Assembly (NCBI GenBank): GCA_902603305.1
Contig: CACKUI010000002.1
Location: 1 to 64,000 of the forward strand
Direction: 5' to 3'
From: an uncultured Pelagibacteraceae bacterium
GTDB lineage: Bacteria > Pseudomonadota > Alphaproteobacteria > Pelagibacterales > Pelagibacteraceae
DNA length: 64,000 nt
Part shown: positions 1-64,000 of the stretch, in pieces
Layout of the letters: each line of letters opens with the position of its first letter
Position numbering within the stretch: position 1 is the stretch's first letter
Translations under genes and position numbers: made by a program
Notes under the pieces: generated by a model
The model's database searches: none
Told to the model about the DNA's origin: nothing
The model's input: only the letters and a program-made list of their open reading frames with translations

Positions 1-1
1 A

Positions 2-262
2 AATTTCAGAAGAGTTATTGATCATAAAAAAAATAGTGGTTGGATCCATATTTCACAATTGAGGAATTCACGTTCTATAATCACCAAGTCTGAAAAAATT
101 CTATTTAGAAAGCCTACGAAATATTCAAAACCGTTAGCTAAGTTAGGAGAGGGTCGTCTTTTAAAAGTTATTAAATGTGAACAAAAATGGTGCAATATTA
201 AGACAGGCGATCACTCAGGTTGGGTTGTGAAAGATGATAATATTTGGGGTATCGTTAATTAA
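2..262 (+). CDS. SH3-domain protein, 5' end truncated by window edge
   Basis: Frame is open from base 2 (NFRRVIDHKKNSGWIHISQLRNSRS...); the listed ORF start at 59 is internal. WIHISQL and WCNIKTGDHSGWVVKDDNIWG are typical bacterial SH3-like repeats. Confidence 0.75.
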   Translation, partial: NFRRVIDHKKNSGWIHISQLRNSRSIITKSEKILFRKPTKYSKPLAKLGEGRLLKVIKCEQKWCNIKTGDHSGWVVKDDNIWGIVN

Positions 263-860
263 AATCTGCTGAAAGAGCTTTAATATTATCTTCTGAGAAT
301 TTAGTCGTATGTGAATACTCCTTATGATCTATACCTACTTCAATTAGATTGTTTTGGTCTTTAAATTTATCAACCTGATCATCTGAAAATTTAAAATGAA
401 TAAACTGAACTGAAGATGCTTTTCCATCCTCTGAAGTTCTATCCACATCCATTTCTGGAACTGCATAAATTTTTTCTTCTCCAATTTTAATAAATATATT
501 ATTTTCCACTCCACCTAGCTTTCCAAGAAACTCTGCTCTAATTATAGGATTGTCTATTTCAAACATTAAAGTGGCAACTAATTCTTTTCCATTGGGTATT
601 AGAGGATTATATGCTGCAAGTTCATCTGCAACTTGCTCATCTCCACCCTTTTCAATATAAAGCATTTCTTGAACTTGGGCTATCATTGTTTCATAACATT
701 CAAAATAAAATGTTGCGTAAGGCCCTAAAAGAATTCTTCTATTTTTTTTAAACTGAACTAATTCTTTTCTCATTTGTCTTCTAACCTTTGTGTATGCATC
801 TAAAGGGAGAAGATCTTCTTTTGTAATAATTTTTTGTTCTTTTGACATTCTATAATCCAT
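255..860 (-). CDS. DUF3501 family protein
   Basis: KEDLLPLDAYTKVRRQMRKELVQFKKNRRILLGPYATFYFECYETM... matches the DUF3501 pattern; follows the Fe-S protein gene. Confidence 0.8.
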   Translation of the reverse strand: MDYRMSKEQKIITKEDLLPLDAYTKVRRQMRKELVQFKKNRRILLGPYATFYFECYETMIAQVQEMLYIEKGGDEQVADELAAYNPLIPNGKELVATLMFEIDNPIIRAEFLGKLGGVENNIFIKIGEEKIYAVPEMDVDRTSEDGKASSVQFIHFKFSDDQVDKFKDQNNLIEVGIDHKEYSHTTKFSEDNIKALSADFN

Positions 861-2175
861 AACTTTTTGAGACTATCTCGATTGGATGCACAGCTTCATC
901 ACTAACAATATTTGTGTCATCAGCTAACTGCTTTATATGTTTACCAGCCAATGGACAGTCAGAGGCCATATATTTATTATTTTTTCTTTTAACAGTGCTT
1001 GCGGTAGTTTTGCCCACTTTGTTTGCTATGTCATGGGTCTGTTTCATTATACCAAAGGTTCCTCCATGACCTGCACATCTTTCAACAACATCTAATTTGA
1101 TATTTGGAATTAACTTAAGCATGTCTCTTGCCTTATTTCCCATATTTTGTGCTCTAGCATGACAAGCATTATGGACAGTTACTCCCCCATCAATTTCTTT
1201 TAAGCCATCTACCAGTCCTTCTTTGTTGGCAATATCCATTACATATTCATCAATATCGAGTGTATTTTGTGAAAGTTTATTAATTATTCCATCATTTGGC
1301 ATTAAGAGTGGCCATTCGAACTTTAACATTAAGCCACAACTTGCTGTTAAGGTTACTACTTTATATCCTTTTTCGACAAATTTGATTAATTCTCTAGAAA
1401 CTAATTGTGCTTGTTTTGTAACTTGATCTAGATCTGCTTGTTCTAGGTAAGGCATACCACAACAACCTGCATAAGAGTGCTCTACTTCTACATTATTATG
1501 ATGAAGTACCTTTAAAGCTGCTTCTCCAGTTTTTTTCTTATTAAAGTTAACAAAACATGTGGAATATATTACAACTTTCCTTTCTTTATGTTTTGGTAAA
1601 ATATTTTTTTTGAATTTTTGAAAATAATTTGAAAATGTTTCTGTATTATATTTTGGTAAAATGACCCTTTTGTCTATTCCAGTAAAAAATTCTAAAACTT
1701 TTCTAGCAAATTTATTTTTTACATTAGTAATCCAATTTATAAAAAAGCTAAAAAATATTCCTATTTTCGAATTTCGATCAATTTGAGTTAATTGGTTAGC
1801 AGTTTTTGATATATCACCATTTTTTCTTTGAGCCGTTCTATATCTCAACATCAAATGTGGAAAATCTAAATCAAATTCGTGTGGTGGCACATATGGACAT
1901 TTAGTCATAAAACACATGTCACATAAAGTGCAAGCATCTACAACAGGCTTAAACTTTTCACTTGAAAGATCTGATACCTCACCACCCTCGGTTTCATCGA
2001 TAAAGTCAAATAATTTCGGAAAACTATCACACAAATTAAAACATCTTCTGCATCCATGACAGACATCAAATACTCTTCTCATTTCTTGATCAATTTTTTC
2101 AGGATTTATAAAATCTGGATCTCTAAACTTTAATGGGTGTCTTGTAGGTGCTTGTGTGCTGCCTTCTTTACTCAT
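850..2175 (-). CDS. GlpC/heterodisulfide-reductase-like Fe-S protein (two 4Fe-4S motifs, CCG domain)
   Basis: CHGCRRCFNLCDSFP and CTLCDMCFMTKCPYVPP motifs; CCG-type YAGCCGMPYLE and CAGHGGTFG. Start chosen at MSKEGSTQ (2175) because the longer call (2226) runs into a hairpin. Confidence 0.8.
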   Translation of the reverse strand: MSKEGSTQAPTRHPLKFRDPDFINPEKIDQEMRRVFDVCHGCRRCFNLCDSFPKLFDFIDETEGGEVSDLSSEKFKPVVDACTLCDMCFMTKCPYVPPHEFDLDFPHLMLRYRTAQRKNGDISKTANQLTQIDRNSKIGIFFSFFINWITNVKNKFARKVLEFFTGIDKRVILPKYNTETFSNYFQKFKKNILPKHKERKVVIYSTCFVNFNKKKTGEAALKVLHHNNVEVEHSYAGCCGMPYLEQADLDQVTKQAQLVSRELIKFVEKGYKVVTLTASCGLMLKFEWPLLMPNDGIINKLSQNTLDIDEYVMDIANKEGLVDGLKEIDGGVTVHNACHARAQNMGNKARDMLKLIPNIKLDVVERCAGHGGTFGIMKQTHDIANKVGKTTASTVKRKNNKYMASDCPLAGKHIKQLADDTNIVSDEAVHPIEIVSKSYGL

Positions 2176-2197
2176 AGATTTTTTATAAATGTAGTTT

Positions 2198-2227
2198 TTT
2201 GTGGACGAGAGGGTTTTCGTCCACAAA
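2198..2227 (-). promoter_or_regulatory. Intercistronic hairpin between rubrerythrin and Fe-S gene
   Basis: Perfect inverted repeat TTTGTGGACGA-N8-TCGTCCACAAA; no U-tract after it on the minus strand. Confidence 0.7.
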
Positions 2228-2233
2228 TTTTGT

Positions 2234-2650
2234 TTAAGCGATGCTTTCTAAAGTCTTTTGAAATTTACCAGCGTGTGATTTTTCAGCTTTTGCTAAAGTC
2301 TCAAACCAGTCAGCTATTTCGTCAAAACCTTCGTCTCTAGCTGTTTTAGCCATTCCAGGATACATATCTGTGTACTCATGTGTTTCACCTTGAATTGCAG
2401 ACTCGAGATTGGCTTTTGTTTCACCAATTGGTTTACCAGTTGCTGGATCACCTACTTCCTCTAAATATTCTAAGTGACCATGAGCATGTCCAGTTTCACC
2501 TTCTGCAGTTGATCTAAACACTGCCGCAACATCGTTAAATCCTTCAACATCAGCTTTTTGTGCAAAATAAAGATATCTTCTATTTGCTTGGCTTTCTCCA
2601 GCAAATGCCTCTTTTAAATTTTCCTCTGTTTTACTACCTTTTAATGACAT
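2234..2650 (-). CDS. Rubrerythrin
   Basis: [29 protein letters not shown]...[12 protein letters not shown]...[11 protein letters not shown]: di-iron ExxH motifs. Confidence 0.92.
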
Positions 2651-2764
2651 ATTTACTCCTACTATTAATAATGATTCTAAAGTGGTTTATATATAGAGGA
2701 ATTACAATATGTCAACAGTTTAGAATAAATATAATCTATTATTTAAACTATTGATATTATGTTA

Positions 2765-3193
2765 TTATTTTTGAGATTGATTATCACTCACAATTTTAGC
2801 GATAACTTCTACTGATCTAATTTTTTTTCCTGGAATAGTTTTTTTTATATTAACTTCGTCAACATCATCTTGATGAATATCAATTAATTTATTTTCTTCT
2901 TCGTCAAAGAAATGGTGATGATGAGTTACATTTGTATCGTAATAACTTTGCGAAGCATTTAATGGAATTTCTTTTATATAACCCTTTCTCATAAATGCGT
3001 GAACAGTATTGTAAACAGTTGCTATAGAAACCTTAATATTTGCTTGATTTTCAATGATTTTAACCAGTTCTTTAATTGTAAAGTGAAAAGTCTTTTCAGC
3101 ATCAAATAACACTTCACAAATTTTAATTCTTTGTTTTGTTGGTCTTAGACCTGATTTTCTTAATTTGTCTATATATTGGACAGCGTAAGCCAT
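2765..3193 (-). CDS. irr: Fur-family iron response regulator, Irr-like
   Basis: Fur winged helix ([18 protein letters not shown]), HHHH cluster; adjacent to fabA-fabB-fabI as in other alphaproteobacteria. Confidence 0.8.
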
Positions 3194-3207
3194 TATTAAT
3201 TATAATT

Positions 3208-3219
3208 ATTCTAAAGAAT
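3208..3219. promoter_or_regulatory. Inverted repeat ATTCT-AA-AGAAT upstream of irr, candidate Irr/Fur-family operator
   Basis: 15 bp upstream of irr start; ATTCTAAAG also occurs upstream of rubrerythrin (2676-2684). Confidence 0.4.
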
Positions 3220-3266
3220 ATCTATATTATAATGTTTGTAAATCAAGTAATAAGATTAAAAAAATT

Positions 3267-3767
3267 ATGAAAAAAAGTTCCTTTAATTATGATGAGTTAA
3301 TAAGCTGTGCAAATGGGGAGCTTTTTGGCCCTGGAAATGCAAAATTACCTTCTCCACCAATGCTAATGTTTGATAGAATTACAGAAATTAGCGAGAAAAA
3401 TGGAGCTTTTGACAAAGGGTTGATGAAGGCTGAACTTGATATAAAAGATGATCTGTGGTTTTTTGATTGTCACTTTAAAGAAGATCCAGTGATGCCAGGA
3501 TGCTTAGGTTTAGATGCGATGTGGCAACTAGTTGGCTTTTACTTGGGTTGGCTTGGAAATCCTGGGAGAGGAAGAGCTTTAGGAGTAAGCACGGTAAAGT
3601 TTACAGGGGAAGTTTTAAAAAATGTCAAAATGGCGACATATATTATTGATATGAAAAGGATATTGATTAAAGGTGAAACAACAGTTGGTCTAGCGAACGG
3701 TATTCTTCTTGCTGATGGCAAAAAAATATACTCTGCTGACAGTCTAAAAGTAGGATTATTTAAATAA
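3267..3767 (+). CDS. fabA: 3-hydroxydecanoyl-ACP dehydratase/isomerase
   Basis: [43 protein letters not shown] motif of FabA. Confidence 0.95.
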
Positions 3768-4978
3768 TGAGAAGAGTAGTAATAACAGGTTTAGGAATTG
3801 TTTCATGTCTTGGGAATAATCAAGAAGAGGTTCATCAATCTTTGTTAAATACTAAATCAGGAATTTCTTTTTCTGAAGAATATAAAGAACACAATCTTAA
3901 AAGTCATATTCACGGAAAGCCCAATATAAAACTTGAGGATCATATAGATAGAAAAACAATTAGATTTATGGGTTCTGGATCTGCTTACAATTATATTGCA
4001 ATGAAAGAGGCGATTGAAGATTCTGGGTTGGAAGAAAGTGAAGTAAGTAATTTTAAAACTGGAATTGTTATGGGTTCAGGTGGACCTTCAATTGAAAATG
4101 TTATTTTAGCAGCAGACAAAACTAGAGCTAAGACCCCAAAATTAATGGGACCATTTATTGTTCCAAGGACAATGGCAAGTACCGCCTCAGCAACACTTGC
4201 TGTTCCTTTCAAAATAAAAGGGACAAACTATACAATGAGTTCAGCTTGTGCAACTAGCGGACATTGTATAGGAAATTCTATGGAACTTATCCAAATGGGT
4301 AAACAAGATATTGTTTTTGCAGGTGGTAGCGAAGAGATACACTGGGCAATGACGGCCATGTTTGATGCGATGACAGCATTATCGTCAAAATATAATGATA
4401 CACCTGAAAAAGCATCAAGAGCTTATGACAAAACTAGAGATGGCTTTGTAATAGCTGGAGGTGCAGGGGTTTTGGTTCTTGAGGAATATGAACACGCTAA
4501 AGCTAGAGGAGCTAAAATATATGCAGAGTTAACTGGTTATGGAGCAACTTCGGATGGTTATGATATGGTGGCGCCATCAGGTGAAGGTGCAGTAAGATGT
4601 ATGCAAATGGCAATGGCAACTTCTAAAAATAAAATAGATTATATAAATACTCATGGAACTTCTACTCCAGTAGGAGATATTACTGAATTAAATGCTGTTA
4701 AAGATGCTTTTGGAGATGAAATTCCTAAGATTAGCTCAACTAAATCTTTATCAGGTCATCCGCTAGGAGCTGCATCAGTACATGAAGCAATATATTGTTT
4801 AATTATGATGAAAAATAATTTTATAACTGGGTCAGCTAACATAAGTGAAATGGATGATGAGGCTAAAAAATTTCCAATAGTCGCTAAAACAGAAACTGAA
4901 GCAACATTAAATACTGTAATGTCTAATAGTTTTGGTTTTGGTGGAACAAATGCAACTCTAGTATTTGAGAAAGTCTAA
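3767..4978 (+). CDS. fabB: 3-oxoacyl-ACP synthase I
   Basis: KAS fold with [12 protein letters not shown] active-site Cys, [11 protein letters not shown] and [10 protein letters not shown]. Confidence 0.95.
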
Positions 4979-4981
4979 TTT

Positions 4982-5767
4982 ATGTCTTTAATGAAAGGTA
5001 AAAAAGGACTGATAATGGGTGTTGCTAATGAAAGATCTATTGCATGGGGTATTTCTCAGAAACTTTCAGAGGCAGGTGCCGAATTAGCTTTTACATACTT
5101 AGGTGATGCTCTTAAAAAAAGAGTAGTTCCTCTTGCAGAAAAACTAAATTCTAATGTTACTTTTAGCTGTGATGTTGAAAAAAAAGAAGATGTAATAAAA
5201 TTATTTGAAGATGTTAAATCTCAGTGGGGAGAAATTGATTTTGTTGTTCACGCAATCGCTTTTTCTGACAAATCTGAGCTTTCAGGAGAATATCTAAATA
5301 CAACAAGAGAAAATTTTTTAAGAAGTATGCTGATTTCATGCTTTTCATTTACTGAAGTAGCAAAAGAAGCCTCAAAAGTGATGAAAGAGGGTGGTAGCAT
5401 GATTACACTTAGCTATGAGGCTAATAAAGCTATTCCAAATTATAATGTTATGGGGGTTTGTAAGGCAGCGCTAGAATCTAGTGTGAAGTATTTAGCAAGA
5501 GATTTAGGAGCTAAAGGAATAAGAGTTAATGCAATAAGTGCAGGACCAATAAAAACATTGGCTGCATCAGCTATTGGAGATGCTAAATTCTTATATAAAT
5601 GGAATGCTGATCACTCTTTTTTAAAAAGAAATGTAGATAATATCGATGTTGGAAACTCAGCATTATATCTTCTTAGCGATATGGCAGGTGGTGTTACAGG
5701 TGAAATTCACTATGTTGATGCTGGTTATAATAAAGTAGGTATGCCAGATCCAAAAAATATATCTTAA
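4982..5767 (+). CDS. fabI: Enoyl-ACP reductase
   Basis: GKKGLIMGVANERSIAWGI, SYEANKAIPNYNVMGVCKAALE. Confidence 0.95.
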   Translation: MSLMKGKKGLIMGVANERSIAWGISQKLSEAGAELAFTYLGDALKKRVVPLAEKLNSNVTFSCDVEKKEDVIKLFEDVKSQWGEIDFVVHAIAFSDKSELSGEYLNTTRENFLRSMLISCFSFTEVAKEASKVMKEGGSMITLSYEANKAIPNYNVMGVCKAALESSVKYLARDLGAKGIRVNAISAGPIKTLAASAIGDAKFLYKWNADHSFLKRNVDNIDVGNSALYLLSDMAGGVTGEIHYVDAGYNKVGMPDPKNIS

Positions 5768-5776
5768 AAGTTTATT

Positions 5777-5929
5777 ATGTTAATTTTAGTTTGGTTTGTT
5801 GTTTGTATAATATTTATTTTTGTACAATTAATTCTTGAAGGTTCAGGTCATGCATTAGAAGTTTTTGCCCTATTGACTGCAATAGCTTTATTTTTAATAA
5901 ATAGATTAAGTAAAAAAAAATTTAAATAA
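5777..5929 (+). CDS. Small hydrophobic protein, 50 aa (not in supplied ORF track)
   Basis: ATG..TAA ORF MLILVWFVVCIIFIFVQLILEGSGHALEVFALLTAIALFLINRLSKKKFK; one or two TM helices, fills the fabI-msrB gap. Confidence 0.5.
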   Translation: MLILVWFVVCIIFIFVQLILEGSGHALEVFALLTAIALFLINRLSKKKFK

Positions 5930-5938
5930 TAAACTATT

Positions 5939-6430
5939 TTGAGAAGAGATTTTTTAAAAATTGCTGGAGTATCTATATTAGGATTAATATTTTATCCTTT
6001 GGCATCATTAGCAAGCAATTTAGTAGGATTTAAGAAAAAATTAAAAAAAGATGAGAGTGAATACAATATAATAAATCCAGATCTTACTAATGAGCAAAAG
6101 ATAATAATGTTTGAAGAGGGTACTGAGCGCGCTGGTACTAGTGAATTAAACTATGAAAAAAGAAAAGGGTCATATCATTGCGCGAATTGTGGTGTGAAAT
6201 TGTTTGAATCTGTTAAAAAATTTGACAGTGGAACTGGATGGCCTTCTTTTACAGAGGCATTACCTGGAGTATTTGTAACAAAAACTGATTATTCATTTGG
6301 CATGAAGAGGACTGAATACAGCTGTGCAAATTGTGGCGCTCATCACGGCCATGTATTCAATGATGGTCCAGATGGTGGAAAAAGATATTGTAGCAATGGT
6401 CTTTGCTTGCTTTTCGTCCCAGAGAGTTAG
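5939..6430 (+). CDS. msrB: Peptide-methionine (R)-S-oxide reductase with Tat-like signal peptide
   Basis: RRDFLKIAGVSILG twin-Arg motif; two CxxC zinc sites (CANC), GTGWPSF, RYCSNGLCLLF. TTG start. Confidence 0.88.
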   Translation: MRRDFLKIAGVSILGLIFYPLASLASNLVGFKKKLKKDESEYNIINPDLTNEQKIIMFEEGTERAGTSELNYEKRKGSYHCANCGVKLFESVKKFDSGTGWPSFTEALPGVFVTKTDYSFGMKRTEYSCANCGAHHGHVFNDGPDGGKRYCSNGLCLLFVPES

Positions 6431-6433
6431 TAA

Positions 6434-6814
6434 TTATATTTTTCTGATATAACCAACATTAGTAGTTTTAAAATGCTTGAAAGGGATATTTGTATCTTTT
6501 ATTGCCTTGATAGTCTCTTCCGTAATATTTCCATAGACCTCTATTTCGAATCTATCCGCAATTTTGTTGTGCTTTTCAACATAAGCTTGGACTGGGGCAT
6601 TATTAAGATGATGCAGCATAGCTTCACTATTTCGGTAAACTTCACTCCAAGTAAATTCTAAAGGATCAGTTGGATCTTGATCGAAAGTATGAATAAGCAT
6701 GTCTGGCTCTGATGCGTTAACAGCCTCATCAGCTTCTTTTGCTATCCTGAGATACTCCTCAACCTTACCCTCTTTAACGCGTATTCTTGCAATTAAAATA
6801 AATGGGTTGGACAT
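6434..6814 (-). CDS. Putative antibiotic biosynthesis monooxygenase (ABM)-domain protein
   Basis: ILIARIRVKEGKVEEYLRIA...FTWSEVYRNSEAMLHHL: ABM-type ferredoxin-like fold. Confidence 0.65.
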   Translation of the reverse strand: MSNPFILIARIRVKEGKVEEYLRIAKEADEAVNASEPDMLIHTFDQDPTDPLEFTWSEVYRNSEAMLHHLNNAPVQAYVEKHNKIADRFEIEVYGNITEETIKAIKDTNIPFKHFKTTNVGYIRKI

Positions 6815-6818
6815 TTAT

Positions 6819-8891
6819 CTATATGGCGGCCTGCTTTATAGATAATTTAACTTTTCCTCTATCAAATCCAATAACTTTTACTTTTACTTCGTCACCTTCA
6901 TTGACAACATCTGTTACTTTGGCAACTCTTTTATCTGCAAGCTCAGAAATGTGAACAAGTCCATCTTGTTTTCCTAAGAAGTTAACAAAAGCACCAAATT
7001 CCATAATTTTCATAACTTTTCCATTATAAATTTTATTTAATTCTGCTTTAGCTGTTATGTCTTTAATCATTTGCATAGCAATGTTTCTTGACTCTTCATC
7101 TGGAGCAGCAACTGTAACTACACCTTCATCATTTACATCAACTTTAGCACCAGATTTTTCTACAATTTCTCTAATTGTTGCTCCACCTTTTCCAATGACT
7201 GCTGCAATATCTTTTTTATCAACCGTAATTTTTTCCATTTTAGGAGTATGTTTTCCAACATCATCTCTAGATTTGTCTAATGCTTTATTCATTTCACCCA
7301 AAATATGAATTCTTCCGTCTTTGGCTTGATTTAAAGCTTGCTCCATTATTTCAAATGTTATTCCTGTAATCTTAATATCCATTTGTAATGATGTGATCCC
7401 ATCTTTAGTACCTGCAACTTTAAAATCCATATCTCCAAGATGGTCTTCATCACCAAGAATATCTGACAGTACAGAGAAATCATCACCTTCTTTGATTAAA
7501 CCCATTGCAATTCCAGCAACTGGCTCTTTTATTGGTACACCTGCATCCATAAGGGCAAGTGAAGTTCCACAAACAGTTGCCATCGAAGATGATCCATTAG
7601 ACTCAGTGATTTCTGATACAATCCTAAATGTATAGGGGAAATTTTCCTTTGATGGAAGTGATGAGTTAATTGCTCTCCATGCTAACTTTCCGTGGCCTAT
7701 CTCTCTTCTACCAGTTCCAATTCTACCGGTTTCACCAACTGAGAATGGCGGGAAGTTATAGTGCAACATAAATCTCTCTTTTTGCAAACCATCTAAACTT
7801 TCAATTCTTTGCTCATCATCTGAAGTTCCAAGTGTAGTGGTTACAATGGCTTGTGTTTCGCCTCTTGTAAACAAAGCTGAACCATGAACTCTAGGTAAAA
7901 TTCCAACTTCACACATAATTGGTCTTACATCTGCTAGACCTCTTCCATCAATACGATTTTTATTTTTTAGAATATCAGTTCTTACAATAGATTTTTCTAA
8001 ATTCTTAAGTTGAGAATTTACATCTAAATCACTGTATGCTTCATTTTCCTCATATAGCTTTTTAGCTTTTTCTGTAATTTCAGAAATTTGATTTGATCTA
8101 TCTTGCTTGTCTCTTGTAGAGAAAGCTTTTTTCAAATCTTCAGTAAATTCATCTTCTAATTTCTTTTTTATCTCAGAAAGATCTTTTTTCTCAACAGTCC
8201 ACTCTGGTTTTCTACATTCTTTCGCAAGGTCTTCGATCATTTCTATTATTGGAACGAAACCCTCGTGTCCAAATTTAACAGCATTCAACATTTCTTCCTC
8301 TGTTAAACCGTTTGCTTCAGACTCAACCATTAAAACAGCATCCTTAGTTCCTGCTACTACTAAATCTAGTTTAGATTTCTCTAAGTCAGTCTTTGATGGA
8401 TTTAGGACGTATTTTCCATCAATAAAGCCAACTCTAGAGGCTCCAACAGGACCCATAAATGGCATTCCTGAGATTGCTAAAGCCGCCGAGGATGCAATTA
8501 TAGATAAAATATCTGCCTCATTCTCTTTATCATAAGATATTACCGTGGGTAAGAGCTGCACCTCATTTTTAAACTCATCAGGAAACAGTGGTCTGATAGG
8601 TCTGTCAATTAATCTTGAGATAAGTGTTTCACTTTCAGTAGGTCTAGCTTCTCTTTTAAAATATCCACCTGGAATTTTACCAGCTGCATAATATTTTTCT
8701 TGGTAATTTACAGATAGTGGAAAATAATCCATATCTGGATTTACTTTTTTCGCCCCAACAACTGTTGCTAAAACAACAGTTTCACCACATTGAGCTATAA
8801 TTGCTCCATCTGCTTGTCTTGCTATCTTTCCTGTTTCTAAACTTATTTTTTTTCCACTTAATTCTATTTCTTTTTTTACTACTTTAAACAT
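6819..8891 (-). CDS. pnp: Polyribonucleotide nucleotidyltransferase
   Basis: Two RNase PH domains, KH ([14 protein letters not shown]) and S1 ([28 protein letters not shown]). Confidence 0.97.
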
Positions 8892-9140
8892 TTACTTCCT
8901 TAAATTTAATCTTGTTAATACTGCTTTATAAGACTCAATATTATTTTTCTTTAAATAGTCTAATAATTTTTTTCTTCTATTTACCGCTCTCAAAAGGCCT
9001 ACCGAAGAATGTTTATCCTTTTTGAATTGTTTTATATGTTTCGATAGACTCTCAATTTTCCCAGTTAATTGAGCAATCTGAACTTCAGAAGATCCAGTAT
9101 CTTTGTCGTGGATTTGAAGTTCTTTTACTTTTTCTTTCAT
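8892..9140 (-). CDS. rpsO: 30S ribosomal protein S15
   Basis: DTGSSEVQIAQLTGKIESLSKHIKQFKKDKHSSVGLLRAVNRRKKLLDYLKK. Confidence 0.96.
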   Translation of the reverse strand: MKEKVKELQIHDKDTGSSEVQIAQLTGKIESLSKHIKQFKKDKHSSVGLLRAVNRRKKLLDYLKKNNIESYKAVLTRLNLRK

Positions 9141-9152
9141 TTTTTTTCCTAT

Positions 9153-9518
9153 TTATTTATTTGTTTGTTTAATTAAATTTTCTATTTTTTCTGCATAGTC
9201 AAATGAATCATCTTTTACAAAAAAAAGTTTTGGTAAAAATTTCATAATAATTTTTTTTGATAAAGTTTTTCTGATTATGAATGATGAAATTTTTAATTTT
9301 TCCACAATTTCTTCAGTGTCCTTTCCTCCCAGAGGCATGACAAATATTTTAGCTGTTTTTAGATCTGGTGACATTCTAACTTCCGTCACAGTAATTTCCT
9401 TTGTAGATAAATTTGGTATTTTTGCCTCATCTCTTATAAAAAGCGTACCCAAAGCTTGCTTTATCATCTCGCCTACCCTTAGTTGTCTTTGAGTTACTGG
9501 TTTACCTAAGTGTTTCAT
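9153..9518 (-). CDS. rbfA: Ribosome-binding factor A
   Basis: RQLRVGEMIKQALGTLF...MSPDLKTAKIFVMPLG; adjacent to infB. Confidence 0.92.
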   Translation of the reverse strand: MKHLGKPVTQRQLRVGEMIKQALGTLFIRDEAKIPNLSTKEITVTEVRMSPDLKTAKIFVMPLGGKDTEEIVEKLKISSFIIRKTLSKKIIMKFLPKLFFVKDDSFDYAEKIENLIKQTNK

Positions 9519-11734
9519 CTAATTGTTCTTTCAGTAATTGTTGCATTATAAACTTCTATGATATCTTTTTTTTGATAATCAGCGAAGTCTTTTAGAGTAA
9601 TTCCGCATTCTAAACCAGCTGAGACTTGTTTAGTTTGATCTTTTTCTCTAAATATAGAACTGATTTTTCCATTAAATATAATAACTCCATCTCTAATAAC
9701 TCTTGCACTAGAGTTCTGGGTTATTTCACCTTCAACTACTTTTGATCCAGCTACTTTACCAACTTTTGAGACTTTAAAAATTTCAAGAATTTCCGCGCTT
9801 CCAATGATTGTTTCTTTTATATCTGGAGATAATAATCCTGCCATCTTCGCTTTTATAAAATCTAACACTTCATAAATTATATTATAAGAGGAAATTGAAA
9901 TTTTTTCTTGCTCAGCTCTTTTCTTTGCCTCTTTACTTGGTTTAACGTTGAACGCAATTATTACTGCATTTGACGCTTTAGCTAATGTCACATCAGTTTC
10001 GGTGACCATTCCAATATCTGAAAGAAGTATTTTTGGTTTTACTTCGTCATGTTTGATTTGATCTACAGCATTTTTGATTGCCTCTGATGAGCCATGAACA
10101 TCAGATTTAATAATTATATTTAATTCCTCTGATACTGTGTTCTGAAAAGCAGAATCTTGTGTAACAAAATTAAGAGGTATTTTATCATCTTTTGATTCTT
10201 CAACTCTTGCTGCACAAAGAGATTTAGCTTCTTTTTCGTTTGATAAAACAATAAAATCATCTCCAGATTTTGCAGCTCCATTAATACCAATAATCTCAAT
10301 TGGGGTAGCTGGCTCAGCAATATCAATATTTTTACCTTGGTCATTTATTATTGCTCTTACCTTTCCCCATTTCAATCCACTAACAAAATAGTCTCCTCTT
10401 TTAAGTGTACCAGTAGTTACAACAATATTTGCTACCGGGCCTCTCCCAACATCTATTTTTGATTCTAGAACTATACCTTTGGCATTAGTTTCAAAATCAG
10501 TTTTTAAATCTAATAATTCGGCTTGTAGCAAAACAGACTCAACTAACTTATCCAAATTATTTTTTGTTTTTGTTGAGATCTCAACCATTAATGTGTCTCC
10601 AGATAAGTCTTCAGCAATTAACTCATATTCCAAGAGTTGGTTTTTTATTTTCTGTGGATCTGCCTCGGGCAGATCACATTTATTTATGGCAACAACTATT
10701 GGTACTTTAGCTGCCTTTGCATGTTTAATTGACTCAATGGTTTGTGGTTTAACACCATCGTCTGCTGCTACGACTAAAATTACAATATCTGTTAGCTTGG
10801 AACCTCTCGCTCTCATCTCTGTAAAAGCCGCATGTCCTGGGGTATCAATAAATGTAATTTTATTATTCTGGTGATTAATTTGATAAGCTCCAATATGTTG
10901 AGTTATACCACCAAATTCTCCTGATACGACATTAGCTTTCCTTAACACATCTAAAACAGATGTTTTGCCGTGATCAACATGTCCCATAACGGTAACTATT
11001 GGAGGCCGATTTTGTAAATTTTCTGATTTTATCTCTTTTATCTTTTCAATTATTTCCTCTGCCTTTGTCTCACGTATGGGATTATGGCCAAATTCTTTGA
11101 CTAGATATTCTGCTGTATCAGCATCAATTGTATTATTTATTGTTACTGTTACTCCCATGCCAAGCAAATGTTTAATAATACTACTGGATTGTTCAGCCAT
11201 TCTATTTGCTAACTCTTTAATTGTTATTACCTCAGGGAGATTTACATCTCTTTTAACTTGAATAAAGCTATCTTTATTTTCATCTTGATTTAAATTTCTA
11301 TTTTCTTTTTGTTTTGCTCTCTTTAAAGACGCTAAACTTCTCGATTTTGTTTCTGCATGATCACCACTCAGAGCTCTAGAAATTGTTAATTTTAATTCTC
11401 TCCTTTTTCCATTTGTCTTATTTGACTTAGTTTCTTTTGATACTGCTTCTCCTTTTAATCTTCTTGTTGCTCTTTGCTCTGCTAGTTTTCTTTTCTCAAA
11501 ATCAGAAGAAGGTGGGGTAGATGGTCTAGTGAAATTGCTTGGCTTTAATGAGGTACTTTTATTTAATCTATAGTTATCATTGTTTTGTTTTGCAAATTGC
11601 GGTTTGCTTTGATATTTTGCACTTTTTTTCTCAATTACAACAGTGTTTTTTGATTTTGATTTAGCCTGTTCTATACTGCTAAACGTTTTCTGAGAAGTTC
11701 CTGTTATTGATAACTTTAGTTTTTTTTTTTCCAT
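9515..11734 (-). CDS. infB: Translation initiation factor IF-2
   Basis: RPPIVTVMGHVDHGKTSVLD, DTPGHAAFT, NKCD G motifs. Confidence 0.97.
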   Translation of the reverse strand: MEKKKLKLSITGTSQKTFSSIEQAKSKSKNTVVIEKKSAKYQSKPQFAKQNNDNYRLNKSTSLKPSNFTRPSTPPSSDFEKRKLAEQRATRRLKGEAVSKETKSNKTNGKRRELKLTISRALSGDHAETKSRSLASLKRAKQKENRNLNQDENKDSFIQVKRDVNLPEVITIKELANRMAEQSSSIIKHLLGMGVTVTINNTIDADTAEYLVKEFGHNPIRETKAEEIIEKIKEIKSENLQNRPPIVTVMGHVDHGKTSVLDVLRKANVVSGEFGGITQHIGAYQINHQNNKITFIDTPGHAAFTEMRARGSKLTDIVILVVAADDGVKPQTIESIKHAKAAKVPIVVAINKCDLPEADPQKIKNQLLEYELIAEDLSGDTLMVEISTKTKNNLDKLVESVLLQAELLDLKTDFETNAKGIVLESKIDVGRGPVANIVVTTGTLKRGDYFVSGLKWGKVRAIINDQGKNIDIAEPATPIEIIGINGAAKSGDDFIVLSNEKEAKSLCAARVEESKDDKIPLNFVTQDSAFQNTVSEELNIIIKSDVHGSSEAIKNAVDQIKHDEVKPKILLSDIGMVTETDVTLAKASNAVIIAFNVKPSKEAKKRAEQEKISISSYNIIYEVLDFIKAKMAGLLSPDIKETIIGSAEILEIFKVSKVGKVAGSKVVEGEITQNSSARVIRDGVIIFNGKISSIFREKDQTKQVSAGLECGITLKDFADYQKKDIIEVYNATITERTIR

Positions 11735-11744
11735 TTTTCATCTT

Positions 11745-13298
11745 TCAATCTTTATAAACTTTATCTCTAGCTGACATAATCAAATTATCTGCCTCTAATT
11801 TTGATAGAGCAAAATCTTCTAAATAACCTTTAATTTTAACTCTTTCACCTTTTACGACATCGTAAGTCCCAGTTAATTCATCTGATGCCAAGTCTGCTAG
11901 ATCTGTTAAAGTCAAAATTTTTTGCTCTCCCAATGTTACAAGCATTCCTGCTGTGAGACCTTCATGAGTTATTAAATCATTTTCTAATCCTAAATCCTTT
12001 ATTCTCTTTGAAATTTCCTCTTGATCTTTTTCATAAAATTCTTTTGCTCTTTCTATAAGCTCTTTTGCTGTCTCATCTTCTATACCCTCTATTTTCATAA
12101 GAGCATCTAGTGTGCTATCTTTTATGTCATCTATCGAGGAAAAACCTTCTGCTACTAAAAGTTGACCTAAAGTCTCATCTAGTTCGAGATTCTTAACAAA
12201 ATTATCCGTCTTCTCTTTAAATTCTAACTGTCTTCTTTCTGAGTCCTCTTGTTCTGTCATTATATTTATTTCATAGTTTAATAATTTAGTTGCAAGTCTT
12301 ACGTTTTGACCTCTTCTTCCTATTGCCTTACTTAAATTTTCCTCGGTTAATATTACATCAAGTTTTTTAGCATCATTATCAACATTTACTCTCTGTACTT
12401 CAGCGGGAGATAGTGCATTAGCAACAACAACTGCTGGATCCTCAGACCAATTTACTATGTCTATTTTTTCTCCTTGAAGCTCGTTAACTACCGCTTGAAC
12501 TCTACTCCCTCTCATCCCAACACATGCACCAACTGGATCCAATGACGTATCTATAGCTTTAACACAAATCTTTGCTCTGCTTCCTGGATCTCTCGAAGAA
12601 GATTTTATTTCAATTAAGCCGTCGTATATTTCAGGTACTTCTTGAATGAATAATTTATCCATAAATTTTGGATGAGCTCTTGACAAAAAAATTTGTTGTC
12701 CCCTTGGTTCTCTTCTTACATCTAAACAATAAGCCTTAACTCTATCTCCTGCCTTAATATTCTCACGAGGTATCATTTCATTTTTTTGAATTATTGCCTC
12801 AGTTCTTCCAAGGTCAACGATTACATTTCCAAATTCTAATCTTTTAACTATTCCACTTAAAATAGTATCTTTTTTGTCTACAAAATCATTATACTGTCTT
12901 TCTCTTTCGGCCTCTCTTACATTAAAACTTATTACTTGCTTCGCCGTTTGCGCTGCTATTCTTCCAAAATCAAAAGATGGCAAGGGTTGAAGAACCTCAT
13001 CTCCTATCTGTTTCCCTTTATTTGTGTCATTAAGCTTTATTGCGTCCTTCAATGTGATTTCTATGCTTGAATTTTGTGGATTTTCAACAATTAACAATTT
13101 TCTGAATATACCAATATCTCCATTATCTCTATTAATTTCTACTTTAATTTCATTATCCGTACCAAATTTAGACTTTGCAGCCTTTGCAATGCCAGTTTCC
13201 ATTGATACAATTATTAGTTCTTTATCAATTGATTTTTCTAACGCTACAGCTTCTGCAATTCTTAATAATTCTAGTTTATCAGCTCTTCTATTTAACAT
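11745..13298 (-). CDS. nusA: Transcription termination/antitermination protein NusA
   Basis: S1/KH region (DPVGACVGMRGSRVQAVVNEL...LSKAIGRRGQNVRLA); adjacent to infB. Confidence 0.96.
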   Translation of the reverse strand: MLNRRADKLELLRIAEAVALEKSIDKELIIVSMETGIAKAAKSKFGTDNEIKVEINRDNGDIGIFRKLLIVENPQNSSIEITLKDAIKLNDTNKGKQIGDEVLQPLPSFDFGRIAAQTAKQVISFNVREAERERQYNDFVDKKDTILSGIVKRLEFGNVIVDLGRTEAIIQKNEMIPRENIKAGDRVKAYCLDVRREPRGQQIFLSRAHPKFMDKLFIQEVPEIYDGLIEIKSSSRDPGSRAKICVKAIDTSLDPVGACVGMRGSRVQAVVNELQGEKIDIVNWSEDPAVVVANALSPAEVQRVNVDNDAKKLDVILTEENLSKAIGRRGQNVRLATKLLNYEINIMTEQEDSERRQLEFKEKTDNFVKNLELDETLGQLLVAEGFSSIDDIKDSTLDALMKIEGIEDETAKELIERAKEFYEKDQEEISKRIKDLGLENDLITHEGLTAGMLVTLGEQKILTLTDLADLASDELTGTYDVVKGERVKIKGYLEDFALSKLEADNLIMSARDKVYKD

Positions 13299-13314
13299 AA
13301 TTTATTAGCCAAAA

Positions 13315-13338
13315 AAAAATGGGCCTAGGCCCATTTTT
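13315..13338. terminator. Rho-independent terminator after metK
   Basis: Perfect 24-nt palindrome AAAAATGGGCCTAGGCCCATTTTT between metK (stop 13395) and nusA (start 13298). Confidence 0.8.
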
Positions 13339-13394
13339 GAAATTTCAACAATGTGACTGAAATATAGTTATTTTTAATTGATTATCAACAATAT

Positions 13395-14558
13395 TTAGCT
13401 ACCAAAAACTCCAGATTTATCTGTTTTTTCCCACGAAAATGATCCATCACTCTCAGGTGTTCTTCCAAAGTGTCCATAAGCAGCTGTTTTTTCATATATA
13501 GGTTTGTTTAAGCCTAACATTTCTCTAATTCCTCTCGGGCTCAGATCAAAGTTTTCTTTGATAAGTTTTTCAACATGCAAATTCTTTTCTTCATCATTAT
13601 CAAACAAATCTACATAAATTGACAGTGGTTTAGACACTCCAATAGCGTAAGCTAATTGAATTAAACATTTATCTGCAATTTTTGATGCTACAACATTCTT
13701 AGCCAAATACCTTGATGCATAAGCAGCCGATCTATCAACTTTTGTAGGATCTTTTCCAGAAAATGCGCCCCCACCATGTGGTGCAGCTCCACCGTATGTA
13801 TCAACAATAATTTTTCTTCCAGTTAAACCGCTATCTCCATCTGGACCACCGATTACAAAATTTCCAGTAGGGTTGATATAAATCTCTTTTTCATCAAGAC
13901 TACCCAGTAAGTTTTTAGGGATAGATCTCTCTATGTAAGGCATACAAAGTTCCTTAACTTGGGCTAAATTAACATCTTTCGAATGTTGTGTAGAAATGAC
14001 CACTGATGTTACAGCAGCGGGCATACCATCTTTGTACTCAATTGTTATTTGACTTTTTGAGTCTGGCTCTATTCCATTTAACTTTCCTGACTTTCTATCT
14101 TCAGCCATTAATCTTAATATTTTATGTGAATAATGAATTGGGGCTGGCATTAATACATCTGTTTCGTTACAAGCATAACCAAACATAATCCCCTGATCCC
14201 CAGCACCCTCATCTTTATTTCCTGCAGAATCTACTCCTATTGCAATATCAGCTGATTGAGAGTGTAAATGTGTTTCAATTTTAGTTTGCTCTTTCCAAGA
14301 AAAGCCATCTTGGTCATATCCAATATCTTTAATACAATCTCTAACTTTTGAGATTAACTCATCATCTTTAAGTTTTGGTCCTCTTACTTCTCCTGCTAAT
14401 ACAACTTTATTAGTTGTTGTTAATGTTTCACAAGCAACTCTTGCTTGGGGTTCGGAAGCTAAAAAACTGTCCACAACCATGTCGGAAATTCTGTCACAAA
14501 CTTTGTCTGGGTGTCCTTCTGACACTGACTCACTAGTAAATAAAAAATTCTTCTTCAT
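13395..14558 (-). CDS. metK: S-adenosylmethionine synthase
   Basis: [44 protein letters not shown]. Confidence 0.97.
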
Positions 14559-16081
14559 TAATTCTCCCGTGTTTTAAAAAAAAAAATTAAACTAATATAA
14601 ATAGATAGAAAATAAAAGAAGATCTTATTACCATGAGAGCTAAAGATTGTTTTATTTGACTTTTTGAAAGATTGAATCTCAATAAATCCCTTATCGGTTG
14701 TTAAAATTTTGTCAATTACCTGCCCTTTTGGATTTATAAAGGCAGAAATCCCATTGTTTGATGAGCGGATAACTGGTTTACCTTCCTCAATAGATCTAAA
14801 AATTGAGTGAGAGTAATGCTGATATGGACCTATAGAATTTCCAAACCAACCATCCTCAGAGATGTTTAATATAAAATCATAATTTTTTTCACTATTATTT
14901 ATTTGACCAGAATAGATAATTTCATAACAAATAAGTGGGATAAAACTATAATTATGTAATCTAATGAGATCTCTTCGATTATCTGCAGAAAAAGATTGGT
15001 AACCTTGAGTGATTTTTTTAAATCCCAAATTACTTAATAAGTTTTCAAATGGCAAGAACTCTCCAAATGGAACCAATTTATTTTTGTGGTATTTTTGCAA
15101 GACGTTAAGATCATTATTCATCACTAAAAGCGAATTATAAATCTTTTGTTTTTCATATATGTTCATACCTAAAATAATTTTATGTTTTTTTGAAAAACTA
15201 TTTGAAAAAACAGTTTTAAATTTTTTAAGATCCTCGAAATAAATACTTGAAAGAATACCTTCAGGTAAAATGAATAGCGTTTCGATTGATGGATTTGGTT
15301 TAGAAATATTAATCAATTCAAGAATAAATTCATTGGGATTTTCATTTTGAAAATATCTATTAATATTAATCTTGGGAGAAATTATCTTGATGTTAAAACC
15401 TAAATCTTTTTTTTCGGTCCCTTCAAACTGTTTCAAAATTGAGTTGCCTAAAAAATAATTAGTGAAAAGCGTTGAAAGAGAAAAAATAAATATACTTATT
15501 TTTATTTTTTTTTTGTAATTAAAGAATAAAATTGTTGGAGATAAAAATAATAAGATAACTATTGAATTAAAAGCATAAGTACCTGTTATAGAAAGTATTT
15601 GAATAAATTCTAAATAATTTACAAAGCTAAAAGCAATTAAGTTCCAAGGAAAACCACCAAACAAGAAACTTCTGATATATTCAAATATTGACATAGAAGT
15701 AGCCAATATTAAGATTGATAAAAGATTTTTTTGTGGATTTAAAAATGAAAAAACTAAAGTTGAAAAACCATAAAATAAACCTAAAAATAATGGAATTAAA
15801 ATTAGAGCAAATGGTATCAAAGGTTTAAAAACATCTTCAAAAGTTAAGGAATTCGTTATCCAATATAAATTTGAAACAAAATAACCAAATCCGAATATCC
15901 ATCCAATATTAAATGAAATAATTTTATTTTTTGAATAAAATAGTAATGTCCATAGAAGAGCTGGGTATGAAATAAAATTTATGTAAAATAAGTTGTACGG
16001 TGGAAGGCTAAAAGAAGATATCAGACCAAATGAAAATACAAGTATGTATAATAGAAATTTATTTTTGTATAGTAAAGTCAA
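14558..16081 (-). CDS. lnt: Apolipoprotein N-acyltransferase
   Basis: N-terminal TM region plus nitrilase domain ([47 protein letters not shown]). Confidence 0.93.
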
Positions 16082-16086
16082 TTTAC

Positions 16087-16524
16087 TTAATGAAAATAAT
16101 TCAATATTAATTTTTCTTTTTTAAACATTTTTTTAAAATCATTTAGTTTCTTATGATCATGACCAATTAAATGAAGATACCCATGTATCCACATTTTATC
16201 AAACTCTAAAAAGAAATTTGTTTTTTTTGATCGTTCTTTAATAATTTCATAACTAATTGCTATGTCACCTACATATAGTCTTTTGTTCTCTTTAATTTTC
16301 ATTGGAAAGGATAAAACGTCAGTAGTTTTATTTTTTTTTCTAAATTTAAGATTTAAATATTTCATTTTCATATCATTGGTCAAGAGTATCGAGAATTCAT
16401 GATTTTTTTTTTTAAATAAAGGGGTTTTGGATAATATTTTAAGTCTTTTCTTTAAATAATCGTCTGGTTTTTTTATAATCTTTTTCCAACTTGAATAGCC
16501 AGATATTACATTGGCTTTTATCAT
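16087..16524 (-). CDS. ybeY: Endoribonuclease YbeY
   Basis: KKNKTTDVLSFP and HGYLHLIGHDH metal site. Confidence 0.93.
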   Translation of the reverse strand: MIKANVISGYSSWKKIIKKPDDYLKKRLKILSKTPLFKKKNHEFSILLTNDMKMKYLNLKFRKKNKTTDVLSFPMKIKENKRLYVGDIAISYEIIKERSKKTNFFLEFDKMWIHGYLHLIGHDHKKLNDFKKMFKKEKLILNYFH

Positions 16525-17528
16525 CCGTCTGAACTTTGATCTGCATATGCCTTAACGATTTTAGATACAAGTGGGTGTCTAACTACATCTTTATGATTAA
16601 AATCGACTACAGAAATTTCTTTTAAATGCCCAAGTAGTTTTTTTGATCTGTATAGACCTGAAAGTAATTTATTTGGCAAATCTATTTGAGAGGGGTCACC
16701 ATTTATTACTATCTTGGAATTCTCACCAATTCTGGTTAAAAACATTTTAATCTGTGTATCTGTAGCATTTTGCGCTTCATCAAGAATTGCGAAAGAATTT
16801 TTTAAAGTTCTACCTCTCATAAAAGCTAGAGGAGCTATTTCTATATCGCCTACTTCAATTTTTTTTTGTATCTTTTCAAAATCTAACAGATCGTACAAAG
16901 AATCGTATAATGGTCTAAGGTACGGATCTACCTTGTCTCGCATATCACCAGGTAAAAAACCGAGTCTTTCTCCAGCCTCAACAGCCGGCCTAGAAAGAAT
17001 TATTCTTTCTATTTTCTTATCCAACAACATAGTTAAGGCAACAGCAACTGCTAAAAAAGTCTTACCTGTTCCAGCTGGCCCGGCAGAAATAATTATATCT
17101 GATTCCCTCAATGCTCTTACATAATCTTTCTGTCTTTCAGACCTTGGGATTACAGATTTTTTTGGAGTTTTAATTATATATTCGACTTTTTTTTCAAGGT
17201 TATTTTTTTCGTCTATCATAAATTCATTTATAGAAGAAATTATATCTTTTTTTTCAATTGTTCCATTATTTAAAAATTGTTCGGTCAAAAATTGTATAGC
17301 ATTTTTGATCAAATCATTCTTTTCAGGATCACTTTTTACTAAGATAGAATTCCCTCTTGAATACAAGCTAGTTTTCGTAATTTTTTCCAATTCCTTTAAA
17401 TTATTATTAAACTCACCTGCTACTCCAAGTAATAAATCATTATTCTGAAATATTATATTTAAAGAGTTATTTTCAGAATAAACGTATTTTAATTCTGAAA
17501 TAACATTTTTTTTGTTTAAATTAATCAA
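16521..17528 (-). CDS. PhoH family protein
   Basis: GPAGTGKTFLAVAVAL, LSRPAVEAGERLGFLPGD, ILDEAQNAT. Confidence 0.94.
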   Translation of the reverse strand: MINLNKKNVISELKYVYSENNSLNIIFQNNDLLLGVAGEFNNNLKELEKITKTSLYSRGNSILVKSDPEKNDLIKNAIQFLTEQFLNNGTIEKKDIISSINEFMIDEKNNLEKKVEYIIKTPKKSVIPRSERQKDYVRALRESDIIISAGPAGTGKTFLAVAVALTMLLDKKIERIILSRPAVEAGERLGFLPGDMRDKVDPYLRPLYDSLYDLLDFEKIQKKIEVGDIEIAPLAFMRGRTLKNSFAILDEAQNATDTQIKMFLTRIGENSKIVINGDPSQIDLPNKLLSGLYRSKKLLGHLKEISVVDFNHKDVVRHPLVSKIVKAYADQSSDG

Positions 17529-17529
17529 T

Positions 17530-18870
17530 TCAAGCAGCTTTCATTTTTTTATCTAGTAGTCCAAATAATGTGTTTTGATTACTATTTTGAACTTTTACTC
17601 TTACAACTTTACCAATAAGATTTTCATTTCCATCAAAAATTACAGGAGAAATATATTTATTTCTTCCAAATAATTTATTTTGTTTTTCCATTTTATTTTC
17701 TACTAGCACATCAACTATACTATTTTCTAATGATTTATTTTTTTCTTTTTGATTATTAAATAATTTTTCCTGAATGATGGTAAGTCTTTCTTTAGCTAAA
17801 TTTTTATCGATCATCTTTTGTGTAGATGCTTTTGTCCCTGGTCTCGGACTAAAGATAAAGGAAAAAGAATTAATAAATTTTATTCTTTTAATTAGGTCTA
17901 ATGTGTCCTCAAAATCCTTTTGGGTTTCTCCAGGATAACCAATGATAAAATCACTAGAAAATTCTATATCTTTATTAATTTTTTTCAGTCTTTCATAAAT
18001 TTTTAAATAATCATCTACAGTGTGTTTTCTATTCATTAACTCTAGCATCTTATTAGAGCCGCTTTGAATGGGTAAATGAACAAAAGGCATTAATTTATGA
18101 CTTGAGGAATAACATTCAATTAGATCATCAGTCATATCCCTAGGGTGTGAGGTAGTATATCTTATTCTGTCCAACTCTGAAAAATGCTCTAAATGATTTA
18201 TTATATTAGAGATTCTATATTCTTTAGAATTTTCTGTATATGAATAAGCATTAACATTTTGACCAAGCAATGTTATTTCTTTTGCTCCATTTTTTATTAA
18301 TTGTTCTGCTTCTGACATAATTTTATTAAATGGTCTTGAATACTCAGGTCCTCTTGTGTAGGGCACCACACAAAAATGACAAAATTTATCACATCCTTCT
18401 TGAATGGTTAAAAAGGCAGATATTTTATCATTATTATTTTTAATTTTATCAAAATATCCAAACTTACTGATAGTATCAAATTCAGTTTCTTCTTGTTTTA
18501 AATTTGCAATATGATTTTTTAACAAATCATTTACTTTATGATAAGATTGAGGTCCTAATACAATATCGATATATGGTTCTCTCTTTACCATTTCTTCATT
18601 TTCAGCCTGTGCAACACAGCCTGCAATAATCATTATTGGTTTTTTTTTATCTCTATATAATTTTTTAACTCTACCAATTTCATGATAAACTTTTTCTTTA
18701 GCTTTATCGCGTATATGACAAGTATTTAGGATATAACATTCTGCATCAGATTGATTTTCTGTTTTATAAAAACCTATTTTATTTATAGAGTCATACATCC
18801 TATTTGAATCATATTCATTCATTTGGCAACCAAAGGTCTTGATATAAACTTTTCTCATATTTTTAGTCAT
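17530..18870 (-). CDS. miaB: tRNA-2-methylthio-N6-dimethylallyladenosine synthase
   Basis: FGCQMNEYDSNRM, radical SAM CDKFCHFCVVPYTRG. Confidence 0.96.
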   Translation of the reverse strand: MTKNMRKVYIKTFGCQMNEYDSNRMYDSINKIGFYKTENQSDAECYILNTCHIRDKAKEKVYHEIGRVKKLYRDKKKPIMIIAGCVAQAENEEMVKREPYIDIVLGPQSYHKVNDLLKNHIANLKQEETEFDTISKFGYFDKIKNNNDKISAFLTIQEGCDKFCHFCVVPYTRGPEYSRPFNKIMSEAEQLIKNGAKEITLLGQNVNAYSYTENSKEYRISNIINHLEHFSELDRIRYTTSHPRDMTDDLIECYSSSHKLMPFVHLPIQSGSNKMLELMNRKHTVDDYLKIYERLKKINKDIEFSSDFIIGYPGETQKDFEDTLDLIKRIKFINSFSFIFSPRPGTKASTQKMIDKNLAKERLTIIQEKLFNNQKEKNKSLENSIVDVLVENKMEKQNKLFGRNKYISPVIFDGNENLIGKVVRVKVQNSNQNTLFGLLDKKMKAA

Positions 18871-18872
18871 TT

Positions 18873-19499
18873 TTAATTGGAATAGCTTGCTGAGTCTCTA
18901 TCTAAGTTTGCATTGAACGAAATCGATCTTCGCTCCTCATTTGTGTCCGTAAATGGATAAACTGTATGGAGTAAATAGTTTGGAAATAAGTAAAAATCTC
19001 CTACCACAGGCTTAATAACATAAGTTGCTTTCGAAAAAAGGTTTACAGATCCATGAATTAAAGTTAATCGACCTTTATCATTATTTTTTTTTTTTTCTGA
19101 AATATTACCTAATTTCTCAGGTACTTTTAAATACCCTACACCCGAGACATGTCCAGAATGATGATGTATCGGATTATATTCGTTTTGAAATTGTCTTACT
19201 ATCCAGCATTTAATTATTTCAAAAGATTTTAATTCTTTTTTTGAGTCATGCTCTAACCAGGTTTTAACTGCCCTACCCAAAAATTGCCCCCATTTTATTT
19301 CTTCCATAAATTTATTTTCTAAAAGAAATTCTTGTTTGACTTTTCCAGCTAATTGATTTGAATGATCTAATTCAGAAACTTTTTTTTCATCGAGAATAGT
19401 TTTGTCAACGTAATTATTTAAACTTTTTATTAATTCATCTGGCATTGTAATTTTTGCAATTGATGGACCAAATGGTCTAAGTATTTGTAAATCACTCAT
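18873..19499 (-). CDS. Putative 2OG-Fe(II) oxygenase family protein
   Basis: Candidate metal site HHHSGHVSGVGYL plus LLHTVYPFTDTNEERRSISFN, typical of small dioxygenases seen in marine bacteria and phages. Confidence 0.7.
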   Translation of the reverse strand: MSDLQILRPFGPSIAKITMPDELIKSLNNYVDKTILDEKKVSELDHSNQLAGKVKQEFLLENKFMEEIKWGQFLGRAVKTWLEHDSKKELKSFEIIKCWIVRQFQNEYNPIHHHSGHVSGVGYLKVPEKLGNISEKKKNNDKGRLTLIHGSVNLFSKATYVIKPVVGDFYLFPNYLLHTVYPFTDTNEERRSISFNANLDRDSASYSN

Positions 19500-19924
19500 T
19501 TATTTTTTTTTATTCCATAAAGCTCTAATTTATGATCTACTAAATTATATCCATATTTTTCAGCAACTTTTTTTTGTAGTTTTTCTATATCTTCGTCAAC
19601 AAACTCAATAATTTCTCCTGATTTTATATCGATGAGATGGTCGTGATGACTCTCAACTAATGTTTCATATCTTGCTTTTCCACCTTTAAAATCATGTTTA
19701 GTAAGTATTCCTGATTCTTCAAAAAGCTTGACAGTTCTATAAACTGTAGCAATACTAATTTTAGAATCTAGCTTGGAAACTCTTTGATATAATTCATCAA
19801 CATCTGGATGATCAGACTCTCCGTAAACTTCTTTTGACTCTGACAAAACTTTAGCAATTATTTTTCTCTGATCAGTAAGTTTAACACCTTTTTTTAAGCA
19901 AATTTGTTCAATTGTTTCTGACAT
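19496..19924 (-). CDS. fur: Fur family transcriptional regulator
   Basis: LTDQRKIIAKVL...SIATVYRTVKLFEESGIL...SHHDHLIDIKSGEIIEF. Confidence 0.88.
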   Translation of the reverse strand: MSETIEQICLKKGVKLTDQRKIIAKVLSESKEVYGESDHPDVDELYQRVSKLDSKISIATVYRTVKLFEESGILTKHDFKGGKARYETLVESHHDHLIDIKSGEIIEFVDEDIEKLQKKVAEKYGYNLVDHKLELYGIKKNK

Positions 19925-19933
19925 AATATTACT

Positions 19934-20311
19934 TTAACTCGAATAAATAGCTTTTACCAAACTTTTATTTAATAGTTTTTTTTTATTGAATTTTATTAAT
20001 CTACTATAATTTTTGTTTATTAAATCCTCTGATCTAAAACCAATTAAAATCCCTTTATTAGCAAGAGATATTGCTTTTGCTATTGATAAGGAAATTCTTA
20101 AGCTCGTAAATTTTCCAGGTCCCAAATTGACATAAATTCTATCAATATTACTTATTTCAATTTTTTTTTTATTTAAAAAATTTAAGATTAATTCCATAAA
20201 TTTGTCAAAATTTTTTCTACTGTTTATATGACTCGTAGTATATGATTGTCTATCAGCAATGATAACAAAAACAATTTTTTCATTAGCCGCATCTATTATT
20301 AAATTATTCAT
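19934..20311 (-). CDS. tsaB: TsaB-like protein, unusually short (about 125 aa)
   Basis: LIIDAANEKIVFVII...YVNLGPGKFTSLRISLSIAKAISLA matches the TsaB N-terminal domain; start MNNLIIDAA preferred over the tracked 20356 start. Confidence 0.75.
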   Translation of the reverse strand: MNNLIIDAANEKIVFVIIADRQSYTTSHINSRKNFDKFMELILNFLNKKKIEISNIDRIYVNLGPGKFTSLRISLSIAKAISLANKGILIGFRSEDLINKNYSRLIKFNKKKLLNKSLVKAIYSS

Positions 20312-21311
20312 TTTTAATTTATTTTTTTTAAATGCTAATGCAGATACTGTAAACAATAAATATGAGCCTAATGATAAGGGAATATTAGCCTTGATGTATC
20401 ATAGATTTGAGGAAAATAAGTATCCTTCAACGAATATAAAAATTGAAGTATTTAAAAAACATATAGAAATTATCAAGGAAAATAATTTAGTTGTTTTAAA
20501 TCCAAAGAACTTTGATGAAGAATTTAATCAAGTAAGTAAAGAAAAAAAAATTTTATTTACAATTGATGATGCCTTTTCTTCTTTTTATCTAAAAGCATGG
20601 CCAATTCTAAGAGAAAATAAAATTCCTTTTATTTTATTCGTTTCTACTGAGGCTGTTGGAAAAAAAGGTTATATGAGCTGGAATGAAATAATTGAAATAT
20701 CGAAAGAAGATTTTGTTTTTATTGGAAATCACTCACATTCACACGATTATTTAGTGAAATTTAAGTTTGAAGAATTTAAAAAAGATATAATTAAATCAAT
20801 AAAAAAATTTGAGGAAAATCTGGGATATAATTCAAAATTTTTTTCATATCCATTTGGTGAGTATAGTTTAGAACAAAAAAAATATATTACAAAAAATTTT
20901 GATTATGCTTTTGGACAGCATTCGGGAGTTATTGATTTAAATAAAGATAAATTTGAATTACCTAGATTTCCAATAAATGAGAAATATGGAGACTTAGAGA
21001 GATTTAAATTTTTGATCAATCTTTTGCCAATTCAGTATAAAAATATCATTCCAGAGGAAAAGTTTATACTGGACAGTAACAATCCTCCAGCACTCATAAT
21101 AGAATTTTTTAATGGTCAGCCAAATATTGATAAAATAAATTGCTTTTCAAATGAAGGAGGTGAGTGGAAAAATTCTAAATTAAACTATAAAAAAGACAAA
21201 ATTGAAGTAATTTTTACAGAGAAGTTTTTACCAAGAAGAGGTAGGATTAATTGTTCAATGCAAGATGAAGATGGATGGAGATGGCTTGGAACTCAGTTTA
21301 CACTAAATTAG
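20259..21311 (+). CDS. Exported polysaccharide deacetylase family protein
   Basis: Signal-like N terminus; LMYHRF, FTIDDAFSSFY, IGNHSHSHDYL, FSYPFGEYS motifs of NodB-type deacetylases. Confidence 0.85.
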   Translation: MITKTIFSLAASIIKLFIFNLFFLNANADTVNNKYEPNDKGILALMYHRFEENKYPSTNIKIEVFKKHIEIIKENNLVVLNPKNFDEEFNQVSKEKKILFTIDDAFSSFYLKAWPILRENKIPFILFVSTEAVGKKGYMSWNEIIEISKEDFVFIGNHSHSHDYLVKFKFEEFKKDIIKSIKKFEENLGYNSKFFSYPFGEYSLEQKKYITKNFDYAFGQHSGVIDLNKDKFELPRFPINEKYGDLERFKFLINLLPIQYKNIIPEEKFILDSNNPPALIIEFFNGQPNIDKINCFSNEGGEWKNSKLNYKKDKIEVIFTEKFLPRRGRINCSMQDEDGWRWLGTQFTLN

Positions 21312-22382
21312 ATTTTTCATTTTTAGACTTGTAGGTAAAATATCTACATCATCAAAATCAGTTAAGGAATTCTGATTAATTATTTTTTTGAGAACTTCGG
21401 TATATTCTTTTCCTGTTTCTGCATATTTATCCAGAAAATTAACAAGTTTTAAACTATCTAATTTTTGATCATTATCTCTTTGGATTGCACGTTCAATTCT
21501 AAATTTTTTATAACTAGAATGAGTATTTAAATTTCTTTGGTAAGCTCTTACCGAAGCTTTCAAAATTTTAAACTTTGCGACTTTATGTTTTTTATCTTTT
21601 TCGACTTCTAGAGGTTTAATGCCATCACCAGACCATGTCCATTGTCCAAATAATGCATTACCTTCTTGTGCAAACCTCGAACTTCCCCAGCCAGTTTCTT
21701 TAGCTGCTTGAGCTATTGCTAGTGAAACTGGAATTTCATCCATTCTTATTTTAAGTTTTGATAAATCATTATTTTTTACACCATACTGTTTAAATTTAAC
21801 TTCAAGCCATGCTTTATCAATTGTTGAAGTATTATTTTTATTTAAAATCTCAAAAAGTTTTTTTCGATCAAATCTAATTTTAAGATTTTCCTCAATAATT
21901 AATGGTAATACAATTTTAATAAATAATTTTTTTTTTTTTTGAGGACTTTCTATATTTTTAAGTTCTTTAGGTAATTTTGTTAACTGATTGCCCACATTAA
22001 CTAATTTAGTTTTTTTTACAGTATCTAAATCATATCCATTTTCTCTGAAAAGTTCCTCAATCGTTGAAGCACTTAATCTTTGAGGATCTTGATCTTCTTC
22101 ATCCTTTCCAAACACATCAATATCGTCAAAAATATTCCATGAAAATCTATTATTTATGTTGTCTTTAACGATTTTATTTTTTTTATTCTGTTTTTCTAAT
22201 ATTTCATCAAAACTCTGTTTTGAGGAATTAAGAATAACTTGATTTGATTTTAAATTATTTTTTATAAAACTAACAGAGCTTGGTAAAATTGAGAAAACTA
22301 AGATTATAAATAGACTTGCAAATAAAGTTTTAAAAAAATTAAGATTACTATTGACTTGTTTTTTTTTTAAAAATTTTTTCAT
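21303..22382 (-). CDS. Bax-like glucosaminidase-domain protein
   Basis: N-terminal TM; PVSLAIAQAAKETGWGSSRFAQEGNALFGQWTW and NLNTHSSYKKFR. Confidence 0.85.
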   Translation of the reverse strand: MKKFLKKKQVNSNLNFFKTLFASLFIILVFSILPSSVSFIKNNLKSNQVILNSSKQSFDEILEKQNKKNKIVKDNINNRFSWNIFDDIDVFGKDEEDQDPQRLSASTIEELFRENGYDLDTVKKTKLVNVGNQLTKLPKELKNIESPQKKKKLFIKIVLPLIIEENLKIRFDRKKLFEILNKNNTSTIDKAWLEVKFKQYGVKNNDLSKLKIRMDEIPVSLAIAQAAKETGWGSSRFAQEGNALFGQWTWSGDGIKPLEVEKDKKHKVAKFKILKASVRAYQRNLNTHSSYKKFRIERAIQRDNDQKLDSLKLVNFLDKYAETGKEYTEVLKKIINQNSLTDFDDVDILPTSLKMKNLI

Positions 22383-22418
22383 ATCTCTCTTGATTTCTTA
22401 TAATTGATAGTAAAGATA

Positions 22419-22961
22419 TTATACAGCTAAAACTTCTTTAACTTCTGGAATATAATGACAAAGAAGATTTTGGACACCTTGTTTTAAAGTCAAAGTTGAA
22501 GATGGACACCCTGAGCAGCTACCTTTTAGTATAACTGTAACTTTTCCATCCTTGAATTCCTTGAATGTTATGTCCCCTCCATCTTTTGCAACAGCAGGCC
22601 TAATTTTAGTTTCTAATATTTTTATAATTTTATTTTCAATTTGACCGTATTTTTGATTATTATCTAAATTTGTTTTTTTATTTATAATAAATTCGTTGCC
22701 TTCATCATAGAATTCATTCAAATATGAAATTATTAGATGCTTTATATTTTCCCATTTTTCATCTTGAGTTTTATTAATTGATAAAAAATTCTCACTCAAA
22801 AATATTCCAGTGACACCATTTATTGATAGAATGTTTTTTAAAAGAGGAATATTTGTTTGGTTCTCATTTAAAAATTCGTATGGTCCATCATTGGATACAC
22901 TTTTACCCGGGAGAAATTTTAGAGAATTTGGGTTTGGTGTTTCTTGTGTTTGAATAAACAT
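22419..22961 (-). CDS. NifU-family Fe-S scaffold protein
   Basis: MFIQTQETPNPNSLKFLPG N-domain; C-terminal RPAVAKDGGDITFKEF...GSCSGCPSSTLTLKQGVQNLL. Confidence 0.93.
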   Translation of the reverse strand: MFIQTQETPNPNSLKFLPGKSVSNDGPYEFLNENQTNIPLLKNILSINGVTGIFLSENFLSINKTQDEKWENIKHLIISYLNEFYDEGNEFIINKKTNLDNNQKYGQIENKIIKILETKIRPAVAKDGGDITFKEFKDGKVTVILKGSCSGCPSSTLTLKQGVQNLLCHYIPEVKEVLAV

Positions 22962-23000
22962 AATATTTATATAACAATAAATTTTAAAATTTAAAGAATT

Positions 23001-24002
23001 TTAAAAACCTATTATTCTCTTCATTTCTATTATCTTTTTTTCTGCAATTTCGTCCGCTTTATTGGCACCATGTGTAAGAACTTTATTTAAATATTCTTTA
23101 TCATTTAGCAATTTTTTTATCTCATCGGAGATTGGGGAAATCTTATTTGATAAAATTTCAGCTAATTGACTTTTTAGATTTGAAAAATTTTTGCCACCAA
23201 ATTCATCTAGAGTTTTATCTAAAGTTTGATTTGAGATACTAGAATAGATTCCAAGAAGATTTTCCGCTTCAGGTCTACTTTTTAATTTTTCATTTTCGCT
23301 AGGTATTGGAAGAGAGTCTGTTTTGGCTTTTTTAATTTTATTTATAATTTCATCTTTGGTATCAGTTAAATTTATTCTACTCAAATCTGATGGATCTGAT
23401 TTGCTCATTTTTTTTAAACCATCTTTTAAACTCATTATTCTTGAAAAATTTTTTTTTATTAAGGGCTCTGGAGCTTTAAGAAAATTATGACAATCAAAAT
23501 CTTTATTAAATTTATTAGCAATATCTCTTGTTAACTCTAAATGTTGTTTCTGATCTTCTCCAACAGGGACATGAGTAGCATCATAAAGCAATATATCACT
23601 AGCCATAAGTACAGGATAAATATAAAGACCAACAGAAGCTTTTTCTTTGTCTTTACCTGCTTTATCTTTAAATTGTGTCATTCTATTCAACCAGCCCATG
23701 GGTGATATACAGCTTAAAATCCAGGATCCCTCTGCATGTGCGTGAACTTTTGACTGATTAAAAATGATACTTTTAGTTGGATTAATACCACTAGCTATAA
23801 ATGTTGCTGTAGTTTCAAGAATATTTTTCTTTAATTGATCTTTATCTTGCTTAACAGTAATTGCATGTAAATCTACAACACAAAAAATACATTCATTTTG
23901 ATTATCATTATTTAATTCAACAAAATTTTTGATAGCACCAAGGTAATTACCTAAGTGAAGATTACCTGTAGGTTGAACACCAGAAAATATTTTTTTGGAC
24001 AT
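23001..24002 (-). CDS. trpS: Tryptophanyl-tRNA synthetase
   Basis: FSGVQPTGNLHLGNYLGAI and KMSKS. Confidence 0.97.
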   Translation of the reverse strand: MSKKIFSGVQPTGNLHLGNYLGAIKNFVELNNDNQNECIFCVVDLHAITVKQDKDQLKKNILETTATFIASGINPTKSIIFNQSKVHAHAEGSWILSCISPMGWLNRMTQFKDKAGKDKEKASVGLYIYPVLMASDILLYDATHVPVGEDQKQHLELTRDIANKFNKDFDCHNFLKAPEPLIKKNFSRIMSLKDGLKKMSKSDPSDLSRINLTDTKDEIINKIKKAKTDSLPIPSENEKLKSRPEAENLLGIYSSISNQTLDKTLDEFGGKNFSNLKSQLAEILSNKISPISDEIKKLLNDKEYLNKVLTHGANKADEIAEKKIIEMKRIIGF

Positions 24003-24005
24003 CGA

Positions 24006-25535
24006 TCAATACTTTAAATTAATATCTGAAATTTTAAAGGCTTTTATAATAATAGAAAATCCGATGTATGAAACGAAAGTTAATAAAACAATCAAAACAA
24101 TAAAAATAAATTTATAATTATTTACGTAGACTAATGAGCTTTCTAAAAGATTTATCAAAAAATAAAATATAAAAATTGCAATTATATTTGAGAAAATAAT
24201 CTTTAATATTTGAATAATAAAATTTGAACTAAATTTAAAGTAATTTTTATTAATTACGAAAACTAATAAAATAATTCCATTAAACCATGAGGAGATTGTA
24301 GTTGCGATTGGTATTATAATAAAACCAACCTTTGAAAAAAACATCAAACTAATTGTGATATTTAAAATTACAGAAATTAAAGAATACTTAAATGGTGTTT
24401 TAGTATCATTTCTTGCAAACAAAAAAGTTGAAAATATTTTGATCAAAGAAAATGCTGGAAGCCCAAAAGAAAAATAGAATAAAGCTTTTGCAGAATTACT
24501 AACACTTACCTTATCGAAAGACCCATATCCAAATAGGGCAGATGTTATTTGTTCTGAGCCAACTATAAGAGCAAGTGATGCTGGTAAACTTAAAAATAAA
24601 CTCAATTCTAAAGCTTTATTCTGTAATTCTCTAGTTTTTAAAGAGTTATTACTTCTAATATGTCGACTAAGGTTTGGAAGGATTACAGTGCCTATAGCAA
24701 TACCAGCTATTGCTAAATTTATCTGATAAATTCTATCTGCATAATATAAATAGGAAACAGCACTTGCTTGAAATGATGCAATAATTGTTCCAACTAAGAT
24801 ATTTATCTGGGTTACACCTGAAGAAAATATGCTCGGTAAAAGTTTACTAAAAAAGTTTTTAATTTTATCGTTTATTTTAAAATGAAGATTTATATTTAAT
24901 ACAAAATATTTTTTTACAAATATTAATAAAAAAATAAATTGTAGGAGCCCAGCAAGAGTAACAGCATAAGATAAGTAATAAACCAAATAATCATTCAAAT
25001 TTTCGGCATATAGCAAACAAATTATTAATAATATATTTAGAATCATTGGTGCTGCAGCTGCAGCTGCAAATTTATTGTGTGAGTTTAAAATTGCTGAAAA
25101 AAAAGATGCAAGACTAATAAAAAATAAAAAAGGAAATGTAATTCTAGTTAGGTCAATTGCAATATTTAATTTTTCTGTATCATTTGAAAATCCTGGTGCA
25201 ATTATTTTAATAAATGCTGGCATGAATATTTCAATTATTAATATCGTGAAAAATAATCCTAACAATAATAAATTAAAAATTGAATTTGCAAAAGTATTTG
25301 CGTTTTTTTTTCCTCTAATGAGTTCAGAGGAATAAGAGGGAACAAAAGCTGCGTTAAAAGTTCCCTCTGAAAATAATCTTCTAAAAGTATTTGGAATTCT
25401 AAAGGCTACAAAAAAAGCATCCGCTAAAGGTCCCGCACCAAGGTATATTGCTATGAAAAAATCTCTTATGTAACCAAGAACACGACTTAGCAAAACAAAT
25501 ATACTAAATGTGCTTGTTGACTTAATGAGATTCAT
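24006..25535 (-). CDS. murJ: Lipid II flippase MurJ
   Basis: Multi-TM MVF protein; STFSIFVLLSRVLGYIRDFFIA, ADAFFVAFRIPNTFRRLFSEGTFNAAFVP. Confidence 0.94.
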   Translation of the reverse strand: MNLIKSTSTFSIFVLLSRVLGYIRDFFIAIYLGAGPLADAFFVAFRIPNTFRRLFSEGTFNAAFVPSYSSELIRGKKNANTFANSIFNLLLLGLFFTILIIEIFMPAFIKIIAPGFSNDTEKLNIAIDLTRITFPFLFFISLASFFSAILNSHNKFAAAAAAPMILNILLIICLLYAENLNDYLVYYLSYAVTLAGLLQFIFLLIFVKKYFVLNINLHFKINDKIKNFFSKLLPSIFSSGVTQINILVGTIIASFQASAVSYLYYADRIYQINLAIAGIAIGTVILPNLSRHIRSNNSLKTRELQNKALELSLFLSLPASLALIVGSEQITSALFGYGSFDKVSVSNSAKALFYFSFGLPAFSLIKIFSTFLFARNDTKTPFKYSLISVILNITISLMFFSKVGFIIIPIATTISSWFNGIILLVFVINKNYFKFSSNFIIQILKIIFSNIIAIFIFYFLINLLESSLVYVNNYKFIFIVLIVLLTFVSYIGFSIIIKAFKISDINLKY

Positions 25536-25584
25536 AAATCATATTAGTCTTAAATTTACCTTAATAGTATATTTAATTTGCCTA

Positions 25585-27873
25585 ATGAAAAAAAATAAAA
25601 TTGAACATTATTCAGATAAAGAGGCTCTTGAATTTCATAATTCAAATAAATCTGGTAAGATTGAGATAATTTCCTCAAAACCGATGACATCAAAAAGAGA
25701 CTTGGCTTTAGCTTACTCTCCAGGTGTGGCAGCTCCAGTTAAAGAAATTTTTAAAAATCCAGAGAGAGCGTATGATTATACTACCAAAGGAAATTTAGTT
25801 GCAGTGATAAGTAATGGATCTGCAATTTTAGGATTGGGTAACTTAGGAGCAATTGCATCAAAACCTGTAATGGAAGGTAAAGCGGTATTATTTAAAAGAT
25901 TTGCAGATATAGATGCTATTGATTTAGAAATTGATAGTAAAGTTCCTGAAGAAATAGTTAATAGTATAAAAAATTTTGCTGTAAGTTTTGGAGGTATTAA
26001 TCTTGAGGATATTGCTGCCCCAGAGTGTTTTATAATTGAGGAAAATTTAAAAAAAATACTTGATATACCAATATTTCATGATGACCAACATGGAACAGCA
26101 ATTATAACATCAGCAGCACTCATTAATTCAATACACATTACTAAAAAAATAATTTCTAAAATAAAAGTTGTTGTAAATGGTGCTGGAGCATCTGCTATGG
26201 CTTGCTCAGATCTTTTTATAAAATTAGGAGTAAAAAAACAAAATTTAACAATGATTGATAGCAAAGGTGTAATTAGTTTAGACAGAAAAGGATTAAATAA
26301 GTGGAAATTAAAATATGCAAAAAAAACAAAAGATAGAACTCTAAGTGATGCATTAAAAAATGCAGATGTTTTTTTAGGGCTATCATCAGCAGGTATCCTA
26401 AAAAAAGAAATGATTAAAAAAATGTCAAAAAACCCAATAATATTTGCATGCGCTAACCCAGATCCAGAAATTTTACCAGAGGAAGCTTATAAAATTAGAA
26501 AAGACGCAATTATAGCAACTGGTAGATCAGATTATGCAAACCAGGTAAATAACTTAATAGGTTTTCCTTATATATTCAGAGGAGCGCTTGATGTAAGAGC
26601 AAAAACAATAAATGAAGAAATGAAAATTTCTGCAGCTAATGCGATTGCTAAATTAGCCAGAGAAAGAGTTCCCGATGAAGTAGCTGCAGCAATGGGAGGG
26701 GATAGACCCAAATATGGTAAAGATTACATTATTCCATCTACCTTTGATCCAAGATTAATAAGTGTAATCCCAGTAGCGGTGGCAAAAGCTGCAATAAAAA
26801 GTGGAGTCGCTAGAAAAAAAATCGAAAATTTTAACTTATACTCTGATCAATTAAAACAAAGGTTAGACCCATCAGTAACTATTCTTCAAGGAATAAATTC
26901 TAAAGTTAAAAAAAATCAAAAAACTGTTGTATTTGCTGATGGTGAAGATGAAAATACACTTAAGGCTGCAATTGCATTTAAAAATAGTGGTCTAGGAACT
27001 CCAATAATTGTTGCAAAAGAGAATGTTGTTAAACAAAGGCTAAAAGAAATTGGTTATAGAGAAAACCTAGATATTAAAATCGTAAATTCTACTGATAAAA
27101 AATTGAGAGATAAATATGTAAAGTTTCTCTTTAAAAAAATGCACAGAGATCAAGGTTTACTTGAGAGAGATTGTGACAGAATGATTAGAAATGACAGAGT
27201 TATTTGGGCATCTTGTATGGTCCAATGTGGAGATGCTGACGCAATGGTCACAGGTAACACTAGAAGATATTCCCAATCACTAGAAAAAATTAAAAAGGTT
27301 ATACCCCCTAGGAAAGGAGAAATTATGTTTGGACTAAATATGGTTGTTAGTAAAGGTAAAACTGTATTTATTGGAGATACATCCGTTAACGAATACCCTT
27401 CTTCTAATGAATTAGCTGATATTGCAATTTCCTCGGCAAGAGTAGCTAGATTATTTGGATTCGATCCAAAAGTTGCATTTTTATCACATTCAACTTTTGG
27501 TCAACCTATAACCAGTAGAACAAAACATATTAGAGATGCTGTAGAGATACTGAAAAAGAGAAGAGTAGATTTTAAGTTTGATGGCGATATGCAGCCAGAT
27601 GTTGCTCTTAATAATGAATACTCTGATTTATACCCGTTTTCAGAAATAGTAGGAAATGCAAACATTTTGATAATGCCTGGTCAACATAGTGCAGCAATTT
27701 CTAATAAAATTATGAAATCATTAGGAGGTGCTAAAGTTATTGGTCCATTATTAATAGGTCTTGCTCAACCTATAGAAATCGCTCCATTAAGATCTTCTAC
27801 TTCCGAAATATTAGATTTAGCATCTGTTGCTGCTTATTCAGCTGGGGTAATTAAATATCAAAAAACAAAGTAA
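25585..27873 (+). CDS. maeB: NADP-dependent malic enzyme with phosphotransacetylase-like domain
   Basis: LAYSPGVAAPVKEI, FHDDQHGTAIIT, C-terminal PTA-like domain. Start MKKNKIEHYS preferred over tracked start 25510. Confidence 0.94.
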   Translation: MKKNKIEHYSDKEALEFHNSNKSGKIEIISSKPMTSKRDLALAYSPGVAAPVKEIFKNPERAYDYTTKGNLVAVISNGSAILGLGNLGAIASKPVMEGKAVLFKRFADIDAIDLEIDSKVPEEIVNSIKNFAVSFGGINLEDIAAPECFIIEENLKKILDIPIFHDDQHGTAIITSAALINSIHITKKIISKIKVVVNGAGASAMACSDLFIKLGVKKQNLTMIDSKGVISLDRKGLNKWKLKYAKKTKDRTLSDALKNADVFLGLSSAGILKKEMIKKMSKNPIIFACANPDPEILPEEAYKIRKDAIIATGRSDYANQVNNLIGFPYIFRGALDVRAKTINEEMKISAANAIAKLARERVPDEVAAAMGGDRPKYGKDYIIPSTFDPRLISVIPVAVAKAAIKSGVARKKIENFNLYSDQLKQRLDPSVTILQGINSKVKKNQKTVVFADGEDENTLKAAIAFKNSGLGTPIIVAKENVVKQRLKEIGYRENLDIKIVNSTDKKLRDKYVKFLFKKMHRDQGLLERDCDRMIRNDRVIWASCMVQCGDADAMVTGNTRRYSQSLEKIKKVIPPRKGEIMFGLNMVVSKGKTVFIGDTSVNEYPSSNELADIAISSARVARLFGFDPKVAFLSHSTFGQPITSRTKHIRDAVEILKKRRVDFKFDGDMQPDVALNNEYSDLYPFSEIVGNANILIMPGQHSAAISNKIMKSLGGAKVIGPLLIGLAQPIEIAPLRSSTSEILDLASVAAYSAGVIKYQKTK

Positions 27874-27880
27874 TTTTTTA

Positions 27881-28474
27881 TTATTTTTTAACAACTCTCA
27901 AATCATCAACTAAAAAAATACTTGTAACTACATCTTCAACATCTAAAATTTGTTCAGCTTCTTTAATAACTTCATCTCTTTCAGCTTTGTTTTGTGCTAT
28001 ACCATAAACATAAATTTTCTTTTTGTAAGTATCGATGTTATAATTAACTGCTTTAATTTTTTTGCTACTTATCAAGGCTGCTCTTAATTGTGAAGTAATA
28101 AGTAAATCTTTTGCAGATCTTTTAAAATCAAAAGCCTCTTTAATTTGTAAATCATTTTTAACTGACCTTGCACCCTTAATTTCCCACGCCAATTTAGTAA
28201 TTTTAATTTTATCTTCAACTGAATTGACTTTTCCTGTAAGGAATATTCTTCCATCAAGAATTTTTGTCTTTACTGAAATAATGTAACTTTTATCAGATGA
28301 AAGTAATTTTGCTCTCAGATTTTGTTGCATTATTGAGTCATCTATTTGGGTGCCTAAGCTTCTAGGATCTAAAGCTATTGAAACTCCTGTTCCTAAAACT
28401 CCAGTTGAGGAATAACCAACGCAGCTTGAAATAATAATAAAACTTAAAATAATTATGATTTTTCTAATTTTCAT
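27881..28474 (-). CDS. BON-domain lipoprotein
   Basis: Lipobox-like FIIISSC; two BON repeats (DSIMQQNLRAKLL...LTGKVNSVEDKIKITKLAWEIKGARSVKNDL). Confidence 0.85.
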   Translation of the reverse strand: MKIRKIIIILSFIIISSCVGYSSTGVLGTGVSIALDPRSLGTQIDDSIMQQNLRAKLLSSDKSYIISVKTKILDGRIFLTGKVNSVEDKIKITKLAWEIKGARSVKNDLQIKEAFDFKRSAKDLLITSQLRAALISSKKIKAVNYNIDTYKKKIYVYGIAQNKAERDEVIKEAEQILDVEDVVTSIFLVDDLRVVKK

Positions 28475-29315
28475 TTTTAATTTCAAGACAGTAATTATAG
28501 ACAAGCTTTTTAGAAATTTCTCTATCTTCTGAAACTTTTTGTACAATATCTTTTATAGACATTTTTTGTATTAATTTGTTAATCTTTTTTTTATCTGATT
28601 CTTCAAGTTCTTTAAAACTTAATTTTTCTTTTTTAGGTTCAGAAATAACTACTGTTATTTCCCCTTTTCTAGAAAAATTCACATTTGATAAGTCTTTTAC
28701 TGAGGTCCTAATATATTCTTCGTGATATTTTGTGATTTCTCTACAAATAACAATATCCCTGTTCGAGAAAAATTCTTTTATATAATTAATTCTTTTGTCA
28801 AGTTTATTTGGTGATATGAAAAATATAATTGAACTCTCAAGTAATGATAAATTTTTAAATAATTTTTTAATTTGATTTTGTTTTTCTGGAAGGAATCCAC
28901 AAAAATAAAAATTATCAGAGAAACCACTTATCGATATTGCAGCACTTACTGCAGATGCACCAGGAATTGGAAAGATTTCTATTTCATTTTTCCTACACTC
29001 TTGTATCAATATTCTTCCAGGATCAGAAACAGTAGGTGTTCCTGCGTCTGAAACTAATGATACTATTTTATTATTTTTCAAAATCTCCATAACTTTTTCC
29101 AGATTTTTATTTTCATTAAATTTGTGATTTGAAATTAGTTTTTTATTTATTTCAAATTTCTGAAGTATTTTTTTTGTAACTCTTGTATCTTCACATAGAA
29201 TTAAATCAGATTCTTGTAGAATTTTGACAGCTCGAAATGAAATATCTCCCATATTTCCAATAGGTGTAGAAACACAATATAGCCCAGGTTTAAATTTATC
29301 ATTGTTCAAATTCAT
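28464..29315 (-). CDS. rsmI: 16S rRNA (cytidine(1402)-2'-O)-methyltransferase
   Basis: GLYCVSTPIGNMGDISFRAVKIL, LCEDTRVT, SDAGTPTVSDPG. Confidence 0.96.
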   Translation of the reverse strand: MNLNNDKFKPGLYCVSTPIGNMGDISFRAVKILQESDLILCEDTRVTKKILQKFEINKKLISNHKFNENKNLEKVMEILKNNKIVSLVSDAGTPTVSDPGRILIQECRKNEIEIFPIPGASAVSAAISISGFSDNFYFCGFLPEKQNQIKKLFKNLSLLESSIIFFISPNKLDKRINYIKEFFSNRDIVICREITKYHEEYIRTSVKDLSNVNFSRKGEITVVISEPKKEKLSFKELEESDKKKINKLIQKMSIKDIVQKVSEDREISKKLVYNYCLEIKNEN

Positions 29316-29351
29316 AAGAATTGTTTAATTAATTATATTATTAAAACTTAA

Positions 29352-30503
29352 ATGAAAACTTTAATCAAATTGTTAATATTTTTTGTATTAAGTAACTGCC
29401 TTTTTCATCAAAATATATTTGCATCCGAAAAAATTAAGATTGGATTAATTGTTCCATTAAGTGGTGAAAATTCTTTAATCGGTAAAAAAATTATAAAATC
29501 TATAAGATTAGCAATTAATAAAATAAATGATGAGAGAATAGTTATAATTCCAAAGGATACAAAATCAAACCCTATTGATGCTTTGAAGGTATCTAAAGAA
29601 TTGTATAAAGAAAATGTTAGGATAATCATTGGTCCAGTCTTTAATGAGAGCATAAAATATCTTGATGATCTTCAAGAAATAACATTCATATCTTTTACAA
29701 ATAAGTTAATCGACAATCCAAAAAATGTAATAAGTGCAGGAGTAAACGCTGTATCACAATTACAAACAATTAAAAAATTTAATGAAAAAAATAATCTCTC
29801 AAAAAGTATTTTTTTAATTCCAAGATCACAGTTTAAGAATGAAATAGAAAAAGCGATAAAAAAAACAAAGATTAAGCATAAAGAAGTTTTTTATTATGAC
29901 AGAGAACCAACCAAACTCACTAGACAAATTGAAGATTTAACTCAATATCAAATAAGAAAAGATAATCTTAAACACGAGATAAAAAGACTAGAAAGTTTAT
30001 CATTTAAAGACAAAGAAAAAAAAATACAAAATTTAAAAAAAAAAGATACACTTGGTAATATTAATTTTGACTCAGTTATTATAGCTGATTTTGATGAAAA
30101 TTTGAAAAGCGTAGCCACATCACTTCTCTATACAGATGTATCATCAAAAAGAATTTCTTACATAACCTTAAATCAGTGGTTTGATGAAAGTCTTTTAAAA
30201 GAAAATTCTCTTCATCCGATGTATTTTCCATCGATAAATAAAAGGAATTACGAATTATTTATGAATGATTTCAAAAATACTTACAATTTAGACGGAGACC
30301 AACTTTCATTTTTAAGTTATGATTTAGTAGGATTGGTTTATTTTTTAATTTATGAAAATAATTTTAAAATTTCAAAAAAGATATTTTATAAAAAAAACAG
30401 ATTTAAGGGTAAAATAGGAATTTTTGAAATAAGTAAAAATACTATTACTCATCAACTAAATTTCTACAGCATTGAAAATAATAAATTTAAAAAAATTTTT
30501 TAA
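29352..30503 (+). CDS. Penicillin-binding protein activator (LpoA/YraM-like periplasmic binding fold)
   Basis: Signal peptide; KIGLIVPLSGENSLIGKKI; divergent from rsmI as expected for this family. Confidence 0.8.
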   Translation: MKTLIKLLIFFVLSNCLFHQNIFASEKIKIGLIVPLSGENSLIGKKIIKSIRLAINKINDERIVIIPKDTKSNPIDALKVSKELYKENVRIIIGPVFNESIKYLDDLQEITFISFTNKLIDNPKNVISAGVNAVSQLQTIKKFNEKNNLSKSIFLIPRSQFKNEIEKAIKKTKIKHKEVFYYDREPTKLTRQIEDLTQYQIRKDNLKHEIKRLESLSFKDKEKKIQNLKKKDTLGNINFDSVIIADFDENLKSVATSLLYTDVSSKRISYITLNQWFDESLLKENSLHPMYFPSINKRNYELFMNDFKNTYNLDGDQLSFLSYDLVGLVYFLIYENNFKISKKIFYKKNRFKGKIGIFEISKNTITHQLNFYSIENNKFKKIF

Positions 30504-31089
30504 TTTTTTTAAATGCATTTGATCGATGGTCTATTCTGTATTTTTTTTTGCTATCCATCTCACCAAAGGTTAATCTTTTTCCCCTAGGAATAAAGATTGG
30601 ATCGTATCCGAAACCATTTTTTCCTTTCTTCAAATTAGATATTCGACCTTCAATTTTACCAATTTTACTTACAAACTGACCATTTGGCCAAAAAATAGTC
30701 AGTACACAAATAAATCTTGCACTCAATTTTTTTTTTTTCCAATTTTTATCTTTTTTAGAAATTTCTTTGTAAACTTTTTTAATAGCCAAATTAAAATTTC
30801 TTTTTCTTCCTGACCAATCTGCTGAATATACCCCAGGCGCTTTATTTAAGATATCAATCTCAATTCCTGAGTCATCTGACATACAAATTTTGTTAGTTTT
30901 TTTTGAAAAATATTTTGCTTTTAAAAGAGAGTTTTGTTCAAATGAGGTACCCGTCTCTCTTGGGCTTGGTATTTTAAAGTCCAAATTTGAATAAATTTTT
31001 AAACTTTTGGGTAATAGATCTGCTATTTCCTTCAGTTTTCCTTTATTATTTGAGCCAATGAATATCTCTTTAATTTTTTTTTTAGGCAC
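30487..31089 (-). CDS. rdgB: Non-canonical purine NTP pyrophosphatase (Ham1)
   Basis: GSNNKGKLKEI, SDDSGIEIDILNKAPGVYSADW, GFGYDPIFIP; GTG start. Confidence 0.95.
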   Translation of the reverse strand: MPKKKIKEIFIGSNNKGKLKEIADLLPKSLKIYSNLDFKIPSPRETGTSFEQNSLLKAKYFSKKTNKICMSDDSGIEIDILNKAPGVYSADWSGRKRNFNLAIKKVYKEISKKDKNWKKKKLSARFICVLTIFWPNGQFVSKIGKIEGRISNLKKGKNGFGYDPIFIPRGKRLTFGEMDSKKKYRIDHRSNAFKKIKKFF

Positions 31090-31124
31090 CTAGAAATTAT
31101 ACTTTTTCTTACCATATAAACAAT

Positions 31125-31769
31125 ATGGATAAAGAAGAATTAAAAGAAAACGTGGAGAAAAATATTACTGACGAGGAGTTAAATACCCAATCCAAAGTAA
31201 GCGATAATGCAGATCAAGCAAATGAGGAAAAAAATTTAGAGTCTGAAATAAAAGAAGTTGAAAAACTGACACCCGAAGAAGAGTTAGAAACACTCAAAGA
31301 TAAATTAGCAAGAACATTTGCAGAGATGGAAAATCAAAGACGTAGGTTTGAAAAAGAAAGAGATGACGCATACGAATATGGTGGATATTCTTTTGCTAAA
31401 GAGGCATTAAACTTATTAGATAATCTTGAGAGATCGAAAGTAGCATTGGAGAATGATGAAAAATTAAAGGATACAGATGCACTTAAAAAAATCGTAGATC
31501 ATTTGGACATTATAAACGACGATATGCTTTCAATATTTAAAAAAAATAATATTGAGCCTATAAAGTCAATTAATGAAAAACTTGACCCAAATCTTCACCA
31601 AGCAATGATGGAAGTTGAGGATGATACAAAAGATCCAGGGACCATCGTACAAGAAATTCAAAAAGGCTTTATGATGAAAGACAGATTATTGAGACCTTCT
31701 TTAGTAGGTGTTTCAAAGAAAAAAGCTAAAGAGGTAGAAAATGAAGAGCAAAAAGATGAAAAAAACTAA
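31125..31769 (+). CDS. grpE: Nucleotide exchange factor GrpE
   Basis: MENQRRRFEKERDDAYEYGGYSFAKEALNLLDNLER; upstream of dnaK. Confidence 0.96.
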   Translation: MDKEELKENVEKNITDEELNTQSKVSDNADQANEEKNLESEIKEVEKLTPEEELETLKDKLARTFAEMENQRRRFEKERDDAYEYGGYSFAKEALNLLDNLERSKVALENDEKLKDTDALKKIVDHLDIINDDMLSIFKKNNIEPIKSINEKLDPNLHQAMMEVEDDTKDPGTIVQEIQKGFMMKDRLLRPSLVGVSKKKAKEVENEEQKDEKN

Positions 31770-31848
31770 TAAAAACAACAAAAATTTAAATTTTATAGAC
31801 GGTTGTAGTCTTATAATTAGCACTTATATGACGAAGAGGTATTAAATA

Positions 31849-33768
31849 ATGAGCAAAGTAATAGGAATAGATTTAGGAACAACAAACTCATGTGTAGCTG
31901 TAATGGAGGGTACACAAGCTAAAGTTTTAGAAAATGCTGAAGGAGCAAGAACAACTCCTTCTGTAGTTGCGTTTTCAGATAATGATGAAAAATTAATTGG
32001 ACAGCCTGCAAAAAGACAGGCGGTAACCAATCCAGAAAATACAATATTTGCTGTTAAAAGATTGATTGGAAGAAATTTTGATGATCCTTCTGTAAAAAAA
32101 GATGTTGAGACAGCACCTTTTAAGATCGTTAACTCTGATAAAGGAGATGCATGGATAGAAGCTAAAGGTAACAAATACTCGCCATCTCAAATTTCTGCTT
32201 TTACACTTCAGAAAATGAAAGAAACTGCTGAAAAATATTTAGGCCAAGAAGTTTCTCAAGCTGTAATAACTGTTCCAGCATATTTTAATGATGCACAAAG
32301 ACAGGCAACTAAAGATGCTGGTAAAATAGCAGGTTTAGAAGTTTTAAGAATTATTAACGAACCAACAGCAGCTTCACTTGCATATGGATTAGATAAAAAG
32401 ACAAACAATAAAATTGCAGTTTATGATTTAGGTGGAGGTACTTTTGATGTATCAATTCTTGAGTTAGGAGATGGAGTATTTGAGGTTAAATCAACGAATG
32501 GTGATACTTTCCTAGGTGGTGAAGATTTTGATAATACAATTGTCGAATACCTATTAACTGAATTCAAAAAAGAAAATGGTATTGATTTAAAATCAGACAA
32601 ATTAGCATTACAAAGACTTAAGGAAGCTGCAGAAAAAGCAAAAATTGAATTATCATCTGCTGCTCAAACTGAGATAAATTTACCTTTTATTACAGCAGAT
32701 AAAACTGGCCCTAAACACATTAATATGAAAATGACTAGAGCCAAGTTAGAGGCTCTCGTTGAGGATCTTATTTCTAGAACTATTCCGCCATGTGAAACAG
32801 CCCTTAAAGATGCTGGTTTAAGTGCGAGCGAAATTGATGAAATAATACTTGTTGGTGGAATGACTAGAATGCCAAAAGTAATAGAGGAAGTTAAAAATTT
32901 CTTTGGAAAAGAACCGAACAAATCTGTGAATCCTGATGAAGTTGTTGCAATGGGTGCTGCTATTCAGGCGGGAGTATTGCAAGGAGACGTTAAAGACGTA
33001 CTATTGTTAGATGTTACACCACTATCTCTAGGAATAGAAACTTTAGGTGGAGTTTCAACTAAATTGATAGAGAAAAATACAACAATACCAACTAAGAAAA
33101 GTCAGGTTTTCTCAACAGCAGAAGACAACCAACCTGCAGTTTCAATTAGAGTTTTACAAGGTGAAAGAGATATGGCCTCTGACAACAAGGTGTTAGGTAA
33201 TTTTGAACTAGTGGGTATAGCTCCAGCTCCTAGAGGGGTTCCTCAAATTGAAGTTACGTTTGATATCGATGCAAATGGAATTGTAAATGTTTCTGCAAAA
33301 GATAAGGGGACTGGTAAAGAGCAAAAAATTCAAATTCAAGCGTCAGGTGGTTTAAGTGATGAAGAAATAAACCAAATGGTTAAGGATGCTGAGACAAATA
33401 AAGAAGCTGACAAAAAGAAAAGAGAAGCTGTAGATGCAAGAAACCAAGCTGACACTCTACTTCATTCTACTGAAAAGAATTTAAAAGAGCATGGCAGTAA
33501 AGTTTCTGATGCGGACAAGAAAGCTATTGAAGATGCATCAGCGAATTTAAGAAACGCATTAAAAGGAACTGATGTAGAGGAAATTAAAAAGCAAACTCAA
33601 GATTTGGTTCAAGCTTCAATGAAATTAGGAGAAGCTATTTACAAATCACAACAAAGTACAAAACCTGGTGATGCACCTAAAGATGCAAAAGATGAAGGGA
33701 AAAAAGACGATAATGTTGTTGATGCAGACTTTGAAGAAGTAAAAGACGATAAAGAAAAAAGCGCCTAA
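31849..33768 (+). CDS. dnaK: Molecular chaperone DnaK
   Basis: [19 protein letters not shown]...full-length Hsp70. Confidence 0.99.
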
Positions 33769-33796
33769 ACTATCAACCATTTGTCTATAACTAGTT

Positions 33797-34927
33797 ATGG
33801 CAAAAAGAGATTACTACGATGTATTGGGTGTTGAAAAAAGTGCAGGTCCAGACCAAATAAAAGCAGCTTATAGAAAACAAGCTGTAAAATATCATCCCGA
33901 TAAAAATAAAGGAGATAAAGCAGCAGAGGAAAAATTCAAAGAAGCTTCAGAGGCTTACCACGTTCTATCAAATTCAGAGAGAAAACAAAATTATGATAAT
34001 TTTGGTCACGCTGCATTTGAAAATGGTGGAGGAGGTGGAAGAAGTGGTTTTGGAAATTTTGACTTTTCTGGCTCTTTTTCAGATATCTTTGAAGACTTTT
34101 TTGGCGAAGGTTTTGGTGGTGGTGGAAGAAGATCAAGAAGATCTAATAACCGTGGATCTGATTTAAGATATGATCTATCTATAAGCCTAGAAGAAGCTTA
34201 TGCTGGAAAGAAACAAGATATTAAATTCTCAACATCTGATAGATGCGCTACTTGTAATGGTTCAGGATCTAAACCAGGTCAAAGTGCAAGCACATGCTCT
34301 ATGTGTGGAGGCCATGGACAAGTTCGTTCTAGCCAAGGTTTTTTCACTGTTCAACAAACATGCCCTCAATGTGCTGGTTCAGGCGAACAAATAACCAATC
34401 CTTGCACAAGTTGTGGTGGTCAAGGTAAAAAGCAAGCAACTAAGCGCCTTTCTGTAACTATTCCTAAAGGAGTAGACGATGGAACTAGGATCAGATTATC
34501 TGGTAAAGGGGAAGCAGGTTCTAGGGGAGCTAGTAATGGTGATCTATATTTATTTATTAATGTTAATACTCACGAACTTTTCAAAAGATCTGAAGAAAAT
34601 TTATTTTTTGAATGCCCAATATCTATTGCAGATGCAGCACTTGGAACTGAATTAAAAATACCTACTATCGATGGTGGAAAAGCAAAAATAAAAATTCCAG
34701 CTGGAACACAAAGTGGAAAACAGTTTAGATTGAGAGAAAAAGGAATGCCATTAATGAGAGGAAATGATTATGGAGACCTTTATGTACAAGTGAACACTGA
34801 AGTGCCAGTATCTTTAAATAAAGAACAAAAAGATTTACTTGAAAAATTTAGAGAAATTGAAAATGAAAAATCAAATCCAAGTATTAAAAAATTCTTTAAA
34901 AAAGCAAAAAGTTTTTGGAAAAATTAG
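33797..34927 (+). CDS. dnaJ: Molecular chaperone DnaJ
   Basis: J domain with HPD, G/F region, four CxxCxGxG-like zinc repeats. Confidence 0.98.
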   Translation: MAKRDYYDVLGVEKSAGPDQIKAAYRKQAVKYHPDKNKGDKAAEEKFKEASEAYHVLSNSERKQNYDNFGHAAFENGGGGGRSGFGNFDFSGSFSDIFEDFFGEGFGGGGRRSRRSNNRGSDLRYDLSISLEEAYAGKKQDIKFSTSDRCATCNGSGSKPGQSASTCSMCGGHGQVRSSQGFFTVQQTCPQCAGSGEQITNPCTSCGGQGKKQATKRLSVTIPKGVDDGTRIRLSGKGEAGSRGASNGDLYLFINVNTHELFKRSEENLFFECPISIADAALGTELKIPTIDGGKAKIKIPAGTQSGKQFRLREKGMPLMRGNDYGDLYVQVNTEVPVSLNKEQKDLLEKFREIENEKSNPSIKKFFKKAKSFWKN

Positions 34928-35029
34928 ATGAAAAAAAAAATTAAATATACAATTTTTGGAATTATTTATGTTTTAGCAATTCTAATTCTGGGCGCGTATT
35001 TTTATAAAGAAGGAATTGGAATAATTTAA
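34928..35029 (+). CDS. Small single-TM protein, 33 aa (not in supplied ORF track)
   Basis: ATG directly after the dnaJ stop: MKKKIKYTIFGIIYVLAILILGAYFYKEGIGII; overlaps the next convergent gene by 4 bp. Confidence 0.45.
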   Translation: MKKKIKYTIFGIIYVLAILILGAYFYKEGIGII

Positions 35030-35727
35030 TTATCTTTTGCTAATCTTATAAATATATCTCCCATACCACCTTGTACTTCCTCAAGAGGAGCATTATTTCT
35101 TAGTTCACAATATTGTCCCGTAACTTCATGACTATCAATAGCAGCAATACTTTGAGAATTACATTTTGTGGCATTATGAAATAAACCAATTACTAGTCTC
35201 TCATCTAATACAAATACTTGATTATTATCAAGTTTATTTCCATCACAAAAATAATCCTTATTTACTTCTCTAGGAAAATCTTTTTTACCGCAGGGATTTT
35301 TTATTGTCAGAACAAAAAATTCTTTTTCACCATCTGTAAAAGTATATTTCATTTTTATTACTTTAGAGTATTTCATCAAATCACACGAGCATGGATAACA
35401 ACACTTATGATAAAATCCACATATTTTCTCTTCATTTTCAGCATTTTTAAGATAAACAAATTCTGGTTTGCTATTTGGATCAATCAATGATCCAGAAACA
35501 GCACAATATAACTTGTTGTATTCTACAAAATCTTGGTATTTGATCTCTTTAGTTAAAATATGTTTAAAAAATTTTGGACCTGCAGCATTTCTATTTTGAT
35601 CGGGGAAAATTTTTGGCCAATCTTTTACTAAATCAGCATAATAATTAAATTGATTTGAATATGTTGGTTTTATTGAACTAAAAGTTACTAGTAGAAAAAA
35701 AATTGTAAAATATTTTAATTTTTGCAT
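35026..35727 (-). CDS. Exported Cys-rich hypothetical protein
   Basis: Signal peptide; CGFYHKCCYPCSCDLMKY; no family recognised. Confidence 0.6.
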   Translation of the reverse strand: MQKLKYFTIFFLLVTFSSIKPTYSNQFNYYADLVKDWPKIFPDQNRNAAGPKFFKHILTKEIKYQDFVEYNKLYCAVSGSLIDPNSKPEFVYLKNAENEEKICGFYHKCCYPCSCDLMKYSKVIKMKYTFTDGEKEFFVLTIKNPCGKKDFPREVNKDYFCDGNKLDNNQVFVLDERLVIGLFHNATKCNSQSIAAIDSHEVTGQYCELRNNAPLEEVQGGMGDIFIRLAKDN

Positions 35728-35783
35728 GATCTAGTATTTAGAATACTTTAATTAATTTACTTATTGAATTGAGTGTTATTGTC

Positions 35784-37223
35784 CTATTTTTTCTGATTTA
35801 CTTCTATTGTTTTATTAAATTCATTTATTTTAAGTAACTGAGAGGAACCATCAGTCCAAACTATTTTTACTGAAATATTTTTTTCACTCTCTCTAATACC
35901 ATAATGAGCCACGGGTTCCATCTGGCATAGATATCCAGAGCCAGCATCTATGGTTTTAGCATGATTTCTGAAGTTTGAATTAAGTATAACTGTTGCTCCT
36001 CTTGCAGGTGCACCATACTTATTTAAAGGTTTAATTCTTATATAATTGAAGTCTTTTTTAATGTCTGCTTTATACATTGTGAGTGGTTGCATGCCAGATT
36101 CTCCATGAGAAACTAATAATTCTAAAATTCCATCTTTATCTATATCCGCCACTGCAGCACCTGTTCCTAAACCATTAGATTCGTATGCATTTTGAATTTT
36201 TATCTCTTCAAAAAATCCATTGTCTTTTATTTTGAATAATTTATTTGGTTCCCCAATATTATTCATGAATATTTCATCATAGCCGTCATTATCAAAGTCT
36301 GCTGATATCACCGTTCTAATTCTAGTAGGAATATTGTAGGTTGGAGTAGCGATATCTTTAAATTTGTTATTTTCTAATACAAAAGCCCTATGATAACCGT
36401 TCCAATTGGATGTGATTATATCTAATCTCCCTCTATAAAGTATGTCTGATAAAGTTGTACCTCTTCCATTTTCATATTGATCATCAATTTTATAATCCTC
36501 AGCTATATCCTGAAAGAAACCATCAGAATTATAATATAAAAAATTTTTTCCTCTTTCATTTGCAGCAAATATGTCAGTTTTTCCTGATAAAATATTTCCT
36601 GCAACTACAGCTCTTCCACCAGTTATTTTATCAATTTTAAGCTGCTCTGCTAAATCTAGTATTTGTCCAGAACTTTGTTCATAAAACCTAGTTGGGCCCC
36701 CGTAATTGGCAACATATATGCCATATTTTCCATCACCATTTCTATCCACACAAACAACAGACCTACCAGCAGTTAAGTTTAAATTTTTTTTGTTAATTCC
36801 TTTTTCAAATAAATCAATAAAACTATCACTAGTGATGTCAATCAATCTATCTGAATATTTTTTTTCACCACTATAGGTATCGGTATTTAAAAAATAAATT
36901 TCTTCAAATCCATCTTTATCAATATCACAAGCAGCAACTCCAATTGTTTTTCTTTTAGCATCATCAAAGATTTCATTTTTATTTATATTTATAAGTTTCC
37001 CATTTTGGTAGGACAAAGCTAAGTTTGAAAAACCAAACCCAGTAACGACAAATTCATATTTATCATCTTGGTTTACATCTGTAACGGACACACCATAACT
37101 CAGTCTAAAATCATTATTTTCAATTAAAGATGTAATGTCTTTAAAAAAGTCAGCTTTAGATTGATTGATAGACACGAAAAAAACCAAAACCAAAAATAAT
37201 TTTAAAAGGTATTTAATAACCAT
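35784..37223 (-). CDS. Exported FG-GAP/VCBS repeat protein with ASPIC/UnbV C-terminal domain
   Basis: Repeats of DxDxDG type (DIDKDGFEEIYF, DFDNDGYDEIFM, DIDKDGILELLV); C-terminal GAPARGATV...IDAGSGYLCQMEPVAHYGI. Confidence 0.85.
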   Translation of the reverse strand: MVIKYLLKLFLVLVFFVSINQSKADFFKDITSLIENNDFRLSYGVSVTDVNQDDKYEFVVTGFGFSNLALSYQNGKLININKNEIFDDAKRKTIGVAACDIDKDGFEEIYFLNTDTYSGEKKYSDRLIDITSDSFIDLFEKGINKKNLNLTAGRSVVCVDRNGDGKYGIYVANYGGPTRFYEQSSGQILDLAEQLKIDKITGGRAVVAGNILSGKTDIFAANERGKNFLYYNSDGFFQDIAEDYKIDDQYENGRGTTLSDILYRGRLDIITSNWNGYHRAFVLENNKFKDIATPTYNIPTRIRTVISADFDNDGYDEIFMNNIGEPNKLFKIKDNGFFEEIKIQNAYESNGLGTGAAVADIDKDGILELLVSHGESGMQPLTMYKADIKKDFNYIRIKPLNKYGAPARGATVILNSNFRNHAKTIDAGSGYLCQMEPVAHYGIRESEKNISVKIVWTDGSSQLLKINEFNKTIEVNQKK

Positions 37224-37264
37224 AATTATTGTATATTGTTAAAAAAATATATTAAAAAAATTTA

Positions 37265-38041
37265 ATGAGCAAAGTAAATTTAGCGATATCTGGTTGCATG
37301 GGACGAATGGGCCAACAACTGGTAAAATCTTCAAGAGTTGATAAAAATTTTAAACTAACAACACTTACAGAAAGTAGATTAATAAAAAAAAAAATTTCTG
37401 GAATTAAACCTAGTTTTAATAATGAAAATTCCTTCAAAAATGTTGATTTAATTATCGATTTTACAGTCCCTAATTGTACTTTTGAAATTCTTAAAATTGC
37501 ATCAAAGCTTAAAAAAAGAGTTGTTATTGGTACAACTGGATTTACCAAAAAAGAAGAGAGTCTTATTAAAAAATTTTCAAATAAAATTCCAATACTGAAA
37601 GCTGGAAACATGAGCTTAGGCATAAATTTGTTAATGTATTTAACTGAAATAGCATCTAAATCATTAGGAAATAATTTTTTAAGTAAAGTATATGAGGTTC
37701 ACCATAAATATAAGATAGACTATCCATCTGGAACAGCATTAATGTTGGGTAAAGGAATTGCTGTTGGCAAAAATAAAGATTTTTATAATTTATTTGGAAA
37801 AAAATATCTTAATAAAAAAAATTTTCCTTATGGGAAAAAAATAAATTTTAACTCAATACGAAAAGGTAAAACAGTTGGTGAACACGAAGTTAAATTTTCG
37901 AGTGGAAAAGAAATTATTACATTAAATCACGAAGCATTTGATAGAGCTTTATACAGTGAAGGAGCTTTGACAGCTGGAAAATGGTTAATGAAAAAAAAAC
38001 CGGGTTTATATTCGATGCGTGATGTTTTAAATTTTAAATGA
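37265..38041 (+). CDS. dapB: 4-hydroxy-tetrahydrodipicolinate reductase
   Basis: NLAISGCMGRMGQQLV, EVHHKYKIDYPSGTAL. Confidence 0.95.
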   Translation: MSKVNLAISGCMGRMGQQLVKSSRVDKNFKLTTLTESRLIKKKISGIKPSFNNENSFKNVDLIIDFTVPNCTFEILKIASKLKKRVVIGTTGFTKKEESLIKKFSNKIPILKAGNMSLGINLLMYLTEIASKSLGNNFLSKVYEVHHKYKIDYPSGTALMLGKGIAVGKNKDFYNLFGKKYLNKKNFPYGKKINFNSIRKGKTVGEHEVKFSSGKEIITLNHEAFDRALYSEGALTAGKWLMKKKPGLYSMRDVLNFK

Positions 38042-38691
38042 GTGAGGAGCAAAGGGCAAAAATTGTTCTTCGAACTTTAAATAAAATATATCCAAAGACG
38101 CCAATTCCTCTTAAACACAGAAATATTTTTACTTTACTAGTTTCTGTTCTTTTATCTGCACAGTGTACAGACGTAAATGTTAATAATGTTACTAAAAATA
38201 TATATCCAAAATATAACAAGCCTGAACACTTTGTTAAATTGGGAAGAAAAAAAATTGAAAAACTAATACGAAGTATTGGTATTTTCAGAGTTAAAGCCAA
38301 AAGTGTATATAATTTATCAAAAACTTTAGTTGAAAAATACAACGGAAAAGTTCCAAAAACCTTCGAACAACTTGAAGAATTACCGGGTGTTGGGCACAAA
38401 ACAGCAAGTGTGGTCATGTCTCAAGGATTTGGATATGCTGCTTTTCCAGTGGACACTCATATACATAGGCTTGCACAAAGATGGGGTTTGACTAATGGAA
38501 AGAATGTCGTTCAAACAGAAGAAGATCTTAAAAGACTTTTCCCTAAAAAATATTGGAATAAGTTACATCTTCAAATAATTTATTATGGGAGAGAATATTG
38601 CAAAGCAAGAGAGTGCTATGGTTTATCTTGTAAAATCTGTACTACTTGTTATCCTAAGAGAAAAAAACCACTTATAACCAAGAAAGCATAA
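38038..38691 (+). CDS. nth: Endonuclease III
   Basis: HhH LPGVGHKTASVV; C-terminal CxxxxCxxCxxC 4Fe-4S pattern. Confidence 0.96.
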   Translation: MSEEQRAKIVLRTLNKIYPKTPIPLKHRNIFTLLVSVLLSAQCTDVNVNNVTKNIYPKYNKPEHFVKLGRKKIEKLIRSIGIFRVKAKSVYNLSKTLVEKYNGKVPKTFEQLEELPGVGHKTASVVMSQGFGYAAFPVDTHIHRLAQRWGLTNGKNVVQTEEDLKRLFPKKYWNKLHLQIIYYGREYCKARECYGLSCKICTTCYPKRKKPLITKKA

Positions 38692-38694
38692 ATA

Positions 38695-39624
38695 ATGAAA
38701 ATATTAGGAATTGGAAACGCAATAGTAGATGTGATTTGCAAAGTTGAAGATGAATTTATCACTAAAAATAATTTAACAAAAAGTACTATGAAATTAATTT
38801 TTGACGATAAAGAATTTAAAGATTTATTATCTAGTCTCAAAATAGAAAAAACTGTTTCAGGGGGGTCTGTTGCTAATTCAATAGTTGGTTTATCTCAACT
38901 TGGAAATAAAGTAGGTTTTATAGGTAAAGTTAATGACGATGATCTTGGTGAAAAATATGAAGATGGTCTAAAGCAGGAGAATGTTAAATATTTTTATTCA
39001 AAGAAAAAAGAAGAACTGCCTACCGGAACATGTTTGATTTTAGTTACACCAGACTCTGAAAGAACAATGTGTACCTTCTTAGGAACTGCAGGTAAAATAA
39101 ATGAAAACGACGTTAGCTCAGATGCAATTAAACAAAGTGAAACAATACTCTTAGAAGGTTACCTTTGGGATGAAGGTGAGCCTAAGAAAGCTTTTGAAAA
39201 AGCAATTCAAAGTGCTAACAAAGTTGCAATGTCTTTATCTGATCAGTTTTGCGTTGACAGACACAAACCTCATTTTTTAGAACTGGTTAAAAACAAATTA
39301 GATATAACTTTTGCGAATGAACAAGAAATAATGTCATTAATAGATGCAAAGTCTTTTGATGAAGTAATAAGTTTTTCGAAATCTCTTGGCAAAATAATTG
39401 TTTTAACAAGGGGTGAAAAAGGAGCTGTTGCTATTAATGGAGATGATGTTGCTGAATGTGGAATTAAAGAAGGTCTCAAAATAATTGACTTAACTGGAGC
39501 TGGAGACCTTTTCGCAGCAGGTTTTTTGCATGGACATGTAAATAATATGACACTTAAAGAGAGTTTGGACAAAGGAACTGAGATGTCTTCTAAAGTAATT
39601 CAACAAATTGGGGCTAGACTTTAA
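38695..39624 (+). CDS. PfkB-family carbohydrate/nucleoside kinase
   Basis: GIGNAIVDVICKVEDEF, DLTGAGDLFAAGFLHG. Confidence 0.92.
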   Translation: MKILGIGNAIVDVICKVEDEFITKNNLTKSTMKLIFDDKEFKDLLSSLKIEKTVSGGSVANSIVGLSQLGNKVGFIGKVNDDDLGEKYEDGLKQENVKYFYSKKKEELPTGTCLILVTPDSERTMCTFLGTAGKINENDVSSDAIKQSETILLEGYLWDEGEPKKAFEKAIQSANKVAMSLSDQFCVDRHKPHFLELVKNKLDITFANEQEIMSLIDAKSFDEVISFSKSLGKIIVLTRGEKGAVAINGDDVAECGIKEGLKIIDLTGAGDLFAAGFLHGHVNNMTLKESLDKGTEMSSKVIQQIGARL

Positions 39625-39628
39625 ATAA

Positions 39629-39739
39629 TTATTTTTTCTTTCTTTTAAAACTACCCTTGCCCTTTTTTGGCTTTATTACTCGAGTTTTATATTTTGGTGT
39701 TAATAAATCTTTAGCAATAAAATTTTTTTTTGGTTTCAT
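39629..39739 (-). CDS. 36-aa ArfA-like small basic protein (not in supplied ORF track)
   Basis: MKPKKNFIAKDLLTPKYKTRVIKPKKGKGSFKRKKK; LL.P...RV.K.KKGKGS[YF].RK pattern resembles ArfA. ATG 2 nt after upstream stop. Confidence 0.6.
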   Translation of the reverse strand: MKPKKNFIAKDLLTPKYKTRVIKPKKGKGSFKRKKK

Positions 39740-39741
39740 GA

Positions 39742-41829
39742 TTATTTTTTTCTTAGCCAGAATTGGTACATTCCTTTAAATATATCTGGATGTTTAATCT
39801 CAAATTCATTCCAATTCATCAAAGATGTAAAATTTTTATCATCTTTATAATAATTTGAGTAATCTTTTTTTAAAGAAGAATTTGCAAAACCTAAAAATTC
39901 TAAATTATATTTTTGGATTAATTTTGAAATTTTTGGCAAAGTAAAGCGATGCTCTTGAACATGAAAAACTAGATCTCTCAGACTTGATGTTGTATGAAAA
40001 TCATAATTGAAATTAAGTTTTTGTAATGGAATATTTTTTTTGTCATTTTTTATAATTTCTCTAAAATTTCTAATATCTTTTAAGTTATTTTTAAATTTTC
40101 TCTCTTTTAATAATTCCCTTGTTTCAACTATATGTTTCCTAGCATATTCACTGTACAAGCCTAGTTTAATAAAACCACCAGGTTCTAAAATATCTAGTAG
40201 TATATTTAATCCTTTTTCAGGGTTCTCTAGGTGATGCAGTACTCCCATACATTCAATAACATTAAACTTTCTTTTTAAACTTAATAATTTCAATAAATCA
40301 GTATGTAAAAATTCAATATTATTAATATTTAATTCCTGCATTCTTCTCTTAGCAAATGCTAGGCTTGATAAACTTAGGTCAATAGCAAGAATATTTGAAT
40401 TTTCGTAATCAATTCTTCTTGCCAGTTGATGCCCTGTTCCACATCCAGCTATTAGTATGTTCCACTTTATTTTTTCATTTTCTGGATTAATTTTATTTGG
40501 CTGTATATCATGATTTAATTCTTCAAAAAAATTTACTTTAGGGAGATAATTTGCATATCTCCAGCGTGGATATGGATTTTCCTCGTATTGATCTCTTACC
40601 TTATTTGATATGCTATCGGATATTTCTGTTGATTTTATGTGTTTTTTAAGATCTTTTTCTTTTAAAAAATCATGAATCTGGATTTTTATAAGGTCATTAA
40701 ATAATTGATTTTTTGAAAGGTGATTTTTAAACTTATTTATTAGTATTTCTGAATTGCTAAGTGGAATATAGCATGCAAGAATTGCAACATCTTGCTCGTT
40801 TATTGTATCAGATTTTTCAATTTTTAATTTCAAGTCTTCGACTAAATTTATTTCATCATCAGATTGGAAAAAAATATACTCATTAAGAAATGACTGTTCG
40901 GCAAATGATAAAATAAAATCAGAATAGTTTTCTGATAAATTTTGTTTATTATTTTTAATTGTAAATAATATTTCTTTTCTAATTGTGTATAAAAACTTTT
41001 CTAAAAACTGATCCCTGATTAGAGATTTTTGTAATATTAAATGAAAAAGTTTTTTTTTTAATACTAACTGAACTAACTGATTGCTTATCATATTGGCACT
41101 AGTTTCAATTAGTTTTTCGAATTTCTTTTTATCTTCATCAAAAATAATTAATTGTTTTGCGTTATTGAATAAATAATTATGATTTATTGAGTTTTTTTCG
41201 TATAGAAATTCAAAAATTTTTACTAAGTCTTTACTGTTATTTTCTGTAATATTATTAAGTCGTAACGTATTGAATAAGTCTACAGCACCTGAAATACCCA
41301 TATAATTTTCTGAATCTAACTCAAATATTTTTTTATAGCAGTTTAAAGCCTCTTTAAAATTTCTCATTTCTTTAAATATCTGTGCTTGAAGTCCATAACA
41401 ATTAAGATTAGACGGCTGAATTTGTGTTACCTTTTTTAAATAATTCAACGCTTGTTGAAATTTGCCTTGGTTTTTATAGAGAATACCTAGATTATAATTA
41501 GGATCTGCAAAATCACTTTTTAAAGATATGGCCTTATTGTAGTGTAAAATTGCTTGATTGAATTCTCCATTTTTAAAAAAAATATTTGCTAAGTTATTAT
41601 TAACGAATGGATTGTTTGGCTCTAAATTTACGACTTTTAAAAAATATTCTTTTGCTTTATTTTCTCTGCCAGTTTCTGCAAATAAGGTGCCTAAATAATT
41701 TATACAATTTATGTTTTTAGAATCTTTTTTCAATATTTCTTCATATAATTTCTCTGCTGCATAAAAATTTTTATTTTGATGATTTTTAATTGCTTTAGAT
41801 AACAAATTTTTAATTGCTGATTGACTCAT
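39742..41829 (-). CDS. TPR-repeat protein with C-terminal SAM-dependent methyltransferase domain
   Basis: Tandem TPRs; VRDQYEENPYPRW; ILIAGCGTGHQLA; IECMGVLHHLENPEKGL. Confidence 0.88.
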   Translation of the reverse strand: MSQSAIKNLLSKAIKNHQNKNFYAAEKLYEEILKKDSKNINCINYLGTLFAETGRENKAKEYFLKVVNLEPNNPFVNNNLANIFFKNGEFNQAILHYNKAISLKSDFADPNYNLGILYKNQGKFQQALNYLKKVTQIQPSNLNCYGLQAQIFKEMRNFKEALNCYKKIFELDSENYMGISGAVDLFNTLRLNNITENNSKDLVKIFEFLYEKNSINHNYLFNNAKQLIIFDEDKKKFEKLIETSANMISNQLVQLVLKKKLFHLILQKSLIRDQFLEKFLYTIRKEILFTIKNNKQNLSENYSDFILSFAEQSFLNEYIFFQSDDEINLVEDLKLKIEKSDTINEQDVAILACYIPLSNSEILINKFKNHLSKNQLFNDLIKIQIHDFLKEKDLKKHIKSTEISDSISNKVRDQYEENPYPRWRYANYLPKVNFFEELNHDIQPNKINPENEKIKWNILIAGCGTGHQLARRIDYENSNILAIDLSLSSLAFAKRRMQELNINNIEFLHTDLLKLLSLKRKFNVIECMGVLHHLENPEKGLNILLDILEPGGFIKLGLYSEYARKHIVETRELLKERKFKNNLKDIRNFREIIKNDKKNIPLQKLNFNYDFHTTSSLRDLVFHVQEHRFTLPKISKLIQKYNLEFLGFANSSLKKDYSNYYKDDKNFTSLMNWNEFEIKHPDIFKGMYQFWLRKK

Positions 41830-42389
41830 TTTTTTGAGATCATATATCCATTTTTTGTACTCTTAATAAAATTGTTATCGTTGAAATATTTACTAATTTT
41901 TTTTCTCAATCTATAGATATGTGTTTCAACAGTATGAGTTTCGAGTTTTGAATTGTGACCCCATACTTCAATTTGTAACTGTGTTACGTTAACTGGTTTT
42001 TCAACATTGGAGATAAACATAATAATATTTGCCTCTCTCTCAGTTAAATCAAGGCTTTTTTCACTATTAAAAATTTTTCTTGAGTTTAAATTTAATTTAT
42101 AAACTCCCAAATCTATCTCCGATTGCTGGCTATACTTTTCTTTTAAAAATTTAATATTAATATTTTCAATTAATTTTACTATATCGATTGGAAAATTACT
42201 TATTACAATTTGATTTTCAAATTTTTTTATTTTTTTATTTGATATTACCAAATAATTATCCTTTGTTTTTAAATTAAGGTCAGTAATTTTATTTATATAA
42301 GTCAATTTAAAGTTTATATGATCGCTTATTTCACTTAGTATTTCATATAAAATTTTAAAATCATAAATTACTAAATTATCATTATTCAT
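41826..42389 (-). CDS. OmpR/PhoB-type winged-helix protein with degenerate N-terminal region
   Basis: C-terminal LTEREANIIMFI...LQIEVWGHNSKLETHTVETHIYRLRKKI; no clear phosphoacceptor receiver motif. Confidence 0.8.
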   Translation of the reverse strand: MNNDNLVIYDFKILYEILSEISDHINFKLTYINKITDLNLKTKDNYLVISNKKIKKFENQIVISNFPIDIVKLIENINIKFLKEKYSQQSEIDLGVYKLNLNSRKIFNSEKSLDLTEREANIIMFISNVEKPVNVTQLQIEVWGHNSKLETHTVETHIYRLRKKISKYFNDNNFIKSTKNGYMISKK

Positions 42390-42404
42390 ATATAACTTAA
42401 GAAT

Positions 42405-42899
42405 ATGACAATTGTTCTAAAAAATAAAGCATCACTTCTGTTTGATGATTTTATCTTTCAGTGTTCTATTGGAAAGAAAGGACTAGTTAAAAATAAGATC
42501 GAGGGTGATAAAAAAACTCCTATTGGAACATATTCATTAGGTAATTTATATTACAGAAAAGATAGGAACCCAAAACCATTAACGAGATTAAAATGTATTC
42601 CAATAAAAAAAAATATGGGATGGTGTGATGATATAAAAAGTAAAAAAAATTATAACAAATTAATTAAAGTTGATAATAAAATAAAGCATGAAAAATTATT
42701 TAGAAAAGATTACAAATATGATTTTATGATCCCTATTAATTACAATACAAAAAAAACTAAGTTAGGTAGAGGTAGTGCTATCTTTTTACATTTAACAAAA
42801 AATTATAGCTCAACATTAGGGTGTATTACAATTAAAAAGAAAGATTTTTTGATACTTTTAAAATTAATAAATAAAAATACCAAAATAAGATTAACTTAA
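42405..42899 (+). CDS. L,D-transpeptidase family (YkuD) protein
   Basis: DKKTPIGTYSLG; HLTKNYSSTLGCITI active-site Cys motif. Confidence 0.85.
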   Translation: MTIVLKNKASLLFDDFIFQCSIGKKGLVKNKIEGDKKTPIGTYSLGNLYYRKDRNPKPLTRLKCIPIKKNMGWCDDIKSKKNYNKLIKVDNKIKHEKLFRKDYKYDFMIPINYNTKKTKLGRGSAIFLHLTKNYSSTLGCITIKKKDFLILLKLINKNTKIRLT

Positions 42900-43558
42900 C
42901 CTCTTTGACCAAAAATATTAGATCCAATTCTTAAATAAGTGGAGTTATACTCCAAGGCACTTAAATAGTCTGAGGACATTCCCATACTTAATTCATTAAG
43001 ATTTATAATCTCATTTAACTCACTCATTTGTGAGAAGAATTGCGAAGAGTCTTCTCCAAAAGGAGGAATGCACATCAAACCTATAACATTTAAATTAAGA
43101 TCTTTAGTATATTTATAAAAATCTAAAAGATTTTCTTTCACTATTCCTGATTTTTGAACTTCCTCGCCAAGATTTATTTGTATAAAAATTTTAGGTTTAG
43201 TATTCTGTTTTTCTTGCTCTTCTGAGATTTTTTTAGCTAACTTTTCATTATCTAAGGAGTGAATATAATCAAATATTTTTACTGCAAATTTTACTTTATT
43301 AGTCTGAAGTTTGCCAATTAGATGTAAATTTATCTTATTATTTTTAATTTTGACATCAGTCCATTTTTCAATTGCCTCTTGAACTTTATTTTCTCCATAA
43401 TCTAAATGGCCGTATTCAACTAATGGTAAGATATGATCCAACTTAAATGTTTTTGAAACTGCAATTATTTTAGGTATTCTCTTTTTATTTTTCAAATTCA
43501 ATAACTTTGAATTGATTGAACTTTGAATTGATATTAGGTTTTGAACTGTTGAATGCAT
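42896..43558 (-). CDS. YggS-family pyridoxal phosphate homeostasis protein
   Basis: KIIAVSKTFKLDHI, DYGENKVQEA, HLIGKLQTNKVK, GLMCIPPF, LSMGMSSDY. Confidence 0.94.
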   Translation of the reverse strand: MHSTVQNLISIQSSINSKLLNLKNKKRIPKIIAVSKTFKLDHILPLVEYGHLDYGENKVQEAIEKWTDVKIKNNKINLHLIGKLQTNKVKFAVKIFDYIHSLDNEKLAKKISEEQEKQNTKPKIFIQINLGEEVQKSGIVKENLLDFYKYTKDLNLNVIGLMCIPPFGEDSSQFFSQMSELNEIINLNELSMGMSSDYLSALEYNSTYLRIGSNIFGQRG

Positions 43559-44116
43559 AAAAATTTATTAAAAAAATATTACTTTATAGAAAAATTTGAG
43601 AAAAGTAATATTGATATCCAAACAGAAAATACAACAATTATATATAGAAATTATAAAAAAAAATATAATATTAAAGAGCTGACTGATTTAAAGAATTACT
43701 GTAGGAGAAAGAGTTTAAAATTTTTACTATCTAATAACATAAAATTATCTATCAAATTAGGTTTAGATGGAGCTTATATACCCTCTTTCAATAAGGATTA
43801 TATTCATCTTAGTTATTTCTTTAAAAAAAATTTTATTTTAATAGGTTCTGCACATAATTTGAAAGAATTTAGAATTAAGGAAAGACAAAATGTAGATAAA
43901 ATTGTTCTCTCCTCATTATTTAAAAAAAACAATAATTACCTAGGAATAAACAAATTTAAACTATTATCCAATTATACAGAAAAAAAAATAATAGCTTTAG
44001 GTGGTATTTCAAAAGAAAATTTGAAATTAATTAAATTAACTAAATCAAGTGGATTTGCAGGAATTTCTATTTTCAATAAAAAAAAGGCCCCTAAAAAGGG
44101 GCCCTTTTTTAAGTAA
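43553..44116 (+). CDS. Divergent thiamine-phosphate synthase (ThiE-like) protein
   Basis: GLDGAYIP, GSAHNLKEFRIK, IALGGISKENLKLIKLTKSSGFAGISIF. Confidence 0.65.
   Translation: MHKNLLKKYYFIEKFEKSNIDIQTENTTIIYRNYKKKYNIKELTDLKNYCRRKSLKFLLSNNIKLSIKLGLDGAYIPSFNKDYIHLSYFFKKNFILIGSAHNLKEFRIKERQNVDKIVLSSLFKKNNNYLGINKFKLLSNYTEKKIIALGGISKENLKLIKLTKSSGFAGISIFNKKKAPKKGPFFK
44081..44110. terminator. Bidirectional rho-independent terminator overlapping the 3' end of the thiE-like CDS
   Basis: AAAAAGGCCCC-TAAAAA-GGGGCCCTTTTTT between convergent genes. Confidence 0.85.
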
Positions 44117-44129
44117 TTTGCTTCTTCAA

Positions 44130-45065
44130 TTAGAATGCAAATGAGAAGTTAATCTCGTAACCTTTGTTGTCTGCAGTCGATGTTCCAGCTACGTTATCAG
44201 TTGTCTGATGTGAAGCAGAAATCGCTACACCACCTGCTGTAAACGAAACACTTACCGCGTTCGAATCTTGATCACTTTTAGTAGAATCTTCATAATCTAG
44301 TGAAGAAGTACCATAAGATACAGATATGTCATCACTTACTGCGTAAGATATACCTATTGCAGTGAAGTCTTCGTCAGCATCTGCAGTACCCGAATCAGAT
44401 TCATTCGATTGGTATCCAACTGTTATTGGTCCCATAGCATAGTTAATGTTAAATACATTATTATCTACACCTGCAGCTGTATTATTGTTTTCACCCATTG
44501 CAGCACTTACAGACAAACCTTCAATACCTGTAAATTGAACACCAATTTCTGTTGAGCTTTCAACTTGTGTTGTTCCTCTTGATGGCTCATATGCTGCTTT
44601 GATAGCTATACCATCTGATACTGTGTAGTCATAAATGAAACCATTTGTTCCTACTGCAGCATTAGTTGGGCCGTCAGCTGTTCCTGAAATCGCTGTACTC
44701 CAAGACTCTTCGTTAGCAGTTGGAGTTAAGTCGTCCCAAGCGCCAACTGGTCCAGATGTACCTGATCCAGAGAAAGTTAGTTTACCCATATCTCCTGTGT
44801 CGATTGAAATGCTTCTGTCATCGTAAACACCAGCATTATCTATTTCAAGAGATGTTGAAATTGTGAAACCATTATCCATTTCACCACTACCTGTGAAAGT
44901 TAGTGAGTCAGTCATTGACCAACCATTAGGAGCGTTACTGTTATCTTCACCACCAAAAAATAGTGAAGTAGCAGCTGAAACAGATACAGATGCAGCTTGT
45001 GCTGAACCCGCTGTTACTAATGCAGTACCTAATGCTGTCAATCCTAGTTTTTTTAGATTGTTCAT
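44130..45065 (-). CDS. Outer membrane porin
   Basis: Signal peptide (LGLTALGTALVTAGSAQA|A), alternating beta-strand pattern, C-terminal GYEINFSFAF ending in Phe. Confidence 0.85.
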   Translation of the reverse strand: MNNLKKLGLTALGTALVTAGSAQAASVSVSAATSLFFGGEDNSNAPNGWSMTDSLTFTGSGEMDNGFTISTSLEIDNAGVYDDRSISIDTGDMGKLTFSGSGTSGPVGAWDDLTPTANEESWSTAISGTADGPTNAAVGTNGFIYDYTVSDGIAIKAAYEPSRGTTQVESSTEIGVQFTGIEGLSVSAAMGENNNTAAGVDNNVFNINYAMGPITVGYQSNESDSGTADADEDFTAIGISYAVSDDISVSYGTSSLDYEDSTKSDQDSNAVSVSFTAGGVAISASHQTTDNVAGTSTADNKGYEINFSFAF

Positions 45066-45284
45066 ATTATTACCTTTCGTTAATTGTTTAATATTAAACA
45101 GAACACAAATACCAATTTTGCTGGCTTTTTGTGCTATATTATCGAGCTTTCATGTTTTTTTTGTAATTGTGTTGTATTTTTACATCACTAAAAATGTTGA
45201 ATTATTTAACATTTTAACCATTTCTAAAAAAATTCTTTTAATTATTATGTTTTATCATCTATTACTAAGTTTTTAGGAACATTT

Positions 45285-45863
45285 ATGTCAAATTTTTTAA
45301 GTTTTCGAATCACTGCTTTCTTGGCAATAGTTTTGCTCACTCTTAGTTCGTGTAAATCTATTGAGGATTTACCTGGAGGAGATGCTAGAAAAAATCCTCC
45401 TGATCCAAAAAAAAGAGTTAAAAAGAATTTAGAGGAAGGCAGAGGCTTTAGGCTGGATAATGCCCTTAAAGGTGGCTCTGGTAAAGGTGGAGATTTTATG
45501 TTTGCTAGTGCTAATGAACTTTGGAGAGCTTCACTTGATACTCTTGATTTTATGCCTCTATCATCAGTTAATTACAGCGGGGGAATTATAATAACTGACT
45601 GGTACTCAGATAATGATAGTTTAAATGAATCAGTAAAAATATCAATTCGTTTTTTAACAAACGAAGTTAGAGCTGATGCATTAGACATAAAAATTTTTTA
45701 TAAAAAGTGTAATCAAGTTGCTAGCTGTAAAATATCGCAAAAAACTGGATCACTTTTAACAGAACTTAAAAAAGAAATTTTAAGTAAAGCTGCAATTTAC
45801 AAAAAACAAAACAAAGATAAAAACTTCAAACCTTATAAAGGTAGTGCGGTTAAACAAGATTAG
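45285..45863 (+). CDS. DUF3576 lipoprotein
   Basis: Lipobox LLTLSSC; ANELWRASLDTLDFMPLSSVNYSGGIIITDWYSD; upstream of leuS as in other alphaproteobacteria. Confidence 0.88.
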   Translation: MSNFLSFRITAFLAIVLLTLSSCKSIEDLPGGDARKNPPDPKKRVKKNLEEGRGFRLDNALKGGSGKGGDFMFASANELWRASLDTLDFMPLSSVNYSGGIIITDWYSDNDSLNESVKISIRFLTNEVRADALDIKIFYKKCNQVASCKISQKTGSLLTELKKEILSKAAIYKKQNKDKNFKPYKGSAVKQD

Positions 45864-45874
45864 CTTAATTTTTT

Positions 45875-48430
45875 GTGACTTCATTGGAAAGATATAATTT
45901 CAAAACTGTTGAGAAAAAATGGCAAGATGTCTGGCAGGATAACGCTGTTTTTAAATCTAAATTGGATCATTCTAAAGAAAAATTTTACTGTTTAGAAATG
46001 TTTCCATATCCATCGGGTAAAATACACATGGGTCACGTTAGAAACTATACAATTGGGGATGTTTTATCACGTTATAAAACATTAAAAGGTTTTAATGTAA
46101 TGCATCCAATGGGTTGGGATGCATTTGGTATGCCAGCAGAAAATGCTGCAAGAGAAAATAACTTAGATCCAAAAGATTGGACAAACAAAAATATATCAAC
46201 AATGAAAGAACAGTTAAAGCGTCTTGGTCTTTCTATTGATTGGGATAGAGAAATTTCTACTTGTTCAGAGGAATATTATAAACATCAACAATTATTTTTT
46301 TTAGAACTTTATGAAAAAGGGTTAGTTTATAGAAAAGAAAACTATGTAAATTGGGATCCAATCGATGAGACAGTTCTAGCAAATGAGCAAGTAATTGATG
46401 GCAAGGGATGGCGTTCAGGAGCTATCGTTGAACGTAAAAAATTAAATCAATGGTTTTTTAATATTTCAAAATTTTCACAAGAGTTACTTGATGGTTTAGA
46501 AAGTTTAGAGAAATGGCCAAACAAAGTGAAAGTTATGCAAAAAAATTGGATAGGTAAATCATTTGGTTGCGAAATTTCATTTAAAACTGAGGGAGATATA
46601 CCTATAAATGAAATAAAATGTTTTACTACTAGACCTGATACCTTATTCGGATTTTCATTTTTAGCTCTATCAGTAGACCATGAAATTTCTAAATTTTTTG
46701 CAGATAACAAAGAATTTGAGGAGTTTAAAAATGAATGTTCAAAAACTGGAACCACAGAGGAGGCGATTGCTATTGGGGAGAAAGTTGGCTTCAAAACTAA
46801 TTTAATGGCAATAAATCCTTTAAATCCAAAACAAAAAGTGCCAGTTTTCTTTGCAAATTTTGTTCTGATGGATTATGGATTTGGTGCAGTTTTTGGGTGC
46901 CCTGCACATGACCAAAGAGACTTTGATTTTGCAAGAAAATACGGTCTTGATATAAAAACTGTTGTAAAGCCAGATAATGAAAAAGACGATTTTGAGGTAA
47001 AAGATGAGGCATATTCTGGAGCTGGGTCTTTAATAAATTCAGAATTTCTTAATGGTCTCAAAGTTCCTGAGGAGTCAATTCTCAAAACAATTGATATATT
47101 AGAAGAAAAAAAAATAGGAAAAAAAAAAATTAATTTTAGGTTAAAAGATTGGGGTGTTTCAAGACAGAGATATTGGGGTTGCCCTATACCAATTGCATAC
47201 GACGAAAATGGAAATGTTACAACAATTCCCAAAAAAGACTTACCAGTAAAACTTCCAGAGAATGTAGATTTAAATGCAAAAGGTAACCCTTTAGACTTAG
47301 AAAATAAATGGAAAAGTGTCATAATTAGTGGAAAAAAATATACCAGAGAAACCGACACGCTCGATACTTTTGTTTGTTCATCTTGGTATTATCTTAGATT
47401 TTGCTCACCAGATAATTTAGAATATGGTTTTAATCAAGAGGAAATAGATTATTGGATGCCTGTTGACCAATATATAGGTGGGGTAGAGCACGCTATTCTT
47501 CACTTGTTGTATTCAAGATTTTTTATGAAAGCAATAGGATACAAAAATGAAAATTTCAAATTTAAGGAACCCTTTGAAGGTTTGTTTACCCAGGGTATGG
47601 TATGCCACGAAACTTATAAAGATAAAAATAATAATTGGTTGAGCCCAGATGAGATAGAATTGATTGATGGTCAGTTCTATAAAAAAGAAGATTCCAATCA
47701 TAAGGTTCAAGTTGGGTCTTCAGAATCAATGTCAAAATCAAAAAAAAATGTTATTGATCCTGAAAATATAATTAATAATTATGGTGCTGATGCAGTAAGA
47801 CTATTTATACTATCAGATAGTCCACCTGAAAAGGATGTACAATGGTCAGAGCAAGGAATGGTTGCTTCATATAAATTTTTACAAAAACTTTGGGCCTTAC
47901 ACAATAAAATTAAGAAAAAAATTCAAAGTGATAATATGGAGAGTGATCAAAATAATAATTTAGAAAAATTTACTAATCAAATGATAAATAAGATTACGAA
48001 TAACCTTGAGGATTTTAATTACAATGTTGTCATAGCTAATATTTATGAGACGTATAATTTTTTTAATAAAGAAATCGATAAAAATATCGATAGTAAAATT
48101 CTTAAAGAAAATTATATTAAATTACTTATATTGTTCACACCTGCAATTCCACATTTCACATCAGAGTGTTTAGAGGAATTGAAACTTTTGAGTGATATAA
48201 AATGGCCTTCTGTAGAAAGAAATCTCCTAGAAGAGGATAAAATAGATTATGTAATACAGATTAATGGAAAAAAAAGGGCTATTTTAAATGAAAATAGAGA
48301 TATTGATCAAGAAAGTCTTCTGAGTAAATTAAAAGCTAATAAATTATCAGAAAAATATTTAAAAGATAAATCTATAAATAAAATTGTATTTGTGAAAAAC
48401 AGGTTAATAAATATTTTAACAAATGAATAA
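45875..48430 (+). CDS. leuS: Leucyl-tRNA synthetase
   Basis: [25 protein letters not shown]-type [11 protein letters not shown] start. Confidence 0.97.
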
Positions 48431-48898
48431 AATCGTACCAAAATTAACAATATTTTTTTTATTGATTGGATTAACTTCGTGTTCGTACAGCCCAATTTTT
48501 TCAGCAAAAAATTATAATTTTGAAATTGATAATATTATTTTAATTGGAGAGAAAGAAATAAATAATGTAATTGAAAATAAACTTAAATTAATTCGAAACG
48601 ATGGGAGTACAAACAAAAAAAATATAATATTGAAATAATATCAAAAAAAAACATAAATACTATCTCTAAAGATTCAAAAGGAGATCCATTAAAATTTGAA
48701 ATGATTGCTTACGTCGAATACAAATTGACACATAACGAAATTTCTCTATTAAAGAAAAAAGTCAAAAAAAATAGTATATACAATAATGACTCTGATAAAT
48801 TTGAACTTGAACAGAGCGAAAAGATAATCTTAAAAAACCTTTCAGAAAGTATAAGTGATACAATTATTTCATCAATCATAAACTTAGATGATAATTAA
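48423..48898 (+). pseudogene. lptE: LPS-assembly lipoprotein LptE, single-base frame disruption at an A8 tract (frame may be recovered; see findings)
   Basis: Frame 1 [26 protein letters not shown]...; frame 2 YNIEIISKKNINTISKDSKGDPLKFEMIAYVEYKL... continues from the A8 run at 48615-48622. Located leuS-lptE-holA. Confidence 0.8.
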
Positions 48899-49865
48899 AA
48901 GCTTTGAATTAGATAAACTACGATCTTCCAGCTCAAATGTTCACCTTATTCATGGAAATAATGAAGGTGTAAAAGAAGATATAATAAATAATATTTATTT
49001 AAAGGAATTTAATGGTGAATTATTAAAATATGATGAGTATGAAGTTTTAAATAATGGTGATGAATTTATATCTAGCCTATTAACTGACTCACTTTTTAGT
49101 ACAAATAAAATTATCATAATTTCAAGAGCTACTGATAAAATTGTTGATGTAATAAATGATATTTTAGAAAGAGGAAAATCTGAAACAAAAATTATAATTA
49201 AATGCCATAGCTTAGAGAAAAAATCTAAACTTAGAAAACTTTTTGAAAAAGAGGGTAATATTATCTGTACTCCTGTTTATGAGGATGACAATAGATCATT
49301 AAACTCGATTATACAGATTTTTTTAAAAGAGAACAAATTTAACTTATCCCAAGAAATTAAAAATATTCTCATCGAAAGATCAAAGGGCGATAGAATAAAT
49401 TTAAGAAATGAATTGATAAAATTAAAAAATTTATCACTAAGTAAAAAAATATTAAGTATTGATGATGTAGATAAACTTTCAAATCTTGCAGAAAATTATA
49501 GTGTTTTCGAATTATCAGATAACTATTTGGCTAAAAACTCGAAGAAAGTTTCTAATATTCTTAATGAAAATAATTATTCATCAGAAGATTGTATATTAAT
49601 AATAAGAACAATATTGAGTAAATCCAAAAGACTTTTAAAAATAAGAAATGAAATTGATAATAATTCAGATATTGATCAGGCTATATCCAGTATAAAACCC
49701 CCTATATTTTGGAAAGAAAAAGACATAGTTAAAAAACAGGCACAATCTTGGACAACTAATGAGGTAAAAGAAATTATATTTAAAATCAGTGATTTAGAGG
49801 CTCTAGTTAAGAAAAATACAGCAAATTCAATACTTTTTGTCTCTAATTTTGTAAGTAATTACTAA
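48888..49865 (+). CDS. holA: DNA polymerase III subunit delta
   Basis: VHLIHGNNEGVKEDIINNIY...; conserved position leuS-lptE-holA-parB. Confidence 0.9.
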   Translation: MIIKSFELDKLRSSSSNVHLIHGNNEGVKEDIINNIYLKEFNGELLKYDEYEVLNNGDEFISSLLTDSLFSTNKIIIISRATDKIVDVINDILERGKSETKIIIKCHSLEKKSKLRKLFEKEGNIICTPVYEDDNRSLNSIIQIFLKENKFNLSQEIKNILIERSKGDRINLRNELIKLKNLSLSKKILSIDDVDKLSNLAENYSVFELSDNYLAKNSKKVSNILNENNYSSEDCILIIRTILSKSKRLLKIRNEIDNNSDIDQAISSIKPPIFWKEKDIVKKQAQSWTTNEVKEIIFKISDLEALVKKNTANSILFVSNFVSNY

Positions 49866-50711
49866 TAATTTTTCTTAATAATCTCTACCAATCTATCAAG
49901 CTGATCAGCTGCTTTATATTCTAAACTGATAGTTCCAGAGTTATTTTTTTTATTTTTAACAAAAACTCTCATCCCAATTTTATCGGTTAGCTCCTCCTCA
50001 AGACTTATAATATTTGGATCTTTTTGATTAGTAAAGCTATTAGAACTAGATTTTAACATTCTTACTAAAGTTTCGGCTTGCCTAACTGATAATTTTTTTG
50101 AAATAATTTTCTTTGCTAAAAGAATAGCATTATCTAAGCCCACTAAAATTTTTGCATGACCTTGTGATAATTTTTCTTCAATAATTAATTCAATTATTTC
50201 TTGTGGGAGTGAAAGGAGTCGTAAACAATTTGATATATGCGCTCTACTTTTGCCTATAAATTTTGATACTTTATCTTGATCATAACTAAATTCGTCAATT
50301 AACCTTTTATAACCTTCTGCTTCTTCAATAGGGTTTAAATCTTTTCTTTGCACGTTTTCTACAATAGCAAATTCCAAAGATTTAAGGTTATCAACATTAA
50401 TTATCACCACTGGAACTTCATGAAGTCCTGCATATTGCGCAGCTTGCCATCTTCTTTCTCCTGCTATTATTTCAAATTTATCCTCTTCATCAGCAGATGG
50501 TCTAACAATTATAGGTTGGATTATTCCAAGCTCTCTTATTGAGTTAGTTAGTTCCTCTAAACTTGTTTCATCAAATTTTTTTCTAGGCTGATACTTATTT
50601 CTGACTAATGAACTTATTGAGACATTCTTTTTATCATCAATTTTTTCACTATCACCTATCAGGGAAGACAATCCTCTTCCAAGTCCTTTTTTTTGATTTA
50701 AACGGATTCAT
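49862..50711 (-). CDS. parB: Chromosome partitioning protein ParB; N-terminal frame disrupted at an A8 tract
   Basis: NKYQPRKKFDETSLEELTNSI, IAGERRWQAAQYAGL, HTH. Tracked ORF starts at TTG (50671); the conserved KGLGRGLSSLIGD lead-in reaches an ATG at 50711 only if one A is removed. Confidence 0.88.
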
Positions 50712-51511
50712 CATGCTGCGCTCTCCACTGGTTTGTCTTGATTTAAAAATTCCTCTGTAAAATTAAAATATGCTTTGCTACCTGGGCAAGTCTTGTCATA
50801 AATAAGTACCGGCACACCATGAGAGGGTGCTTCTGACAATCTGACATTTCTCGGTACAGCTGTGTTGTAAACTTTATTCTTAAAGTAGTTTCTTGCCTCA
50901 GCCTCTACCTCACCAGATAATTTATTTCTTTTATCATACATGGTTAGCAGTATACCTCTAATGTCTAGAGAAGGGTTTAGGTTTGATTTTATCCTCTCGA
51001 TTGTTTTAATGAGCTGCGTTAAACCCTCTAAAGCAAAGAATTCTGTCTGAAGTGGTACTACAAGAGCATCTGATGCTACCAAAGCCATAACTGTGAGAAG
51101 GCTTAAGGATGGAGGGCAGTCAATTATAATATAATCATAGGATTGCCCAGAATTGTTTAAAATTAGGGTTAATTCATCTTTCAATTTAAAGGCTCTCCTA
51201 CTATCACCTGCTGTTTCAACCTCTAGTCCAGACAAATCAACATTTGATGATATCAAATCCAAATTTTTAAAGCTTGTAGGTAAGACTACCTCTGAAATTT
51301 TTTTATTTCCATTCAATACATTATAAATATTTTGATCAGATCTTGTTGTGTTAGATAATCCAAGTCCTGTTGTAGCATTACCTTGAGGATCAAGATCGAT
51401 AACAAGAATTTTTTTTCCTTTCATCGTTAAACCAGCAGCAAGATTGATGACAGTAGTAGTCTTACCTACACCACCTTTCTGGTTTATAACTGAAATAATT
51501 TTTCTACTCAT
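50711..51511 (-). CDS. parA: Chromosome partitioning ATPase ParA
   Basis: INQKGGVGKTTTVINLAAGL, DLDPQGNATTGLG. Confidence 0.97.
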   Translation of the reverse strand: MSRKIISVINQKGGVGKTTTVINLAAGLTMKGKKILVIDLDPQGNATTGLGLSNTTRSDQNIYNVLNGNKKISEVVLPTSFKNLDLISSNVDLSGLEVETAGDSRRAFKLKDELTLILNNSGQSYDYIIIDCPPSLSLLTVMALVASDALVVPLQTEFFALEGLTQLIKTIERIKSNLNPSLDIRGILLTMYDKRNKLSGEVEAEARNYFKNKVYNTAVPRNVRLSEAPSHGVPVLIYDKTCPGSKAYFNFTEEFLNQDKPVESAA

Positions 51512-52148
51512 ATTTTTTTTTCAAATTTGAAATTTTTACTACTGATGACTCATCACTTGTTAGACTCTTCATGACCTCTAAGTCGAATTTCCATTTTATT
51601 GAAACATCTTTCAAAATTTTTTTTCCACTCTTGCCTAGATACATGACTATGTATTTAAAATTTTTAAAATTCTTCGTTGCAATATCAAAAATCACTGGCA
51701 AAGGTTTAAATGCTCGACAAATTATTACATCCGTAACTAAGTTTTTCTCCTCAAAAATATTTTTTTGATAAATTTTAGCTTCTAATTTGAATTTTTTTGC
51801 CATCTCTTTAAGGAAATTGCTTTTATGATAACTCTTTTCATAAAAAATTAGCTTAAAACCTTGCTTTTTAGGTTTCATCAAAATACCCAAAACTATACTA
51901 GGAAGCCCTGCCCCCGATCCAAGATCAGTGCAAACCTTAATGTCATTTTTATCAATAAAATCAACGGTTTGTGCACTATCGTAAATATGCCTTGATTTTA
52001 TTGATTTTTCTGTACTCGAACTAATCAAATTAATTTTCCTGTTTGTGTTTAAAATTGACTGCGAATATTCCTCAAGCTCCATTAATGTTTCACGTGAAAC
52101 ATTTGGGAGATAAATTTTATCTTTTTTTATAATTTTCGAATCAATCAA
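51504..52148 (-). CDS. rsmG: 16S rRNA (guanine(527)-N7)-methyltransferase
   Basis: [38 protein letters not shown]. Confidence 0.95.
52086..52101. promoter_or_regulatory. parS site (perfect 16-mer) inside rsmG
   Basis: TGTTTCACGTGAAACA, identical to the canonical ParB-binding palindrome, next to parAB. Confidence 0.93.
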
Positions 52149-54016
52149 GCTATATGCTTAATAGACTTTCTTTTGACATGAGACAACAAAATATACACTG
52201 CAGCTGGAGTAATTCCATCTATTCTAAGTGCTTGACCTAGTGTTTTTGGCTTTATCTTCTTAAATTTTGTCTTTACTTCATTTGATAATCCAGAAAATTG
52301 ATCATAATCTAAATTTTCTGGTATTTTAAGATTTTCGTCCCTTTTAAATGCTAAAATATCTGCATCTTGCTTCTTCAAATATCCTTTATAATGAGCTTTA
52401 ATCTCAATTTGCTCATCGATTTCACGTGAAACATATTTAATTTCTGGCCAAATTTCCCTAATTTTAGCCATATTTATTAACTTATGGCTCAGTATTTCTA
52501 ATGCATTTCTTTTAACCCCGTCTTTAGCGATATTAATTCCAAATTTAGAGGCTTTTGATGGGGAAATTAAAGAATTTTCCATTATTTCAAGACTTTTTTC
52601 TAGTTTAGACGCTTTCTCTTTAAATATCATTTTCCTTTCCTCTAATATTAAACCGATATCAATTCCTTTTTGGGTAAGTCTTATATCTGCATTATCAGAT
52701 CTCAAAGATAGCCTGTATTCTGCCCTTGAGGTGAACATTCTATAGGGCTCTGCGACTCCTTTTGTAACTAAATCATCTATCATTACTCCAATATAGGCTT
52801 CAGATCTATCAAGTATAAATGGCTCCATACCCTTTATAGAGAGAGCTGCATTAATTCCAGCTATCAATCCTTGTGCTGCAGCTTCTTCATAGCCTGTTGT
52901 TCCATTTATTTGTCCTGCAAGGTAAAGATTTTTTATTTTTTTGGTCTCTAAGGTTAAGAAAAGCTCTCTTGGGTCAACAAAATCATATTCTATAGCGTAT
53001 CCAGGCCTTAAAATTTTAACATTCTCTAAACCATTGATATTGTTACATATTTCTTGCTGTATTTCAGCAGGAAGAGAAGTTGAAATCCCATTAGGGTAGA
53101 TTGTTTTATCATTTAGACCTTCTGGCTCTAAAAATATTTGATGCTTTTGCTTATCTGCAAACTTTACAATTTTATCTTCTATTGATGGACAGTATCTAGG
53201 ACCAACTCCTTGGATACTTCCTGAGTACATAGCACTACTTTTTATATTTTTAGAAATGATCTTATGCACTGCTTGATTGGTGTAAGTCATCCTGCATGAA
53301 ATTTGTCTGTTGATATTTTTTTTTGTTAGGAAAGAAAAAAAATATGGATCTTCATCTGCGTGCTGCTCTTCAAGTTTTTCGAAATTAATTGTCGTTGCAT
53401 CCAATCTTGGTGGTGTTCCTGTTTTTAATCTTCCAATTTTAAAATCATATTTTTCTAATTGTTCACTTAAACCTGTTGAAGGTTTTTCATTAAATCTGCC
53501 TGCAGGCGTTTTTTCATCACCAATGTGAATTAAACCATTTAAAAAAGTTCCAGTTGTAAGGATTACTTTAGATGATAGTACTTTTTTACCTTCTTGTGTG
53601 ATAAAACCAATTATATTGTTTTTTTCAAAAATAAACTCTATTACAGGATCACAAAAAATGCTTAAATTACAGTAATTTACAAGTTTTTCTTGCATATATT
53701 TCTTATATAATGATCTATCACTTTGAGTTCTTGGCCCACGCACAGCTGGGCCTCTACTTCTATTCAATAAACGAAATTGTATTCCTGATTTGTCTGCAAC
53801 TTCACCCATTACACCATCTAATGCATCTATCTCTCTAACAAGATGACCTTTACCTAATCCCCCTATTGCTGGATTGCATGACATCTCACCAATAGTATCA
53901 AATTTATGTGTAAATAAGGCTGTATTTACTCCTAATCTAGCAGATGCTGCTGCTGCTTCACAGCCAGCATGACCACCACCAATTACAACCACATCAAACG
54001 ATAACTCATTTTTCAT
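52145..54016 (-). CDS. mnmG: tRNA uridine-5-carboxymethylaminomethyl modification enzyme MnmG
   Basis: [43 protein letters not shown]. Confidence 0.97.
52418..52433. promoter_or_regulatory. Second, imperfect parS-like site inside mnmG
   Basis: GATTTCACGTGAAACA, 14/16 match to parS, 332 bp from the first site. Confidence 0.65.
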
Positions 54017-54092
54017 AGCTATAATTTATTATTGATCTTAAAATTTACAAGAAAACACTTAATAATGTCTAAAAACCAAGTAAATTCATTAC

Positions 54093-55424
54093 TTATTTGC
54101 CTATACAAAAATCATTAAAAATAGACCCTAATATTTCTTCAACATCTACTTTACCAACAATCATTCCTAAATGTCTGGTTGCTAATCTTAAATCTTCTGC
54201 AGCTTTATCAAAATCTTCTTGAGAGTTTTTTTTCTCAAAGTTGACTAAATTTTGAACACAAGCTTCTAAACTTTGTCTATGTCTTTCTCTCGTAATTAAA
54301 GTTTCGTTTGAACTAACAAATTTATTTTTTAGTTTATCTTTAATTCTATTTATTAACTCATCTAAGTTTGTTTCATTCTTAATTGATAAAAAAATTGGAT
54401 TAAACTTTTCAATTTGTTGATTAACATCTTTATAACCAAGATCTATTTTATTGATTACAATTATTGATTTTTCACTAACCAAATCGTTCAAAAAACCAGT
54501 AAAATTAACACTTTTTGGCTCAATTACTATTATGTTAAGATCTGCATCTTCAGCGCGTTTAAGTGCTAATTTAATTCCTTTTTTTTCAATCTCATCTTGA
54601 GACTCTCTAATCCCAGCAGTATCAGAAATCACAACTGGGTAACCATCCAAATTTAAATGAGCTTCAATAACGTCTCTTGTTGTTCCTGCAATTTCTGAAA
54701 CAATAGCTACATCTCGATTGGAAAGATAATTAAGCAAAGATGATTTTCCTGCATTAGCTGGTCCAATAATTGCAATCTTAAAACCCTCTCTAATTCTTTC
54801 TCCAACTTTTTGATCATCCAAAATTTTTTCTATTTCTTTTCTAATTTTTTCTGACTTAATTTTGATATTTTTAATTACATCAGCTGGAAGATCCTCTTCG
54901 GGAAAATCAATTTTAGCCTCCACATTTGATAATATTTTTAAAAGACTTTCTCGAAGTGAGTTAAACTTTTCTGAACTTCTTCCACTCATAATTTGAATTG
55001 CTTGCTGTCTTTGGATTTCTGTTTCAGCAGAGATTAAGTCTGAAATACTTTCAGCTTTTAAAAGATTTATTTTTTCATTTTGAAAAGCAATTTTTGTGAA
55101 CTCTCCTGGCTCTGCTAATCGACAATTTTCAATTTTTGACAGTTGATCCAAGATTGTTCTTACAACAGCTATGCTGCCATGAAGATGGATTTCGGCCATG
55201 TCCTCGCCTGTGTAGCTCTCAGGGCTTGGAAACCATATTAATATACCCTCATCTATAAGCTCAGAATTATCGATTTTATTGAATTTTTTTACAGTTGCCT
55301 GCCTTGGTTTTGGAAGTCGACCATTTGTTAATAATTTAACGATCTTTTCCACTTTAGAGCCAGATAATCTAATAACTGCAATTCCTGATACACCAGGACC
55401 TGAAGAGAGAGCGTAGATTGTCAT
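54093..55424 (-). CDS. mnmE: tRNA modification GTPase MnmE
   Basis: IGPANAGKSSLLNYL, DTAGIRES, C-terminal CIGK. Confidence 0.97.
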   Translation of the reverse strand: MTIYALSSGPGVSGIAVIRLSGSKVEKIVKLLTNGRLPKPRQATVKKFNKIDNSELIDEGILIWFPSPESYTGEDMAEIHLHGSIAVVRTILDQLSKIENCRLAEPGEFTKIAFQNEKINLLKAESISDLISAETEIQRQQAIQIMSGRSSEKFNSLRESLLKILSNVEAKIDFPEEDLPADVIKNIKIKSEKIRKEIEKILDDQKVGERIREGFKIAIIGPANAGKSSLLNYLSNRDVAIVSEIAGTTRDVIEAHLNLDGYPVVISDTAGIRESQDEIEKKGIKLALKRAEDADLNIIVIEPKSVNFTGFLNDLVSEKSIIVINKIDLGYKDVNQQIEKFNPIFLSIKNETNLDELINRIKDKLKNKFVSSNETLITRERHRQSLEACVQNLVNFEKKNSQEDFDKAAEDLRLATRHLGMIVGKVDVEEILGSIFNDFCIGK

Positions 55425-55472
55425 AATTAATTATTATAGTTTTATATTTGCCTAAATTATATATTTATCTTT

Positions 55473-56336
55473 ATGATTATTTGGTTAGCTTCATATCCTA
55501 AAAGTGGAAATACTTGGCTGAGATTTTTCATTATTTCATTGCTAATGGGAACAAAGACAAAACTAAATTTAAATCATTTAAGAGCAATATTAACATTTCC
55601 GAATAACTCTCAATTTGAAGGTTTAATATCTAACGATTTAGATTTAGAGGAAGTAGCTAAAAATTGGATCAGATCTCAAGAAAAAATAAATTCGAATAGA
55701 AATTTAAAATTTTTTAAAACTCATAATGCGCTTGGTAAATATAAAGGGTATCCATTTACAAATTCAGAAAATACCCTTGGAACGATTCATGTTGTTAGAG
55801 ATCCAAGAAATATAATTACTTCACTAAAAAATCATTACTCCTTTGCTGAATATGAAGAGGCTAAAAATTTTTTATTTAATGATAATCAAGCGATTACTTA
55901 TTCAAAAAAACAAATAAATAAATACAAAAAAGAAAACATTAAATATTCGTTACCACAATTTTTGGGATCATGGAAAACTCACTACTTATCTTGGAAAAAC
56001 ATGAAAAAAAATTATATTTTGGTTAAATACGAAGATCTAAAGGATAATCCCTTAGTCGAGTTTAACAAGATTGCTAATTTTATCAGTAATTTAACAGGTA
56101 TAAAATTTACTGATGAACAAATTAAATTAGCAATAAATTTGAGTTCATTTGAAAAATTAAAAGAATTAGAAAAAAAATATGGCTTTGTAGAAAGTACCAC
56201 TAATAAACAAGGTAAAAAAAATAAATTTTTTTTTCTCGGTCCAAGAAATGATTGGAAAAAAATTTTGGATAATCAAACTTCAAATGATATTGAAAGAAAA
56301 TTTGAAAATGAAATGAAAGAACTAAAATACCTTTAA
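55473..56336 (+). CDS. Sulfotransferase-domain protein
   Basis: WLASYPKSGNTWLRF (PAPS 5'-phosphosulfate loop) and HVVRDPRNIITSLKNHY. Confidence 0.88.
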   Translation: MIIWLASYPKSGNTWLRFFIISLLMGTKTKLNLNHLRAILTFPNNSQFEGLISNDLDLEEVAKNWIRSQEKINSNRNLKFFKTHNALGKYKGYPFTNSENTLGTIHVVRDPRNIITSLKNHYSFAEYEEAKNFLFNDNQAITYSKKQINKYKKENIKYSLPQFLGSWKTHYLSWKNMKKNYILVKYEDLKDNPLVEFNKIANFISNLTGIKFTDEQIKLAINLSSFEKLKELEKKYGFVESTTNKQGKKNKFFFLGPRNDWKKILDNQTSNDIERKFENEMKELKYL

Positions 56337-56337
56337 A

Positions 56338-57465
56338 CTATAACTCAGCTGAATAATCTTTATTTTTTTTTGCAAATTTCAACCAATTTTTTATAACTAA
56401 GATATCATTTAACTTTGAACCACTTAAAAACTTATTAATATATGATTCTTCGGATGTTTCATTGTAGATTTTACCATCAATAATTTTTTCTTTTTCTTTC
56501 CAATCGTTATTAAAAAGCATCATTTTATTTTTATCTCTTTTAATTTCTTTATAGTCAGGAAATTTTTGACTAAATTCTGTACAGCCCCTTTTTGTTGAAA
56601 TTGAAAAATTATCTCCGATATTATTTTTGACAATCTTTTGAAGATTTTTTTCAATCTCATTTAATTCTTTCAAATTTTTTGTATAGATTAAGCCCTTATA
56701 CTTACCAGATACACCCGGTCTTTGTTCAACCATGACTTTTCTGTTATTTTTTAGTCCGACATAAAAATTATCAAATATAAAATATAACTTAACTAAATCT
56801 AACATTTTCTCCACCTCGACAACTATTTTAAAGCAATCAAAGCAAAATTCTGGAATAATGGAGTAAGTATTAAAAATTTTAAAATGTCTATCGCAATTTA
56901 AATTTAATGAATTATGTCGGTATATTTGCATGTAAGGATAATCAATTTTATTTAAATTTTTATCAACTATATCAATAGTTTTTTTTAAAAAATTTTTTAC
57001 TTCTGATATTTCAATAAATTTGTTTTCATTATATTTAAATTTTATTTTTTCTATATTTAAGTTTGTATAAACATAAGGATGTTTCAAGTTTCTTTTTGGA
57101 TCAAAAGAAGATAAAATTTGTATAATATTGTAATGTGCATCTTTTAAATTTGGATTTATTGAGATAGCTTTAATAAAATTTTCAAGAGCATCTTCCATTT
57201 CGTTATGTTGTCTATTAACTAGACCTAATAAATAATATGAGGTTGCAAAATTTTTGTTCAATTTAATTGAATTAATTAAATATTTTTTACTTAATTTGAA
57301 ATTGTTTAATTTATATAAAATATAACCATTCAAATTTTGTAGAAAAAAATTGTTTTTATTTTTTTCTGCAATTTCTTGGCTTATTTCAAGAGCTTTTCTA
57401 TAATCACCACGTAATTCTAACGATCTAATTTTTTCGATATTTACAATGCTTTCTTGACTAACCAT
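56338..57465 (-). CDS. TPR-repeat protein with uncharacterised C-terminal region
   Basis: TPR-like N terminus (NLNGYILYKLNNFKLSKKYLINSIKLNKNFATSYYLLGLV); no recognised C-terminal domain. Confidence 0.7.
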   Translation of the reverse strand: MVSQESIVNIEKIRSLELRGDYRKALEISQEIAEKNKNNFFLQNLNGYILYKLNNFKLSKKYLINSIKLNKNFATSYYLLGLVNRQHNEMEDALENFIKAISINPNLKDAHYNIIQILSSFDPKRNLKHPYVYTNLNIEKIKFKYNENKFIEISEVKNFLKKTIDIVDKNLNKIDYPYMQIYRHNSLNLNCDRHFKIFNTYSIIPEFCFDCFKIVVEVEKMLDLVKLYFIFDNFYVGLKNNRKVMVEQRPGVSGKYKGLIYTKNLKELNEIEKNLQKIVKNNIGDNFSISTKRGCTEFSQKFPDYKEIKRDKNKMMLFNNDWKEKEKIIDGKIYNETSEESYINKFLSGSKLNDILVIKNWLKFAKKNKDYSAEL

Positions 57466-57510
57466 GATTTGTTAATCTACTAAAAAAAAGAAATATATTC
57501 TATTAACGTT

Positions 57511-58782
57511 TTATGCTGGTTTATTCATAGAATTAAAGAACTCAGCATTATTTTTTGTTGTCTTTAATTTTGAATTTATAAAATCTATGGCATCCATAGA
57601 TCCCATCGGAGCAATTATTCTTCTTAGAACATTCATTTTTTGAAGATCATTTTTATCAAAAATCAACTCCTCTCTTCTTGTGCCTGACTTAGTAATATCA
57701 ATTGCTGGATAAATTCTCTTCTCAGATATTTTTCTATCTAAAATAGTCTCGCTATTTCCAGTTCCTTTAAATTCTTCAAAGATTACTTCATCCATTCTAC
57801 TTCCTGTATCAATAAGAGCAGTTGCTATGATTGTTAATGATCCACCTTCTTCTATATTTCTAGCTGCTCCAAAAAACCTCTTTGGCCTTTGAAGGGCATT
57901 AGCATCCACACCACCTGTTAAAACTTTTCCTGAGCTTGGTACTACAGCATTATAAGCTCTTCCTAATCTTGTTATAGAATCTAAAAGTATCACAACATCT
58001 TTTTTATGCTCCGTCAGTCTTTTAGCTTTTTCTATAACCATTTCAGCAACAGCTACATGACGTTGGGCTGGTTCATCAAAAGTTGAACTTATAACTTCAC
58101 CTTTAACAGTCCTCTGCATATCTGTTACTTCTTCTGGTCTTTCGTCTATTAATAAAACCATAAGATAACATTCAGGATGATTGGCGGTAATCGAATTAGC
58201 TATACTTTGTAAAATCATTGTTTTTCCTGCTTTTGGAGGTGATATAATCAATGATCTTTGTCCCTTTCCAATTGGACTAACTAGATCAATTAGCCTTGGA
58301 GTTAGGTCAGGTTTTTTTTCAACTTTATTAGTTTCAACCTCCATTCCTAATTGTTTGTTAGGATAAAGTGGTGTTAAGTTATCAAATGCAATTTTGTGTT
58401 TAAATTTATCTGGCTCTTCAAAATTTATTTTACTCACTTGAAGAAGTGCAAAATATCTCTCACCATCTTTTGGTGATCTAATAGGTCCTTCAATTGTATC
58501 TCCTGTTCTTAAACCAAATCTTCTTATTTGGCTTGGACTTACATATATATCATCGGCTCCAGGTAAATAATTTGATTCCATTGCTCGGAGAAAACCAAAA
58601 CCATCTTGAAGCAGTTGCAAAACTCCTCCACCTGTAATCTCTTCACCTTTTTCTGCAAGTTTTTTTAAAATTGCAAAGTAGATTTCTTGTCTACGGAGTG
58701 TACTTGCGTTTTCAATTCCAAGCTTTTCAGCTTCAGTGATTAACTTTTCTGAGCTTTTTTCTTTTAATTCTTGAATATTCAT
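57511..58782 (-). CDS. rho: Transcription termination factor Rho
   Basis: [35 protein letters not shown]. Confidence 0.98.
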
Positions 58783-58841
58783 GAGTGGAAGTTTTTGTTA
58801 AAGATATTTTAAATATATATACTGATGTAAAAATTTCAACC

Positions 58842-59276
58842 CTAGATAGGCTTAAAAACCACAATAAAAACAATGAAAATAAGCAATACTGTTGGTATTT
58901 CGTTTATTATTCTAAAAAATCTGGATGATTTTGAGTTTTCTTTAGATTTTAACGAGCGCATACATTTGCCCAGATACTCATGGTAAATTGTTAAAATCAC
59001 TACTGACAGAATTTTAAGCTGTAGCCATAAATAGGCGAAACTTTCAATTCCATTTATCCAAATTAATATAATTCCAAAAAGCCAAGACAAAATCATGGCT
59101 GGTCGCATTATATAATTATAAAGCTTTCTTTCCATCGTTTCAAAAATTTCAGTAGCTTGATCCTTTTCAAAATTTTCGACGTGATAAACAAATATTCTTG
59201 GTAAATATAATAACCCTGCCATCCAAGAAATTACTGCTATTAGATGAAGTGATTTAAATAAAAGATACCCACTCAT
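58842..59276 (-). CDS. hemJ: Protoporphyrinogen oxidase HemJ-type membrane protein
   Basis: KSLHLIAVISWMAGLLYLPRIFVYH; adjacent to hemH-hemE. Confidence 0.92.
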   Translation of the reverse strand: MSGYLLFKSLHLIAVISWMAGLLYLPRIFVYHVENFEKDQATEIFETMERKLYNYIMRPAMILSWLFGIILIWINGIESFAYLWLQLKILSVVILTIYHEYLGKCMRSLKSKENSKSSRFFRIINEIPTVLLIFIVFIVVFKPI

Positions 59277-59279
59277 TGA

Positions 59280-60272
59280 TTATAAATTCTTTGAAATAAG
59301 ATGTTTGAATAAAGAAATATGATCTTCATTATCATTTAAGCAAGGTATCATTTCAAAGTTTTCACCGCCTGATTTGATAAAACTTTCTTTCCCTTGGATG
59401 GATATTTCTTCTAAAGTCTCTACACAATCAGATGAAAAACCAGGACATATAACTAAAATATTTTTTTTTCCCTCTTTTGGCAAGGCTTCAAAAGTTTTAT
59501 CTGTATAAGGTTGTAGCCATTCTTGAGGGCCAAATCTTGATTGAAATGTTGTCAAAATTTTAATATCTGAATATTTTTCAGAAATAAGTCTTGTGGTTTT
59601 ATGACAATAGCAATGATAAGGATCGCCCTTGTCAAAATATTTTTTTGGTATTCCATGATACGAAGCTACTATTAAGTCTGGTTTCCAATTAATTTCGTTA
59701 ATTTTTTTTACAATACTATTTTTAATAGCATCTATATAAAGAGGTTCAGACTCATAATGAGGAATTATTTTTAAATTTGGTTGCCACCTCATTTTCATCA
59801 GGGTTCTATAAACCTCATCACATACAGTTGCAGTCGTTGCTGCAGCATATTGAGGATAAAGAGGTAGCACAATTAAATTTTCACAACCCTTTTCATGAAG
59901 ATCATTTATTTTGTTTTTAATACTTGGATTGCCATATCTCATAGCAAAATCAACAATCAAGTTTTCATTGCCAATTTTCTCAGATAATTTATGGGCTTGG
60001 CTTTCTGTAAAAAACCTAAGTGGTGACATGTTCTTGTCTTTCATCCATATTTCTTTGTAGGCTTTAGCTGTTTTTGATGGTCTGAAAGTAAGTATAAATA
60101 AGTTAAGAATTACTTGCCAAATAAAAGGATTTACTTCGATAACTCTTCTATCTGATAAAAATTCCTTTAAATATTTCCTTATATCCAGCCAACTAGTGGA
60201 ATCGGGTGTGCCAAGATTTACAATTAAAACCCCTGTTTTTCCATAGTTAACTTTTGGGTGGTCTATTGTCAT
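59280..60272 (-). CDS. hemH: Ferrochelatase
   Basis: GVLIVNLGTPDS, YPQYAAATTATV, SYHGIPKKYFDKGDPYHCYCHKT. Confidence 0.97.
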   Translation of the reverse strand: MTIDHPKVNYGKTGVLIVNLGTPDSTSWLDIRKYLKEFLSDRRVIEVNPFIWQVILNLFILTFRPSKTAKAYKEIWMKDKNMSPLRFFTESQAHKLSEKIGNENLIVDFAMRYGNPSIKNKINDLHEKGCENLIVLPLYPQYAAATTATVCDEVYRTLMKMRWQPNLKIIPHYESEPLYIDAIKNSIVKKINEINWKPDLIVASYHGIPKKYFDKGDPYHCYCHKTTRLISEKYSDIKILTTFQSRFGPQEWLQPYTDKTFEALPKEGKKNILVICPGFSSDCVETLEEISIQGKESFIKSGGENFEMIPCLNDNEDHISLFKHLISKNL

Positions 60273-61270
60273 TTAAAGTCTCTTACAATTTTAATCAAGT
60301 CTTCAACCATTTCAATTTTAGTTTCTGGTAGAATTCCATGTCCTAAATTAAATATGTATGGATGATCCTTAAAAATATGAAGATATTTTTCCACTTCTTT
60401 TTTAAGAATTTCTTTATCAGTTAATAATATTTTAGGGTCGAGTCCCCCCTGAATGGGAATTTTTATTTCTTTTACTATTTTTTCTGGATCAACATCATAG
60501 TCTATATTTACTGCATCTGGTTTAACTATTTCACAGAAATTTTTGTAATTTTTAATACCTCTTGGAAAACAAATTACAGGTATGCCTAATTGTTTAACAT
60601 ATTCTACAATATTTAATGTGGGTATATAAATATATTCAGGAATTTTATCATCTAATAATCCTGCCCAACTGTCAAAAATTTGAATTACTTTAGCCCCAGC
60701 CTCAACTTGATTTTTTATATGAACTTTTAGGAATTTTTCAATGATTTGTAATAGTCTATTTATTAAAAAATCATCTTTAAAGAATTCACTTGTAAGACCT
60801 TTTTTTGGTGATGATCTATTAATCATATATACAAGAATAGTCCATGGAGCTCCAACAAAACCTATCATGTCTTTATTACCCATTAAAGGGTCCTGGGAAG
60901 TTTTGGAAATTGCTTTGTAAACTTTATAAACTTTTTCTGTAAAGTTAATTTCGTCAACATTTTTAATATTATCTAATTCTATTTCTCCAAGTTTTGGTCC
61001 AAAATTTTTTTCGAATTCTACCTTTTGACCAAGACCATATGGTAACATCAAAATGTCAGAAAATATTACTGCACCATCAAACCCAAATCTCTTTATAGGT
61101 TGAAGAGTTATTTCAGATGCTAAATCGCTATTTAAACAAAGTTTTATAAAATCTGTATTTTTTCTTCTTATCTCTCGAAATTCGGGTAAATACCTTCCTG
61201 CTTGTCTCATTAACCATATAGGATTAGTTTTAGTATCTTTATTTTTTATACAGTTAGTTAAGGGACTCAT
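60269..61270 (-). CDS. hemE: Uroporphyrinogen decarboxylase
   Basis: PIWLMRQAGRYLPEFREIR, IFDSWAGLL, GHGILPETK. Confidence 0.97.
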   Translation of the reverse strand: MSPLTNCIKNKDTKTNPIWLMRQAGRYLPEFREIRRKNTDFIKLCLNSDLASEITLQPIKRFGFDGAVIFSDILMLPYGLGQKVEFEKNFGPKLGEIELDNIKNVDEINFTEKVYKVYKAISKTSQDPLMGNKDMIGFVGAPWTILVYMINRSSPKKGLTSEFFKDDFLINRLLQIIEKFLKVHIKNQVEAGAKVIQIFDSWAGLLDDKIPEYIYIPTLNIVEYVKQLGIPVICFPRGIKNYKNFCEIVKPDAVNIDYDVDPEKIVKEIKIPIQGGLDPKILLTDKEILKKEVEKYLHIFKDHPYIFNLGHGILPETKIEMVEDLIKIVRDFK

Positions 61271-61554
61271 ATAAATAGATATATATTATTTACTTTATTA
61301 GTATTATGTATTGTGAATAACGTAAATTAGTCAATTATCACAGTTTGTTAACTCTTTATTAATAATTAAGATCTTAAATTAGCTCTATTTTATAAGGATT
61401 AATCAAGATTTCTCATATTTTATGTATATTATGTATAACTTTGTTAACATTTTATAATTTAGTTAATTTGATGGAAAAAAAACTAACTATTATTATTCAA
61501 AGGAGTAAATCTGAATTTTTCTTATTTTACTTATAGACTATAAACGCTTTATAC
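61271..61554. other. Candidate chromosomal replication origin (oriC)
   Basis: One of the largest intergenic gaps in the window, very AT-rich, between divergent hemE and ppsR (the alphaproteobacterial origin locus); TTATTCACA DnaA-box-like sequence (complement of 61312-61320) and a TTAA-N7-TTAA CtrA-like site (61348-61362). Confidence 0.7.
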
Positions 61555-62382
61555 ATGAGAAATTTATATCAAATATACTTAATATCAGACTCTACAGGCG
61601 AAACACTTGATAGAATTTTTTTAGCTTTGAAAGCACAATTTCCTAATTTCGAATACGAGACAAATCATTTTTCCTTTACTCGTACTGAAAGTCAAACTCT
61701 TAGTATACTAAAACAGGCAAAAGAAGATAAAAACTCAATTATTTTATATACTATTGTTAATAGTAAATTAGCAAAATATCTTACAGAAAAAGCCTACGAA
61801 AGAAAAATACCTTGTTTTGGAGTTCTTGGGGATTTAATTTTAAATTTTTCAAAAGTCTTAAATCAAAAGGCTTCTCACCAACCAAGTGGGCAACATATTC
61901 TAAATGAAGAGTACTATGACAGAATTGAAGCTATTCAATTCACCATGAACCATGATGATGGTAATCAAACTGATGATATAGAGAAATCAGATATTATTTT
62001 ATTAGGTGTAAGTAGAACAAGCAAAACACCAACTTCCATCTATCTAGCTAATAGAGGGTACAAAACTTCAAATATTCCGTTAGTAAATAAAAATTCTATA
62101 CCATACAAAGTTACAGAAAAAAATTTCAGACCATGCGTTGTTGGTTTAATTACAGAAGCAGAAAGATTATATGATTTAAGAAAAAATAGATTGAATTCAT
62201 TGAAAGAAGATCAAAATAGTGAATATGTTAATATTGATAAGATTAAAGATGAACTTGATAATGCTAGAAAATTATTCAAAGAGAACAATTGGCCAACTAT
62301 AGATGTAACAAGAAAATCAGTTGAGGAAACAGCAGCGTCAGTAATAAAAATTTTTGAGATAAAGAACAAAAAAAATGCCTAA
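61555..62382 (+). CDS. ppsR: Pyruvate, phosphate dikinase regulatory protein (DUF299)
   Basis: IYLISDSTGETLDRI, LLGVSRTSKTPTSIYLANRGYK. Confidence 0.94.
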   Translation: MRNLYQIYLISDSTGETLDRIFLALKAQFPNFEYETNHFSFTRTESQTLSILKQAKEDKNSIILYTIVNSKLAKYLTEKAYERKIPCFGVLGDLILNFSKVLNQKASHQPSGQHILNEEYYDRIEAIQFTMNHDDGNQTDDIEKSDIILLGVSRTSKTPTSIYLANRGYKTSNIPLVNKNSIPYKVTEKNFRPCVVGLITEAERLYDLRKNRLNSLKEDQNSEYVNIDKIKDELDNARKLFKENNWPTIDVTRKSVEETAASVIKIFEIKNKKNA

Positions 62383-62959
62383 TATAATTTTAGCTTCAAA
62401 AAGTAAAGTTAGAAAAGAAATACTAGATAATCATAAAATTAATAGTAAAGTTGAAGCTTCAAGTGTTGATGAGGGCCCTATAAAAGAGAGTTTATTAAAA
62501 GAGGGGGCTTCACCAGAAATTATTTCTAAGAATCTAGCAGAATTAAAAGCAAACAAGGTAAGTCAAAAAATTAATAATGCTCTAGTATTAGGAGCAGATA
62601 GTGTCATCGATTTAGCTGGAGAATTAATTTCAAAACCAGAAAGTAGAGAAGAGGCTTTGAATATTTTAAAAAAACTCAATGGAAAAAAACATTCTTTGAT
62701 CAGTTCAGTTTGTATATCTAAAAATGGATCTATGGTTTGGAACTATACCGACAAAGCTTACCTGACCATGAAGAATTTTTCTGAAAATGAATTAATTACT
62801 TATCTAAATAAATTAAGTGATGAAGCTTTATATGCTTATAATGTTTATCAAATTGAAGGAGAAGGGAGAGCCTTATTCTCAAATATTGATGGAAATGAAG
62901 ATACGATAATGGGCTTACCTATCAAAAAAATTAAGGAATATTTGGAACTTCAAAAATGA
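62375..62959 (+). CDS. maf: Maf-family nucleotide pyrophosphatase
   Basis: IILASKSKVRKEIL, LGADSVIDL, GNEDTIMGLPI. Confidence 0.92.
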   Translation: MPNIILASKSKVRKEILDNHKINSKVEASSVDEGPIKESLLKEGASPEIISKNLAELKANKVSQKINNALVLGADSVIDLAGELISKPESREEALNILKKLNGKKHSLISSVCISKNGSMVWNYTDKAYLTMKNFSENELITYLNKLSDEALYAYNVYQIEGEGRALFSNIDGNEDTIMGLPIKKIKEYLELQK

Positions 62960-63750
62960 AAAAATTTTTAGTAATAGGGAATCCAATTGAACATTCTTTG
63001 TCGCCAAAGTTACATAATTATTGGATAAAGAAAAATAATTTAGATGCAATTTATGGAAAATTGCAAACTTATGACAATGATTTATCTGAATTATGTAAAT
63101 CTATCAAAAATGGAGATTTGGATGGTTTAAATGTTACTGTCCCTTTTAAAAAATCAATAATACCTTACCTAGATATTTTAAGTAGTAATGCATTAAAGAC
63201 ACAATCTGTAAATACTATCTCGTTGAATAAAGGTCATTTAATTGGAGATAACACTGATATTAATGGGTTTGAATTAAGTATTAGAAAATTGAATTATGAT
63301 GTTAGTGACAAGACAGTTCTGATATTAGGTGCTGGTGGTGTTGTTCCATCAATAATTTTTTCTTTGTTAAGAATGAAGGTATCAAAAATATTTCTGAGCA
63401 ACAGAACTAAAAAAAAAGCTGAAAATTTAAAAGAATTATTTAAAGAGATTAATATTATAGACTGGGGTGAATTACCTGTGTTTGATATGATTATTAATGC
63501 CACTACTTTAGGTTTAAACAAAAAAGATAAGTTCGGTATAGACTTTTCCAAGGTTGGTCAAAATAAACTTTTTTATGATGTTATATACGCCCCATTTCAA
63601 ACAGAATTCTCAGAGGCAGGAAATGCACAAGGTAACTCTATTGAAAATGGTTTAAGCATGTTTTTACTTCAGGGACAAGAAGCTTTTAATATTTGGCACA
63701 ATGTTAAACCAAAAATTAATCAAGAATTGATTGAATTTTTAAAATATTAA
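62956..63750 (+). CDS. aroE: Shikimate dehydrogenase
   Basis: VIGNPIEHSLSPKLHNYW, GLNVTVPFKKSI, GAGGVVPSI. Confidence 0.95.
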   Translation: MKKFLVIGNPIEHSLSPKLHNYWIKKNNLDAIYGKLQTYDNDLSELCKSIKNGDLDGLNVTVPFKKSIIPYLDILSSNALKTQSVNTISLNKGHLIGDNTDINGFELSIRKLNYDVSDKTVLILGAGGVVPSIIFSLLRMKVSKIFLSNRTKKKAENLKELFKEINIIDWGELPVFDMIINATTLGLNKKDKFGIDFSKVGQNKLFYDVIYAPFQTEFSEAGNAQGNSIENGLSMFLLQGQEAFNIWHNVKPKINQELIEFLKY

Positions 63751-63773
63751 AATTATGAGATTTAAAAGTAAAT

Positions 63774-64000
63774 ATGATTAGAGTTGGAATTATAGGAGGT
63801 ATTGGTGCAGGTAAAACTTTTATTTCAAAACTTTTTGGATATCCAGTATTTAATGCAGATAATACAGTAAAATCAATTTATAAAAAAAATAAAGAATGTT
63901 TTAAAATACTTAAAAAAAAATTACCAAAATTTATTAAAACTTTTCCTATAAGAAAAAAAGAGCTTATATCGGCTATAGGCTCAAATAAAAAAAATATTAA
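63774..64000 (+). CDS. coaE: Dephospho-CoA kinase, truncated by window edge
   Basis: MIRVGIIGGIGAGKTFISKLFGYPVFNADN; follows aroE as in other alphaproteobacteria. Confidence 0.88.
   Translation, partial: MIRVGIIGGIGAGKTFISKLFGYPVFNADNTVKSIYKKNKECFKILKKKLPKFIKTFPIRKKELISAIGSNKKNI

Follow-up and report, generated by a model that had tools for sequence, protein, structure and literature searches.

A short ArfA homologue at a conserved locus of SAR11 chromosomes

SAR11 bacteria are among the most abundant cell groups in the ocean. In E. coli, ArfA frees ribosomes stuck at the ends of broken messages, and the beta- and gammaproteobacterial members of its family typically have a non-stop gene layout, a feature of how the gene is regulated rather than of the protein itself. 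In E. coli, a stem-loop within the ORF makes the arfA transcript a non-stop message (PMC8012679). The E. coli protein contacts RF2 through the segment N14-E30, and the RF2 pocket that receives ArfA F25 consists of V198 and F217 (PMC6299226). A second adaptor, ArfT of Francisella, carries KKGGSTNKK, has no hydrophobic residue at the F25 position and partners with either RF1 or RF2 (PMC6299226). In most other Alphaproteobacteria the backup rescue role that we propose here for SAR11 ArfA is held by ArfB (YaeJ), a protein of about 140 aa with its own GGQ domain. A survey of 15,259 genomes confined arfA to gammaproteobacteria, some betaproteobacteria and one Bacillus group; among its 2,376 Alphaproteobacteria it recorded no arfA, and arfB in the majority (PMC11633108). 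That survey used nucleotide profiles (PMC11633108), which we infer would miss such divergent short genes, explaining its zero. A literature search turned up no report of arfA on a SAR11 chromosome, though databases that annotate with Pfam may already label some entries, and none of a backup to trans-translation in SAR11.

Sequence relationships of the 36-aa product

The window, a 64,000-nt stretch of DNA from an uncultured Pelagibacteraceae bacterium, carries a 36-aa ORF at the position given in the preliminary description, on the minus strand (Table 1); that description had likened the product by eye to ArfA. We consider it very probable that this ORF is a SAR11 arfA, encoding an RF2-recruiting backup rescue factor that is probably expressed at a steady low level through coupled translation. 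A Pfam-A search gave a single match, to ArfA (PF03889; 29.9 bits, E 3.8e-7), above the curated gathering cut-off of 25.5 bits, and the same profile matches nothing else in the 654-kb assembly to which the window belongs. The resemblance first drawn by eye, including the KKGKGS[FY]xRK element, is thus above chance. Searched as a single sequence against all PDB chains with phmmer, the protein matched six sequences, every one ArfA (E 0.004-0.011), in a gapless alignment that pairs query residues 4-36 with a 33-residue stretch of E. coli ArfA. The same six sequences, and no others, were matched by a profile built from 38 SAR11 homologues (E 1.9e-6 to 5.8e-6). In hhalign, 34 columns aligned with full-length E. 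coli ArfA at 50% identity. Lack of both HMM similarity and conservation in relatives, or assignment to another ribosome-associated family, had been named as refuting outcomes; the similarity exceeds the curated cut-off, the ORF is conserved (see below), and no such family matches. In Pfam-A, the ORF matched neither PF00472 (the RF-1 domain with GGQ, our criterion for ArfB/YaeJ) nor PF23876 (DUF7230, cut-off 27 bits). No NCBIfam model matches it, a null that is uninformative because E. coli ArfA is also unmatched there, and PHROGs gave weak matches only, to families of unknown function.

Table 1 Features of the arfA locus in the window
Feature	Coordinates	Strand	Basis
pfkB-family kinase gene, convergent with arfA	38695..39624	+	PF00294 150 bits, conserved flank
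arfA ORF, 36 aa, ATG start, TAA stop, MKPKKNFIAKDLLTPKYKTRVIKPKKGKGSFKRKKK	39629..39739	-	PF03889 29.9 bits, conservation, pN/pS 0.11
arfA codons 25-36, basic tail KKGKGSFKRKKK	39632..39667	-	K25, K26, G27, G29, S30 and R33 invariant, n = 38 SAR11
arfA codons 6-22, NFIAKDLLTPKYKTRVI	39674..39724	-	Counterpart of E. coli ArfA N14-E30, gapless alignment
TPR repeats + methyltransferase gene	39742..41829	-	Pfam TPR_1, Methyltransf_31
Winged-helix (Trans_reg_C) gene, conserved upstream partner of SAR11 arfA	41826..42389	-	PF00486 46.7 bits, synteny
L,D-transpeptidase (YkuD) gene, the conserved outer flank, transcribed divergently from the winged-helix gene	42405..42899	+	PF03734 44.3 bits, synteny

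Gapless alignment to the ArfA chains places Y17 of the window protein opposite F25, so that the SAR11 and E. coli proteins share an aromatic residue at that position as well as the KKGKGS[YF]xRK tail; the tail is the counterpart of the ArfA region that inserts into the empty mRNA channel. The SAR11 protein is half the length of E. coli ArfA (36 versus 72 aa) and has no counterpart of residues 1-10 of the E. coli protein or of its hydrophobic tail at the C-terminus. In the same alignment, E. coli A18, whose change to threonine inactivates ArfA, corresponds to K10, and other alphaproteobacterial ArfAs mostly have K or R at that position. Judged by every protein sequence feature tested, the window protein is an ArfA of variant form (short, with an ordinary stop and no hairpin), with a predicted role in rescue.

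Conservation, gene order and phage copies

Conservation in other SAR11 genomes, suggested at the outset as a check, is borne out: the ORF is kept and under purifying selection throughout Pelagibacteraceae. PF03889 matches 45 of 61 genomes of the same genus, many of them incomplete, and 0 of 40 others in that draw. The SAR11 profile gives strong matches in the Pelagibacteraceae genera g1, g5, g7, g8 and g9, mostly at E 1e-14 to 1e-20, and scanning named genomes gave 393 relatives, the best 80 of which are all from Pelagibacteraceae, which places the source organism in SAR11. Among 38 aligned SAR11 sequences, N6, L12, K25, K26, G27, G29, S30 and R33 are invariant, and position 17 (ArfA F25) is Y or F in all. 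Across 516 close pairs drawn from 144 distinct 28-codon cores, pN/pS is 0.11 (pS 0.42, pN 0.046), showing strong selection on the protein, and third codon positions are the most variable among the 144 cores. A lysine-rich peptide in an AT-rich genome can inflate similarity; the E-values, the invariance and the selection speak against that here. An ORF this short, AT-rich and rich in lysine could in principle be a chance Lys/Gly-rich reading that resembles ArfA, but it has hundreds of relatives, mostly at the same locus where this was read, an invariant motif, the low pN/pS, and a PDB profile match (E 2e-6) to ArfA alone. Conservation and selection together refute a chance origin, to which we assign practically no probability.

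Gene order is likewise conserved. At nearly every arfA locus in the five genera, the winged-helix gene is followed by arfA, the convergent pfkB gene and nth, and the YkuD gene lies beyond the winged-helix gene at the other end. Both the E. coli and the SAR11 arfA genes have a convergent gene at the 3' side, and in the window 4 bp separate the pfkB stop from the arfA stop. Upstream, the arfA ATG (starting at 39739) lies 2 nt past the stop of the TPR-methyltransferase gene (ending at 39742), and the preliminary description was right in this; that gene is in turn overlapped by 4 nt by the winged-helix gene. The coupling to the TPR-methyltransferase gene that had been suggested from this spacing holds as adjacency in the window, but is local only: the gene stands immediately upstream of arfA in the window and in loci L007, L010, L032, L088 and L095, whereas most relatives have the winged-helix gene there. 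Because the TPR-methyltransferase gene was inserted locally, separating arfA from the winged-helix gene in the window and a few relatives, and is absent at that place in most relatives, we rejected coupling to it as a general feature. Close spacing to whichever gene lies upstream is widespread: the upstream stop is no more than 120 nt from the arfA start in 186 of 193 loci, a majority overlap, and the commonest geometry is a 4-nt (ATGA) or 1-nt overlap with the upstream gene's stop. The winged-helix protein has 187 aa, lacks a Pfam receiver-domain match and is fairly divergent among relatives; in SAR11, its gene lies upstream of arfA or of pfkB, divergent from the YkuD gene.

An ArfA in an alphaproteobacterium with a streamlined genome had been singled out as notable. 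Its presence in SAR11 is confirmed, but SAR11 is not its sole holder, since rare ArfA-like proteins occur in other Alphaproteobacteria (G407, G628, G418, G521, G452, G376 and G575) and in phages of this class. These proteins, including HTVC027P gp30 and the ORFs of Cr30 and CRP-212, share with SAR11 ArfA the core NPxAxxL...R.[RK]V..[KR]KGKGSYxR. A viral collection contained 222 relatives; of 80 loci read, 78 or more show the ORF with its KGKGS core. Gp30 of pelagiphage HTVC027P is annotated as ArfA (PMC12753301), an annotation to which the chromosomal SAR11 gene gives host-side context, and Citromicrobium phage RXM is reported to encode ArfA (PMC8953757). HTVC034P gp63 also carries ArfA, Caulobacter phage Cr30 (L347:1459-1623) and Roseobacter phage CRP-212 (L348:1477-1614) carry unannotated ArfA ORFs, and HTVC115P gp18 and CRP-13 have a variant without KGKGS. 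The named phages went unmatched in tblastn with the 36-aa query; a longer phage homologue as query recovered HTVC027P and others. With close relatives in pelagiphages and at least 78 viral contigs, the gene might be a recent phage-derived acquisition serving phage takeover and not the host. Against this, its chromosomal copy sits at a single conserved locus in five genera, where no neighbouring phage genes were seen, and the chromosomal neighbours accompany arfA at 0 of the 80 viral loci read. The locus conserved across SAR11 genera refutes a recent capture, and we regard a phage-serving gene as very improbable. We note that many phage ArfAs (L134:4519 onward, L129, L137, L149 and L171) have an extra N-terminal stretch, MPGKWDGKSRISNDKYRxxFDRIF, and that the CRP-212 ORF sits within the span of the annotated gene gp38.

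Message layout and rescue partners in SAR11

Unlike E. coli arfA, the SAR11 gene ends in a normal stop and lacks a terminator or RNase III hairpin. In a hairpin scan, E. coli arfA as control gave -15.4 kcal/mol, compared with -10.7 for shuffles; 90 SAR11 arfA loci had no 3' hairpin (mean z 0.2; best in the window, -3.8), and there is no terminator-like site near the window arfA. A short gene with an ordinary stop and no hairpin means that a non-stop mRNA controlled by trans-translation is absent from SAR11. Two of the seven other alphaproteobacterial arfA genes, those of G407 and G628, do have a terminator-like hairpin inside the ORF and appear to be non-stop messages, outside the beta- and gammaproteobacteria; the E. 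coli-like layout is therefore present in Alphaproteobacteria and missing in SAR11. Hairpins of this type (L209, L211) have T-runs and lie just downstream of the ArfA motif.

The rescue inventory of SAR11 was taken from 59 Pelagibacterales genomes of nine genera. A PF00472 search, which detected E. coli ArfB at 2e-24 as a positive control, found no ArfB-sized gene in any of them; no genome had more than two matching ORFs, each of about 350 aa, and these are RF1 and RF2 (SPF) where checked. All near-complete SAR11 genomes tested thus differ from E. coli, and from most other Alphaproteobacteria, in having no ArfB. In contrast, tmRNA was found in 58 of the 59 genomes and SmpB in 56. SmpB and RF2 were not found in the window's own assembly, gaps that are not evidence of absence because that assembly is only about 51% complete. 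RF2 of SAR11 genomes has a pocket matching the one used by E. coli ArfA: ten Pelagibacterales RF2s have I or V at 198 and F at 217, and their RF1s have A at 217. Since the pocket is equally conserved in arfA-negative genomes, it was set aside as proof of an interaction between ArfA and RF2; it permits the mechanism and does not prove it.

By analogy with E. coli ArfA, the most likely target of the 36-aa product is a ribosome that has translated a truncated mRNA past its last codon, to which the protein would bind. Its basic tail would enter the empty mRNA channel, and the NxIAKDLxxxKYKxRV segment would dock on RF2 and hold it in the active open form, whereupon the GGQ of RF2 could release the stuck peptide without a stop codon. 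Because tmRNA-SmpB is present and ArfB absent, SAR11 ArfA would serve as a backup to trans-translation. An ordinary stop right after the functional tail, with neither terminator nor RNase III hairpin, suggests constitutive expression, and arfA would probably be made at a steady low level via translational coupling to the upstream gene, its supply not being limited to failure of trans-translation as in E. coli. In SAR11, then, a streamlined ArfA would replace the absent ArfB, apparently without autoregulation of the E. coli non-stop type. An ArfT-like mode, in which a small basic adaptor could bring both RF1 and RF2 to non-stop ribosomes and so differ from E. coli ArfA in its choice of partner, would fit the length of the SAR11 protein (36-40 aa), since ArfT is likewise a very short, basic adaptor with no non-stop control of its mRNA (PMC6299226). 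However, SAR11 ArfA keeps a true KGKGS within its tail and an aromatic residue, Y17 in the window, at the F25 position, both of which ArfT lacks, and SAR11 RF1 has A where RF2 has F217; we consider an ArfT-like mode improbable and retain RF2 as the expected partner.

Loss of arfA and the DUF7230-like proteins

In a tree built from dapB, nth, pfkB and ldt, at least six changes are needed to account for the presence of arfA. The tree itself cannot separate gain from loss, and six losses are most simply read from the distribution, loss being favoured because one arfA locus is common to five genera. In 17 of 18 arfA-less g1 genomes in which the pfkB locus was read, the winged-helix gene and pfkB are adjacent with no ORF between them. 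A G106 stretch from the wrong side of pfkB was left out of account. Loss of arfA can leave tmRNA and SmpB in place.

A profile built from weak matches in the sister family f2 found a related small ORF in 28 of 29 f2 genomes, 2 of 2 g6 genomes and 12 of the 18 arfA-less g1 genomes. The g1 protein reads like MSKKRKKLKKKNPMAKLLSSPMLRNKIVKNKKKIYNRKKFKLENE and adjoins a photolyase-like gene in 8 of 8 loci fetched. At L384:4663-4806 (minus strand), and at the same place in L385-L391, a conserved basic ORF of 45-50 aa, KKKNPMAKLLSSPMLRNKIVKNKKKIYNRKKFK, lies by the photolyase-like gene in SAR11 genomes that lack arfA. Anchoring on the photolyase-like gene located the related ORF in 0 of 15 arfA-positive genomes, and a whole scan of the complete arfA-positive genome G012 found arfA and no related ORF. 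The related protein, which lacks KGKGS, is present elsewhere in the genome in three of the six arfA-loss lineages, and none was found in the other three; independent replacement events are few because most of the 12 g1 genomes form one clade. In family f2 (L354-L381) and genus g6 (L382, L383), the related small basic protein without KGKGS lies at other loci.

We call these proteins DUF7230-like on the basis of profile comparison, because only one of them reaches PF23876: a g6 protein that scores 27.0, exactly at the cut-off, while the family f2 proteins and those from the g1 clade of 10 genomes fall below it. Two independently collected sets, one recovered with PF23876 and the other with PF03889 (the latter supplemented by two SAR11 members and E. 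coli ArfA), matched each other in hhalign with probability 95.8 and E 7e-9, compared with a best E of 0.004 among 60 column-shuffled controls. Larger sets gave probability 97.9 and E 6e-13, but include proteins found by ArfA queries, hence the comparison with independently found members. E. coli ArfA alone matched the DUF7230 set weakly (probability 44), and the link, as read from these alignments, runs through the alphaproteobacterial members. DUF7230 and DUF7230-like proteins share the N-terminal NP[IMV]AKxLxxPxxxxKV with SAR11 ArfA, and most have a basic Y[NS]RKxK tail; they differ in having no KGKGS, no assigned function and a different locus.

The shared NP[IV]AKxLRTPK[YF], common to DUF7230-like proteins of unknown function, and the loss of arfA from genomes in which tmRNA and SmpB stay could also point to a small ribosome- or RNA-binding protein of the ArfA/DUF7230 group with a job other than non-stop rescue, such as assembly or hibernation. 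We think such a role improbable: E. coli ArfA relies on the same residues in the mRNA channel as are invariant here, searching the PDB with the profile of 38 SAR11 homologues matched no other ribosomal protein, and a non-stop layout like that of E. coli is retained in two further members from Alphaproteobacteria. Non-stop rescue with RF2 thus stays our preferred reading of SAR11 ArfA. The DUF7230-like protein in three loss lineages suggests in turn that ArfA and DUF7230 belong to one superfamily. We advance tentatively, at somewhat less than an even chance, that they are two branches of a superfamily of tiny release-factor-recruiting rescue adaptors that replace one another in SAR11. The branches would have in common the NPxAKxL...[FY]K.[KR]V segment and differ in their mRNA-channel tails, KKGKGS[FY]xRK or K..Y[SN]RKxK, and pelagiphages and Roseobacter, Caulobacter and T4-like Acinetobacter phages would carry one branch or the other. 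If so, DUF7230, which Pfam lists without a function, would conceal a system for ribosome rescue, and the present findings make its standing as a second ArfA-like system testable. DUF7230 itself is rare; a protein of Acinetobacter phage Ac42 scores 51.6 on PF23876, and a 39-aa DUF7230 protein, MKGKRNPIAKAVRTPAFKMQVVKDKTQYSRKEKFKKSYE (L350:392-511), is common to Acinetobacter T4-like phages, with dozens of records.
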